This document shows positions 1-46,355 of a stretch of DNA of 46,355 nt, piece by piece (position 1 is the first letter of the stretch; every line of letters begins with the position of its first letter). The DNA is from an uncultured Nocardioidaceae bacterium. Lineage in GTDB: Bacteria; Actinomycetota; Actinomycetes; Propionibacteriales; Nocardioidaceae. The stretch spans positions 1 through 46,355 of the forward strand of contig CADCUI010000022.1 of assembly GCA_902805845.1 (NCBI GenBank), in the 5' to 3' direction. Position numbers and translations under genes: made by a program. A model generated the notes under the pieces. The model did not search any database. It worked only from the letters and a program-made list of their open reading frames with translations, and was not told the DNA's origin.

Positions 1-109
1 TGATTCTTGTCGCGCTGATCAAATTACAGGTTCGTAGTTCACGAGAATGCATTGCAGGCTCGTGTGACTGATGTGACGGTTGGTACGTCTGAGACCAGTC
101 CGTTGCGCC

Positions 110-114
110 AGGAG
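110..114 (+). promoter_or_regulatory. Ribosome binding site that decides the start of the PGRP gene
   Basis: AGGAG sits six bases before a TTG at 121. The same frame is open further upstream to a TTG at 52, but that codon has no Shine-Dalgarno sequence, and the residues between 52 and 121 do not look like the start of a signal peptide. The first 120 bases otherwise hold no gene; the first 60 are noticeably AT-richer than the rest of the window and probably carry the promoter. Confidence 0.6.
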
Positions 115-120
115 CACCGC

Positions 121-2994
121 TTGAAGCCCGAGAAGAAGAGCCGTTTCGTGCTCGTCTGCCAGCAGTCGCTCGCCCTCGGCGTGGTCACCGCGGTCGCCTC
201 GTCGGCCACCGGGGTGGTGGAACTGCAGATCGTGGCTCCGGGCCAGGAGCCACGTGCCGAGCTGGTTCCCCGGGAGAGCTCCGTGACGTCCTCTGCCCCG
301 GTGAGACCGAAGGTGCGCACGGTTCCGCTGACGAAGAACACGCCCGAGCCCAAGCCCGAGGCCGGCGACAGCCGACCGTCCCAGGATGACACCCCCCGTC
401 TCGCGCCGCAGCGGAACCGCGTGGTCAGCGCTCCGGAGCCCGCCCCGGGGTACGCCACCGTCGGTGTCACCTGGGATGCGGGACCGGAGCTCGCCGAGGA
501 CCAGATCACCGTGTCGCTGCGGACGCTGGAGGACGGCACCTGGTCCGCCTGGCAGCCGATGCACTACGACCCCGAGCACGAGCCTGACCCGGGGGAGGGT
601 GAGGGGGGCCAGGGCGCCGTCCGCCCCGGCACCGACGCCGTCGTGGTCGGCGACGTGGAGGACGTGCAGGTACGCGCGGTCACCAGCACCGGCGCCGTCC
701 CCGACGGGCTGTCACTGGCGGTGGTCGACCCCGGCAAGGACCTCGCACCGGTGGACGACGAGCCGGCCATCGACACCGGGACGCTGTCGTCCGCCACGAC
801 CACCGTCGCGGTGCCCTCGGCGGGCAAGCTCAGCGCCCCGAAGCCGAAGATCTTCTCCCGCGCCCAGTGGGGCGCCGACGAGCGGCTGCGCGACCGCGGC
901 TCGCTCAGCTACGGCGAGGTGCACGCCGCGTTCGTCCACCACACCGTCAACGCCAACGACTACAGCAAGTCGCAGGTGCCGGGCATCCTGCGCGGCATCT
1001 ACGCCTACCACACGCAGTCGCGCGGCTGGAGCGACGTCGGCTACAACTTCCTCGTCGACAGGTTCGGCCAGATCTGGGAGGGCCGGTACGGCGGGGTCGC
1101 GCGCCCCGTCGTGGGCGCGCACACCCTCGGCTACAACGAGCGGTCCTTCGCGATGTCGGCGATCGGCAACTTCGACGTCGCCCGGCCGAGCGACGCGATG
1201 ATCACCGCCTACGCGAAGCTCCTGGCCTGGAAGCTCGCGATCAGCGGCGTGCGCGCCGACGACTCGCGACAGTGGGTCGCCAGCCGGTACTTCCGGGCGA
1301 TCAACGGCCACCGCGACGCCGGCCAGACAGCCTGCCCGGGCCAGTACCTCTACTCACGGATCCCCGACATCCGCCGCAAGGCGGCCGCGATCCAGCGGTC
1401 CGGCGGCTCGACGACCACGCCCACCCCGACCCCGACCCCGACACCGACACCGACACCGACGCCGCCGCCGACGCCCGGGCCGCCGAGCGAGCCGACCGAC
1501 CTCACCGCCGACCTCTCGGGGACCTCGTGGCCCGACCTGGTGGTCCGCGACCGGAGCAGCAAGCACGCCCTCGTCGTCCGGACCGGGGGCCAGAGCACCT
1601 TCCTCGAGGGCGCCACGGCCGCCCGCGGCTGGGAGGACGTCGACCTGCTCGCGGCACCCGGCGACCTGACCGGGGACGGCGTCGACGACATCCTGGCCAG
1701 GAACGCCACCACCAAGGTCACCGCGCTGCACCCAGGGACCGACGACGGCACGGTGCGGGCTGCAGTGCGCTCCTATGGCCGGTTCGGCAACCTCGACCAA
1801 GTCACCGGCGTCGGTGACTTCGACGGGGACGGCCACGACGACCTGGTCGGGCGCCGCGGCTACGACACCCGGCTGCTGCTCTACCCGGGAGCGGGCGAGG
1901 GCGGCTTCGGCAAGGCGCGCCTGCTCGCCAGGACCTGGGACTACGACCTCACCACGGGGGTCGGCGACCTCGACGGTGACGGCAACCCCGACCTCGTCGC
2001 CCGCAGCGGCACGGCGCTGGTGCGGGTGCCGGGCACCGGCGACAAGCTACGCGCCCCGGTCGCGATTCCCGGACGCTGGGGCGGCTTCGACCTCATCAGC
2101 GGTCGCGGGGACGCCACCGGAGACGGCAACCCTGACCTGCTCGCCCGCGAGAAGGACACCGGTCTCACCTACCTCTACCCCGGCGACGGCGACGGCCAGC
2201 TGTCCCCCCGGCTGGGAGCGTTCAGCCGGTTCCGCTCACTGCTCTGGCTGGCACTGACCGGCTCCCTCGGCGGATCCAAGGCGCCCGACGTGGCCGGCTT
2301 CAGTGCCGGCACCGGACGGCTTCGGGTGTTCGCCGCCAGCGGTCGCAGGAACGTCCGGCAGACCATCGACACGGGCATCGACCTCACCGACGCCGACCTG
2401 CTGCTCAACGTCGGGGACTGGAACCGCGACGGGCGCGGCGACGTCATGACCCGCAGCCGCACCACCGGCACCCTCCAGCTGCGTGCCGGCCGGAAGGACG
2501 CCGGCCTGGCCGCACCGGTGGCGGTCGCGACCGGGTGGGAGAAGTTCCGCCACGTCGCCCCGGTCGGTGACGTGACAGGTGACGGCTTTCCCGACCTGAT
2601 GGCCCGCACCCCGAAGGGCTCCTACCGGGTCTACCCGGGCGACGGCCGTCGCGGCTTCGAGAAGAGCGTGTTCGCGCACCGCCGGGCGCCGGCAGTCGGA
2701 CAGCTGGGCCTCGGCATGTGGGACCGCGACAAGCGGCCCGACTCCGCGCTGGTGCACAAGGACGGCACGCTGTGGCTGTGGCCGAGCCGCGGGGGTGCCA
2801 GCACGCAGATCGCCTCCGGTCTGTCCGGCTACGACTGGGTCCGCGGGCTCGGGGACGTCGACGGGGACGACCGTCCCGACGTCGTGGCCCGAGAGCGGAC
2901 CACCGGCTACCTCTGGTTGCTGCCCGGGCGCCGGGACGGCTTCGCTCCGCGCCGGCTCATCACCACCGGGTTCGGGGCCTACGACCTCGGCTGA
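121..2994 (+). CDS. Secreted PGRP/N-acetylmuramoyl-L-alanine amidase-like protein with FG-GAP repeats
   Basis: Predicted 957 aa exported cell-wall protein. A basic N-terminus (KPEKKSR) and a hydrophobic stretch at about residues 9-30 form a signal peptide. A PGRP/amidase_2 domain spans about 245-430, with FVHHT, the GHRD motif and a nearby ACPG cysteine as likely zinc ligands. A threonine-proline linker of repeated TP follows, and then at least seven FG-GAP/VCBS-type repeats of the form GDxxGDGxxDLxAR to the C-terminus. The family cleaves or binds the amide bond between MurNAc and the stem peptide; such D-rich repeats usually bind calcium and build a beta-propeller. The fusion suggests a surface protein that binds peptidoglycan and carries an adhesive propeller; that role is inferred. 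The TTG start is chosen for its AGGAG at 110-114. Confidence 0.85.
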   Translation: MKPEKKSRFVLVCQQSLALGVVTAVASSATGVVELQIVAPGQEPRAELVPRESSVTSSAPVRPKVRTVPLTKNTPEPKPEAGDSRPSQDDTPRLAPQRNRVVSAPEPAPGYATVGVTWDAGPELAEDQITVSLRTLEDGTWSAWQPMHYDPEHEPDPGEGEGGQGAVRPGTDAVVVGDVEDVQVRAVTSTGAVPDGLSLAVVDPGKDLAPVDDEPAIDTGTLSSATTTVAVPSAGKLSAPKPKIFSRAQWGADERLRDRGSLSYGEVHAAFVHHTVNANDYSKSQVPGILRGIYAYHTQSRGWSDVGYNFLVDRFGQIWEGRYGGVARPVVGAHTLGYNERSFAMSAIGNFDVARPSDAMITAYAKLLAWKLAISGVRADDSRQWVASRYFRAINGHRDAGQTACPGQYLYSRIPDIRRKAAAIQRSGGSTTTPTPTPTPTPTPTPTPPPTPGPPSEPTDLTADLSGTSWPDLVVRDRSSKHALVVRTGGQSTFLEGATAARGWEDVDLLAAPGDLTGDGVDDILARNATTKVTALHPGTDDGTVRAAVRSYGRFGNLDQVTGVGDFDGDGHDDLVGRRGYDTRLLLYPGAGEGGFGKARLLARTWDYDLTTGVGDLDGDGNPDLVARSGTALVRVPGTGDKLRAPVAIPGRWGGFDLISGRGDATGDGNPDLLAREKDTGLTYLYPGDGDGQLSPRLGAFSRFRSLLWLALTGSLGGSKAPDVAGFSAGTGRLRVFAASGRRNVRQTIDTGIDLTDADLLLNVGDWNRDGRGDVMTRSRTTGTLQLRAGRKDAGLAAPVAVATGWEKFRHVAPVGDVTGDGFPDLMARTPKGSYRVYPGDGRRGFEKSVFAHRRAPAVGQLGLGMWDRDKRPDSALVHKDGTLWLWPSRGGASTQIASGLSGYDWVRGLGDVDGDDRPDVVARERTTGYLWLLPGRRDGFAPRRLITTGFGAYDLG

Positions 2995-3015
2995 CCCGGC
3001 GCGAGCTCGCGCCGC

Positions 3016-3765
3016 TCACGGGGCACGCCAGGAGGAGGTGACCTGCTCGGTCGCGGCGCGGGCGTCCCACCGGGTCGACTCCGGGCGCGATACCCACACG
3101 GTCCCACCGCCGGACGTGAGCGGGCCCAGCAGGCAGCCGAGGCCGGGTGCGGAGCAGGGGTTCGCGTCGGTCAGGAGCCGGGTCCCCGGGCCGCTCCACG
3201 GCCCGCGGACGGCGGCGTCGAGGAGGGTCCCCTGGGTGTCTCGCGCAGCATCGGAGAACCAGGCGAGGTCCTCGGCAGCGGGCTCGTCCGCCGCGACGAA
3301 GAGGTCGGGCTGGCCCCACACCGAGGCCCCGTAGTCCAGCACGCCCTCGGGGAGCGGGGTGGAGAAGCGAGCCCCCAACGGGAGCAGCGACAGGGCGACC
3401 ACGTGCGGAGAGCCCAGCGCGCCTGACCCGGCGTACCGGTCGAGCCCTGCCGGTCCGCAGACCACGACATCCACGTCACCGACCGCCTCGAGGTCGTCGG
3501 TGACCGCCGCCCCGACGCTCCAGGCGGCGCCGATCCACACCGGCCCCAGCCAGTGGGTCGGAAGGTCGACGAGCAGCCTGCCGCCCCGCTCGACGTCGAG
3601 CTCGTCCTGCAGCAGCCCGGCGGTCTTGGCCACCCAGTTGGCGTAGGTGGCGGCCGACAGCTCGACCCGCTCACCGGTCGCGTCGTCGTAGAAGGTGACG
3701 ACCGGACGGCCGGCGGACCGGCGCACCTGGTCGGCCAGCATGCGGGGGAACGTCGACGCAGCCAC
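3016..3765 (-). CDS. TIGR03089 family protein (acyl-CoA synthetase-like N-terminal fold)
   Basis: Protein of 249 aa recognised as the actinobacterial TIGR03089 family, which resembles the N-terminal part of AMP-binding (acyl-CoA synthetase) enzymes but lacks their full length. Typical features are the start around TFPRMLADQV, the VTFYDDATGERVELS stretch, and the conserved NWVAKTAGLL and DLPTHW segments. Function is unknown. It is divergent from the nucleotidyltransferase gene with only 34 bp between starts. Two GTG starts are possible, 3774 and 3765. I prefer 3765, because a TAGGGT box lies seven bases upstream of it (a leaderless arrangement) and the 3774 codon would fall inside that box. 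Confidence 0.75.
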   Translation of the reverse strand: MAASTFPRMLADQVRRSAGRPVVTFYDDATGERVELSAATYANWVAKTAGLLQDELDVERGGRLLVDLPTHWLGPVWIGAAWSVGAAVTDDLEAVGDVDVVVCGPAGLDRYAGSGALGSPHVVALSLLPLGARFSTPLPEGVLDYGASVWGQPDLFVAADEPAAEDLAWFSDAARDTQGTLLDAAVRGPWSGPGTRLLTDANPCSAPGLGCLLGPLTSGGGTVWVSRPESTRWDARAATEQVTSSWRAP

Positions 3766-3772
3766 CGGCCTC

Positions 3773-3778
3773 ACCCTA
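3773..3778 (-). promoter_or_regulatory. -10 box TAGGGT, leaderless start
   Basis: Read on the minus strand, TAGGGT is followed by seven bases and then the GTG at 3765. This is the spacing expected if transcription begins at the start codon. No clear -35 is visible. Confidence 0.4.
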
Positions 3779-3799
3779 CGGAGGTGGGAGGATGCGCCG

Positions 3800-4900
3800 G
3801 TGCCGACGTCCCCCGCGTCCCCGGTCGCACGGTCCGTGACGCCACCACGGCCGCCCGAGGCGGTCATCGTGGCAGGTGGCTTCGGGACCCGCATGCTGCC
3901 GCTGACGCAGAACCGCCCGAAGCACCTGCTGGAGGTCGGCGGCGTGCCGTTCCTCGAGCACCAGATCGCCAAGCTGGCGGCGGCCGGCGTCGAGCACGTC
4001 GTGCTCGCGACGTCTTACCGTGCCGAGCTCTTCCGACCGGCGCTCGGGCAAGGCGAACGCTTCGGGGTTCGGCTGACCTACGTGACCGAGGAGGAGCCGT
4101 TGGGGACCGCGGGTGCCATCCGCAACGTCGCCGACGCGCTCGACGACGACCCTGACCGGGCCGTGGTGATCCTCAACGGCGACGTGCTGTCGGGCCACGA
4201 CCTGGCCGCCCAGCTCGCCGGCTTCCACACCCCCCGCGACGGGGAGCCGGTCGACGTCTCGCTGCACCTGGTGCAGGTGCCGGACGCCCGGGCGTTCGGC
4301 TGCGTGCCGACCGATCCGACCGGGCGGGTGACCGCCTTCGTGGAGAAGTCCGACGACCCGGTCAGCAACCAGGTGAATGCCGGGTGCTACGTCTTCCGGC
4401 GCCGGGTCGTCGACACGATCCCCGCGGCCCGCGTCGTGTCGGTGGAGCGCGAGACCTTCCCCGCGCTCGTCGCGTCGGGTGCCCTGGTCGTCGGGTACGT
4501 CGAGACGTCGTACTGGCGCGACGTCGGCAGCCCCGAGGCCCTGGTGGCCGCCTCCCAGGACGTCGTCTCGGGCCGGGCGCCGACCGCAGCGGTCACCGCG
4601 GCCGAGGACGGGGCGCGGGTCATGCCGGGCGCCCGGGTGGCGGGCGAGGCCGTGGACGGCACCCTGGTCTGTGCCGGTGCGACGCTCGAGCGGGGCGCGC
4701 GCGTGGTCGGCTCGATCGTCATGGCGGACGCCGTGGTCGGTGCCGGCGCGCGGGTCGTCAACTCGGTCGTCGGGCCGCGCGCGACGGTGGGGGACGGTGC
4801 CGAGCTCGTCGGCGTCACCGTCGGCGACGACGGCTGCGTCTCCGCCGGCGGCCGGCCGCCGCCGGGCACCCGGGTCGAGTGCGGGGCCGCCTGGGGCTGA
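3800..4900 (+). CDS. NDP-sugar pyrophosphorylase, probably mannose-1-phosphate guanylyltransferase
   Basis: Protein of 366 aa. The nucleotidyltransferase signature GGFGTRM...TQNRPKHLLEV is at residues 27-46, and NGDVLSG provides the metal-binding aspartate. The C-terminal 100 residues are imperfect hexapeptide (left-handed beta-helix) repeats of the type GARV and GDGAEL. The family joins NTP and sugar-1-phosphate to give NDP-sugar and pyrophosphate. Synteny with the mycobacterial manC/rmlA2-like gene and the manB gene downstream favours GDP-mannose, the donor for cell-wall mannosides, but substrate cannot be read from sequence. The GTG start has GGGAGG eight bases upstream. It converges with the next gene with a 7-bp gap. 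Confidence 0.85.
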   Translation: MPTSPASPVARSVTPPRPPEAVIVAGGFGTRMLPLTQNRPKHLLEVGGVPFLEHQIAKLAAAGVEHVVLATSYRAELFRPALGQGERFGVRLTYVTEEEPLGTAGAIRNVADALDDDPDRAVVILNGDVLSGHDLAAQLAGFHTPRDGEPVDVSLHLVQVPDARAFGCVPTDPTGRVTAFVEKSDDPVSNQVNAGCYVFRRRVVDTIPAARVVSVERETFPALVASGALVVGYVETSYWRDVGSPEALVAASQDVVSGRAPTAAVTAAEDGARVMPGARVAGEAVDGTLVCAGATLERGARVVGSIVMADAVVGAGARVVNSVVGPRATVGDGAELVGVTVGDDGCVSAGGRPPPGTRVECGAAWG

Positions 4901-4911
4901 GGCAGCCTCAG
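4897..4911. terminator. Bidirectional hairpin spanning two convergent stop codons
   Basis: CTGAGG-CAG-CCTCAG is a perfect 6-bp stem with a 3-nt loop. It contains the stop codon of the upstream gene (TGA, 4898-4900) and that of the convergent gene (TCA on the plus strand, 4908-4910). No U-tract follows, as is usual in actinobacteria. Whether it terminates is inferred. Confidence 0.4.
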
Positions 4912-5402
4912 AACCAGCGGGAGCTGAGCTCCACGAGCCAGTCGGCCCCTCCGAGGAAGCCGGCGAACCTCAGCGTTCGGCCGACGAAGCCGACGCCCAG
5001 GAACATCCAGACGTTCATCCGCAGCTGCCCCGCGAGCACGGCCACGATCGCGAAGGGCGGGAAGCCCGAGACGGCGGAGACGAAGAGCAGCAGGGCCCCG
5101 ACGAGGGGGCGGTCGTTGGTCCGCCTGCGCCACAGCTCCAGCTTGGCGGCGGCCTTGGGCTTCTCCATCTTGCGCCGCACCCACCCCCACCGCAGGGCGT
5201 TGCCGCCGAGGTGGTACCAGACCAGCTTGCCCAGCATCTGGCCCATCCCGCCGACGGCCGCGAGGAACCAGGTGTGACCGCCCCCGGACACCGCGGCGAG
5301 CCCGATGAGGTAGACCTCGATGTTGATGACCGGCACGAGGGCCGAGGCGATCGCGACGCCGAGGATGCCGAGGGCGTCACCCACGACGCCCGCCGACAGC
5401 AC
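4908..5402 (-). CDS. Small DedA/VTT-like (YqaA-type) membrane protein
   Basis: Protein of 164 aa with hydrophobic segments at about residues 6-35, 45-60, 98-115 and 120-150. The pattern of a re-entrant glycine-rich stretch (FVSAVSGFPPFAIVAVLAG) followed by an amphipathic helix with arginine (GFVGRTLRF) resembles SNARE-associated/VTT proteins of the DedA superfamily, which act in lipid scrambling or membrane homeostasis. A basic loop (RRKMEKPKAAAKLELWRRR) separates the halves. The length is at the short end of the family. It reads toward the nucleotidyltransferase and lies 25 bp downstream of the DUF3105 gene on the same strand, so the two may be cotranscribed. Confidence 0.65.
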   Translation of the reverse strand: MLSAGVVGDALGILGVAIASALVPVINIEVYLIGLAAVSGGGHTWFLAAVGGMGQMLGKLVWYHLGGNALRWGWVRRKMEKPKAAAKLELWRRRTNDRPLVGALLLFVSAVSGFPPFAIVAVLAGQLRMNVWMFLGVGFVGRTLRFAGFLGGADWLVELSSRWF

Positions 5403-5427
5403 CCGTCGTCACGGGCACCTCACGTGA

Positions 5428-6165
5428 TCACGGTGCGTTCGGCTCCGGCGAGTCGGTGTAGGGGTACTGCTCCATGAAGCTCTCGACGACCGAGCCGCTC
5501 AGCCCCTCGCAGTACTGCCAGACGCCCTGCTGACCCTCGGGGTTCCCGTTCGTGCCGCCCATCGACCAGTGGGTGAGGGCGAGATGCGTCCCCTCGGGGA
5601 AGCCTGCTCCGTCCTCGGAGGTCCAGGGTGCGGCGATGAACTTGTCGGTGGGGTCGGTGCTGCTCGGGAACCTCCGGGCGAGGGCCTCGACCTCGTCGAG
5701 CTGCTCCTCGTCCTCGGCCACCGTCTCGTCGTACCAGAGGATGGTGTGGCCGTGCTCGAGGCTGTGCACGAGCTGCTCGACGGCCGGCCGGTCGTCGGCC
5801 GAGTAGAACTTCCGCAGCTCGGTCCCCTGGAGGTAGGGCCCCCAGTGCGGACCGTTCGCGGGAGGCACGTTCTTGTAGAGGATCTTCTCGCCCACGTCGC
5901 GGTGGTCGGCGGCGCCCTCGGCGGGGCGGGCGACGACGTCCTGGCAGCCGGCGTCGGCCTCGGCCACGCCGACCGTGGCCAGCCCGCCGCTGTTCTGCGA
6001 CTCCGCCTTGAGGGTCTGCCACACCGCCACACCGATGATGATGGCCCCCACGGTCAGGGCAGCACCAAGGACCAAGAGCCCGCGACGACGCTCCTGGCGC
6101 TGCTGCTGACGTCGCATCTGCTCGACGACGGCACGGCGGTCGGCGGTCTTCTGGCTCTTCGCCAC
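5428..6165 (-). CDS. DUF3105 domain-containing membrane-anchored protein
   Basis: Protein of 245 aa. A highly basic cytoplasmic N-terminus (RRQQQRQERRR) is followed by one transmembrane helix at about residues 29-49, then an extracytoplasmic DUF3105 domain with NGPHWGPY, LVHSLEHGHTILWYD and ALTHWS motifs. The conserved histidines (HSLEHGH) suggest a metal site, but the family has no established activity. The GTG start has GAGGA six bases upstream. A TAGACT box at 6210-6215 suggests its own promoter, separate from cofE. The VTT-like gene follows. Confidence 0.85.
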   Translation of the reverse strand: MAKSQKTADRRAVVEQMRRQQQRQERRRGLLVLGAALTVGAIIIGVAVWQTLKAESQNSGGLATVGVAEADAGCQDVVARPAEGAADHRDVGEKILYKNVPPANGPHWGPYLQGTELRKFYSADDRPAVEQLVHSLEHGHTILWYDETVAEDEEQLDEVEALARRFPSSTDPTDKFIAAPWTSEDGAGFPEGTHLALTHWSMGGTNGNPEGQQGVWQYCEGLSGSVVESFMEQYPYTDSPEPNAP

Positions 6166-6209
6166 GGCGGGTCCTCGCGGGTCGTCAGGAGCGGGTCGGG
6201 TCGCCGTGG

Positions 6210-6215
6210 AGTCTA
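6210..6215 (-). promoter_or_regulatory. -10 box TAGACT for the DUF3105 gene
   Basis: On the minus strand TAGACT overlaps the stop codon of cofE (6213-6215) and lies about 45 bases before the GTG at 6165, giving a predicted leader of roughly 38 nt with a good Shine-Dalgarno sequence. The -35 is not evident. Confidence 0.35.
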
Positions 6216-7214
6216 CGGACTGCGCGGCGAGAACCTGAGCACCTCCGGTGGACCGGTTCGGTCGTCGGGGCCGCTCGGGTGCCAGCCGTGTGCGCGTGCG
6301 AGCGCGGTGAGCCGGGCCGCGGTGACCCCTCGCGAGTACGGGTCCTCCTCGGCCAGGGTGACCGTGGCCGCGTGGGCCGCGACGTGGACGGCGGCTGCCG
6401 CGCCGGCCATGGACGTCAGCGCCGCGCCGAGCTCGGCGCCGGAGGCGGGCGCCCCGAACCCACGGAGGTCACCCCCCGGGGCCAGTGCGCGGACGACAGC
6501 CTCCCGTGCGCCGTAGCCGAACATGTCCGACGCCTCCTCGCGCACCAGGGCGGCGGCACCAGCTCCGTGCTCGCCCCGGGTGAGGACGACAGCGGCGAGA
6601 CCGCGGACCACCGCCACCGGGCTCGCGGAGAGCTTCCCGGTGGCCAGCTCGGCCGCGGCCGCGACCTCGTCGGCGACGGCGGGAGCCGTGACGAGGAGAG
6701 GGTTGCCGTAGCGGTCGGTGCGGCCCGCATGGTCGTCGAGGACCACGAGCCCCGCGGCCCCGATCGCGATGTCGGTCTGCCCGGTGCGCCAGGCCCGGCC
6801 GCTGGTGTCCGTGACGACCACCGCCACGTTGACCCCGGTGTGCTCGTGGAGCCCCTCGCGCAGGCGGCGGGCCGTGCCGTCCGGATCCACAGGAAGCAGC
6901 ACGGCGGTGCCGGGGGCGGTGTTCGAGATGTCGATCCCGGCCGCGGCCATCACGAGCCCGTGCCGGGTGCGGACGATCGTGGTCGGCCCGCGGCGGGCGA
7001 CGACCCGGTCGGTCTCCTGGTCCAGGACGTCCTCGCGCCCCTGGCCCGGCTCGAGCACGACGACGCGGCCCTCGGACTTGCTCACGATCTTGCTCGTGAC
7101 GGCGACGACGTCGCCGTCACGGAGGTCGGCACGGTCGGCCACCAGGGCGGCAAGGTCCGTGCCGAGGGAGACCTCGCCGATGCCGGTGACGGGAGTGACC
7201 GTGAACGAGGTCAC
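6213..7214 (-). CDS. cofE: Coenzyme F420-0:L-glutamate ligase (CofE/FbiB N-terminal type)
   Basis: Protein of 333 aa that adds glutamate residues to F420-0 using GTP. CofE hallmarks include GDVVAVTSKIVSKSEGRVV near residue 30, TRHGLVMAAAGIDISN, VVVTDTSGRAWRTGQTDIAIGAAGL and YGNPL. In mycobacteria the homologue FbiB is about 450 aa because an FMN-dependent nitroreductase domain is fused at the C-terminus. Here only about 90 residues follow the ligase core and they lack recognisable nitroreductase motifs. The GTG start overlaps the cofD stop by 4 bp (GTGA), so the pair is translationally coupled. Confidence in CofE is high; the role of the tail is unknown. Confidence 0.9.
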   Translation of the reverse strand: MTSFTVTPVTGIGEVSLGTDLAALVADRADLRDGDVVAVTSKIVSKSEGRVVVLEPGQGREDVLDQETDRVVARRGPTTIVRTRHGLVMAAAGIDISNTAPGTAVLLPVDPDGTARRLREGLHEHTGVNVAVVVTDTSGRAWRTGQTDIAIGAAGLVVLDDHAGRTDRYGNPLLVTAPAVADEVAAAAELATGKLSASPVAVVRGLAAVVLTRGEHGAGAAALVREEASDMFGYGAREAVVRALAPGGDLRGFGAPASGAELGAALTSMAGAAAAVHVAAHAATVTLAEEDPYSRGVTAARLTALARAHGWHPSGPDDRTGPPEVLRFSPRSP

Positions 7215-8206
7215 GGACCGACCAGCTCGAGCGCCGCCCGGGCCATGGCGGCGGTCTCCTCGACCCCCGTCATCATCAGCGGCACCGCGGCGGATCGGAT
7301 GCCGGCCTCCTCGAGCCTCGCCACGGATCCGACGTCCGCGGTGTCCACCAGCCAGCCGTCGAGCACGCCGCCCCGGCTCCTCGCGCCGTAGTGCTCGGCG
7401 ACGCCGGCCGCGGAGACGTCGACGCCGAGCGTCGTCAGCAGCTGGGCGGCCATGCCGCGGACGTGCCTGCCGGCCACGATGGGGGACAGCCCGACGACCG
7501 GCGCCGGGCCCTCGCGGAGCGCCTCCCGTACGCCGCTCACCCCCAGCACCGTGCCGATCGAGACCACCGGGTTCGAGGGCGGCAGCAGCACGACGTCGGC
7601 TGCGCGGATGGCCTCGACGACCCCGGGCGCGGGCGTGGCCCGGTCGAGGCCGACGACGACGACGGCACGCGCGGGGACGGCGGCCCGCAATCGCACCCAG
7701 TACTCCTGGAAGTGGACCACCCGTCGGCCCGAGGGGGACTGCGGGTCGTCGACGGCGATGTGGGTCTCCACGCGGTCGTCGCTCATCGGCAGCAGCCGGA
7801 CGCCCGGATCCCACCGCCGGCACAGGGCGTCGGTGACCGCGGAGAGCGGGTAGCCCGCCTCCAGCATCTGGGTGCGGACCAGGTGCGTGGCGACGTCCCG
7901 GTCGCCGAGCCCGAACCAGGTGGGCTCGACCTGGTAGGCGGCCAGCTCCTCCTTGATCAGCCACGACTCGTCACGGCGTCCCCAGCCCCGCTCGGTGTCG
8001 AGCCCGCCGCCCAGCGTGTACATCACCGTGTCCAGGTCAGGGCAGACCTTGAGGCCGTGGACCCACATGTCGTCCGCGGTGTTGGCCACCACCGTCACCT
8101 CGGCGTCGGGGCCCAGCAGGTGGAGCAGCCCCTGGAGGAACCGCGCCCCGCCGTAGCCTCCGGAGAGGACGGCGTAGCGTCTCCGGGCGGATCCGGCGGT
8201 CGTCAT
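7211..8206 (-). CDS. cofD: 2-phospho-L-lactate / phosphoenolpyruvate transferase (CofD/FbiA)
   Basis: Protein of 331 aa that transfers the activated three-carbon acid to the deazaflavin Fo in F420 biosynthesis. The start of the fold, [18 protein letters not shown], and [23 protein letters not shown] are diagnostic of CofD/FbiA, as are [10 protein letters not shown] and [13 protein letters not shown]. In actinobacteria the substrate is thought to be the phosphoenolpyruvate-derived form, giving dehydro-F420-0. It heads the two-gene operon cofD-cofE, divergent from whiB with 243 bp between. The ATG at 8206 is chosen; an upstream extension in frame lacks homology to the fold. Confidence 0.92.
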
Positions 8207-8264
8207 GGCTGCATCTGGGTCGTGGTCCGTGGTCCTCGCAGGAGCGCCAATACCAGATCGGCTC

Positions 8265-8294
8265 TTGACTTCAGGGGTACGACAGGCATGTAAT
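8265..8294 (+). promoter_or_regulatory. Sigma-70-type promoter of whiB
   Basis: TTGACT (8265-8270), an 18-bp spacer and TGTAAT (8289-8294) form the best conventional promoter in the window. It would give a leader of about 150 nt before the whiB GTG. The leader holds two copies of CCCATCGT (8339-8346 and 8351-8358) 12 bp apart, which may be a binding site. Confidence 0.5.
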
Positions 8295-8449
8295 TCCCAC
8301 AGTGCCATTCACGGTGTCACGCTCCTCAGACCGGCTTCCCCATCGTTTCCCCCATCGTCGATCCGGCCGTTTCGAGCGGATGCCACCGATGTCACCACGC
8401 TTGCAAGAGGGGATCCGTCAGGATCTCACGGGTCGAAAGGGAGAAGACC

Positions 8450-8704
8450 GTGCGAGAACTGTTTGTGCTGGATGGTGAAGTCGAGGAGCTGGGTTGGCAG
8501 GAGCGCGCACTCTGCGCGCAGACCGACCCGGAGGCGTTCTTCCCGGAGAAGGGCGGCTCCACACGAGAGGCGAAGCGGGTCTGCCTGACCTGCGACGTGC
8601 GGGGCGACTGCCTCGAGTACGCCCTCTCCAACGACGAGCGCTTCGGGATCTGGGGCGGGATGTCGGAGCGAGAGCGCCGCAAGCTCAAGAAGCGCGCGGT
8701 CTGA
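8450..8704 (+). CDS. whiB2: WhiB-family iron-sulfur transcriptional regulator (WhiB2/WhmD type)
   Basis: Protein of 84 aa with the four cluster-binding cysteines C22, C45, C48 and C54, the G[I/V]WGG turn at 66-70 and a basic C-terminal tail (RERRKLKKR) that contacts DNA. WhiB proteins bind a [4Fe-4S] cluster and the sigma-A subunit of RNA polymerase. The position next to cofD and the zincin-like gene matches mycobacterial whiB2, linked to cell division and septation; orthology is inferred from this synteny. The GTG start has AAAGGGAGAAG at suitable spacing. A long leader with its own promoter precedes it, and a strong hairpin follows. Confidence 0.92.
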   Translation: MRELFVLDGEVEELGWQERALCAQTDPEAFFPEKGGSTREAKRVCLTCDVRGDCLEYALSNDERFGIWGGMSERERRKLKKRAV

Positions 8705-8709
8705 CCGGG

Positions 8710-8724
8710 CGGCCTCCGAGGCCG
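8710..8724. terminator. Bidirectional terminator hairpin between convergent genes
   Basis: CGGCCT-CCG-AGGCCG is a perfect 6-bp GC-rich stem with a 3-nt loop, six bases after the whiB stop and before the end of the convergent gene. There is no U-tract. Confidence 0.5.
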
Positions 8725-8738
8725 GGACCGGAGTCGCC

Positions 8739-9230
8739 TCACCCGGGGTCGTAGCCGGGATGGATCTCCTCGGGCGGCCGCCCGAGGAGCTCCGAGACCT
8801 GCTCGACCAGCACGGTGAGGACCAGCGCGCCGAGGTCGTCGCTGGTCTCGCAGCGCAGCTCGATGGGGCGTCGGAAGAGCACGAGCCGGGTCGGCCGCAC
8901 GCTGTCGCTGCGCATCACCGAGGCCAGGGGCACGGTGGTGGCCGCCCAGTCGTCGGGCAGCACCGGCACCTCTTCGACGACGAACTCCACCGCGCCCAGC
9001 TCGTCGGCCCACCGCTCCTCCAGGGCTGCGACCACGCCGGCCACGGTGGCGTCGAAGCGCTCTCGCCGGCTGAGGGCCAGCGGCACGCCGCCGGGGGTCA
9101 GTGGTCCCGGGAGCACCGCCTGGCCGCGAGGGCCGTGGCCGCGTCGGTCGCGGGCGGCGAGCGTACGCCGAGGCATCGGACCCTGCCCGCCGTGGGGCTG
9201 GGGTGCACGACGACCGGGTGCCCGACTCAC
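8739..9230 (-). CDS. Metallopeptidase-family (zincin-like) protein with degenerate active site
   Basis: Protein of 163 aa. The first 55 residues are basic and low in complexity; the rest matches the zincin-like 'metallopeptidase family' found beside whiB2 in actinobacteria (Rv3259 position): RRERFDATVAGVVAALEERW, VEFVVEEVP and LVLFRRPIELRC. The family's HExxH zinc motif should lie before the terminal ELLG segment, but here the sequence is LVEQVSELLG, with no histidine in that helix. It may therefore be a non-catalytic member. The start could also be further downstream. It converges with whiB and diverges from the DUF3499 gene (49 bp between starts). Confidence 0.65.
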   Translation of the reverse strand: MSRAPGRRAPQPHGGQGPMPRRTLAARDRRGHGPRGQAVLPGPLTPGGVPLALSRRERFDATVAGVVAALEERWADELGAVEFVVEEVPVLPDDWAATTVPLASVMRSDSVRPTRLVLFRRPIELRCETSDDLGALVLTVLVEQVSELLGRPPEEIHPGYDPG

Positions 9231-9266
9231 GCCGCGAGCCTAGCCGTGGGCACCCCCCTCCCGGGG

Positions 9267-9272
9267 TACGGT
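9267..9272 (+). promoter_or_regulatory. -10 box TACGGT, leaderless start of the DUF3499 gene
   Basis: TACGGT is followed by seven bases and the GTG at 9280, with no Shine-Dalgarno sequence between, so transcription probably starts at the GTG. Confidence 0.4.
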
Positions 9273-9279
9273 TCGGCTC

Positions 9280-9690
9280 GTGAGCCCGACCCGCCGCTGC
9301 TCGAGGACCGCCTGCCGGCGCGCTGCGGTCGCCACGCTCACCTATGTCTACGGCGACCAGACCGCGGTGCTCGGCCCGTTGGCGACCTACGCGGAGCCGC
9401 ACGCCTACGACCTCTGCGAGGAGCACTCCGAGCGGCTCTCCGCCCCCCGCGGCTGGGAGGTCCTGCGGCTGGCGCCGGACCCGGCTGCCTCCGGACCCAG
9501 CACCGACGACCTGCTGGCGCTCGCCGACGCCGTCCGGGAGGCCGCGCGCCCAGCACCCGCCGCCGGGCTCGTGCCGGAGCAGGCCGGCGCTCCGCAGTCC
9601 GCCGGGGTCGGACGCCGCCCGGGCACCGAGGACGGCCGTGGACTTGGCCGTCGAGGGCATCTCCGGGTGCTGCCTCGGGCCGAGGACTGA
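9280..9690 (+). CDS. DUF3499 domain-containing protein
   Basis: Protein of 136 aa. The N-terminal half is the DUF3499 domain with a zinc-ribbon-like set C-x4-C (CSRTAC) and LCEEH, plus a conserved ATLTYVYGDQTAVLGPL strand region. The family is actinobacterial and always lies near whiB and manB, as here; its function is unknown. The C-terminal third is low in complexity and basic (RRPGTEDGRGLGRRGH) and may be poorly ordered. The GTG start fits a leaderless transcript. manB begins 98 bp downstream with its own -10 box. Confidence 0.85.
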   Translation: MSPTRRCSRTACRRAAVATLTYVYGDQTAVLGPLATYAEPHAYDLCEEHSERLSAPRGWEVLRLAPDPAASGPSTDDLLALADAVREAARPAPAAGLVPEQAGAPQSAGVGRRPGTEDGRGLGRRGHLRVLPRAED

Positions 9691-9775
9691 GCCCCGGTCG
9701 ACGGCGGGTGGACGCGACGACGTCCGGGGGCGGTCCCGGCGTCCTCGGCGGGTCATCTGAGCGGCGGCGTCGGAG

Positions 9776-9781
9776 TAGATT
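9776..9781 (+). promoter_or_regulatory. -10 box TAGATT, leaderless start of manB
   Basis: TAGATT is followed by GCCGCCC and the ATG at 9789. The spacing fits a transcript beginning at or one base from the start codon; no Shine-Dalgarno sequence is present. Confidence 0.45.
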
Positions 9782-9788
9782 GCCGCCC

Positions 9789-11213
9789 ATGTCGTCGACG
9801 ATGAAGCCTGCGAACCTCGACCGGATCTTCAAGGCCTACGACGTCCGGGGGACGGTGCCCGACCAGCTCGACGAGTCGCTCGCCCGTGCCGTCGGCAACG
9901 CGTTCGTGCAGGTCGCCTTCGGGTCCGGGTCCGGGTCCGGGTCAGGGGCTCCGCGCGGTGCCGGTGCCGGTGCGAGCACGCGCTCGGTCGTCGTCGGCCA
10001 CGACATGCGCCCGTCCAGCCCTGCGATGGCGGCGGCGTTCGCCGAGGGGGCTGCGGAGGCCGGCGTCGACGTGACCATGATCGGGCTGGCGTCGACCGAC
10101 GAGCTGTACTTCGCCTCCGGCCACCTCGGCGTGCCCGGTGCGATGTTCACGGCCAGCCACAACCCCGCCCGCTACAACGGGATCAAGCTGTGCCGCGCGC
10201 ACGCGGCACCGGTGGGCGCGGAGTCGGGGCTGACCGACGTCCGCGAGCTCGTGGCCGCCGGCACCACCCTGACCGCGGACCGGCCGGGTCGGATCCAGAG
10301 CCGTGAGCTGCTCGACGACTACGCCGACTACCTGCTCGAGCTCGCCCCGGTCTCGGGACGGCGGCTGAAGGTCGCGGTGGACGCCGGAAACGGGATGGCG
10401 GGGCACACCGCTCCCGCTGTCCTCGGGCGGCTCGACCTCGACGTGGTCCCGCTGTACTACGAGCTGGACGGGAACTTCCCGAACCACGAGGCCAACCCCA
10501 TCGAGCCCGAGAACCTCATCGACCTGCAGGCCGCGGTCCGCGACGCGGGCGCCGACATCGGACTGGCCTTCGACGGGGACGCCGACCGGTGCTTCGTCGT
10601 CGACGAGCGCGGCGAGCTCGTCAGCCCGAGCGTCCTCACCGCCCTCATTGCCGACCGCGAGCTGAAGAAGCATCCGGGGGCGACCGTGATCCACAACCTC
10701 ATCACCAGCCGCGCGGTGCCGCAGATCGTCGGCGAGCGCGGTGGTGTCGCGGTCAGGTCCCGTGTGGGGCACTCCTTCATCAAGGCGACGATGGCCGAGA
10801 CCGATGCCGTCTTCGGTGGTGAGCACTCCGGCCACTTCTACTTCCGCGAGTTCTGGCGGGCCGACTCCGGCATGCTCGCGGCGCTGCACACGCTCGCCGC
10901 GCTCGCCGAGCAGAAGAGTCCGCTCAGCGCCGTGCTCGCCGACTACAGCCGGTTCGCGGCCTCCGGGGAGATCAACAGCACCGTGGACGACCAGGCCGCG
11001 GTCATCGAGCGGATCCAGGCGGACTTCGCCGACGAGCCGGGGGTCGAGATCGACCACCTGGACGGGCTCACCGTCAACGCGGACGACTGGTGGTTCAACG
11101 TGCGCGCCTCCAACACCGAACCGCTGCTGCGGCTCAACGCCGAAGGGGATGACGAACAGACGATGGCCGAGGTCCGGGACCGGGTGCTGAGCATGATCAG
11201 GGGCGGGGCATGA
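9789..11213 (+). CDS. manB: Phosphomannomutase/phosphoglucomutase
   Basis: Protein of 474 aa of the alpha-D-phosphohexomutase family, converting mannose-6-phosphate to mannose-1-phosphate (and probably the glucose forms). Landmarks are FKAYDVRG at 14-21, the phosphoserine loop TASHNP with S123, the magnesium loop DGDADR at 262-267, the sugar-binding GEHSGH and the phosphate-binding RASNTEP near the C-terminus. Together with the upstream pyrophosphorylase it would supply GDP-mannose. An unusual Gly-Ser insertion occupies residues 45-63 between the first strand and VVVGHDMR. The stop overlaps the start of the Trm112 gene by 4 bp (ATGA). Confidence 0.93.
   Translation: MSSTMKPANLDRIFKAYDVRGTVPDQLDESLARAVGNAFVQVAFGSGSGSGSGAPRGAGAGASTRSVVVGHDMRPSSPAMAAAFAEGAAEAGVDVTMIGLASTDELYFASGHLGVPGAMFTASHNPARYNGIKLCRAHAAPVGAESGLTDVRELVAAGTTLTADRPGRIQSRELLDDYADYLLELAPVSGRRLKVAVDAGNGMAGHTAPAVLGRLDLDVVPLYYELDGNFPNHEANPIEPENLIDLQAAVRDAGADIGLAFDGDADRCFVVDERGELVSPSVLTALIADRELKKHPGATVIHNLITSRAVPQIVGERGGVAVRSRVGHSFIKATMAETDAVFGGEHSGHFYFREFWRADSGMLAALHTLAALAEQKSPLSAVLADYSRFAASGEINSTVDDQAAVIERIQADFADEPGVEIDHLDGLTVNADDWWFNVRASNTEPLLRLNAEGDDEQTMAEVRDRVLSMIRGGA
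9921..9944 (+). repeat. Hexanucleotide microsatellite inside manB
   Basis: Four tandem copies of GGGTCC (the last is GGGTCA) encode GSGSGSGS at residues 45-52 of ManB. Copy number could change by slippage without shifting frame. Confidence 0.85.
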
Positions 11214-11446
11214 CCGAGGACGCCGGCCGTCAGCCCGGCTCCGAGAACGGTGTGGCCCTGGCCCCCGAGCTCCTCGAGATCCTGCGGTGCCCCGCCTGCC
11301 TCGGCGAGTTCGCGCCGCCCACGCCCGCCGAGCTGGTGTGCACGTCCTGCGGTCTTCGCTACCCGATCCGCAACGGCGTGCCGATCCTGCTGGTCGACGA
11401 GGCGCAGCCTCCGCAGGACGGCGACGTCACCGCACCGCGGGCCTGA
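11210..11446 (+). CDS. Trm112-like zinc-ribbon protein
   Basis: Protein of 78 aa with two cysteine pairs, CPAC and CTSC, and the YPIRNGVPILLVDEA ending typical of Trm112/YcaR. Eukaryotic Trm112 activates methyltransferases; in actinobacteria the small protein is regularly encoded between manB and the SIS-domain gene, and its partner is not established. The ATG overlaps manB by 4 bp, which suggests coupled translation. An N-terminal stretch of about 15 residues precedes the fold. Confidence 0.85.
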   Translation: MTEDAGRQPGSENGVALAPELLEILRCPACLGEFAPPTPAELVCTSCGLRYPIRNGVPILLVDEAQPPQDGDVTAPRA

Positions 11447-11479
11447 GTCCACACCGGCGACGAGAACTGAGGAGGAAGA

Positions 11480-12532
11480 GTGGCGGACTGGTTCGACGAG
11501 TCGCTCCTCGACGACGAGGAGGCGCTCGCGCGCGCCGACGTGGTGCTGCGCCCGCTCGCCGAGGCGGGTGCCCGCGTGCGTCACGAGGCCGCGGAGGTGC
11601 GCGAGGCGATCGGGGCCGCGGTGACGGCGACCAAGGACAGCCCGCCACGGGCGGTCATCGCCGGCGGCCCCGACTCCCGGCTGCTCCGTGCGGTCCTGGA
11701 ACCCTCCTGCCCGGTGCCCTTCGTCGCCTGGCCGCACCCCGGCCTGCCCGGCTGGGCGGGCGCCCTCGACCTGGTGATCGTCCTGGCTCCGGACGGCTCC
11801 GACACCGGGGCCGCCAGCGCGGTCGCCGAGGCGGTACGCCGGGGGTGCCAAGTAGTGGTGGCATGCCCGCCCCGGTCGTTGGTCGCCGAGCACGCACCCG
11901 GTCGGCACACCACGGTCCTGCCCGCGACCTCCGGCGACCAGCTGGCGGTGGCGGTGGTGCTGCTGGAGTTCCTCTCCGAGGTGACGCTGGGACCGCACAC
12001 GGACGCCGAGGAGGTCGCCAAGGCTCTCGACGAGGTGGCGGTGGCCTGCTCGCCGTTCCGCGACCTCTCCGTCAACCCCGCCAAGCTGCTGGCGATGTCG
12101 CTCGCCGACGCGACGCCGCTGGTCTGGGGCGGGTCGGTCCTCGCCGCCAGGGCGGCTCGCCGTGTCTCGGAGTCGATGCGCCGCTCGAGCGGCCGCACCG
12201 CCTTGGCGGGTGACGCCGAGCACCTGCTTCCGGTCATCGCCTCGGCTGCGGTCCACGACGTCTTCGAGGACCCGTTCTCCGACGCCGGCGCAGCCGGGTC
12301 CGAGCCCGCGGAGCCGCGGCCCGCCCTCGTCGTCCTCGACGACGGCGCCGACGACCCCACGGTCCGCGAGCAGCGCGGGCGGCTGGTGGCGGAGGCCGAG
12401 GCGCGGCGGGTGCGGGTGGAGTCGCTGTCGAGCACGGCGCCGAGCGAGGTGGCGTGCTACGCGTCGCTGCTGGGCCAGGGCCGCTACGCCGCGGCGTACC
12501 TCGGCATCGCACTTGATCGCTCACCGCAGTGA
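11480..12532 (+). CDS. SIS-domain protein, phosphosugar isomerase-like
   Basis: Protein of 350 aa resembling the actinobacterial 'SIS domain / mannose-6-phosphate isomerase-like' family at the Rv3256c position. The start WFDESLLDDEEALARADVVLRPLAEAGARVR is characteristic, followed by an AVIAGGPDSRLLRAVLEP segment in place of the glycine-rich SIS loop and LVWGGSVLAARAARR near residue 215. The family is related to bifunctional phosphoglucose/phosphomannose isomerases, so it may feed mannose-6-phosphate to ManB, but activity is unproven. The GTG start has a perfect AGGAGG upstream. It follows Trm112 by 33 bp, in the same operon. Confidence 0.8.
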   Translation: MADWFDESLLDDEEALARADVVLRPLAEAGARVRHEAAEVREAIGAAVTATKDSPPRAVIAGGPDSRLLRAVLEPSCPVPFVAWPHPGLPGWAGALDLVIVLAPDGSDTGAASAVAEAVRRGCQVVVACPPRSLVAEHAPGRHTTVLPATSGDQLAVAVVLLEFLSEVTLGPHTDAEEVAKALDEVAVACSPFRDLSVNPAKLLAMSLADATPLVWGGSVLAARAARRVSESMRRSSGRTALAGDAEHLLPVIASAAVHDVFEDPFSDAGAAGSEPAEPRPALVVLDDGADDPTVREQRGRLVAEAEARRVRVESLSSTAPSEVACYASLLGQGRYAAAYLGIALDRSPQ

Positions 12533-12605
12533 GCCGGCCGGGTTTCGGGTGGGCTCGCACCGGTGAGCCTGGGTCTGTGAGCCACCTCCTCGCCCGGGCT
12601 ACCGG

Positions 12606-12629
12606 CTCTGGCGTCGTCTCTGGCGTCGT
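12606..12629 (+). repeat. Tandem 12-bp duplication upstream of the DUF808 gene
   Basis: CTCTGGCGTCGT occurs twice in direct succession in the 112-bp gap before the DUF808 start. Its role is unknown; it may be a recent slippage duplication. Confidence 0.7.
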
Positions 12630-12644
12630 CCACGGGGTCGCCTG

Positions 12645-13616
12645 ATGGCCGCGGGGCTCTTCGGGCTGCTCGACGACGTCGCTGCCCTGGCCAAGCTGGC
12701 CGCCGCGTCGGTGGACGACATCGGCGCCGCCGCGGGTCGCGCCGGACTGAAGTCCGCGGGGGTCGTCGTCGACGACACCGCGGTGACTCCTCAGTACGTC
12801 CATGGGGTCACGGCGCAGCGGGAGCTGCCGATCATCCGCCGGATCGCGCTGGGATCGCTGCGCAACAAGCTGCTCGTGATCCTCCCGGCGATCCTGCTCC
12901 TCAGCCAGTTCCTGCCCGTGCTCATCACCCCCTTGCTGATGGTGGGGGCCACCTACCTCTGCTACGAAGGCGCCGAGAAGCTGTGGGCGGCGGTCCGCGG
13001 TCACGACGGGGGCCACGCCCCCGCAGCGGTGGAGGGCGGTGAGACGGAGGAGACGGTCGTCTCCGGCGCCATCCGCACCGACTTCATCCTCTCGGGCGAG
13101 ATCATGGTCATCGCGCTCAAGGAGGTCGCGGACGAGCCGTTCCTCGCGCGCGCCCTGATCCTGGTCGTGGTGGCGATCGGCATCACGGTGCTCGTCTACG
13201 GGGCCGTGGGCCTCATCGTGAAGATGGACGACGTGGGGCTGCACTTCAGCCAGCGTGCGTCCCGCGCCACCCAGCGGTTCGGGCTGGGGCTGGTGCGAGG
13301 GATGCCGCTGCTGCTGCGGTTCCTGTCGATCGTGGGGGTCGCGGCGATGCTCTGGGTCGGGGGTCACATCCTGCTCGTGGGGCTCCACGACCTCGGCGAG
13401 GACCTCAACGTCTCCTGGCTCGGCTGGCTCTACGAGACCGTGCACCACTGGGAGGAAGACATCCACCACGCCGTGTCGGCCCTCGGCGGAGTGCTGGGAT
13501 GGCTGGTCAACACGGTGGCCTCCGCCATCCTCGGCGTGATCGTCGGCGCCGTTGCCGTGGCCGTGATGCACGTGCTGCCCTTCGGCCGGGGTCACGGTGA
13601 CCCCGGCGGGCACTGA
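12645..13616 (+). CDS. DUF808 family (YedI-like) inner-membrane protein
   Basis: Protein of 323 aa. The start [24 protein letters not shown] is diagnostic of DUF808, followed by [19 protein letters not shown], a [10 protein letters not shown] motif, and further membrane segments at about 165-185, 215-245 and 275-310. E. coli YedI is the named relative; function is unknown. It lies in the position where manA (mannose-6-phosphate isomerase) often follows the SIS gene in related genomes. The start has only a weak GGGG sequence upstream. sahH follows 146 bp downstream. Confidence 0.88.
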
Positions 13617-13680
13617 CCACCGGGCTCGGCGCCGCGACGCGGGCAGCCTTCGGTACGCCGGAGGACGACCGCCGGGCAGG

Positions 13681-13686
13681 TAGGCT
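13681..13686 (+). promoter_or_regulatory. -10 box TAGGCT of sahH
   Basis: TAGGCT lies about 77 bases before the sahH ATG, predicting a leader of roughly 70 nt. The leader contains a perfect 12-bp palindrome, GCGCAGCTGCGC, at 13718-13729. No -35 is clear. Confidence 0.35.
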
Positions 13687-13762
13687 GAGCCGGTCATGCG
13701 CGGGAGATCCCGGAGAAGCGCAGCTGCGCCGCTGGCACCACGACAGTGACGTGAGGAACACC

Positions 13763-15199
<1,437 letters not shown>

Positions 15200-15235
15200 C
15201 CGCGACGGGTCGCGGAGCAGACGAGCGGCGCGGAC

Positions 15236-15943
15236 ATGGTGCCCCAGGGGGAGCAGGGCAGGGAGGCCGGCCACCGCGGCCGGGTGCTGGTGGTCGACGA
15301 TGACGCGGCGCTCGCCGAGATGCTGACGATCGTCCTGCGCACCGAAGGTTTCGACTCCCGGGTCTGCTCCTCGGGGGACCGGGCGCTGGCGGCGTTCCGG
15401 GAGTACCACCCCGAGGTCGTGCTGCTCGACCTGATGCTGCCGGGCAAGGACGGCATCGACGTCTGCAAGCAGATCCGGGCCGAGTCCGGCGTACCCATCG
15501 TGATGCTGACCGCGCGGACCGACACCGTCGACGTGGTGGTGGGGCTGGAGTCGGGCGCGGACGACTACGTCGTGAAGCCCTTCAAGCCCAAGGAGCTGGT
15601 GGCCCGCATCCGCGCCCGGGTCCGGACCTACGACAGCGAGGTCGCCGAGGCCCTGCAGGTCGGCGACCTCGACATCGACGTCGCCGGTCACCGGGTGACC
15701 CGGGGCGAGGAGGAGATCTCGCTGACGCCGCTCGAGTTCGACCTCCTCGTGTGCCTGGCGCGCAAGCCGCGTCAGGTGTTCACCCGGGAGGTGCTGCTCG
15801 AGCAGGTCTGGGGCTACCGCCACGCCGCCGACACCCGGCTGGTCAACGTCCACGTGCAACGGCTGCGCTCCAAGATCGAGCACGATCCCGAGAACCCGGA
15901 GATCGTCGTGACGGTCCGGGGCGTGGGCTACAAGGCCGGCTGA
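15236..15943 (+). CDS. mtrA: MtrA response regulator (OmpR/PhoB family)
   Basis: Protein of 235 aa. The receiver domain has acidic residues D21-D22, phospho-acceptor D65 in LLDLMLPG and the conserved lysine in VVKPFKPKEL; a winged-helix DNA-binding domain with LTPLEFDLL, RKPRQVFTREVLLEQVWGY and TRLVNVHVQRLRSKIE follows. MtrA is the essential actinobacterial regulator of cell-wall hydrolases and division. The first 15 residues are not conserved, so a start at the GTG just before VLVVDDD is possible. It is followed after 3 bp by mtrB. Confidence 0.95.
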   Translation: MVPQGEQGREAGHRGRVLVVDDDAALAEMLTIVLRTEGFDSRVCSSGDRALAAFREYHPEVVLLDLMLPGKDGIDVCKQIRAESGVPIVMLTARTDTVDVVVGLESGADDYVVKPFKPKELVARIRARVRTYDSEVAEALQVGDLDIDVAGHRVTRGEEEISLTPLEFDLLVCLARKPRQVFTREVLLEQVWGYRHAADTRLVNVHVQRLRSKIEHDPENPEIVVTVRGVGYKAG

Positions 15944-15946
15944 GCC

Positions 15947-17560
15947 GTGCGGGCGCGGAATCGGAGCGGCCTGCTGCGCACCGCGACCACGTTCTGGCGG
16001 CGGTCGATCCAGGCGCGCGTCGTGCTCAGCACCGTGCTGCTGTCGGCGGTCGTCGTCACGCTCGTCGGCTGGACGCTGACCCAGCAGATCACCGACGGGC
16101 TGGCGAAGGACAGGGTGCGCGCCGCCGTCGCCGAGTCGGGGCGCACGAGCACCGACGTCCAGAGCAGCCTGAGCGCGGCGACGTCGGACTTCGACGCCAA
16201 CGCGCAGCTCCCGGCGCTGGTGTCCGGAGTCGTCTCGCGGGGCTCGGTCCGCGGGTACGACGCGGTGGTCGTGGGGCCGTTGGAGGGACCGAGCCGCGGG
16301 ACGACGCTCGGCGGCGGGGAGTTCTTCACTCCAGGGCTGCAGGTCGGAAGCGTCCCGAGCCGTCTGCAGTCCGTCGTGGAGGAGGTCGGAGGCTCCGGCT
16401 CCTGGACCTTCACGCGGATCCGTTACGACAGCGACTCCGGCCGCGAGGACGTCCCGGGCGTGGTCGTCGGCACCCGCCTGGTGCTGCCCTCGGACGGCGG
16501 CACCTATGCGCTCTACCAGCTCTTCCCCATGACTGCCGAGCAGCGCACCCTCGACCTGGTCAGGCGCGCCCTGCTCACCAGCGGCGCCCTGCTCCTGGTC
16601 CTGGTCGCGGCGCTGTCCTGGCTGGTGACGCGTCAGGTGGTCACCCCGGTGCGGCTCGCCCGCCGGGTGGCCGAGCGGCTGGCCTCGGGCCGTCTCGAGG
16701 AGCGGATGCAGGTGCGCGGCGAGGACGACCTCGCCCGCCTCGCGGTCTCGTTCAACCAGATGGCGACCAGCCTGCAACGGCAGATCCGGAAGCTCGAGGA
16801 CATGTCCGCCGCCCAGCGCCGCTTCGTCTCCGACGTGTCCCACGAGCTCCGCACCCCCTTGACCACGGTCCGGATGGCCGGCGACGTGCTGCACGACGCC
16901 CGCGACCAGTTCGACCCGGTCACCGGCCGGGCCGCCGAGCTGCTCCAGAACGAGCTCGACCGCTTCGAGCTGCTCCTCACCGACCTGCTCGAGATCAGCC
17001 GCTTCGACGCCGGCGCAGCGGCGCTCCACCTCGAGGACGTCGACCTGCTCGAGCTCGCGCACCGGGTCGTCGACTCCGTCGCCGCCCTGGCCGAGCGCCG
17101 TCGCACCCAGGTCGTGGTCCGGCGGGTGGGCGGCCCGTGCGTGGTGGAGGCCGACGCCCGCCGGGTGGAGCGCATCGTGCGCAACCTCGTCACGAACGCG
17201 ATCGACTACGCCGACTCCTCCGACGTCGTGATCCTGCTCGCCTGCAACGCCGAGGGAAGCGCGCTGGCCGTCCGCGACTACGGGGTGGGGCTGCGTCCCG
17301 GCGACGAGGTGCGGGTCTTCAACCGGTTCTGGAGGGCCGACCCGGCCCGGGTCCGCACCTCGGGAGGCACGGGGCTCGGGCTCTCGATCTCCCTGGAGGA
17401 CGCGCGCCTCCACGGCGGGTGGCTCCAGGCCTGGGGGGCGCCGGGGCGTGGTTCGCAGTTCCGGCTCACGCTTCCCCGTCGCGCCGGGGAGCGGCTCACG
17501 CGCAGTGCGCTTCCCCTCGTTCCCCGCGACGCGGACAGCCAGAAGGCGGGGGTCCCGTGA
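15947..17560 (+). CDS. mtrB: MtrB sensor histidine kinase
   Basis: Protein of 537 aa. There are two membrane helices, about residues 24-45 and 207-228, with an extracytoplasmic sensor region between. HAMP follows at about 229-282, then HisKA with H299 in SDVSHELRTPLTT, and HATPase_c with NLVTNAIDYA (N box), DYGVGLRPGDE (G1) and GGTGLGLSI (G2). It phosphorylates MtrA. The gene starts with GTG 3 bp after mtrA and overlaps lpqB by 4 bp (GTGA), so mtrA-mtrB-lpqB form one coupled operon. Confidence 0.95.
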   Translation: MRARNRSGLLRTATTFWRRSIQARVVLSTVLLSAVVVTLVGWTLTQQITDGLAKDRVRAAVAESGRTSTDVQSSLSAATSDFDANAQLPALVSGVVSRGSVRGYDAVVVGPLEGPSRGTTLGGGEFFTPGLQVGSVPSRLQSVVEEVGGSGSWTFTRIRYDSDSGREDVPGVVVGTRLVLPSDGGTYALYQLFPMTAEQRTLDLVRRALLTSGALLLVLVAALSWLVTRQVVTPVRLARRVAERLASGRLEERMQVRGEDDLARLAVSFNQMATSLQRQIRKLEDMSAAQRRFVSDVSHELRTPLTTVRMAGDVLHDARDQFDPVTGRAAELLQNELDRFELLLTDLLEISRFDAGAAALHLEDVDLLELAHRVVDSVAALAERRRTQVVVRRVGGPCVVEADARRVERIVRNLVTNAIDYADSSDVVILLACNAEGSALAVRDYGVGLRPGDEVRVFNRFWRADPARVRTSGGTGLGLSISLEDARLHGGWLQAWGAPGRGSQFRLTLPRRAGERLTRSALPLVPRDADSQKAGVP

Positions 17561-19374
17561 GCGCCCGGCGCGGAGGCGTGTCGAACAGGGCGCCGAACGG
17601 CGCGTCGAGGCGGCGGCCGGCGCTCCTCGTCGCGGTCTCCGTCGCACTGCTGCTGGCGGCGGGCTGTGCGTCCCTGCCCGACGACGGGCCGGTCCAGGCC
17701 TCCGGCACCCAGTCCCCGAGCAGCGCGGCGGCGCCCTTCGACTTCAACCCGCCGGGCCCCGCGCCGGGCGCCCGGCCCGCGGAGATCGTGAGCGGGTTCC
17801 TCCGGGCTCTCCAGGCGACGCCGGTGACCACCCGGGTGGCCGCGGAGTACCTCGGTCGGGACGCCGCGGCCGGATGGCGGCCGGACCGCAGGACCCTCGT
17901 CTACGGCACCCCGCGCGTGCGTCAGCACGGTGCCCGCGTCCTGGTCGACCTCGACAGCACCTTCGAGCTCGACCGGCACGGCCGGTGGGAGGCCAGGCGC
18001 CGAGGCAGCGAACGCCCCACCGCCAGGCTCGGCTTCGACATGGTCCGCGAGGACGGCGAGTGGCGGATCACCGATCCGCCGGACGCGATGATCGTGCCAC
18101 GTTCACACTTCGAGACCCGCTACCGCGAGTACTCCCTCTTCTTCTTCGACCTGAGCGCGTCGGTGCTCGTGCCGGAGCCGGTCTACCTCCCGGTCGGTGT
18201 CCAGGCGCCGACGCTCCTCGTGTCGGCGCTGCTGGCCGGGCCGCGTCGAGGCGATGGAGCCGTGGAGCGGACCTTCCTCCCGCAAGGCACGAAGCTGGAG
18301 GTGAGTGTCCCGGTCGACGGCGGCGGCGTGGCGGAGGTCCCGCTGACCGGCGCGGTCCTCGACCTGTCGGGGGACCAGCGGCAGCTCGTGGCCGCCCAGC
18401 TGGCGTGGACCCTGGGCCAGGTCCCCGGCGTGGAGGCGTTCCGGATGTCCGTGGACGGCACCCCCGTGCAGGTCCCGGGCACCGGCAGCGTGATCGACGT
18501 GGGGACGTGGCAGGAGTACTCACCGGCGATCGCCTCGGCCTCGACCGACCTCTTCGGGGTCCGGGGGGACGCGGTGGTCCAGGTGGTGGGGGACTCCCCG
18601 CTCGAGGCGGCCGAGCTCGGCCAAGCCGTGAACGGACCCCCGCGGTCGCTCGGCGTCAACATGACGGGCCAGCGCTTCGCCGTCGTCGCCGCCGACGGCC
18701 GCACGGTCGTGGTGCTCTCGCGCGCCGGTGCCGACGTGCGTCCCCGGACGGCGTACGTCGGCAGCGACGTGCTGCGGCCGATGTGGGACCGCACGGACCG
18801 GCTCTGGCTGGTGGAGCGCACGGCGGTCGGTTCCCGGGTGCTCGTGGGCTCGGCGTCCGGGGTCCGCCCCATCACGGCACCGGGCCTGGAGTCCGAGACC
18901 GTGCTCGCGGCCGCCTTGTCGCGAGACGGCACGCGTCTGGTGGCAGCGGTCGAGGGGCGGCGGCCCGGCTCGACGGCCGGTGCCCGGCTGGTCCTGCTGC
19001 GGGTGGTCCGCGGCCTCGCCGAGGTCCCGCAGCGGCTGACGCCCGCCCGGCCCGTCACGACCGCCGAGCCGCTGATCCGGGTCCTCGACGTCGGCTGGCG
19101 CGACCCGACCACGGTGGCGGCGCTGACACGACCCTCCAGGACGACCAGCCAGGTCCTGCTCGCGGCAGTGGACGGATCCACCGCCTCGGTGGGGCTCCAG
19201 GTCCCGATCGACGTGCTGTTCGCCCGAGGCGTGAGCCTGGCGGCGTCGCCCGGAGGCCCGACGGCGCTCATGGTCGCCACCGTCGACCAGCAGCTCCAGG
19301 AGCTCGACCCGGTGGGTCGGTGGCTGCCCGGTGACGGGTCGACCGGGTTGCGGATCCCCACGTACGTCGGCTGA
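17557..19374 (+). CDS. lpqB: LpqB family lipoprotein, MtrB accessory protein
   Basis: Protein of 605 aa. A lipoprotein signal peptide (RRRPALLVAVSVALLLAAGC) ends in lipobox LAAGC with the acylated cysteine near residue 37. A GerMN-type domain lies at about 190-320 (VYLPVGVQAPTLLVSALLAGP), followed by a long LpqB beta-propeller-like domain. In mycobacteria LpqB interacts with the MtrB sensor and alters MtrA phosphorylation. The GTG overlaps the mtrB stop by 4 bp. A second GTG at 17578 is a possible start but would shorten the basic region of the signal. Confidence 0.93.
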   Translation: MSARRGGVSNRAPNGASRRRPALLVAVSVALLLAAGCASLPDDGPVQASGTQSPSSAAAPFDFNPPGPAPGARPAEIVSGFLRALQATPVTTRVAAEYLGRDAAAGWRPDRRTLVYGTPRVRQHGARVLVDLDSTFELDRHGRWEARRRGSERPTARLGFDMVREDGEWRITDPPDAMIVPRSHFETRYREYSLFFFDLSASVLVPEPVYLPVGVQAPTLLVSALLAGPRRGDGAVERTFLPQGTKLEVSVPVDGGGVAEVPLTGAVLDLSGDQRQLVAAQLAWTLGQVPGVEAFRMSVDGTPVQVPGTGSVIDVGTWQEYSPAIASASTDLFGVRGDAVVQVVGDSPLEAAELGQAVNGPPRSLGVNMTGQRFAVVAADGRTVVVLSRAGADVRPRTAYVGSDVLRPMWDRTDRLWLVERTAVGSRVLVGSASGVRPITAPGLESETVLAAALSRDGTRLVAAVEGRRPGSTAGARLVLLRVVRGLAEVPQRLTPARPVTTAEPLIRVLDVGWRDPTTVAALTRPSRTTSQVLLAAVDGSTASVGLQVPIDVLFARGVSLAASPGGPTALMVATVDQQLQELDPVGRWLPGDGSTGLRIPTYVG

Positions 19375-19412
19375 GGCCCGCTCGCGCCCCCGGCGCCGAG
19401 CCCGGCGGCGTC

Positions 19413-20234
19413 ATGCACAGGCGTGGCCGGGCCGCCATGTCGTCGTCGGTTCCGCGCCACCATGGCCGGGTGCTCGACGCCTGGCTCGATCTCGTCCTGG
19501 GCTCGCGGTGCGCCGGGTGCGGCGCACCGGGGCGGGCGCTGTGCGTCGGCTGTGACGGCGCCCTCGCGCGCGTGGCGGCGGAGGCCTGGCCCACCCCGAC
19601 GCCGCCAGGGCTGGTCCGCCCGTCCGCGACGGCAGCGTACGGAGACCAGGTCCGGGCAATGGTGATCGCGCACAAGGAGGAAGGGAGGCTGGCGCTGGCT
19701 CGTCCGTTGGGACGGCTGCTCGGGGCCGCCGTGCTCGACGCCGCCCTCGCGCCCGCCGCCGGGACTGTCCCGCCGCGGCAGGCCACCGGGATCGATCTCG
19801 TCCCGGTCCCGTCCCATCCCGCGGTCGTCCGGCAGCGGGGCCACGACCCACTTCTGCGGATCGCGCGCGTCGCGGCCGGCGATCTTCGTCGGCAGGGCTT
19901 CGACGTCCGGGTGCGACGGCTGCTGCGGGTGACCGGGGCGCGTCCCGGCGACCAGGCGGGGCTCGACGCCGCGGCGCGTGCCGCCAACCTCGACGGGCGG
20001 TTCACGACCCGTCCGCGTGCCGGCGACGCCGCTGGCCGCCGCGGCGGGAACGGCCATGAGCGGGTCCTGGTGATCGTCGACGACGTCATCACCACCGGTG
20101 CCACGCTGCGTGAGGCGCAGCGCGCGCTGGAGGCGGCCGGTTTCCCGCCGCACGCGGCGGCCTGCGTGGCCGCCACCCGCCGGCGGCTGCCAGCGGGCGG
20201 ACCCCCGCTTCCGAGGAGCGGTCCGGAGGACTAG
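19413..20234 (+). CDS. ComF family phosphoribosyltransferase-like protein
   Basis: Protein of 273 aa. An N-terminal zinc ribbon (CAGCGAPGRALCVGC) is followed by the VPVPSHPAVVRQRGHDP segment and a PRPP-binding loop VLVIVDDVITTGAT typical of type I phosphoribosyltransferases. Named for Bacillus ComFC, a DNA-uptake protein; in actinobacteria the lpqB-comF-hpf-secA order is conserved and competence is not implied. The start is uncertain: ATG at 19413 or at 19437, neither with a good Shine-Dalgarno sequence. Its stop codon overlaps the -10 box of the RNA locus downstream. Confidence 0.88.
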   Translation: MHRRGRAAMSSSVPRHHGRVLDAWLDLVLGSRCAGCGAPGRALCVGCDGALARVAAEAWPTPTPPGLVRPSATAAYGDQVRAMVIAHKEEGRLALARPLGRLLGAAVLDAALAPAAGTVPPRQATGIDLVPVPSHPAVVRQRGHDPLLRIARVAAGDLRRQGFDVRVRRLLRVTGARPGDQAGLDAAARAANLDGRFTTRPRAGDAAGRRGGNGHERVLVIVDDVITTGATLREAQRALEAAGFPPHAAACVAATRRRLPAGGPPLPRSGPED

Positions 20235-20237
20235 CGT
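20209..20237 (+). promoter_or_regulatory. Promoter of the structured RNA upstream of hpf
   Basis: TTCCGA (20209-20214), a 17-bp spacer and TAGCGT (20232-20237, overlapping the comF stop codon). Six bases after the -10 box comes A20244, the first base of the long-range helix of the RNA. The match between predicted transcription start and helix start supports both calls. Confidence 0.5.
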
Positions 20238-20243
20238 CTGAGC

Positions 20244-20572
20244 ATGGAGTCCGTCCGGGTCCGTGGTTGCGCCGGCGGGAGCAGTCCGGGACCCGAGCCC
20301 GGCGAGTCCTGCCGGCAAGCCGATGCCAGTCGCAGGCGAAACGGTCCACGTAAGACGCCGCTCCGGGCGCCCATGGGTGCTCGGCGTCGTCGATCACGGT
20401 GCGGCTTAGAGGTAAGTCCTGCCGTCCAGGGGCCGCCAGATGCGGCGCCGGTGCCGACTGCCTCCGGGCAGCCGGCGCCACCGGGCGAGAAGGCGGGTAG
20501 TGGCAGAGAAGCCGCGAGAGTCTCAGCAGGCGGTTGTGGGGTCGAAGACCAGGTCGGCCGGACGGGCTCCAT
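20244..20572 (+). ncRNA. Large structured non-coding RNA upstream of hpf, probable raiA-type RNA
   Basis: A gap of 402 bp between comF and hpf has no credible coding frame but dense pairing. P1: 20244-20258 with 20558-20572, 15 consecutive pairs including one G-U, closing the whole element. P2: 20271-20280 with 20307-20316 (10 pairs), capped by 20286-20290 with 20298-20302. P3: 20354-20360 with 20382-20388 and an inner stem 20367-20372 with 20375-20380. P4: 20432-20436 with 20442-20446. P5: 20450-20462 with 20467-20479, 12 pairs and one A-C mismatch, closed by a cUCCGg tetraloop. P6: 20540-20543 with 20547-20550. A separate 7-bp hairpin follows at 20587-20606. The raiA motif is a known structured RNA class found upstream of raiA/hpf in Firmicutes and Actinobacteria; the location is the basis for that name. 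I could not run a covariance search. Confidence 0.7.
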
Positions 20573-20586
20573 CCGAGGCATCTTCA

Positions 20587-20606
20587 CCGGTACGGACGGG
20601 TACCGG
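20587..20606 (+). terminator. Hairpin between the RNA and hpf
   Basis: CCGGTAC-GGACGG-GTACCGG is a perfect 7-bp stem with a 6-nt loop. It lies 14 bases after P1 of the RNA and 18 bases before the hpf Shine-Dalgarno sequence. It may define the 3' end of the RNA or attenuate transcription into hpf. No U-tract follows. Confidence 0.4.
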
Positions 20607-20636
20607 CAGCCACGCGTCGAATACGGGAGGTAATGC

Positions 20637-21047
20637 ATGGATGTCGTCGTGAACGGTCGCCACTTCGAGGTGTCGGACCGCTTCCGAGCCCACGTCGAGG
20701 AGAAGCTCGGGCGGCTCGAGAAGCACGACCACCGGCTGATCAGGGTGGAGGTCGAGCTCGCGATGGAGCGCAACCCGCGGCTGCAGGACAAGGCCGTGCG
20801 CGTCGAGCTGACGGCGTTCTCGAAGGGGCCGGTGATCAGGGCCGAGGCGGCGGCCGAGGACAAGATGACCGCCCTGGACAGGGCACTGGACAAGATGGCG
20901 GCACAGATGCGCCGGGCCGCTGACCGCAAGCGGGTCCATCGCGGCAAGCACACGCCAGTCTCGGTGAGCCAGGCTCTGGCCGGCTCGGTGGCCGACGACT
21001 CGGCGCCGGTCGAGCCGCCGGAGGAGACGTCGCGCCAGGTGGCCTAG
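20637..21047 (+). CDS. hpf: Ribosome hibernation promoting factor, N-terminal part (split by in-frame TAG)
   Basis: Fragment of 136 aa with the ribosome-binding HPF/RaiA domain: MDVVVNGRHFEVSDRFRAHVEEKLGRLEKH, the ERNPRLQDKAVRVELTAFSKGPVIRAEA strand region and DKMTALDRALDKMAAQMRR helix, then a basic and acidic linker. It ends at TAG (21045-21047) after RQVA. The next codon begins a frame encoding exactly the C-terminal domain of long HPF, so the normal protein of about 204 aa is interrupted. The domain binds the decoding region of the 30S subunit. If only this part is made it would act like a short-form HPF. GGGAGG lies six bases before the ATG. Confidence 0.9.
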   Translation: MDVVVNGRHFEVSDRFRAHVEEKLGRLEKHDHRLIRVEVELAMERNPRLQDKAVRVELTAFSKGPVIRAEAAAEDKMTALDRALDKMAAQMRRAADRKRVHRGKHTPVSVSQALAGSVADDSAPVEPPEETSRQVA

Positions 21048-21251
21048 TTGACCGTCGACGGCGACGGACCGCTGGTGGTGCGGGAGAAGACGCACACCGC
21101 CGGACCGATGACGCTGGGCCAGGCCTTGTACGAGATGGAGCTGGTCGGCCACGACTTCTTCCTCTTCGTCGACCAGGACACCTCCCGACCGTCGGTGGTC
21201 TACCGCCGCAAGGGATATGACTACGGAGTGATCACCCTCGAGGCCGGCTAG
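21048..21251 (+). CDS. hpf: C-terminal dimerisation domain of long HPF, downstream of the in-frame TAG
   Basis: Fragment of 67 aa: PLVVREKTHTAGPMTL, QALYEMELVGHDFFLFVD and RPSVVYRRKGYDYGVI are the typical 'ribosome-associated protein Y C-terminal' domain, which dimerises HPF and joins two 70S ribosomes into 100S particles. It is in the same frame as, and immediately after, the TAG ending the N-terminal part. The first codon is TTG, a possible start by termination-reinitiation, but there is no separate Shine-Dalgarno sequence. Could be a sequencing error, a recent nonsense mutation, read-through, or a true two-cistron arrangement. The domain itself shows no decay. Confidence 0.8.
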   Translation: MTVDGDGPLVVREKTHTAGPMTLGQALYEMELVGHDFFLFVDQDTSRPSVVYRRKGYDYGVITLEAG

Positions 21252-21298
21252 GGCCATACGCGGACTAGGCCCCCACGCCGACCGGTGTGGCGGATTCG

Positions 21299-21328
21299 CT
21301 GACCGGACTAGCCCGAACGTGCCATGAT
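21299..21328 (+). promoter_or_regulatory. Promoter CTGACC-18-CATGAT, leaderless start of the response regulator
   Basis: CTGACC (21299-21304), an 18-bp spacer and CATGAT (21323-21328), followed by six bases and the GTG at 21335. No Shine-Dalgarno sequence lies between, so the transcript is probably leaderless. Confidence 0.45.
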
Positions 21329-21334
21329 CAGCGC

Positions 21335-22039
21335 GTGTCCAACGCTCACCCCTCGGCCCCGTACCCGTCGGCACAACCCGATGAGGCGCCGATCCGTGTG
21401 CTCGTGGTCGACGACCAGGAGCTGTTCCGGCGCGGCCTCACGATGCTGCTCGCCGTCGAGGACGACATCCAGGTCATCGGCGAGGCGTCGGACGGCGGGT
21501 CGGCGATCGAGCTCGCACGCACCCACCTGCCCGACGTCGTGCTCATGGACGTGCGGATGCCGAAGCAGGGCGGGATCGAGTCGTGCTCGGCGCTCAAGGA
21601 AGCCGCCCCGAACACACGGATCATCATGCTCACCGTCAGCGACGACGAGGCCGACCTCTACGACGCCGTCAAGAACGGTGCCTCCGGCTACCTGCTCAAG
21701 GACTCCTCGACCGACGAGGTCGCGCAGGCAGTGCGCGTCGTCGCCGACGGTCAGTCGCTCATCAGCCCCTCGATGGCGATCAAGCTGCTCGACGAGTTCA
21801 AGCAGATGTCGCGCAACGACCGGTCCAGCGCGCCGACACCGCGGCTGACCGACCGCGAGCTGGAGGTGCTGCGGCTCGTGGCTCAGGGCCTGAACAACCG
21901 TGAGATCGCCCGGCAGCTGTTCATCAGCGAGAACACGGTCAAGAACCACGTCCGCAACATCCTGGAGAAGCTGCAGCTCCACTCCCGCATGGAAGCCGTG
22001 ATGTACGCCGTACGGGAGAAGCTGTTCGACATCCCGTGA
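21335..22039 (+). CDS. NarL/FixJ family response regulator with LuxR-type HTH
   Basis: Protein of 234 aa. Receiver domain: VLVVDDQELFRRGL, phospho-acceptor D72 in VVLMDVRMPKQGG, LTVSDDE and a lysine in GYLLKDSS. C-terminal LuxR helix-turn-helix: LTDRELEVLRLVAQGLNNREIARQLFISENTVKNHV. No sensor kinase is encoded next to it, so it is an orphan in this window. The GTG at 21335 is preferred over an upstream start at 21287, because the promoter boxes lie between them. It overlaps the next gene by 4 bp (GTGA). A homologue at this place, between hpf and secA, is common in actinobacteria; its target is unknown. Confidence 0.9.
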   Translation: MSNAHPSAPYPSAQPDEAPIRVLVVDDQELFRRGLTMLLAVEDDIQVIGEASDGGSAIELARTHLPDVVLMDVRMPKQGGIESCSALKEAAPNTRIIMLTVSDDEADLYDAVKNGASGYLLKDSSTDEVAQAVRVVADGQSLISPSMAIKLLDEFKQMSRNDRSSAPTPRLTDRELEVLRLVAQGLNNREIARQLFISENTVKNHVRNILEKLQLHSRMEAVMYAVREKLFDIP

Positions 22040-23262
22040 CCGGCGGTTCGCCGGTCAGGGAGTCGCTCTCCGCCGCCCAGGCACGCAGGGTGGCGCTCGC
22101 CGCCCAGGGCTTCACCGACCGCCTGCACGCCCGGCCCACGCTGCGCACCCTCGTGCGCACCGTCGGCCGCACCGGCGTGCTGCAGATCGACTCCGTCAAC
22201 GTGCTGCAGCGTGCCCACTACCTGCCGTTGTTCAGCCGGATGGGCCCCTACGACACCGGGCTCCTCGACCGGGCCTCGGGCCGGGCTCCCCGGCGGCTGG
22301 TGGAGTACTGGGCGCACGTCGCGGCGTTCATGCCCGTCGACCTCTGGCCGGTCATGGCGCACCGGATGCGTCACTACCGCGAGCAGGGCCATGACTGGGC
22401 CGCGATCAAGCACCGGCCCGAGCTCGTCGACTCGATCCTCGCGACGGTCCGCGCCGAGGGACCCAAGACCGCACGTGACCTCGACGACGGCCTGCCGAGG
22501 ACGCGCGACCACTGGGGCTGGAACTGGTCGGAGAGCAAGAAGGCGCTCGAGTACCTGTTCGCGGCCGGGGAGCTCGCCGTCGCCCGCCGCAACTCCGCCT
22601 TCGAGCGGGTGTACGACCTCCCGGAGCGGGTCCTTCCACGCGAGGTCCTCGAGGTGCCCGAGCCGTCGAGGGAGGATGCCCAGATGGAGCTGGTGAGGCG
22701 GGCGGCGCGCTCTCACGGCGTCGCCACCGAGCGCAGCCTCGCCGACTACTACCGGATGCGCGGAACGGACACCCGGGTGGCGGTGCGCTCGCTGGTGGAG
22801 GCCGGCGAGCTGCAGCCGGTGACCGTCGAGGGCTGGCGGCAGCCGGCGTACCTCCACCGCGATGCGCGGATTCCCCGACGGGTCGACGCCTGCACGCTGC
22901 TCAGCCCGTTCGACCCGGTCGTCTGGGAGCGGGCCCGGGCCGAGGCGATGTTCGGGTTTCACTACCGCATCGAGATCTACGTCCCGGCCCCGCGCCGGGT
23001 CCACGGCTACTACGTGCTGCCGTTCCTGCTCGGCGACCGGCTGGCGGCACGGGTCGACCTGAAGGCCGACCGCGCATCCGCCACGCTGCTCGTGCACGCG
23101 GCGTACGCCGAGGCGCACGCGCACGCGCCCGGGCACGTCGCGGACCGGTTGGCGCAGGCGCTCGGCGACCTCGCGCAGTGGCTGGGGCTCACCCGGGTGC
23201 TCGTGCATCCACGGGGAGACCTCTGGCGGCCCCTGTCCGACGCCCTCGGCGCCGTGGTCTGA
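22036..23262 (+). CDS. AlkX/YcaQ-family DNA glycosylase-like winged-helix protein
   Basis: Protein of 408 aa of the winged-helix DUF1006 family, relatives of which (AlkZ, AlkX/YcaQ) excise bulky alkyl lesions and unhook interstrand crosslinks. The start LSAAQARRVALAAQGF, the catalytic-type QID motif (Q50, D52) in LQIDSVNVLQRAHYLPLFSR, VEYWAHVAAFMP and the ending LLSPFDPVVWERAR...FHYRIEIYVP fit the family. The Q-x-D form is that of YcaQ/AlkX rather than the Q-x-Q of AlkZ. Translation is coupled to the response regulator by a 4-bp overlap, which suggests shared regulation, perhaps by stress. Confidence in family is high; activity is inferred. Confidence 0.88.
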   Translation: MTGGSPVRESLSAAQARRVALAAQGFTDRLHARPTLRTLVRTVGRTGVLQIDSVNVLQRAHYLPLFSRMGPYDTGLLDRASGRAPRRLVEYWAHVAAFMPVDLWPVMAHRMRHYREQGHDWAAIKHRPELVDSILATVRAEGPKTARDLDDGLPRTRDHWGWNWSESKKALEYLFAAGELAVARRNSAFERVYDLPERVLPREVLEVPEPSREDAQMELVRRAARSHGVATERSLADYYRMRGTDTRVAVRSLVEAGELQPVTVEGWRQPAYLHRDARIPRRVDACTLLSPFDPVVWERARAEAMFGFHYRIEIYVPAPRRVHGYYVLPFLLGDRLAARVDLKADRASATLLVHAAYAEAHAHAPGHVADRLAQALGDLAQWLGLTRVLVHPRGDLWRPLSDALGAVV

Positions 23263-23300
23263 ACCTGCGCAAGTCGTCTGCCGGGTCGCGGCGCGCTGGG

Positions 23301-23306
23301 TAGAGT
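23301..23306 (+). promoter_or_regulatory. Possible -10 box TAGAGT of secA
   Basis: TAGAGT lies about 40 bases before the secA GTG, predicting a leader of roughly 33 nt that includes GGGAG ten bases before the start. No -35 is evident. Confidence 0.3.
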
Positions 23307-23345
23307 GGCAGGCGATCCACCACTGCGACCGGGAGCCCACGTTCT

Positions 23346-26195
<2,850 letters not shown>

Positions 26196-26205
26196 CAGCG
26201 CCGGG

Positions 26206-26706
26206 TCAGCTGAACTGCAGGACGGTGCAGATCCACCGTCCGCCACGCTGCTCGAGGCGCATGGCGACGGCGCGCGAGCGGTGCCCGTGCCGCACGTGCA
26301 CGCTGACCTCCGCGACCTCCGTGGAGGGCCGGCAGACGTGGACGCTGCGAACCTGCGGACGCAGCGACCGGGGTGCCGTCCCGGCGGCGCGTCGTACGAC
26401 CAGGGCCCGTCGCTCGAGGTCACGGTGCACGTCGGGGGCGGTCCACCGCACCAGCTGACTGGCCGGACGCTGTCCACCGAGGGTCTCGACGACAGCCTGT
26501 GCCAGCCGCGCCGCCCAGCCGCGCACCTCGGCGTCGGACACACCCGGCAGCCGGGGTGGGGCGACGGCGTCCAGCTCGGGTGTCTCGGGCAGCCCCGGCT
26601 GGCTGCCGTGGAGGTCCAGAGCCAGCGTGCCCTGGACGCCGTAGGGCGCCGTTCGTGTGCCGACCTGGTCGGGTCGGCTCCGCAAGGTCAGAGGATGCTC
26701 GGTCAC
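26206..26706 (-). CDS. Rv3235 family protein
   Basis: Protein of 166 aa. The C-terminal 110 residues match the actinobacterial Rv3235 family: a helix WAARLAQAVVETLGGQRPASQLVRW, then VHRDLERRALVVRR and a strand-rich end VRHGHRSRAVAMRLEQRGGRWICTVLQ. The fold resembles a small alpha+beta (NTF2-like) domain. Function is unknown. It lies 44 bp downstream of the LysM gene on the same strand, probably in one operon, and faces secA tail to tail. Confidence 0.8.
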   Translation of the reverse strand: MTEHPLTLRSRPDQVGTRTAPYGVQGTLALDLHGSQPGLPETPELDAVAPPRLPGVSDAEVRGWAARLAQAVVETLGGQRPASQLVRWTAPDVHRDLERRALVVRRAAGTAPRSLRPQVRSVHVCRPSTEVAEVSVHVRHGHRSRAVAMRLEQRGGRWICTVLQFS

Positions 26707-26750
26707 GGCGGTGCTCCTGTCGTAGGGATGGGGCGCTCAGCTCTGGGGGC

Positions 26751-27455
26751 TCAGCTCAGTGGCCCGGGGCGCCCTGGCAGCCGGAGGAGGGTGCCGGGCC
26801 GGATCAGGTGGGGATCGCTGCCCACGGCAGCGCGGTTGAACGCGAAGAGCCGACGCCACGACCGGTCGACTGCCGCGTCAGGAGACCCTGGGGGAAGCTG
26901 GGCGGCAGAGATTCCCCAGAGGGTGTCGCCGGCCCGCACGCGGTAGGTCTCCCGGCGCTCGCTGGTGCCGGTCACCCGGTCGGGAAGGGGGAGCCCCGAG
27001 AGAGACCTCGGGAACCGGGGCTGCTCGTGCGCCACCGCGACCGCCGGCCCGGCGGTGGAGACGAGCGCGCCCGGACCGGCCACAGCGGGCGCCAGGATCG
27101 CGGGTACGGCGGCCGCGCCGACCAGCCGGCAGACGATGCGCCGGACCCCCTGGGGCTCCAGTGCAGCGAGTGCGCCGAGCCGCCACCGGGCGCCTGAGGG
27201 TCCACGGAGATCATCGAGGCACGCGAGCACGCACAGCAGCAGCCAGGCCCACGTCAGGGCAGCCCCGGCAGCGCTGAGGATGACGAGCATCGCGGCCACC
27301 TGGTCATCGGGCGGAGCGGTGCCGGTGAGGACCTCGGCGGATCCCACGACGACGCGGCGGAGCGCCACCGCCCCCGACGCTCCAACGGCGAAGAGCAGGA
27401 CGAGCAGTGACACGGACCGCAGGCCGTGACCGCGCGAATCGTCTGTAGGTGGCAT
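26751..27455 (-). CDS. Membrane protein with C-terminal LysM domain
   Basis: Protein of 234 aa. Hydrophobic segments at about residues 14-32, 52-75 and 112-140 anchor the N-terminal half; a linker is followed by a LysM domain (YRVRAGDTLWGISAAQL ... LIRPGTLLRLPG) that binds peptidoglycan glycans. The layout resembles actinobacterial LysM membrane proteins near cell-envelope loci. The ATG at 27455 is preferred; an in-frame GTG at 27506 would add 17 polar residues, and neither has a strong Shine-Dalgarno sequence. It diverges from the gene at 27577 and reads into the Rv3235-family gene, which suggests a shared envelope role. Confidence 0.75.
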   Translation of the reverse strand: MPPTDDSRGHGLRSVSLLVLLFAVGASGAVALRRVVVGSAEVLTGTAPPDDQVAAMLVILSAAGAALTWAWLLLCVLACLDDLRGPSGARWRLGALAALEPQGVRRIVCRLVGAAAVPAILAPAVAGPGALVSTAGPAVAVAHEQPRFPRSLSGLPLPDRVTGTSERRETYRVRAGDTLWGISAAQLPPGSPDAAVDRSWRRLFAFNRAAVGSDPHLIRPGTLLRLPGRPGPLS

Positions 27456-27576
27456 TGTTCTCTCACGTTGGACAGCGTTTGACGTTGTTTGCCGATTCTG
27501 GGCCACGGAGACCCCGAGATCAATCCGGACGTGGTTGCTTGTTGACAGCCCGAGGCCGCTCGGTGAGGGTGCAGCG

Positions 27577-28110
27577 GTGACCTGGGAGAGCCGCCTCTTC
27601 GACCTCTTCGACGACCTGGAGCAACAGGCCGAGGGGCTCCACCGGGTGGACCTGGACGCGGAGGTCGCCGAGCTGGCTCGTGCCGGCTACTCGGAGGTGG
27701 CGCTGGCCTCGCGCTTCCACGCCTCACCGGCGCACGCGGTGGAGATCACCCTCACGGGTGGCGCCGTGGTGCGTGGCGAGCTGGGGCGGGCGGGCCGTGA
27801 CTGGTGTCTGGTGGCCGAGGCGCAGCCGACCGGCCGGGAGGTGCTGGTGAGCCTGCCGGCGGTCACGGCGGTACGCGGCCTCTCGACCCGCGCAGTCCCG
27901 GAAGCGGCTCGGCCGCTGTCGGCACGACTCGGTCTCGGCTCGGTCCTGCGCCGGGTGGCGGAGGAGGCGGAGCGGGTGCACGTGGTGAGCACCGACGGCA
28001 GCCGGCGTCAGGGCGTGGTGCAGCGCGTGGGCGCGGACTTCTTCGAGCTCAGCAGCGAGCCGGGGCTGGTCGTCGTGCCCTTTGTCGGTCTTGCCCTCCT
28101 GCGGCGGTGA
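27577..28110 (+). CDS. Conserved hypothetical protein
   Basis: Protein of 177 aa, soluble, acidic at the N-terminus (WESRLFDLFDDLEQQAEGL, LDAEVAELARAGYSEVALASRF), followed by a beta-rich region with repeated strand-turn patterns (VEITLTGGAVVRGELGRAGRDWCLVAE and VHVVSTDGSRRQGVVQRVGADFFEL) that may be an Sm-like or small barrel fold. I do not recognise a named family with a function, though similar proteins occur near secA in related genomes. The GTG start has GAGGG nearby and TTGACA lies at 27542-27547. It converges with the HTH gene. Confidence 0.65.
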   Translation: MTWESRLFDLFDDLEQQAEGLHRVDLDAEVAELARAGYSEVALASRFHASPAHAVEITLTGGAVVRGELGRAGRDWCLVAEAQPTGREVLVSLPAVTAVRGLSTRAVPEAARPLSARLGLGSVLRRVAEEAERVHVVSTDGSRRQGVVQRVGADFFELSSEPGLVVVPFVGLALLRR

Positions 28111-28129
28111 CGCCGGTCCGACAGGGGGA

Positions 28130-28423
28130 TCAGCCGATCGCCTTGTCGGAGCCGGAAGCCTGGTCCCTGCTGGTGGAGCTGTCGGCGGTCCGGTCGGACC
28201 CGGTGTGCCCTCGGCGCTGCTCGCGCAGGTGCTCCTGCGTCTCGGCGTACATCCGCTCGATGAAGGCTTCGAGCTCGGTGGTCTCGACGCGCCACTGGCC
28301 TCGACCGCCCAGCTTCAGGGCGCGGAGGTCCTCCCGCCGAACGAGGGCGGTCACCTGGGCCAACGAGGTGTTGAGGATCTCGGCGACGTCAGGCAGCGTG
28401 AGGAAGCGGGGCCCATCCACCAT
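28130..28423 (-). CDS. Small helix-turn-helix (excisionase/MerR-type) DNA-binding protein
   Basis: Protein of 97 aa. Residues 5-55 (FLTLPDVAEILNTSLAQVTALVRREDLRALKLGGRGQWRVE) are a MerR/excisionase-like winged helix-turn-helix; the tail is hydrophilic and probably disordered. It resembles BldC-like actinobacterial regulators in size but not in exact sequence. It is divergent from the SAF-domain gene (111 bp between starts) and may control it. A CATAGT box six bases before the ATG suggests a leaderless transcript. Confidence 0.8.
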   Translation of the reverse strand: MVDGPRFLTLPDVAEILNTSLAQVTALVRREDLRALKLGGRGQWRVETTELEAFIERMYAETQEHLREQRRGHTGSDRTADSSTSRDQASGSDKAIG

Positions 28424-28429
28424 GCGCTC

Positions 28430-28435
28430 ACTATG
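28430..28435 (-). promoter_or_regulatory. -10 box CATAGT, leaderless start of the HTH gene
   Basis: On the minus strand CATAGT is followed by GAGCGC and the ATG at 28423. There is no Shine-Dalgarno sequence. Confidence 0.35.
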
Positions 28436-28534
28436 GCACCGTTTGCGGGGGCGGCCGATTCTTTACCTTCGCTTGCCTGTGGAAAGGTGCCTTCGGCCTT
28501 GGTGGTCAGGGGTGCCCGAGCCGAGAATGCAGCG

Positions 28535-29284
28535 GTGAGCCCTCCCTTCCCCGGGTCGCCCAGCAACGGGTCGACGGCCGTCGACGACGGGGGGCGGCTT
28601 GCCCGGGCACAGCTGCCACCGACCTCGCCGGTGGCGCGACGAGCGCGGCGGCCGTCGTGGCGTGACCCGCGGCTGGCGGTGGGTCTTGCCCTGGTCTTCC
28701 TGTCCGTGCTGGGCGGCGCTCGCGTGCTCGACCGGGCCGACGACACCGTGCCGGTGCTCGCGGCAAGAACCGCGCTCTCCGGCGGGACCGCGGTCGAACC
28801 CGCCGACCTGGTGACGGTCAGGGTCCGCTTCGGCTCGGCGGCCGAGGCCGACCGCTACGTCTCCGGCTCGGCCGACCTCACCGAGGGGTCGATCCTGCTG
28901 CGTCCGGTGGGTCCCGGCGAGCTCCTCCCGAGGGCCGCCCTCGGGTCACCGGACGGCCAGTCGGCGCTCGAGCTGCCGCTGGCCGTGGACCCGGGCCGGG
29001 TCCCCGCGGGCCTGCGGGTCGGGTCGGTCGTCGACGTGTGGGTCGCGGGCAGCAGCGCCGGTGTCGGCGGCGCCGTCGATGCAGAGCCTGACGATCCGCC
29101 CCGACGCGCCGAGCTGCTGCTCTCGGAGGTGTCGGTGCTCGCGACCACCGGGGCGTCGGCGGTCGGACCCGCCGGGCTGCAGCAGGTCGTCGTGGCGGTG
29201 CCCCCCGCCGACCAGCCCCGGCTGGGCCGGATCGTGTCGCGGGTGGCGTCGGGCGCGGTGCTCCTCGTCGGCCGACCAGGCTGA
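28535..29284 (+). CDS. SAF-domain membrane protein (CpaB/RcpC-like)
   Basis: Protein of 249 aa. A proline- and arginine-rich cytoplasmic tail is followed by one membrane helix (about residues 47-65, LAVGLALVFLSVLGGARVL) and a SAF domain (VPVLAARTALSGGTAVEPADLVTV ... TEGSILLRPVGPGELLPRAAL) and an RcpC/CpaB-like beta region (LPLAVDPGRVPAGLRVGSVVDVW). In Tad/Flp pilus systems such proteins sit in the periplasm and help assembly. The CpaE-like ATPase gene follows after 4 bp, supporting a Tad-type origin, but no TadA, TadB/C or pilin gene is present here. The start is uncertain because no strong Shine-Dalgarno sequence precedes the GTG. Confidence 0.72.
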   Translation: MSPPFPGSPSNGSTAVDDGGRLARAQLPPTSPVARRARRPSWRDPRLAVGLALVFLSVLGGARVLDRADDTVPVLAARTALSGGTAVEPADLVTVRVRFGSAAEADRYVSGSADLTEGSILLRPVGPGELLPRAALGSPDGQSALELPLAVDPGRVPAGLRVGSVVDVWVAGSSAGVGGAVDAEPDDPPRRAELLLSEVSVLATTGASAVGPAGLQQVVVAVPPADQPRLGRIVSRVASGAVLLVGRPG

Positions 29285-29288
29285 GCGC

Positions 29289-30641
29289 ATGGTCGACGCC
29301 CGGTCTGCCAGGACCGATCCGTTCGGTCAGTCGTCGCGGGTCGGCGTCCTCGTCGCGGCCGACGCACACCCCTGGGAGGCCGGTGCCCTGGAGGCGATCG
29401 CCGGCGCCGGGCGGCACCTCGTCCTGGTGAAGCGCTGTCTGGACCTGTCCGACCTGCTCGCGACCGCGGCCACCGGGAGCGCGCAGGTCGCCCTGGTCTC
29501 TTCCCGCCTGAGCGGTCTGGACGCCGACGCCGTCGACCGGCTGGCGGGCCAGGGGGTGCGGGTGGTCGCGGTCGTGCCGGAGCGGCCGCCGTCGGCCCGC
29601 GTGCCTGAAGAGGAGGTCGATGAGCACACCCGGCTGCTGCGGACGGGGGTCAGCCGGGTCCTGCGGGCTGATGCGGTCGCCGCCATCGCCGAGTCGTTGC
29701 TCGACGCGGCGGACGCCGACCCGCCCTCGGAGCCACTGGGCACGCAGGCTCGGGGGAAGGGCGCCATCACCGCGGAGGCCGCTGTCGGGCCCTCCGGCGA
29801 CGGTCCCGAGCGCCAGGGCAGGCTCGTCGCCGTCTGGGGTCCGACCGGGGCGCCGGGACGGACCACCGTGGCGGTCGGGATCGCGGCCGAGGCGGCCGCC
29901 CGGGACAGCCACGTCACCCTGGTGGATGCCGACCCCTACGGCGGGACGGCCGGCCACCACCTCGCCGTGCTGGAGGAGGTGTCGGGGCTGCTGGCCGCGA
30001 CCCGGCTGGCCAACTCCGGTCAGCTGGATCCTGCCGCTCTGAGCCGCGTTGCCCGCGAGGTCGCACCGCGGATGCGGCTGGTCACGGGGCTGCCCCGACC
30101 CGACCGGTGGGTGGAGGTCCGCAACCAGGCCTTCCGCACCGTGCTCGCGACAGCACGCCGGCTCGACCAGCTGGTGGTCGTCGACACCGGGTTCGCCCTT
30201 CCCGGTGCGCCCCGCGACCCGTACAGCAGCGCACCCGGACGCGACGACATGACCGCGGCGGCGCTCGCGGAGGCCGACGACGTCGTCGTCGTCGCCTCGG
30301 CCGATCCGGTGGGGCTCACGCGCCTGGCGCGGTCGCTCCGCGACCTTCTCGACGTCCGGCCGGACGGCCCCGGCCACGTCGTGGTCAACCGGATGCGGCC
30401 CACGCTCGGGTGGTCCGAGCGCGACATCTGCTACCTGGTGGGTGGCGTCTCCCCGGGGGCCTCGGTGACGTTCCTGCCCGACGACCGCGCCGCCGCCGAC
30501 CGCGCCCTGGTGTCCGGCCGCTCCCTCGTCGAGAGTGGCGACAGCCCGCTGCGTCGCGGCATCGCCGCGGTCGTGGACCAGGTGCTGAGGGAGCCCGCCG
30601 TGGGCGCCGTGGCGAGGCGTCGCCGCCGACGCGGTAGGTAG
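29289..30641 (+). CDS. CpaE/MinD-like P-loop ATPase
   Basis: Protein of 450 aa. The N-terminal 130 residues form a receiver-like domain without an obvious phosphorylation site (VGVLVAADAHPWEAGALEAIAGAGRH). A SIMIBI ATPase domain starts at about 179 with a deviant Walker A, GPTGAPGRTT (184-193), in which both lysines of the canonical KGGxGKT are absent. LVDADPYGG and VVDTGFALPG are the Walker A' and B regions. CpaE proteins localise Tad pilus machinery to a pole. The start is 4 bp after the SAF gene. The C-terminus is strongly basic (RRRRRRGR). Converges with the sulfotransferase gene. Confidence 0.75.
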   Translation: MVDARSARTDPFGQSSRVGVLVAADAHPWEAGALEAIAGAGRHLVLVKRCLDLSDLLATAATGSAQVALVSSRLSGLDADAVDRLAGQGVRVVAVVPERPPSARVPEEEVDEHTRLLRTGVSRVLRADAVAAIAESLLDAADADPPSEPLGTQARGKGAITAEAAVGPSGDGPERQGRLVAVWGPTGAPGRTTVAVGIAAEAAARDSHVTLVDADPYGGTAGHHLAVLEEVSGLLAATRLANSGQLDPAALSRVAREVAPRMRLVTGLPRPDRWVEVRNQAFRTVLATARRLDQLVVVDTGFALPGAPRDPYSSAPGRDDMTAAALAEADDVVVVASADPVGLTRLARSLRDLLDVRPDGPGHVVVNRMRPTLGWSERDICYLVGGVSPGASVTFLPDDRAAADRALVSGRSLVESGDSPLRRGIAAVVDQVLREPAVGAVARRRRRRGR

Positions 30642-30663
30642 GGGCCCACGTCGTCGTCGGACG

Positions 30664-31395
30664 TCACTCGGACTCGTCGGTGAGGGCGGCTCGGAGCGCG
30701 GCAGCCCACGTCGCACTGGTGCTGTCCGCCTGCCTCTGATGAGGCGTCACCGCCCGCCAGGTCGCGGGAACGACGACCTGCAGCCGAGCAGCGATGGCCT
30801 CGACGGTGGCCCGAGGGTCACGGACGAGCTGTTCGTAGGTGACCTGCTCGGGTTGAACCCCGTGGCGGTCGAACCATGACTGCCACGCCCCGTTGTGCTC
30901 GCGGATGACGTTCACGAACCCTTTCAGCGCAGCGATGTCCTGCTGCGGTGGGCGCACCACGCTGTCGCCCTGCTGCCAGAATCCCGACTGCTCGGCGCGA
31001 CACCACGAGACGGCTTGTTCCACGATGTCGTCGCGGCGAAGGAACACCAGTGCCAACGGCCCGAGCGCCTCCTCGAGGACAGCCAGGTCAGACCGCCTCG
31101 AAGGCGGACGCAGGCGCTCCGCGATGCGCCCGAGGGAACCCCACATGATCCGGACCCCGAAGACCCCGTTGTCCGTCGTGGCCGCTGCCCGCACTGCGTG
31201 CACGAAAGCGCCGAAGTCACGCACCCGGCCGTCGACCACCGGTACGCCGAGGCGTCGTGCCCACGTCGCCTCGTCGGGCTCCCGGAAGTAGGACTCGGGT
31301 CGGCCCAGGACCCCGGTCGACGAGAGCAGACTGCACAGGAGCGTGCTCCCCGTGCGGGGAGTCGCACACAGGAGGTAGCCGCCTGGCGAGACCAC
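30664..31395 (-). CDS. Stf0-type sulfotransferase
   Basis: Protein of 243 aa. The PAPS-binding P-loop-like start YLLCATPRTGSTLLCSLL (residues 7-24) is diagnostic of the Stf0 family, followed by GRPESYFREP, FGVRIMWGSL and LVFLRRDDIVEQAVSW. Mycobacterial Stf0 transfers sulfate from PAPS to trehalose to make the core of sulfolipid-1; the substrate here is unknown. A TACGCT box lies six bases before the GTG, so the transcript may be leaderless. It is flanked by a CpaE-like gene and a membrane protein, with no PAPS synthesis genes nearby. Confidence 0.88.
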   Translation of the reverse strand: MVSPGGYLLCATPRTGSTLLCSLLSSTGVLGRPESYFREPDEATWARRLGVPVVDGRVRDFGAFVHAVRAAATTDNGVFGVRIMWGSLGRIAERLRPPSRRSDLAVLEEALGPLALVFLRRDDIVEQAVSWCRAEQSGFWQQGDSVVRPPQQDIAALKGFVNVIREHNGAWQSWFDRHGVQPEQVTYEQLVRDPRATVEAIAARLQVVVPATWRAVTPHQRQADSTSATWAAALRAALTDESE

Positions 31396-31401
31396 CGGCG
31401 A

Positions 31402-31407
31402 AGCGTA
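31402..31407 (-). promoter_or_regulatory. -10 box TACGCT, leaderless start of the Stf0 gene
   Basis: On the minus strand TACGCT is followed by TCGCCG and the GTG at 31395; no Shine-Dalgarno sequence is present. Confidence 0.35.
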
Positions 31408-31475
31408 ACCAGCGGCCCGCGTGACGACCGCTCGCTCCCGAGTGGTCCTGCACGACCGGCCGGTCCCGGCGGCGG

Positions 31476-32795
31476 TCAGACGGTGAGCAGCAGGTAGAGG
31501 CCGCTGACCGTGTAGCCGACCATGACGACGAGGAGCGGCAGCTGCCCGGTCAGCTGCGAGCGCCGGGGGAGGAGCTGCATGGCTCGGTCGTGCGCGGCGA
31601 TGACCCCGAGCACGTGCCCTCCGACGATGGCGCCCACCTTGAGGGAGGCCAGCAGGGTCGGGTGCAGGCTGAGCCAGTAGCTCGGTTGCAGGTCCGCCGT
31701 GCCGAGGAGGTTGGACCCGTTGACCATCGGGTCGCTGAGGCGCACGAGGGTCTGCTGCCCGACCTCGACGAGGTAGGTGAGGTAGTGGGCGGTGAGGTAG
31801 CCGACCACGATCGGCACCAGCGAGTGCGCGAAGTGCCCCGGCAGCTGTCGGCGGGGCAGGTGTGGCGGCGGTGCCGTCGCCATCGTCGCCGCCGCGAACA
31901 GCACGCCGACCAGCACGGAGAAGGACACCAGCCCGGCGGTGTCGAGGGGTACGCCGGGCAACGTCGACGCCTGGGTGTAGCGGACCCACGCCAGCGAGTC
32001 CGAGAAGCTGTCGAAGGCGGTGCTGCCCACGAGCACCGACACGGCCGCCACCAGCCCCGGCTGGGGCTCGATGCCGTCGAGGTTGCGCAGCGGGCTGCGG
32101 ATCACCAGTGTCCCGTCGCTGGTGCGCCCGAACGGCGACAGGTGGCCGACGAGCGTGGAGAGCACCTCGAAGGGGTCCGCGGCAGCGAACCACCGGTCAC
32201 CGAACACGGCGGCGCCGACGAGCAGGACGACCGCGTACCCGGCGAACCACAGCCGCACCGACGACAGGTAGTTGGCCTCGGGGAACACCAGCTCCAACCA
32301 GGTGAAGGCCAGGAGCCCGAGGGCCGCGGGCCACAGTCCCACCCAGGAGGGCAGCCGGAGGATGCTGTCCTCGGGCCGGCCTCCGGTGACCCGGGAGAGG
32401 AGGCGGTGGACGGTCCGCACCGGGCTGACCGCGCGGAAGACCGGCCCGAGGAGCAGCGACGCCGGCACGATCCCCACCCAGAGCAGCACGTAGACCACGC
32501 CGAAGGTGGGGTTCGCGAGGGTGTCGGGGCCGGCGAACGCCGCCCAGCCGACGTACGCCGTGAAGACCAGCCCGAACGCCCGGAGCAGCTGGCTCAGCCA
32601 GCCGCCGTCGACGGCGGCGACCACGGCCCGCGGAAGCGGCCGGCCCTGGTTCGCGGCATCGAAGCGCGGGGTGCGCCAGGCCATCACGAGCACGATGAAC
32701 GACACCGCCAACGCGGCCGCTCCGCCCGCCAGCGCGAACGGCAGCGAGATCGGCAGGTCCTGGCTGCCCCCGATGCCGTGCGTGAAGACCCTCAC
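31476..32795 (-). CDS. Multipass membrane protein of unknown function
   Basis: Protein of 439 aa with about ten to twelve hydrophobic segments, beginning HGIGGSQDLPISLPFALAGG and ending in a C-terminal membrane helix (LLVVMVGYTVSGLYLLLTV). Conserved-looking features are the N-terminal HGIGG motif, FDSFSDSL with a nearby W, and histidines in SLHPTLLASLKVGAIVGGHVLG. From memory similar actinobacterial proteins are sometimes labelled fenitrothion hydrolase, which I would not rely on. GAGGGGG lies upstream of the GTG start. It diverges from the WS/DGAT gene, with 126 bp between starts, and reads toward Stf0. Confidence 0.7.
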   Translation of the reverse strand: MRVFTHGIGGSQDLPISLPFALAGGAAALAVSFIVLVMAWRTPRFDAANQGRPLPRAVVAAVDGGWLSQLLRAFGLVFTAYVGWAAFAGPDTLANPTFGVVYVLLWVGIVPASLLLGPVFRAVSPVRTVHRLLSRVTGGRPEDSILRLPSWVGLWPAALGLLAFTWLELVFPEANYLSSVRLWFAGYAVVLLVGAAVFGDRWFAAADPFEVLSTLVGHLSPFGRTSDGTLVIRSPLRNLDGIEPQPGLVAAVSVLVGSTAFDSFSDSLAWVRYTQASTLPGVPLDTAGLVSFSVLVGVLFAAATMATAPPPHLPRRQLPGHFAHSLVPIVVGYLTAHYLTYLVEVGQQTLVRLSDPMVNGSNLLGTADLQPSYWLSLHPTLLASLKVGAIVGGHVLGVIAAHDRAMQLLPRRSQLTGQLPLLVVMVGYTVSGLYLLLTV

Positions 32796-32921
32796 CGGCG
32801 GCCCCCTCTCTGACGACTCCGACCGGCGGCCCGCCGGCTCGGGACGGCGGGCCGCGGCGCACGACCGGTCTCTGCCAGAATTCCATGCAGGCGGTCGGAC
32901 ATCGCCGGAAGGGGTGCAGGG

Positions 32922-34346
32922 GTGGAGCGGCTTCGTCCGGGCGACCTGGCGCTGCTGGCGATGGAGTCGGCGAGCACGCCCATGCACCTGGCCACCGTGG
33001 AGGTGTTCGAGCCTCCCGAGGACGGTTTCGACTACCGGAGCCTGGTGGCGCTGGTGGCGGACCGGCTGGCGTTCGTGCCGCGCTACCGGCAGCGGCTCCT
33101 GCAGGTGCCCGGTGGGCTGGCACCTCCGGTGTGGGCCGACGACGACGACTTCGACCTCACCTACCACGTCCGGCAGTCGGCGGTCCCTCGCCCCGGGTCG
33201 CGCGAGCAGCTCCAGGAGCTCGTCGCCCGGATCATCACGCGCCCGCTGGACCGCACCCGGCCGCTGTGGGAGATGTACCTCATCGAGGGGCTCGAGGGCG
33301 GTCGCTTCGCGATCCTGTCCAAGTCCCACCAGACACTTGTGGACGGGGTCTCGACCATCGACCTCGGCCAGGTCATCGTCGACGCCGAGACGGTGCCCCG
33401 CGAGGAGATCCCCGACGGCTGGGTCCCGCGACCGGAGCCGTCCTCGCTGACGTTGCTCGCCGACGCCGTCCACGACCGGCTCCGCGACCCGGTCGGCACC
33501 GTCGGCGCGGTCCGCAATGCCGTCGGGGCCGTCGGGGCCGTCGCACGCGCGAACCCGCTGCTGCGGAGCCGCCGGACCGCACCGGAGTCGCCGCTGCAGG
33601 TGACGCTCTCCCAGCAGCGCCGCTTCCTCACCGTGCGCACCGAGCTCGACGACTACGGCAAGATCCGTCGTTTCCACGGTGGCACCGTCAACGACGTCGT
33701 CCTCGCCACCGTCACCGGAGCACTCCGGGCGTGGCTGATGACCCGCGCGGAGTCGTTGCGCACCAGCCGCCATCTCCGCGCGATGGTCCCGATGGGGGTC
33801 ATGGACAAGGACCTCGAGCCGACCTCGCTGGGCAGCCAGGTGGCGGGCAACATCATGGACCTGCCGATCGGTGAGCCCAGCCCGGTGGTCCGGCTCCATC
33901 AGGTGTCCTACGCCATGAAGGCGCACAAGGACACCGGCAGGGCGGTCTCCGCGCTGCGACTGATCGGGGTGGGCGGGTTCGCGCCCACGACCTTCCACGC
34001 GCTCGGTGCCCGGGTCGCAGCCGACGCGGTGCAGCGGGGCTTCCACCTCGTCGTGACCAACGTGCCGGGCCCGCAGTTCCCGCTGTACGCCGCGGGGGCC
34101 CGGATGACCGAGAGCTACCCGGTACAGCCCCTCCTGCCCGGTCATGCGCTCGCGATCGGCGTGACGTCCTACGACGGCGGCGTGCACTTCGGGATCACCG
34201 CCGACCGGGACGCCATCCCGGACGTCGAGGTGATCGGCCAGTGCATCACCGAGGCGCTCGCCGAGCTGAGCGAGACCACCTCGGAGAGCCGGATGCGAGC
34301 ACCCCGCGGGCGTGAGCCCGGCCGTCGTCGCCCTCCGGAGAGCTGA
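32922..34346 (+). CDS. Wax ester synthase/diacylglycerol acyltransferase family protein with HQ active-site motif
   Basis: Protein of 474 aa with WS/DGAT hallmarks: LALLAMESASTPMHLA near the N-terminus, RPLWEMYLIEGL at 113-124, NDVVLATVTGALR and NVPGPQFPLYAAGARM near residue 385. These enzymes esterify fatty acyl-CoA to diacylglycerol or alcohols, giving storage lipid. The catalytic motif HHxxxDG reads H136-Q137-TLV-D141-G142, so the second histidine, usually regarded as the catalytic base, is glutamine. It may be less active or have another role. Starts with GTG and ends 2 bp before the DUF6912 gene. Confidence 0.88.
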   Translation: MERLRPGDLALLAMESASTPMHLATVEVFEPPEDGFDYRSLVALVADRLAFVPRYRQRLLQVPGGLAPPVWADDDDFDLTYHVRQSAVPRPGSREQLQELVARIITRPLDRTRPLWEMYLIEGLEGGRFAILSKSHQTLVDGVSTIDLGQVIVDAETVPREEIPDGWVPRPEPSSLTLLADAVHDRLRDPVGTVGAVRNAVGAVGAVARANPLLRSRRTAPESPLQVTLSQQRRFLTVRTELDDYGKIRRFHGGTVNDVVLATVTGALRAWLMTRAESLRTSRHLRAMVPMGVMDKDLEPTSLGSQVAGNIMDLPIGEPSPVVRLHQVSYAMKAHKDTGRAVSALRLIGVGGFAPTTFHALGARVAADAVQRGFHLVVTNVPGPQFPLYAAGARMTESYPVQPLLPGHALAIGVTSYDGGVHFGITADRDAIPDVEVIGQCITEALAELSETTSESRMRAPRGREPGRRRPPES

Positions 34347-34348
34347 CG

Positions 34349-34846
34349 ATGGCTCGGGGTCGTGTCTACCTGCCGCTCACCGCGTCGCTGCTCGCCCGGG
34401 CTCGAGACGCCGGAGGTTTCGACGCAGCGACGCCCGCCCACGCGGTGACCGAGCGGCTGGCCGACGAGCTGGGCACGGGGGACGAGGAGGACCTCGAGCA
34501 CGCCGCGTCGACCGGAGCCGCCCTCGACGCCCTCCTGCTCATGGGTGCCGACGACCCGCCGCGCCGGGTGGTGGCCGCTGCCGAGCCCGTCGACTGGGAG
34601 CCCAGGGCGGGTGCCGACGAGACCGCGAGTGCGGTCACGGTGACCGGCGGCGTACCGCTGCGCCTGCTCGCCGCCGTGCTGGCGGACTCGACCGACGCAG
34701 CCGAGGCGGTCACCGCTGCGCGGGACGCCCTGGCCGCGCGCGCCGACGTCGACGACGCGGCCGTGCAGCGCTGTCTCGACCACGACCTCGGGTGGTACGC
34801 CGCGCAGGAGCTCGACCAGCTGCTGACCGAGCTGTCGGGCGGCTGA
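34349..34846 (+). CDS. DUF6912 family protein
   Basis: Protein of 165 aa, recognised by RVYLPLTASLLARARDAGGF, VTERLADELGTGDEEDLEHAASTGAALDALLL and the ending DHDLGWYAAQELDQLL. Soluble, acidic, alanine-rich; function unknown. It starts 2 bp after the WS/DGAT stop, so the two are cotranscribed. The same pair order is seen, from memory, in other actinobacteria. pruA follows after 67 bp with its own promoter. Confidence 0.72.
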   Translation: MARGRVYLPLTASLLARARDAGGFDAATPAHAVTERLADELGTGDEEDLEHAASTGAALDALLLMGADDPPRRVVAAAEPVDWEPRAGADETASAVTVTGGVPLRLLAAVLADSTDAAEAVTAARDALAARADVDDAAVQRCLDHDLGWYAAQELDQLLTELSGG

Positions 34847-34901
34847 CCGGACCCACCTCGACGGCGCCTCCCCGGGGTTTGGGCGCGGTCGCCGACCGTG
34901 C

Positions 34902-34907
34902 CACGAT
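34902..34907 (+). promoter_or_regulatory. Possible -10 box CACGAT, leaderless start of pruA
   Basis: CACGAT is followed by CGACGC and the ATG at 34914; the layout matches that of the response regulator promoter (CATGAT). There is no Shine-Dalgarno sequence. The -35 is weak. Confidence 0.35.
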
Positions 34908-34913
34908 CGACGC

Positions 34914-36542
34914 ATGGACGCGATCACCTCTCCGCCGCAGCCGATCAACGAGCCGAACCTCACCTACGCCCCCGGCAGCGCGGAGCGCGCCGAGCTCGAG
35001 GCGGAGATCGTGCGTCAGGAGGCGGTGCAGCTCGAGCTCACCGCCACCATCGGTGGCCGCAAGGTCGCCGGTGACGGGGCCGCCATCGACGTGGTGCAGC
35101 CCCACGACCACTCTCACGTGCTGGGCAGGATCCGCAGCTCCACCGAGGCCGACGCCCGCGCGGCGATCGAGGCAGCGGCTGAGGCAGCGCCCGGGTGGGC
35201 CGCGACCGACTTCGACGACCGGGCGGCGGTGCTGCTCAGGGCCGCCGAGCTGCTCGCCGGGCCGTGGCGGCAGCGGCTCAACGCGGCGACGATGCTGGGG
35301 CAGTCCAAGACCGCGTTCCAGGCCGAGATCGACGCCGCCTGCGAGCTGATCGACTTCTGGCGCTTCAACGTGCACTTCGCCCGGCAGATCATCGCCGAGC
35401 AGCCGGTCGCCAACTCACGCGGCGTCTGGAACCGGACCGACCACCGGCCCCTCGAGGGGTTCGTCTACGCGGTCACGCCGTTCAACTTCACCGCGATCGC
35501 CGGCAACCTGCCGACCGCCCCCGCGCTCATGGGCAACACCGTCCTCTGGAAGCCGTCGCCCACCCAGCAGGTGGCCGCGCACCTGACCATGGAGCTGCTC
35601 GAGGAGGCCGGGCTGCCGCCGGGGGTCATCAACATGCTGCCCGGCGACGGCATCGACGTCTCCTCGGTCGCGCTGCCGCACCCCGACCTGGCCGGCATCC
35701 ACTTCACCGGCTCCACCGCCACCTTCCAGCACCTCTGGCGGCAGACGGCCGAGAACATCACGCGCTACCGCGCCTACCCCCGGATCGTGGGAGAGACGGG
35801 GGGCAAGGACTTCATCGTCGGGCACTCCTCGGCAGACCCCGACGTGCTCCGGGTCGCGATGATCCGCGGTGCGTTCGAGTTCCAGGGCCAGAAGTGCTCG
35901 GCCGCCTCACGGGCCTACGTCGCCCGCTCGGTGTGGGACCGGATCAAGGACGACCTGATCTCGGAGATCGAGTCGATCTCGGTGGGGGACGTCACCGACC
36001 TGTCCCACTTCATGGGGGCGGTGATCGACGAGCGGGCGTTCGCCAAGCACGAGAAGGCGATCGCGCGAGCCCGCGAGTCGGCAGGGCTGACGATCCTGGC
36101 GGGTGGCGAGACCGACGACTCGGTCGGCTGGTTCGTCCGGCCGACGCTGGTCGAGGGCGGCGACCCGACCGACGAGATGTTCAGGACCGAGTACTTCGGG
36201 CCGATCCTCACGGTCCACGTCTTCGACGACGGCGACTTCGAAGCCGTCGTGGACCAGATGGAGTCGTTCGCGCCGTACGCCCTCACCGGGTCGATCGTCG
36301 CGCGGGACCGGCGGGCGATCGCGTGGGCAGCGGACCGGCTTCGCTTCGCCGCAGGGAACTTCTACATCAACGACAAGCCCACGGGCGCGGTCATCGGCCA
36401 GCAGCCGTTCGGTGGCGGGCGCGCCTCCGGCACCAACGACAAGGCCGGCGCCGCGAGCAACCTGCAGCGCTGGGTCTCCGCCCGCAGCATGAAGGAGACC
36501 TTCGACGCAGCGCGCGACTACCGCTATCCCCACATGGGCTGA
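34914..36542 (+). CDS. pruA: L-glutamate gamma-semialdehyde dehydrogenase (P5C dehydrogenase)
   Basis: Protein of 542 aa that oxidises glutamate-gamma-semialdehyde to glutamate with NAD, the second step of proline catabolism. Typical are NEPNLTYAPGSAERAEL at the start, GFVYAVTPFNFTAIAGNLPTAPALMGN, the general base E294 in GETGGKD, the nucleophile C328 in GQKCSAASR and the ending QPFGGGRASGTNDKAG. Single-function length, without the proline dehydrogenase domain of PutA. Proline dehydrogenase is not in the window. The NAD-glutamate dehydrogenase downstream would take the product on to 2-oxoglutarate. Confidence 0.96.
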   Translation: MDAITSPPQPINEPNLTYAPGSAERAELEAEIVRQEAVQLELTATIGGRKVAGDGAAIDVVQPHDHSHVLGRIRSSTEADARAAIEAAAEAAPGWAATDFDDRAAVLLRAAELLAGPWRQRLNAATMLGQSKTAFQAEIDAACELIDFWRFNVHFARQIIAEQPVANSRGVWNRTDHRPLEGFVYAVTPFNFTAIAGNLPTAPALMGNTVLWKPSPTQQVAAHLTMELLEEAGLPPGVINMLPGDGIDVSSVALPHPDLAGIHFTGSTATFQHLWRQTAENITRYRAYPRIVGETGGKDFIVGHSSADPDVLRVAMIRGAFEFQGQKCSAASRAYVARSVWDRIKDDLISEIESISVGDVTDLSHFMGAVIDERAFAKHEKAIARARESAGLTILAGGETDDSVGWFVRPTLVEGGDPTDEMFRTEYFGPILTVHVFDDGDFEAVVDQMESFAPYALTGSIVARDRRAIAWAADRLRFAAGNFYINDKPTGAVIGQQPFGGGRASGTNDKAGAASNLQRWVSARSMKETFDAARDYRYPHMG

Positions 36543-36545
36543 GGG

Positions 36546-36755
36546 GTGGTCCTCGAGCCGGCCGCGCTGGTGCCGATCCACGTCGGCGACGTGCACGTCT
36601 ACCAGTGGGTGCTGCTGGCCCTGATCGTCGGAGGACCGTTCCTCGTCATCGGGGTGCTGGTGCGTCGGCGGCGTGCGCAGGAGCTGGCCGCGGACGTGCC
36701 TCCCGAGGACGACGCCGAGGAGCGACCGGCCGACCAGTCGCAGGACCGGCTGTGA
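36546..36755 (+). CDS. Small single-pass membrane protein
   Basis: Protein of 69 aa: a short N-terminus, one membrane helix (about residues 20-38, WVLLALIVGGPFLVIGVLV), a basic stop-transfer RRRRAQ and an acidic tail. It begins with GTG 3 bp after the pruA stop, so translation is probably coupled. No family recognised. The charge pattern makes a real protein more likely than chance. Confidence 0.55.
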   Translation: MVLEPAALVPIHVGDVHVYQWVLLALIVGGPFLVIGVLVRRRRAQELAADVPPEDDAEERPADQSQDRL

Positions 36756-36793
36756 GATCCGCGGCTCTCGTGGCGCCATCATCGCTCAGGACC

Positions 36794-36799
36794 TAGGGT
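36794..36799 (+). promoter_or_regulatory. Possible -10 box TAGGGT of the glutamate dehydrogenase gene
   Basis: TAGGGT lies 60 bases before the ATG and predicts a leader of about 54 nt ending in GGGAGGAG. No clear -35. Confidence 0.3.
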
Positions 36800-36859
36800 C
36801 GTAGGACCGGCGCGACGGCCTCTGGGAGCGCGTCGGCTTCCAGGGAGGAGCCAGGCAGG

Positions 36860-39800
36860 ATGCCGAGCGACGGCGCGCAGCGGGACGACGTGATCTCCAA
36901 GGCCGCCACGGTGGCGGCGTCCCGGCGAGGAACCGGCGGACCGCCTCCCGAGGCCGCCGCCACCTACCTCCGCCAGTACTACCGGCACGTGGCGCCCGAC
37001 GACCTCGCGGATCGGAGCGACGTCGACGTGTACGGCGCCGCGATGAGCCAGTACCGGCTGGCCGGCGAGCGACCCCAGGGCCGAGCCCTCGTGCGGGTGT
37101 TCACCCCGACGGTCGCCGACCACGGCTGGTCGGCCGCCGGCCACACCGTCGTCGAGGTCGTCACCGACGACATGCCCTTCCTCGTCGACTCGGTGACGAT
37201 GGAGCTCAACGAGGAGGGTCGCGGGGTCCATCTCGTCGTGCACCCGCAGCTGCTCGTCACCCGCGACATCTCGGGAAAGCTGCTCGAGGTCATCGACAAC
37301 GAGGGGTACGTCGTCGGCTCCCAGCCCGGTGTCTCCCGCGAGTCCTGGATGCACATCGAGGTCGACCGGGAGTCCGACCCCGAGCAGCTGGCCGCTGTCG
37401 AGCAGGCGCTGCGCACCGCGCTCAGCGACGTGCGGGAGGCGGTCGAGGACTGGGACCGCATGCAGCGCCAGGTCGAGGTCGTCGTGGAGGACCTCCGCAG
37501 CAACCCGCCCCCACTGAGCGAGCAGGAGGTCAAGGAGACCACCGAGCTGCTCGAGTGGCTCGCCGACGACCACTTCACGTTCCTGGGCTACCGCGAGTAC
37601 CGCCTCGACGAGGTGGAGGGCGAGACGGTGCTGCGCGCCGTGCCGGGCACCGGCTTCGGCATCCTGCGGGCCGACCAGGACATGTCCGAGGCGTTCGGCA
37701 GGCTGCCTCCGCTGGTCAGGGAGAAGTCCCGGGAGAAGAAGCTCCTCGTCCTCGCGAAGGCGAACTCGAAGGCGACGGTGCACCGTCCCGTCTACCTCGA
37801 CTACGTGGGTGTGAAGACGTTCGGCCCCGACGGTGAGGTGGTGGGGGAGCGACGGTTCCTCGGCCTCTACTCCTCCACCGCCTACACCGAGTCGCTGACC
37901 CGCATCCCGGTGGTGCGCGAGAAGGCCTATGCGGTCATCCAGGCCGCCGGCGCCGACCCGCTGAGCCACACCGGGAAGGCGCTGCTCGACGTCCTGGAGA
38001 ACTATCCCCGCGACGAGCTCTTCCAGACCTCCGTCCAGGAGCTGGTCCCGATCGCGCAGGCGGTGCTCCAGACCCGCGAACGGCGCCAGCTGCGGCTCTT
38101 CGTGCGCCCCGACACCTACCGCCGCTACCTCTCCTGCCTGGTCTACCTGCCTCGTGACCGCTACAACACCGCGGTCAGGGAGAGGATCGCCGCGATCCTC
38201 AAGCGCGAGCTGCGCGGCGAGACGGTCGAGTACACCGCGCGGGTCAGCGAGTCCCTGCTGGCTCGCCTGCACTTCGTGGTGCGCCCGTCCCGCGGCGAGC
38301 TGACGGCCGACGACGTCGACGTGGCGGCCGTAGAGCGCAAGCTCGCCGAGGCCGCCCGGTCCTGGATCGACGACTTCGCCGCCGCGGTCAAGGACGAGTT
38401 CGGCGAGGCGAGAGGCGTGAGCCTCGCCCGCCGGTACGCCGAGTCGTTCCCCGAGGCCTACAAGGAGGACTACGCGGCACGCACCGGGGCCGTGGACCTG
38501 GGCCGCCTCGAGTCGATCGCGGGCGACGAGGGCATCGCGCTGTCCTTCTACCAGCCGATGGACGCCGGTCCCAGCGAGGCCCGGCTGAAGATGTACCGGA
38601 TCGGACCTCCGCTGTCCCTGAGCACGGTGCTGCCCATGCTCTCCACGATGGGCGTCGAGGTCGTCGACGAGCGGCCCTACCAGCTCGACGGGCTGCCCCG
38701 GCCGTCGTACGTCTATGACTTCGGCCTGCGGCACACCCAGCCCATCCCCGGCCAGGCGCGCGAGCTGGTCCAGGACGCGGTGGCCGCGGTGTGGGAGGGG
38801 CTGAACGAGGCGGACGGGTTCAACGGGCTCGTGCTCGGGGCCGGTCTCACCTGGCGTCAGGCCACCGTCCTGCGTGCCTACGCGAAGTACATGCGGCAAG
38901 GCGGCACCCCGTTCGCTCAGGACTACATCGAGGGCGCGCTCAAGGGCAACGCCGAGATCACCCGGCTGCTCGTGGCGTTCTTCGAGGCCCGCTTCGCCCC
39001 GGGGCGCTCCGGCATCCCCGCGGACGGCGAGGCCCGGGTGGCCAAGGTCGCTGACCTCGAGGACCGCATCCTGCGGGCGCTTGACAAGGTCGTGAGCCTC
39101 GACCAGGACCGGATCCTCCGCTCGTACCTGACGGTCATCAAGGCGACCCTGCGCACGAACTACTTCCAGCTCACCGAGCAGCGGCAGCCCAAGGCGTACA
39201 TCTCCTTGAAGCTGGAGCCCAGCGCGATCCCGGAGCTGCCCGAGCCGCGGCCGCGGTTCGAGATCTTCGTGTACTCGCCGCGTGTCGAGGGAGTGCACCT
39301 GCGGTTCGGCGCCGTCGCCCGCGGCGGGCTGCGCTGGAGCGACCGCCGCGACGACTTCCGCACCGAGGTGCTCGGCCTGGTGAAGGCCCAGATGGTCAAG
39401 AACGCCGTCATCGTGCCGGTCGGCGCCAAGGGCGGCTTCTTCTGCAAGCAGCTGCCCCACCCCTCGGACCGCGAGGCGTGGCTGGCCGAGGGGGTCGCCT
39501 GCTACCGGACCTTCATCTGCGGGCTTCTCGACATCACCGACAACCTCGTCGACGGCGAGCAGGTGCCGCCACGCGACGTCGTGCGCCACGACAGCGACGA
39601 CTCCTACCTGGTGGTCGCCGCGGACAAGGGCACCGCGACGTTCTCCGACATCGCCAACGGCGTCGCGGCCGACTACGGCTTCTGGCTGGGCGACGCCTTC
39701 GCGTCGGGCGGCTCTGTCGGCTACGACCACAAGGCGATGGGCATCACCGCGCGCGGAGCCTGGGAGTCGGTCAAGCGGCACTTCCGCGAGCGTGGCATCG

Positions 39801-41740
39801 ACTGCCAGCACGAGGACTTCACCTGCGTGGGCATCGGCGACATGTCCGGCGACGTGTTCGGCAACGGCATGCTGCTCTCCGAGCACACCAAGCTCGTGGC
39901 CGCCTTCGACCACCGCGACATCTTCCTCGACCCGGACCCCGACGCCGCGACGTCGTTCGCCGAGCGACGCCGGCTGTTCGAGCTGCCGCGGTCGAGCTGG
40001 CAGGACTACGACCGGTCGCTGATCTCGCAGGGCGGCGGAGTGTGGTCGCGCTCGGCGAAGTCGGTCCGGGTCAGCCCGCAGGCGCGGGCAGCGCTCGGCA
40101 TCGAGGACGGCGGGGACACCATGACGCCGGCAGAGCTGATGCGCGCGATCCTTCTCGCCGACGTCGACCTGCTGTGGAACGGCGGCATCGGCACCTACGT
40201 CAAGGCGGAGAGCGAGAGCAACGGCGACGCGGGGGACAAGGCCAACGACGCGATCCGCGTCAACGGCGCGGAGCTGCGCTGCAAGGCGGTCGGGGAGGGC
40301 GGCAACCTCGGGCTGACCCAGCTGGGCCGCATCGAGTACGCGCGGCTCGGCGCCGGCGGTGCCGGAGGTCGGATCAACACCGACTTCATCGACAACTCCG
40401 CCGGCGTCGACACCTCCGACCACGAGGTGAACATCAAGATCCTGCTGGACCGGGTGGTGCGCGACGGGGACCTCACGACCAAGCAGCGCAACGAGCTGCT
40501 TGCCTCGATGACCGACGAGGTGGGCGACCTCGTGCTGCGCGACAACTACGAGCAGAACATCGCAGTGGCCACCGCGCTCCACCTGTCGCCACCGCTCCTG
40601 CACGTCCACGAGGACTGGATCCAGCGAATGGAGCGGGCCGGACTGCTCGATCGGGAGCTGGAGTTCCTTCCCTCGACCGAGCAGATCGAGCAGCTCCTCG
40701 AGCTCGAGTCGGGGCTCACCGCGCCCGAGCTAGCGGTTCTGATCTCCTACACCAAGATCGTGCTCGCCGAGGAGCTGCTGCAGACCAGCCTCCCCGACGA
40801 CCCCTTCCTGGTGATCGACCTGTTCGAGTACTTCCCCGAGGCGATGCGCAAGCGGTACGCCGAGCAGATCGAGGCGCACCCGCTACGACGGGAGATCGTC
40901 GTCACTCAGGTGGTGAACCCCCTCATCAACGGTGCCGGGATCACCTTCTTCCACCGGCTGTCGGAGGAGACCGGGGCGTCCGCGGAGGAGCTGGTGCGGG
41001 CCAACTTCGTGGCCCGGGAGATCTTCGGCTCGCGGGCGTTCGTCGACAACGTCTACGCGCTGGACAACCAGATCGAGGCCAGGACCCAGATCCAGATGCG
41101 CATCGTGATGCGCACCCTGGTGGAGCGGGCCACCCGGTGGCTGATCAACAACCGGCGGCCGCCCCTGGACAGCGCCGCGACCGTCGAGTTCTTCAAGGAG
41201 CCGGCCGAGAAGCTCATGCGTGCGATGCCGGAGCTGCTGAGCGGCCGCGAGCTGGGGGCCTACGAGCGCCGCAAGGCCGCGTTCCTCGACAGCGGAGTTC
41301 CCGAGGAGCTGGCGGAGCGGGTGGCGGTGCTGCCGCCGGCGTACACCGTGCTGAGGATCGTGGAGACGGCGCACCGGGACGAGGTCGACGCGCACGAAGT
41401 GGCACGCGTGCACTTCGCCCTCGGGGACCGGCTCGGGCTCTTCGCGCTCCTGGACCGGATCTTCGACCTGCCGCGGGAGGACCGCTGGCAGACGATGGCC
41501 CGGGCCGCGCTCCGCGACGACCTCCACTCGGTGCACAGCGCGCTGACCGCGGAGGTGATGGCGCGGACCTCCGACGACCAGCCGGTCGCCGACCGGATCA
41601 GCGAGTGGGAACGGCTCAACGAGGTCGTGGTGCAGCGGGCGGCACGGACGCTGCAGGAGATCTGCGTCGACGACTTCGCCGACCTCGCCCGGATGTCGGT
41701 CGGGCTCCGGGTGGTCCGCACGCTGCTGGCCAGCCCATGA
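36860..41740 (+). CDS. gdh: NAD-specific glutamate dehydrogenase, large (180-kDa) class
   Basis: Protein of 1626 aa, the usual length of the L-GDH-180 class first described in Streptomyces. An N-terminal half with ACT-like regulatory segments (VVTDDMPFLVDSVTMEL near residue 110) precedes the catalytic core: GGLRWSDRRDDFRTEVLGLVKAQMVKNAVIVPVGAKGGF at about 820-860, the GIGDMSGDVFGNGML segment near 995 and EGGNLGLTQLGRIEYA near 1150. It deaminates glutamate to 2-oxoglutarate and ammonium with NAD. With pruA it completes proline breakdown. AGGGAGGAG lies before the ATG. The stop overlaps phzF by 4 bp (ATGA). Confidence 0.96.
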   Translation: MPSDGAQRDDVISKAATVAASRRGTGGPPPEAAATYLRQYYRHVAPDDLADRSDVDVYGAAMSQYRLAGERPQGRALVRVFTPTVADHGWSAAGHTVVEVVTDDMPFLVDSVTMELNEEGRGVHLVVHPQLLVTRDISGKLLEVIDNEGYVVGSQPGVSRESWMHIEVDRESDPEQLAAVEQALRTALSDVREAVEDWDRMQRQVEVVVEDLRSNPPPLSEQEVKETTELLEWLADDHFTFLGYREYRLDEVEGETVLRAVPGTGFGILRADQDMSEAFGRLPPLVREKSREKKLLVLAKANSKATVHRPVYLDYVGVKTFGPDGEVVGERRFLGLYSSTAYTESLTRIPVVREKAYAVIQAAGADPLSHTGKALLDVLENYPRDELFQTSVQELVPIAQAVLQTRERRQLRLFVRPDTYRRYLSCLVYLPRDRYNTAVRERIAAILKRELRGETVEYTARVSESLLARLHFVVRPSRGELTADDVDVAAVERKLAEAARSWIDDFAAAVKDEFGEARGVSLARRYAESFPEAYKEDYAARTGAVDLGRLESIAGDEGIALSFYQPMDAGPSEARLKMYRIGPPLSLSTVLPMLSTMGVEVVDERPYQLDGLPRPSYVYDFGLRHTQPIPGQARELVQDAVAAVWEGLNEADGFNGLVLGAGLTWRQATVLRAYAKYMRQGGTPFAQDYIEGALKGNAEITRLLVAFFEARFAPGRSGIPADGEARVAKVADLEDRILRALDKVVSLDQDRILRSYLTVIKATLRTNYFQLTEQRQPKAYISLKLEPSAIPELPEPRPRFEIFVYSPRVEGVHLRFGAVARGGLRWSDRRDDFRTEVLGLVKAQMVKNAVIVPVGAKGGFFCKQLPHPSDREAWLAEGVACYRTFICGLLDITDNLVDGEQVPPRDVVRHDSDDSYLVVAADKGTATFSDIANGVAADYGFWLGDAFASGGSVGYDHKAMGITARGAWESVKRHFRERGIDCQHEDFTCVGIGDMSGDVFGNGMLLSEHTKLVAAFDHRDIFLDPDPDAATSFAERRRLFELPRSSWQDYDRSLISQGGGVWSRSAKSVRVSPQARAALGIEDGGDTMTPAELMRAILLADVDLLWNGGIGTYVKAESESNGDAGDKANDAIRVNGAELRCKAVGEGGNLGLTQLGRIEYARLGAGGAGGRINTDFIDNSAGVDTSDHEVNIKILLDRVVRDGDLTTKQRNELLASMTDEVGDLVLRDNYEQNIAVATALHLSPPLLHVHEDWIQRMERAGLLDRELEFLPSTEQIEQLLELESGLTAPELAVLISYTKIVLAEELLQTSLPDDPFLVIDLFEYFPEAMRKRYAEQIEAHPLRREIVVTQVVNPLINGAGITFFHRLSEETGASAEELVRANFVAREIFGSRAFVDNVYALDNQIEARTQIQMRIVMRTLVERATRWLINNRRPPLDSAATVEFFKEPAEKLMRAMPELLSGRELGAYERRKAAFLDSGVPEELAERVAVLPPAYTVLRIVETAHRDEVDAHEVARVHFALGDRLGLFALLDRIFDLPREDRWQTMARAALRDDLHSVHSALTAEVMARTSDDQPVADRISEWERLNEVVVQRAARTLQEICVDDFADLARMSVGLRVVRTLLASP

Positions 41741-42576
41741 CCGGCAGACCGTTCTCACAGGTCGATGTCTTCGCGGCGACGGCGCTCGTCGGCAACCCGG
41801 TGGCGGTGGTCCACTCCGCGGAGGGGCTCAGCGACGACACCATGGCGGCGTTCGCGCGGTGGACGAACCTGTCCGAGACCACGTTCCTGCTGCCCCCGAC
41901 CGACGAGCGGGCCGACTACCGGCTGCGCATCTTCACCCCGGGAGGGGAGCTTCCCTTCGCCGGTCACCCGACCCTCGGCAGTGCCCACGCATGGCTGCAG
42001 GCCGGCGGCGAGCCTGCGCAGGAGGGCCGCCTCGTCCAGGAGTGCGGGGTCGGTCTGGTCGAGGTCCGACGTGAGGCCGGGGGGCTCGCCTTCGCGGCGC
42101 CCGCGCTCCTCCGGTCGGGTCCCGTGGAGGACGAGGTGCTCGCGCAGGTGAGGGAGTCGCTCGGCATCCCGGCCACCGACATCCTCGCGACGGCGTGGGT
42201 CGACAACGGGCCCGGCTGGGTGGGCGTGCAGCTTGCGTCGGCCGAGGCGGTGCTGGCCCTGGAGCCCGACTTCAGCCGGATGCGGGGGCTGGAGGTCGGG
42301 GTCATCGGCGCGCACGCCGAGGGCGGCCCGGCGGACTTCGAGGTGCGGGCGTTCTGTCCCGACTTCTCGGTGCCGGAGGACCCGGTCACCGGCAGCCTCA
42401 ACGCGGGTCTCGCGGTGTGGCTGACCGGGTCGGGCCAGGCGCCCCCGTCGTACACCGTGCGGCAGGGCACCGCGATGGGCCGCCGCGGTGACGTGCGGAT
42501 CAGCACCGATGACGACGGCACGATCTGGGTGGGCGGCGCGTGCCGCACCCTGATCAGCGGCCACCTAAAGCTGTGA
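41737..42576 (+). CDS. PhzF family isomerase-like protein
   Basis: Protein of 279 aa. PhzF/diaminopimelate-epimerase fold with QVDVFAATALVGNPVAVV at the start, catalytic-type E47 in NLSETTFLLPP, FTPGGELPFAGHPTLGSAHAWL and CPDFSVPEDPVTGSLNAGLAVWL. PhzF of Pseudomonas isomerises a phenazine precursor; most homologues outside phenazine clusters have unknown substrates, and no other phenazine gene is present. Its ATG overlaps the glutamate dehydrogenase stop by 4 bp, so they are cotranslated, a link that hints at an amino-acid-related substrate. Ends just before an unusual repeat array. Confidence 0.9.
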   Translation: MTGRPFSQVDVFAATALVGNPVAVVHSAEGLSDDTMAAFARWTNLSETTFLLPPTDERADYRLRIFTPGGELPFAGHPTLGSAHAWLQAGGEPAQEGRLVQECGVGLVEVRREAGGLAFAAPALLRSGPVEDEVLAQVRESLGIPATDILATAWVDNGPGWVGVQLASAEAVLALEPDFSRMRGLEVGVIGAHAEGGPADFEVRAFCPDFSVPEDPVTGSLNAGLAVWLTGSGQAPPSYTVRQGTAMGRRGDVRISTDDDGTIWVGGACRTLISGHLKL

Positions 42577-42578
42577 CC

Positions 42579-42713
42579 ACCCGCCCTTGATGTCTGCTCG
42601 ACCCGCCCTCGATGTCTGCTCGACCCGCCCTTGATGCTGGGCCTACCGACATGAAGGGCGGCTCGACCGGACATGAGGGGCGGGTCGGCCGGACATGAAG
42701 GGCGGGTCGGCGA
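42579..42713. repeat. Inverted array of 22-bp tandem repeats between convergent genes
   Basis: Left arm: 22-bp units at 42579-42600 and 42601-42622, and a third, diverged at its end, from 42623. Right arm: units at 42648-42669, 42670-42691 and 42692-42713 in opposite orientation. The shared core, read in the right-arm direction, is GACAT[C/G]AAGGGCGGGTCG. The unit length is not a multiple of three, so it is not coding. It fills the whole gap between the phzF stop and the ku stop. It could fold as a large cruciform or RNA hairpin and act as a bidirectional terminator, or be a mobile repeat like REP elements. Confidence 0.8.
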
Positions 42714-42715
42714 GG

Positions 42716-43744
42716 TCAGGCTGACTTGCGGGCGGTCGCCTTCTTCGCGGTCTTCTTGGCCGGCTGTTCCTTGGCGGCCGGCTTCTTGGCCGACGTCTTC
42801 TTCGCCGACGTGGATTTGGCGACCGACTTCTTGTCAGCCGACTTGTCGGCCTTCTTGGTCCCGCTCTTGCTGCTGGCCTTCTTCTTCGGCGGCGCTTCGT
42901 CAACCGCGTCGTCAACCGCCTCGTCAGCCTCGTCGGCGTCGTCCGCCACGGCCGTGGGCTCCTCGCCGCGCGCGGTCTTGGCGGCGGACACCGACTTCTG
43001 GAGCGCGGCCAGGAGGTCGACGACCTCGCCGGCCGAGGGGGCTGCTTCCTTGGTCTGCTTGACCTCACCGCCCTCGAGCTTCGCCTGCACCAGCGTCTGC
43101 ACCGCCTCGGCGTAGTCGTCCTCGAACTCGGCCGGGTCGTAGTCGCCGGCCAGCGTCTCGAGCAGCAGCTGCGCCATCTTCAGCTCCTGCGGCTTGGGAG
43201 GCTCCACGTCGCGGAGCGATCCGAAGTCGGGGTTGCGGATCTCGTCGGGCCACATCAGCGTCTGGAGGACGAGTACGTCGTCGCGGACCCGCAGCACTGC
43301 GGGTGTCGTCCGGGTGCGGAGCGCCACGGTGACCACGGCCACCCGGTCGCTCTCGCGGAGCGCGTCGCGCAGCAGCGCGTAGGGCTTCAGGCCGCTCTTC
43401 TCGGGTTCGAGGTAGTAGGACTTCTCGAGCATCATCGGGTCGATCTGGTCCGTGGGGACGAACTTCTCGACGGAGATCTCGCGGCTGCTGTGCGCGGGGA
43501 GCTCCGCGAGGTCGGAGTCGTCGAGGATCACCATCTCGCCGTCGTCGGTCTCGTAGCCCTTGGCGATGTCGGCGTACGCGACCTCCTCGCCGTCGATCGA
43601 GCACACCCGCTGGTACTTGATCCGGCCGCCGTCCTTGGCGTGCACCTGGCGGAACGAGATGTCGTGGCTCTCGGTCGCGGAGTAGAGCTTGACGGGCACG
43701 CTGACCAGTCCGAAGGACACCGCGCCCTTCCACATCGCTCGCAT
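42716..43744 (-). CDS. ku: Ku protein of bacterial non-homologous end joining
   Basis: Protein of 342 aa. The Ku core fits the family: MWKGAVSFGLVSVPVKLYSATE at the start, FRQVHAKDGGRIKYQRVC, KGYE and LEKSYYLEPEK, and VLQTLMWPDEIR. The core binds DNA ends as a homodimer and recruits LigD. After the LigD-interacting region the C-terminal 70 residues are an extended lysine- and alanine-rich tail (SAKKTSAKKPAAKE type), found in actinobacterial Ku and likely to bind DNA non-specifically. Divergent from the ligase gene, 85 bp between starts. Confidence is high. Confidence 0.96.
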   Translation of the reverse strand: MRAMWKGAVSFGLVSVPVKLYSATESHDISFRQVHAKDGGRIKYQRVCSIDGEEVAYADIAKGYETDDGEMVILDDSDLAELPAHSSREISVEKFVPTDQIDPMMLEKSYYLEPEKSGLKPYALLRDALRESDRVAVVTVALRTRTTPAVLRVRDDVLVLQTLMWPDEIRNPDFGSLRDVEPPKPQELKMAQLLLETLAGDYDPAEFEDDYAEAVQTLVQAKLEGGEVKQTKEAAPSAGEVVDLLAALQKSVSAAKTARGEEPTAVADDADEADEAVDDAVDEAPPKKKASSKSGTKKADKSADKKSVAKSTSAKKTSAKKPAAKEQPAKKTAKKATARKSA

Positions 43745-43829
43745 GCGTCCTCCTCGGTCGGTCGGCCCACCCGTACCCTCGTTCGCGGCCGCTCAGGTGT
43801 CCACGGTAGCGATCGGCGAGGATGTGCAC

Positions 43830-44789
43830 ATGCGTCCGATGCTCGCCACGCGGGGGACCTCGGTCCCGGTCGGGCCCGACTGGGTCCACGAGGTCAAGTG
43901 GGACGGCATGCGGGTGCTGGTGTCGGTGACCGGTGGACGGCTCCGGGTCGTGTCGCGCAACGACAACGACGTCACGGTCACCTTCCCCGAGCTGGCGGGC
44001 CTGGCGGACCCCGACCTCCTCGGTGGCCGCGACATCGTGCTGGACGGCGAGATCGTCGCTTTCGCCGACGGCGTACCGGTCTTCGGCGCACTCGCGGACC
44101 GCATGCACGTCCGCAACGCGACCAGAGCCCAGGCGGCGGCCGCCCGCAACCCCGTGACGCTGATGCTCTTCGACCTCCTCTCCCTCGACGGCCTCGACGT
44201 CACCACGCTGCCGTTGACGCAGCGCCGCGCCGCGCTGGAGTCGCTCGGCCTGGAGGACACGCACTGGCGGGTGCCGCCGGTGTACGACGACGGGCAGGTG
44301 CTGCTCGAGGCGACCAAGGCCAGCGGCCTCGAAGGGATCGTCAGCAAGCGACGGTCGTCGCGCTACTGCACGGGGCAGCGCAGCGAGCACTGGCTGAAGT
44401 TCCCGCACCGCCCCTCCGGGTCGTACGTCGTCGGCGGCTGGCGGAATGAGACCGGCTCGACGTCGCGGCTCGGGGCCCTGCTCGTCGGTGAGCCGACGCC
44501 GGACGGCCTGCGCTACCGCGGCCGAGTTGGCAGCGGCGTCACCGGAAAGGCGGCCTCGCAGCTGCGCGAGCTTCTCGACCCGCTGACCCGTCCCGACCCG
44601 CCCTTCATGCAGGCGGTGCCGCGCGAGGACGCCCTCGGCACGACCTGGGTGGACCCCAGGGTCGTCGTGGACGTCGAGTCGCTCGGTCTGACCCCGCAGG
44701 GACGGTTGCGGCAGCCGGCCTACCGAGGAGTGCGCCACGACGTGACGGCCGACGACCTCCTCGACCTCGGAGGCGGCGAGGATGGCTGA
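43830..44789 (+). CDS. ATP-dependent DNA ligase, LigD ligase domain as a separate protein
   Basis: Protein of 319 aa. Nucleotidyltransferase motif I is HEVKWDGMR with K23 as the adenylated lysine; later motifs are LDGEIVAF, LMLFDLLSLDG and EGIVSKRRSSRY, followed by an OB-fold domain with WLKFPHRPSGSYVVGGW. It matches the ligase part of LigD, with no polymerase or phosphoesterase domain attached. It would seal ends held by Ku. GAGGA lies upstream of ATG 43830. The stop overlaps the polymerase gene by 8 bp. Confidence 0.92.
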   Translation: MRPMLATRGTSVPVGPDWVHEVKWDGMRVLVSVTGGRLRVVSRNDNDVTVTFPELAGLADPDLLGGRDIVLDGEIVAFADGVPVFGALADRMHVRNATRAQAAAARNPVTLMLFDLLSLDGLDVTTLPLTQRRAALESLGLEDTHWRVPPVYDDGQVLLEATKASGLEGIVSKRRSSRYCTGQRSEHWLKFPHRPSGSYVVGGWRNETGSTSRLGALLVGEPTPDGLRYRGRVGSGVTGKAASQLRELLDPLTRPDPPFMQAVPREDALGTTWVDPRVVVDVESLGLTPQGRLRQPAYRGVRHDVTADDLLDLGGGEDG

Positions 44790-45708
44790 GCCGGGAGCCG
44801 GTGGTGAAGTGCGCGTGGAGGTCGAGGGCCGCACGCTGACGATCAGCAACCTGGGCAAGGTGCTCTACCCGGAAACCGGTACGACGAAGGGTGAGGTGCT
44901 GCACTACTACGCCCAGGTCGCGCCCGTGCTGCTGCCGCACGTCAAGGACCGGGCGATGACGCGAATCCGCTGGCCGCACGGCACGGCAGGGCCGTCGTTC
45001 TTCGAGAAGAACGCGCCGCTCGGTGCTCCCTCGTGGTTGCGGACCGCGGAGGTGCCGTCGACTGGTTCCCGTGGCGAGTCGCGCCACGGCGACAAGCTCC
45101 TGTTCCCGTTGGTCGACGACCTGGCCGACCTCACCTACCTGGCGAACCTCGCCGCGCTGGAGCTGCACGTGCACCAGTGGCGCGTGGACCGGGAGGGCCG
45201 GCCTGAGCTTCCCGACCGGATGGTCATCGACCTCGATCCGGGCCACCCGGCCGGACTCCACGAGTGCGCCCAGGTGGCGCTGCTGGTGCGCGAGCGCCTG
45301 GCCGACCTGGGTCTTCCCGCTGCGCCGGTCACCAGCGGCAGCAAGGGGCTGCACCTCTACGCACCAATGCCCGGCGACCTCACCGCCGACCAGGTCCGCG
45401 AGGCCGCGAAGCAGATCGCCGATGACCTGCAGAAGCAGCACGGCGATCTGGTGATTTCCCAGATGACGAAGGCGAAACGCCCCGGCAAGGTGTTCCTCGA
45501 CTGGTCGCAGAACACCGGCTCGAAGACCACGATCAGCCCATACTCGTTGCGCGGGAAGGCCGCGCCGTACGTCGCCGCACCGCGCACCTGGGAGGAGATC
45601 GAGGAGGGGGCCGAGGAGCTCGGGGCGCTCTGCCACCTGAGTTATCCAGAGGTGCTCGAGCGGGTCGCCGACCAGGGTGATCTGTTCGGCGAGCAGCTGG
45701 GCGGCTGA
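44782..45708 (+). CDS. LigD polymerase (archaeo-eukaryotic primase-like) domain protein
   Basis: Protein of 308 aa matching the LigD polymerase domain: LTISNLGKVLYPETGTTKGEVLHYY, SFFEKNAP, the metal-binding aspartates D150 and D152 in VIDLDPG, SGSKGLHLYAP and the ending TISPYSLRGKAAPYVAAPRTWEE. Such enzymes fill gaps at broken ends, often with ribonucleotides. The ligase is a separate gene directly upstream with an 8-bp overlap, so the two activities that are fused in mycobacterial LigD are made from one operon. No 3'-phosphoesterase domain is encoded in the window. Confidence 0.93.
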   Translation: MAEPGAGGEVRVEVEGRTLTISNLGKVLYPETGTTKGEVLHYYAQVAPVLLPHVKDRAMTRIRWPHGTAGPSFFEKNAPLGAPSWLRTAEVPSTGSRGESRHGDKLLFPLVDDLADLTYLANLAALELHVHQWRVDREGRPELPDRMVIDLDPGHPAGLHECAQVALLVRERLADLGLPAAPVTSGSKGLHLYAPMPGDLTADQVREAAKQIADDLQKQHGDLVISQMTKAKRPGKVFLDWSQNTGSKTTISPYSLRGKAAPYVAAPRTWEEIEEGAEELGALCHLSYPEVLERVADQGDLFGEQLGG

Positions 45709-45765
45709 CCCCGTCTCGCGGCTCAAGCCGGCGTGACCGACTCCGGAAGGCGGACACAGGGCTTC

Positions 45766-46355
45766 ATGGACGACCCTGATCCGCACCTCCGCGAGCACCT
45801 CCCCGACCGAATCGACCTTCCCCGCGGGTGGCAGCCCGAGGGCGTCACCACCGACGGCAGCCGGCTCTACGTCGGCTCGTTGGCGAACGGCGCGATCAGG
45901 CGCATCCACCCCCGCACCGGTGCCCAGCGGACGCTGGCACCGGGCAGGCCGGGACGGGTGGGCGTCGGCGTGGACTACGACCGGCGGCGTGACCTCGTCT
46001 GGGTGGCCGCGACCTCCCGGGTGCGCGCCCACGACGCACGCACAGGCGAGGTAGTCGGGGTCTACCGGTTCCGGGCGCTGCCGGGCACGTTCGTCAACGA
46101 CCTCGTGGTGACCCGCAGCGGGGTCTTCGCCACCGACTCGGTGAACCAACGACTCCTCGTCGTCCCCCTGCGGGGGCGCAGCCTCCCTCCGAAGCGGGCC
46201 GCGCACGCGGTCGCGCTGACCGGTGCGTTGGAGTACCAGGACGGTTTCAACCTCAACGGCATCGTCGCCTCGAGAGGGCGGCTGCTGGCCGTGCAGAACA
46301 ACACCGGGGAGCTGTTCAGGATCTTACCCGCGACTGGCCGCACGAGGAGCGTGGG
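45766..46355 (+). CDS. Beta-propeller (SMP-30/gluconolactonase-like) protein, partial at the window end
   Basis: The first 196 residues are visible; the gene continues past the window. LPRGWQPEGVTTDGSRLYVGSLANGAIRRI and DRRRDLVWVAATSRVRAHDARTGEVVGVYRF are repeated blade-like strands, and FVNDLVVTRSGVFATDSVNQRL and FNLNGIVASRGRLLAVQNNTGELFRI carry the conserved ND and NGI positions of SMP-30-like propellers. No signal peptide is seen with the ATG at 45766; a GTG at 45733 in frame would add 11 residues. Function is not clear. Confidence 0.7.
   Translation, partial: MDDPDPHLREHLPDRIDLPRGWQPEGVTTDGSRLYVGSLANGAIRRIHPRTGAQRTLAPGRPGRVGVGVDYDRRRDLVWVAATSRVRAHDARTGEVVGVYRFRALPGTFVNDLVVTRSGVFATDSVNQRLLVVPLRGRSLPPKRAAHAVALTGALEYQDGFNLNGIVASRGRLLAVQNNTGELFRILPATGRTRSV

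Follow-up and report, generated by a model that had tools for sequence, protein, structure and literature searches.

The raiA RNAs that precede hpf in Actinomycetes begin with a start codon and are mostly crossed from that codon onward by a reading frame that selection very probably keeps open. The favored explanation, at a probability of roughly 0.5, is that in this class the hpf transcript has raiA as its 5′ part, which would also be a leaderless message that a ribosome has to cross before hpf can be expressed. If this is true, a single sequence is kept for both an intricate fold and unbroken translation, with no selected peptide. The raiA RNA is widely conserved and very abundant in Clostridia. 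Also named ModT, it has been described as a noncoding RNA of >2,500 species of Bacillota and Actinomycetota, and its gene neighborhood was judged a poor guide to function (PMC11706538). A class in which raiA stays readable by ribosomes chiefly when hpf is next to it would make the link between raiA and hpf directly testable.

The window is the whole stretch of DNA analyzed, 46,355 nucleotides from an uncultured Nocardioidaceae bacterium (assembly GCA_902805845.1, contig CADCUI010000022.1, positions 1-46,355), and its raiA locus is designated L001. A scan of the whole window with Rfam at gathering thresholds returned a single match, the raiA RNA RF03072 (Table 1), and the genome, which is 96% complete, contains one copy. 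The covariance-model match, together with covariation among relatives, makes it almost certain that the stretch is a member of the raiA family, as the sequence-only reading had proposed. The gene order is a comF-like gene, the raiA RNA, hpf, and a LuxR-type response regulator; the order comF-raiA-hpf is typical of the family. The upstream ORF is presumably comF-like, a name given from its position. Neighbors of raiA RNA have been reported as comFC upstream in 74% and raiA/hpf downstream in 66% (PMC11706538). The hpf gene of the window (20637-21251) is split between its two domains by an in-frame TAG at 21045-21047. Its product of 136 aa is the sole HPF below 180 aa among the 103 family loci (median 207), and the TAG may be a mutation, a sequencing error, or the sign of a split gene.

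Table 1. Features of the comF-raiA-hpf locus, in window coordinates
Feature	Position	Strand	Basis or remark
comF-like gene	19413..20234	+	ORF; PF00156 match under its cutoff, 23.4 vs 26.3 bits
-35-like TTCCGA, 17 nt upstream of -10	20209..20214	+	column profile of 103 loci; weak in Nocardioidaceae
Predicted -10 box TAGCGT; overlaps the comF stop codon by its first three bases	20232..20237	+	conservation
raiA RNA (ModT)	20244..20572; Rfam core 20250-20566	+	RF03072 105.5 bits, cutoff 101.3, E 6.1e-25, model 1-209 (full length)
Putative leaderless ORF through raiA RNA, 129 codons + stop, ends 3 nt before hpf	20244..20633	+	ORF listing, frame counts in relatives
P1, 5′ strand; start codon is its first three bases	20244..20258	+	pairs with 20558-20572
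Probable P2, a variable stem located between P1 and P3	20271..20316	+	20275-20312 covaries; length a multiple of 3 in 100/103
pk-1, 5′ side (P3 loop)	20328..20334	+	pairs with 20400-20406
Probable P5, variable hairpin	20354..20391	+	20355-20390, 20357-20388 covary
pk-1, 3′ side, continues into conserved CTTAG	20400..20406	+	frame steps past the TAG of CTTAG
Probable P7 and distal hairpin 20431-20447	20423..20487	+	20426-20484, 20431-20447, 20432-20446, 20433-20445 covary
Lineage-specific inserted hairpin, UCCG loop of the UNCG type, within P7	20450..20479	+	12 pairs, one A-C mismatch
Probable P8 and distal stem 20500-20504/20511-20515	20491..20523	+	pairs kept in 102-103 of 103
P1, 3′ strand	20558..20572	+	pairs with 20244-20258
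7-bp hairpin 3′ of raiA RNA, no T run	20587..20606	+	CCGGTAC 20587-20593 / GTACCGG 20600-20606
hpf Shine-Dalgarno, GGGAGGT	20626..20632	+	read directly; hpf ATG at 20637
hpf N-terminal domain, ends at in-frame TAG	20637..21047	+	PF02482 E 1e-21
hpf C-terminal domain, same frame past TAG	21048..21251	+	PF16321 E 2.7e-23

Matches to RF03072 were found in 103 of 197 Nocardioidaceae genomes; 100 lie over the cutoff, and the score of the window is among the family's lower ones. The set of Actinomycetes from other families (n = 77) consists of 69 of the 84 class matches outside the own family and all 8 matches of the order-level family f4. Other classes are represented by the best 30 of 133 matches by score, 28 of which fitted. 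Loci that did not fit the anchors (L146, L155, L156, L163, L178, L199, L211, L239, and L257) were left out, as were four further misfits (L254, L312, L315, and L347). Eight identical RNAs were merged, and L330, which equals L142 in sequence, was counted once.

All 100 shuffled sequences fold less stably than 20244-20572 (z -4.1). Covariation was assessed over 280 columns of the 103 aligned family copies, this genome included, by a G-test with APC against a null in which substitutions were re-placed on the tree. Seven column pairs were significant at E ≤ 0.05, all seven within helices of the RNAalifold consensus, so the compensatory change that the sequence-only reading had suggested looking for in relatives is present. 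The inner part of P1 and most of pk-1 are nearly invariant among the 103 copies and hence leave little for such a test. The helix that this reading had placed at the ends of the RNA exists with all 15 pairs of P1, one of them T20250-G20566, including the extension outside the Rfam core; the pairs of 20246-20258 are formed in 100 to 103 of the 103 loci. At 20248-20250/20566-20568, the pairs A-T, G-C, and T-A/T-G are each replaced in 11 of the 103 loci, by C-G, A-T, and C-G, respectively, and these three neighboring pairs of the P1 extension did not reach significance in the covariation test. The seven positions of pk-1 are paired in 98-103 of the 103, with a change from A-U to U-A at the outer pair 20334/20400 in five. 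They are taken to correspond to pk-1 of the cryo-EM structure of raiA, in which the P3 loop and the pk loop form seven consecutive pairs and which also contains pk-2 and non-canonical contacts (PMC11751092). The 7-bp hairpin ahead of the hpf Shine-Dalgarno sequence was likewise read correctly. The 12-pair cUCCGg stem exists too, but it lies outside the family core: columns 20452-20481 hold at least 10 letters only in the window and in one other genome (L073) of the 103, and the stem was rejected as a family feature.

The RNA begins with ATGG in 103 of 103 family loci. The A and T at +1 and +2 are invariant in all of them, although the two outermost pairs of P1, in which they take part, are formed in just 49 and 73 of the 103; pairing therefore does not explain their conservation. 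The motif TANNNT precedes ATGG by 6 nt in 95 loci and by 7 nt in 8, the pattern having been demanded when loci were collected (found in 102 of 102; L059 was added by hand). The -10 box of the window is where the sequence-only reading had put it, with A20244 as the seventh base after it. As for the RNA having a promoter of its own, the -10 element is kept in the 103 loci and its assignment rests on this conservation, but the -35 element is weak and a generic promoter and terminator scan of this stretch of the window returned nothing. In a number of loci from other families, CTGACA was seen by eye at the -35 position. A start codon stands at the 5′ end of the RNA in 73 of the 77 other-family loci (ATG 59, GTG 14), with TANNNT 6-7 nt before the NTG in 72 of the 73. 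Such a TANNNT motif ∼10-12 bp upstream of the start codon is a mark of leaderless genes, which are common in Actinobacteria (PMC3160421). By sequence, the loci have the signature of a leaderless message with a predicted transcription start at the ATG or GTG.

From this codon, the frame runs through the RNA without a stop in 100 of the 103 family loci, whereas the other two frames are open in 4 and 2. Among the other-family Actinomycetes it is open in 66 of 77, against 7 and 11 for the other frames, and outside the class, within the same phylum, in 0 of 28 raiA RNAs. When 138 unique RNAs were pooled (order, class, and named loci), 78 of 87 with NTG and TANNNT were open compared with 1 of 51 without. 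Closed frames occur in 3 of 103 loci of the own family and in five other-family Actinomycetes loci that have both NTG and hpf. The conserved segments ACGTAAG, CTTAG, and GTAGTGG contain stop triplets, each closing one phase, so that a random phase would leave ∼21% of loci open in the family and ∼19% in other families. Shuffling of the variable letters alone, with the phase kept, leaves 34%–35% open. Within the first two variable regions, family copies have stops at 0 of 2770 triplets in frame and at 46/2589 and 9/2673 out of frame; the corresponding values for other families are 2/1487, 26/1409, and 5/1441.

The lengths of the variable regions point the same way. Eighteen lengths occur in the family for the stem that follows P1, with multiples of three in 100 of the 103 copies, and the lengths of the P5 loop fall into residues modulo 3 as 79, 23, and 1, which means that one phase is avoided. 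Independent pairs differing in length were taken on a tree of HPF proteins with 173 tips. Lengths differed by multiples of three in 38/50 pairs for the P2 region (p 8e-10) and 27/40 for the P5 region (p 1e-5), as against 4/20 and 9/35 for two later regions. When shifts of 1-2 nt were simulated for the regions in the same order, the share of frames that stayed open was 2%, 31%, 49%, and 92% in the family; for other families it was 10%, 11%, 40%, and 90%. The preference for multiples of three thus parallels the tolerance to shifts, as selection for openness alone predicts. A conserved reading frame had been named in the sequence-only reading as an argument against a raiA RNA; this opposition does not stand, since the frame is kept while the structure covaries, and the raiA fold and the reading frame are true together.

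In Actinomycetes, the presence of the frame largely goes with that of hpf, which was sought within ∼1.5 kb downstream for most loci. Each of the 103 family loci has the gene downstream and in the same orientation. In other-family Actinomycetes, the frame is open in 64 of 70 loci with hpf and in 2 of 7 without (Fisher p 0.0004, kinship ignored); with a cruder criterion for hpf the counts were 63/69 and 3/8 (p 0.001, again ignoring kinship). Family f39, with a locus GC of 0.42-0.52, offers a natural experiment. In f39 the frame is open in 5 of 6 loci with hpf compared with 2 of 13 without (p 0.0095, kinship ignored; three of these 13 are also among the seven other-family loci without hpf). The sixth f39 locus with hpf retains the ATG and has one stop in frame, and the start codon itself is gone in 9 of the 13 without hpf. 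A tree of comF tentatively suggests more than one loss. In ten f39 loci (L116, L132, L136, L331, L333, L334, L337, L338, L340, and L343), the place of hpf after raiA is taken by what is presumably a transporter-like gene. Among Bifidobacterium-like loci (including L142), where hpf is not next to raiA and the following gene is presumably secA, three of four distinct RNAs have a closed frame. An open frame in the absence of hpf is found at L111, L116, and L342. From these sequence comparisons, the frame appears to be mostly lost in raiA copies without hpf. In the other classes, 26 of 28 raiA loci have hpf downstream and lack this frame, so the gene pair does not require it in general.

The gap between raiA and hpf has a median length of 86 nt in the family, 106 nt in other families, and 355 nt in other classes. 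A run of TTTTT occurs in the gap in 0 of 103, 1 of 70, and 19 of 26 loci, respectively, a contrast that is partly an effect of gap length and composition, as the gaps of other classes are longer and have a GC of 0.56 versus 0.69 and 0.68; TTTTT lies ≤60 nt from the RNA in 7 of the 26. In the window, a pattern scan found no intrinsic terminator between raiA and hpf. With neither a terminator pattern nor TTTTT before hpf, raiA and hpf probably share one transcript, of which raiA is the 5′ part. The description of the window's RNA as discrete needs amendment, since it is probably not a separate transcript. Most of the gaps at six loci of other classes (L301, L303, L307, L308, L310, and L314) contain T runs. 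The gap at these six loci apparently holds a short gene, presumably of the cold-shock type.

A frame that ends close to hpf could reflect translational coupling, in which the ribosome would stop near the hpf start and restart there. Indeed, the frame of the window ends just before hpf, and 81 of the 103 family stops lie ≤60 nt from the hpf start (median -14). The family's stop positions, however, spread over -147 to +609 with respect to hpf, and the hpf of the window has its own Shine-Dalgarno site. Over the 205 loci that combine NTG and hpf with an open frame, stops within the gap amount to 157/8332 in frame versus 139/8309 and 95/8367 in the other frames; for gaps >150 nt the values are 47/3657 versus 58/3655 and 49/3667. 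As in-frame stops are not avoided there, no guidance of ribosomes to the start of hpf is visible, and the closeness of the stop to hpf can result from a short gap. Tuned coupling is therefore unsupported, and coupling in general is improbable.

Avoidance of stops inside the RNA and not beyond it would also be expected of a ribosome trap, in which the mature RNA is a stopless leaderless message and ribosomes run to its end and are rescued there. Where raiA remains without hpf, though, the frame is mostly gone, which ties the frame to hpf and not to raiA itself and makes a trap quite unlikely. The same low probability is given to a plain raiA RNA that acts in trans, as it does in C. difficile and C. 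acetobutylicum (PMC11706538), with the start codon and the frame as accidents of GC and ancestry. Long frames are common at high GC and the members of the class share descent, but the rarity of open alternative frames, the independent-pair test, and the shuffling of variable letters all speak against an accident, as do the f39 loci with hpf, which have open frames also at a locus GC of 0.45-0.52. This view is already hard to hold.

A functional small protein, to which the length of the frame and its start codon at the predicted beginning of the message might point, was rejected as very improbable: differences per codon position are 0.18, 0.20, and 0.164 (46 independent same-length pairs, first two variable regions), synonymous changes account for 84 of 280 single-difference codons in the 46 pairs (0.30; expectation 0.298), the frame in which a conserved RNA segment is read differs among relatives (81 versus 22 at the TTAG segment), and the ORF of the window has no Pfam match. 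GC by codon position in the variable regions of the family is 0.77, 0.68, and 0.756. What selection keeps, as judged from these comparisons, is apparently the absence of stops rather than a peptide. An antisense gene was also rejected, the best minus frame being open in just 52 of 103 loci, and so was an N-terminally extended HPF; the frame runs on into hpf at L069, which is not general.

The preferred reading remains that raiA of Actinomycetes is the leaderless 5′ part of the hpf transcript. Because the frame is kept mainly where raiA lies between the promoter and hpf, the simplest interpretation is that a ribosome must cross raiA. A polarity mechanism could account for this need, at odds just short of even. 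A 70S ribosome would start on the 5′ AUG or GUG as it emerges from the polymerase and would trail the polymerase across raiA, thereby averting an early end of transcription, be it by Rho-type polarity or by termination or cleavage triggered by the fold. The hpf gene would thus be transcribed, and its translation would start at its own Shine-Dalgarno site. Without such a ribosome, the transcript might be ended by Rho, among other candidates; a rho gene is encoded in the same genome. In-frame gap stops are unprotected even in gaps >150 nt, which counts against the model; polarity can be compatible with unprotected short gaps and would prefer protection in long ones. It also counts against the model that translation would unfold a highly ordered RNA.

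If no ribosome were loaded, the RNA could fold, P1 would close over the start codon, and a stable raiA RNA would result. With the AUG located within P1, folding and translation should be mutually exclusive. A switch between the two is conceivable, although rather doubtful: entry of a ribosome would leave the RNA unfolded and allow hpf to be made, and folding would hide the start codon and yield the stable RNA. In that case, leaderless 70S initiation would determine how much of the hibernation factor is produced. Stress in mycobacteria is reported to raise the expression of leaderless genes together with that of ribosome-stabilizing factors (PMC9386245), and such a rise in leaderless expression would suit a hibernation gene.

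The locus resembles the raiA/ModT family (RF03072) in its covariance score, P1, pk-1, the variable P5, P7, and P8, and the positions of comF upstream and hpf downstream. It differs from raiA/ModT as described (PMC11706538; PMC11751092) in the leaderless start codon, the lack of a T-run terminator, and the stop-free frame. The main text of PMC11706538 contains none of the terms translated, open reading, or ORF. A leaderless stop-free frame in raiA is absent from the literature matches listed; the founding papers (Weinberg 2017; Soares 2024) lie outside that scope and may mention it. The family is known, and the leaderless, stop-free arrangement in Actinomycetes is filed here as new. Polycysteine attenuators reportedly occur among the mycobacterial leaderless small ORFs, in work by Canestrari in 2020. 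Analogous to these ORFs, the raiA frame has an ATG or GTG at +1 and lies upstream of an operon gene (PMC4633059). They are mostly short, however, according to the same source, whereas the raiA frame passes in ∼80-115 codons through a tertiary-structured RNA and its codon content is not kept. A further parallel is the toiL uORF of E. coli topAI, where translation of the leader bears on the completion of downstream transcription (PMC12121999). There, as described, a short ORF senses stalls at given codons, whereas in raiA the openness of the whole RNA is kept and a role of Rho is conjectural.

The region upstream of hpf (140 nt) was also inspected by eye in 16 Nocardioidaceae genomes without a match to RF03072. 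In 6 of the 16 (L348, L351, L352, L354, L355, and L356), a raiA-type promoter and a start of ATGGAG or ATGGCA still stand before hpf, apparently a remnant after loss of raiA. In 5 others (L357, L358, L359, L360, and L363), an ATG placed 6-7 nt after the hpf promoter is followed at once by a stop (ATGTGA or ATGTAA); the predicted hpf message would begin with this start-stop pair.
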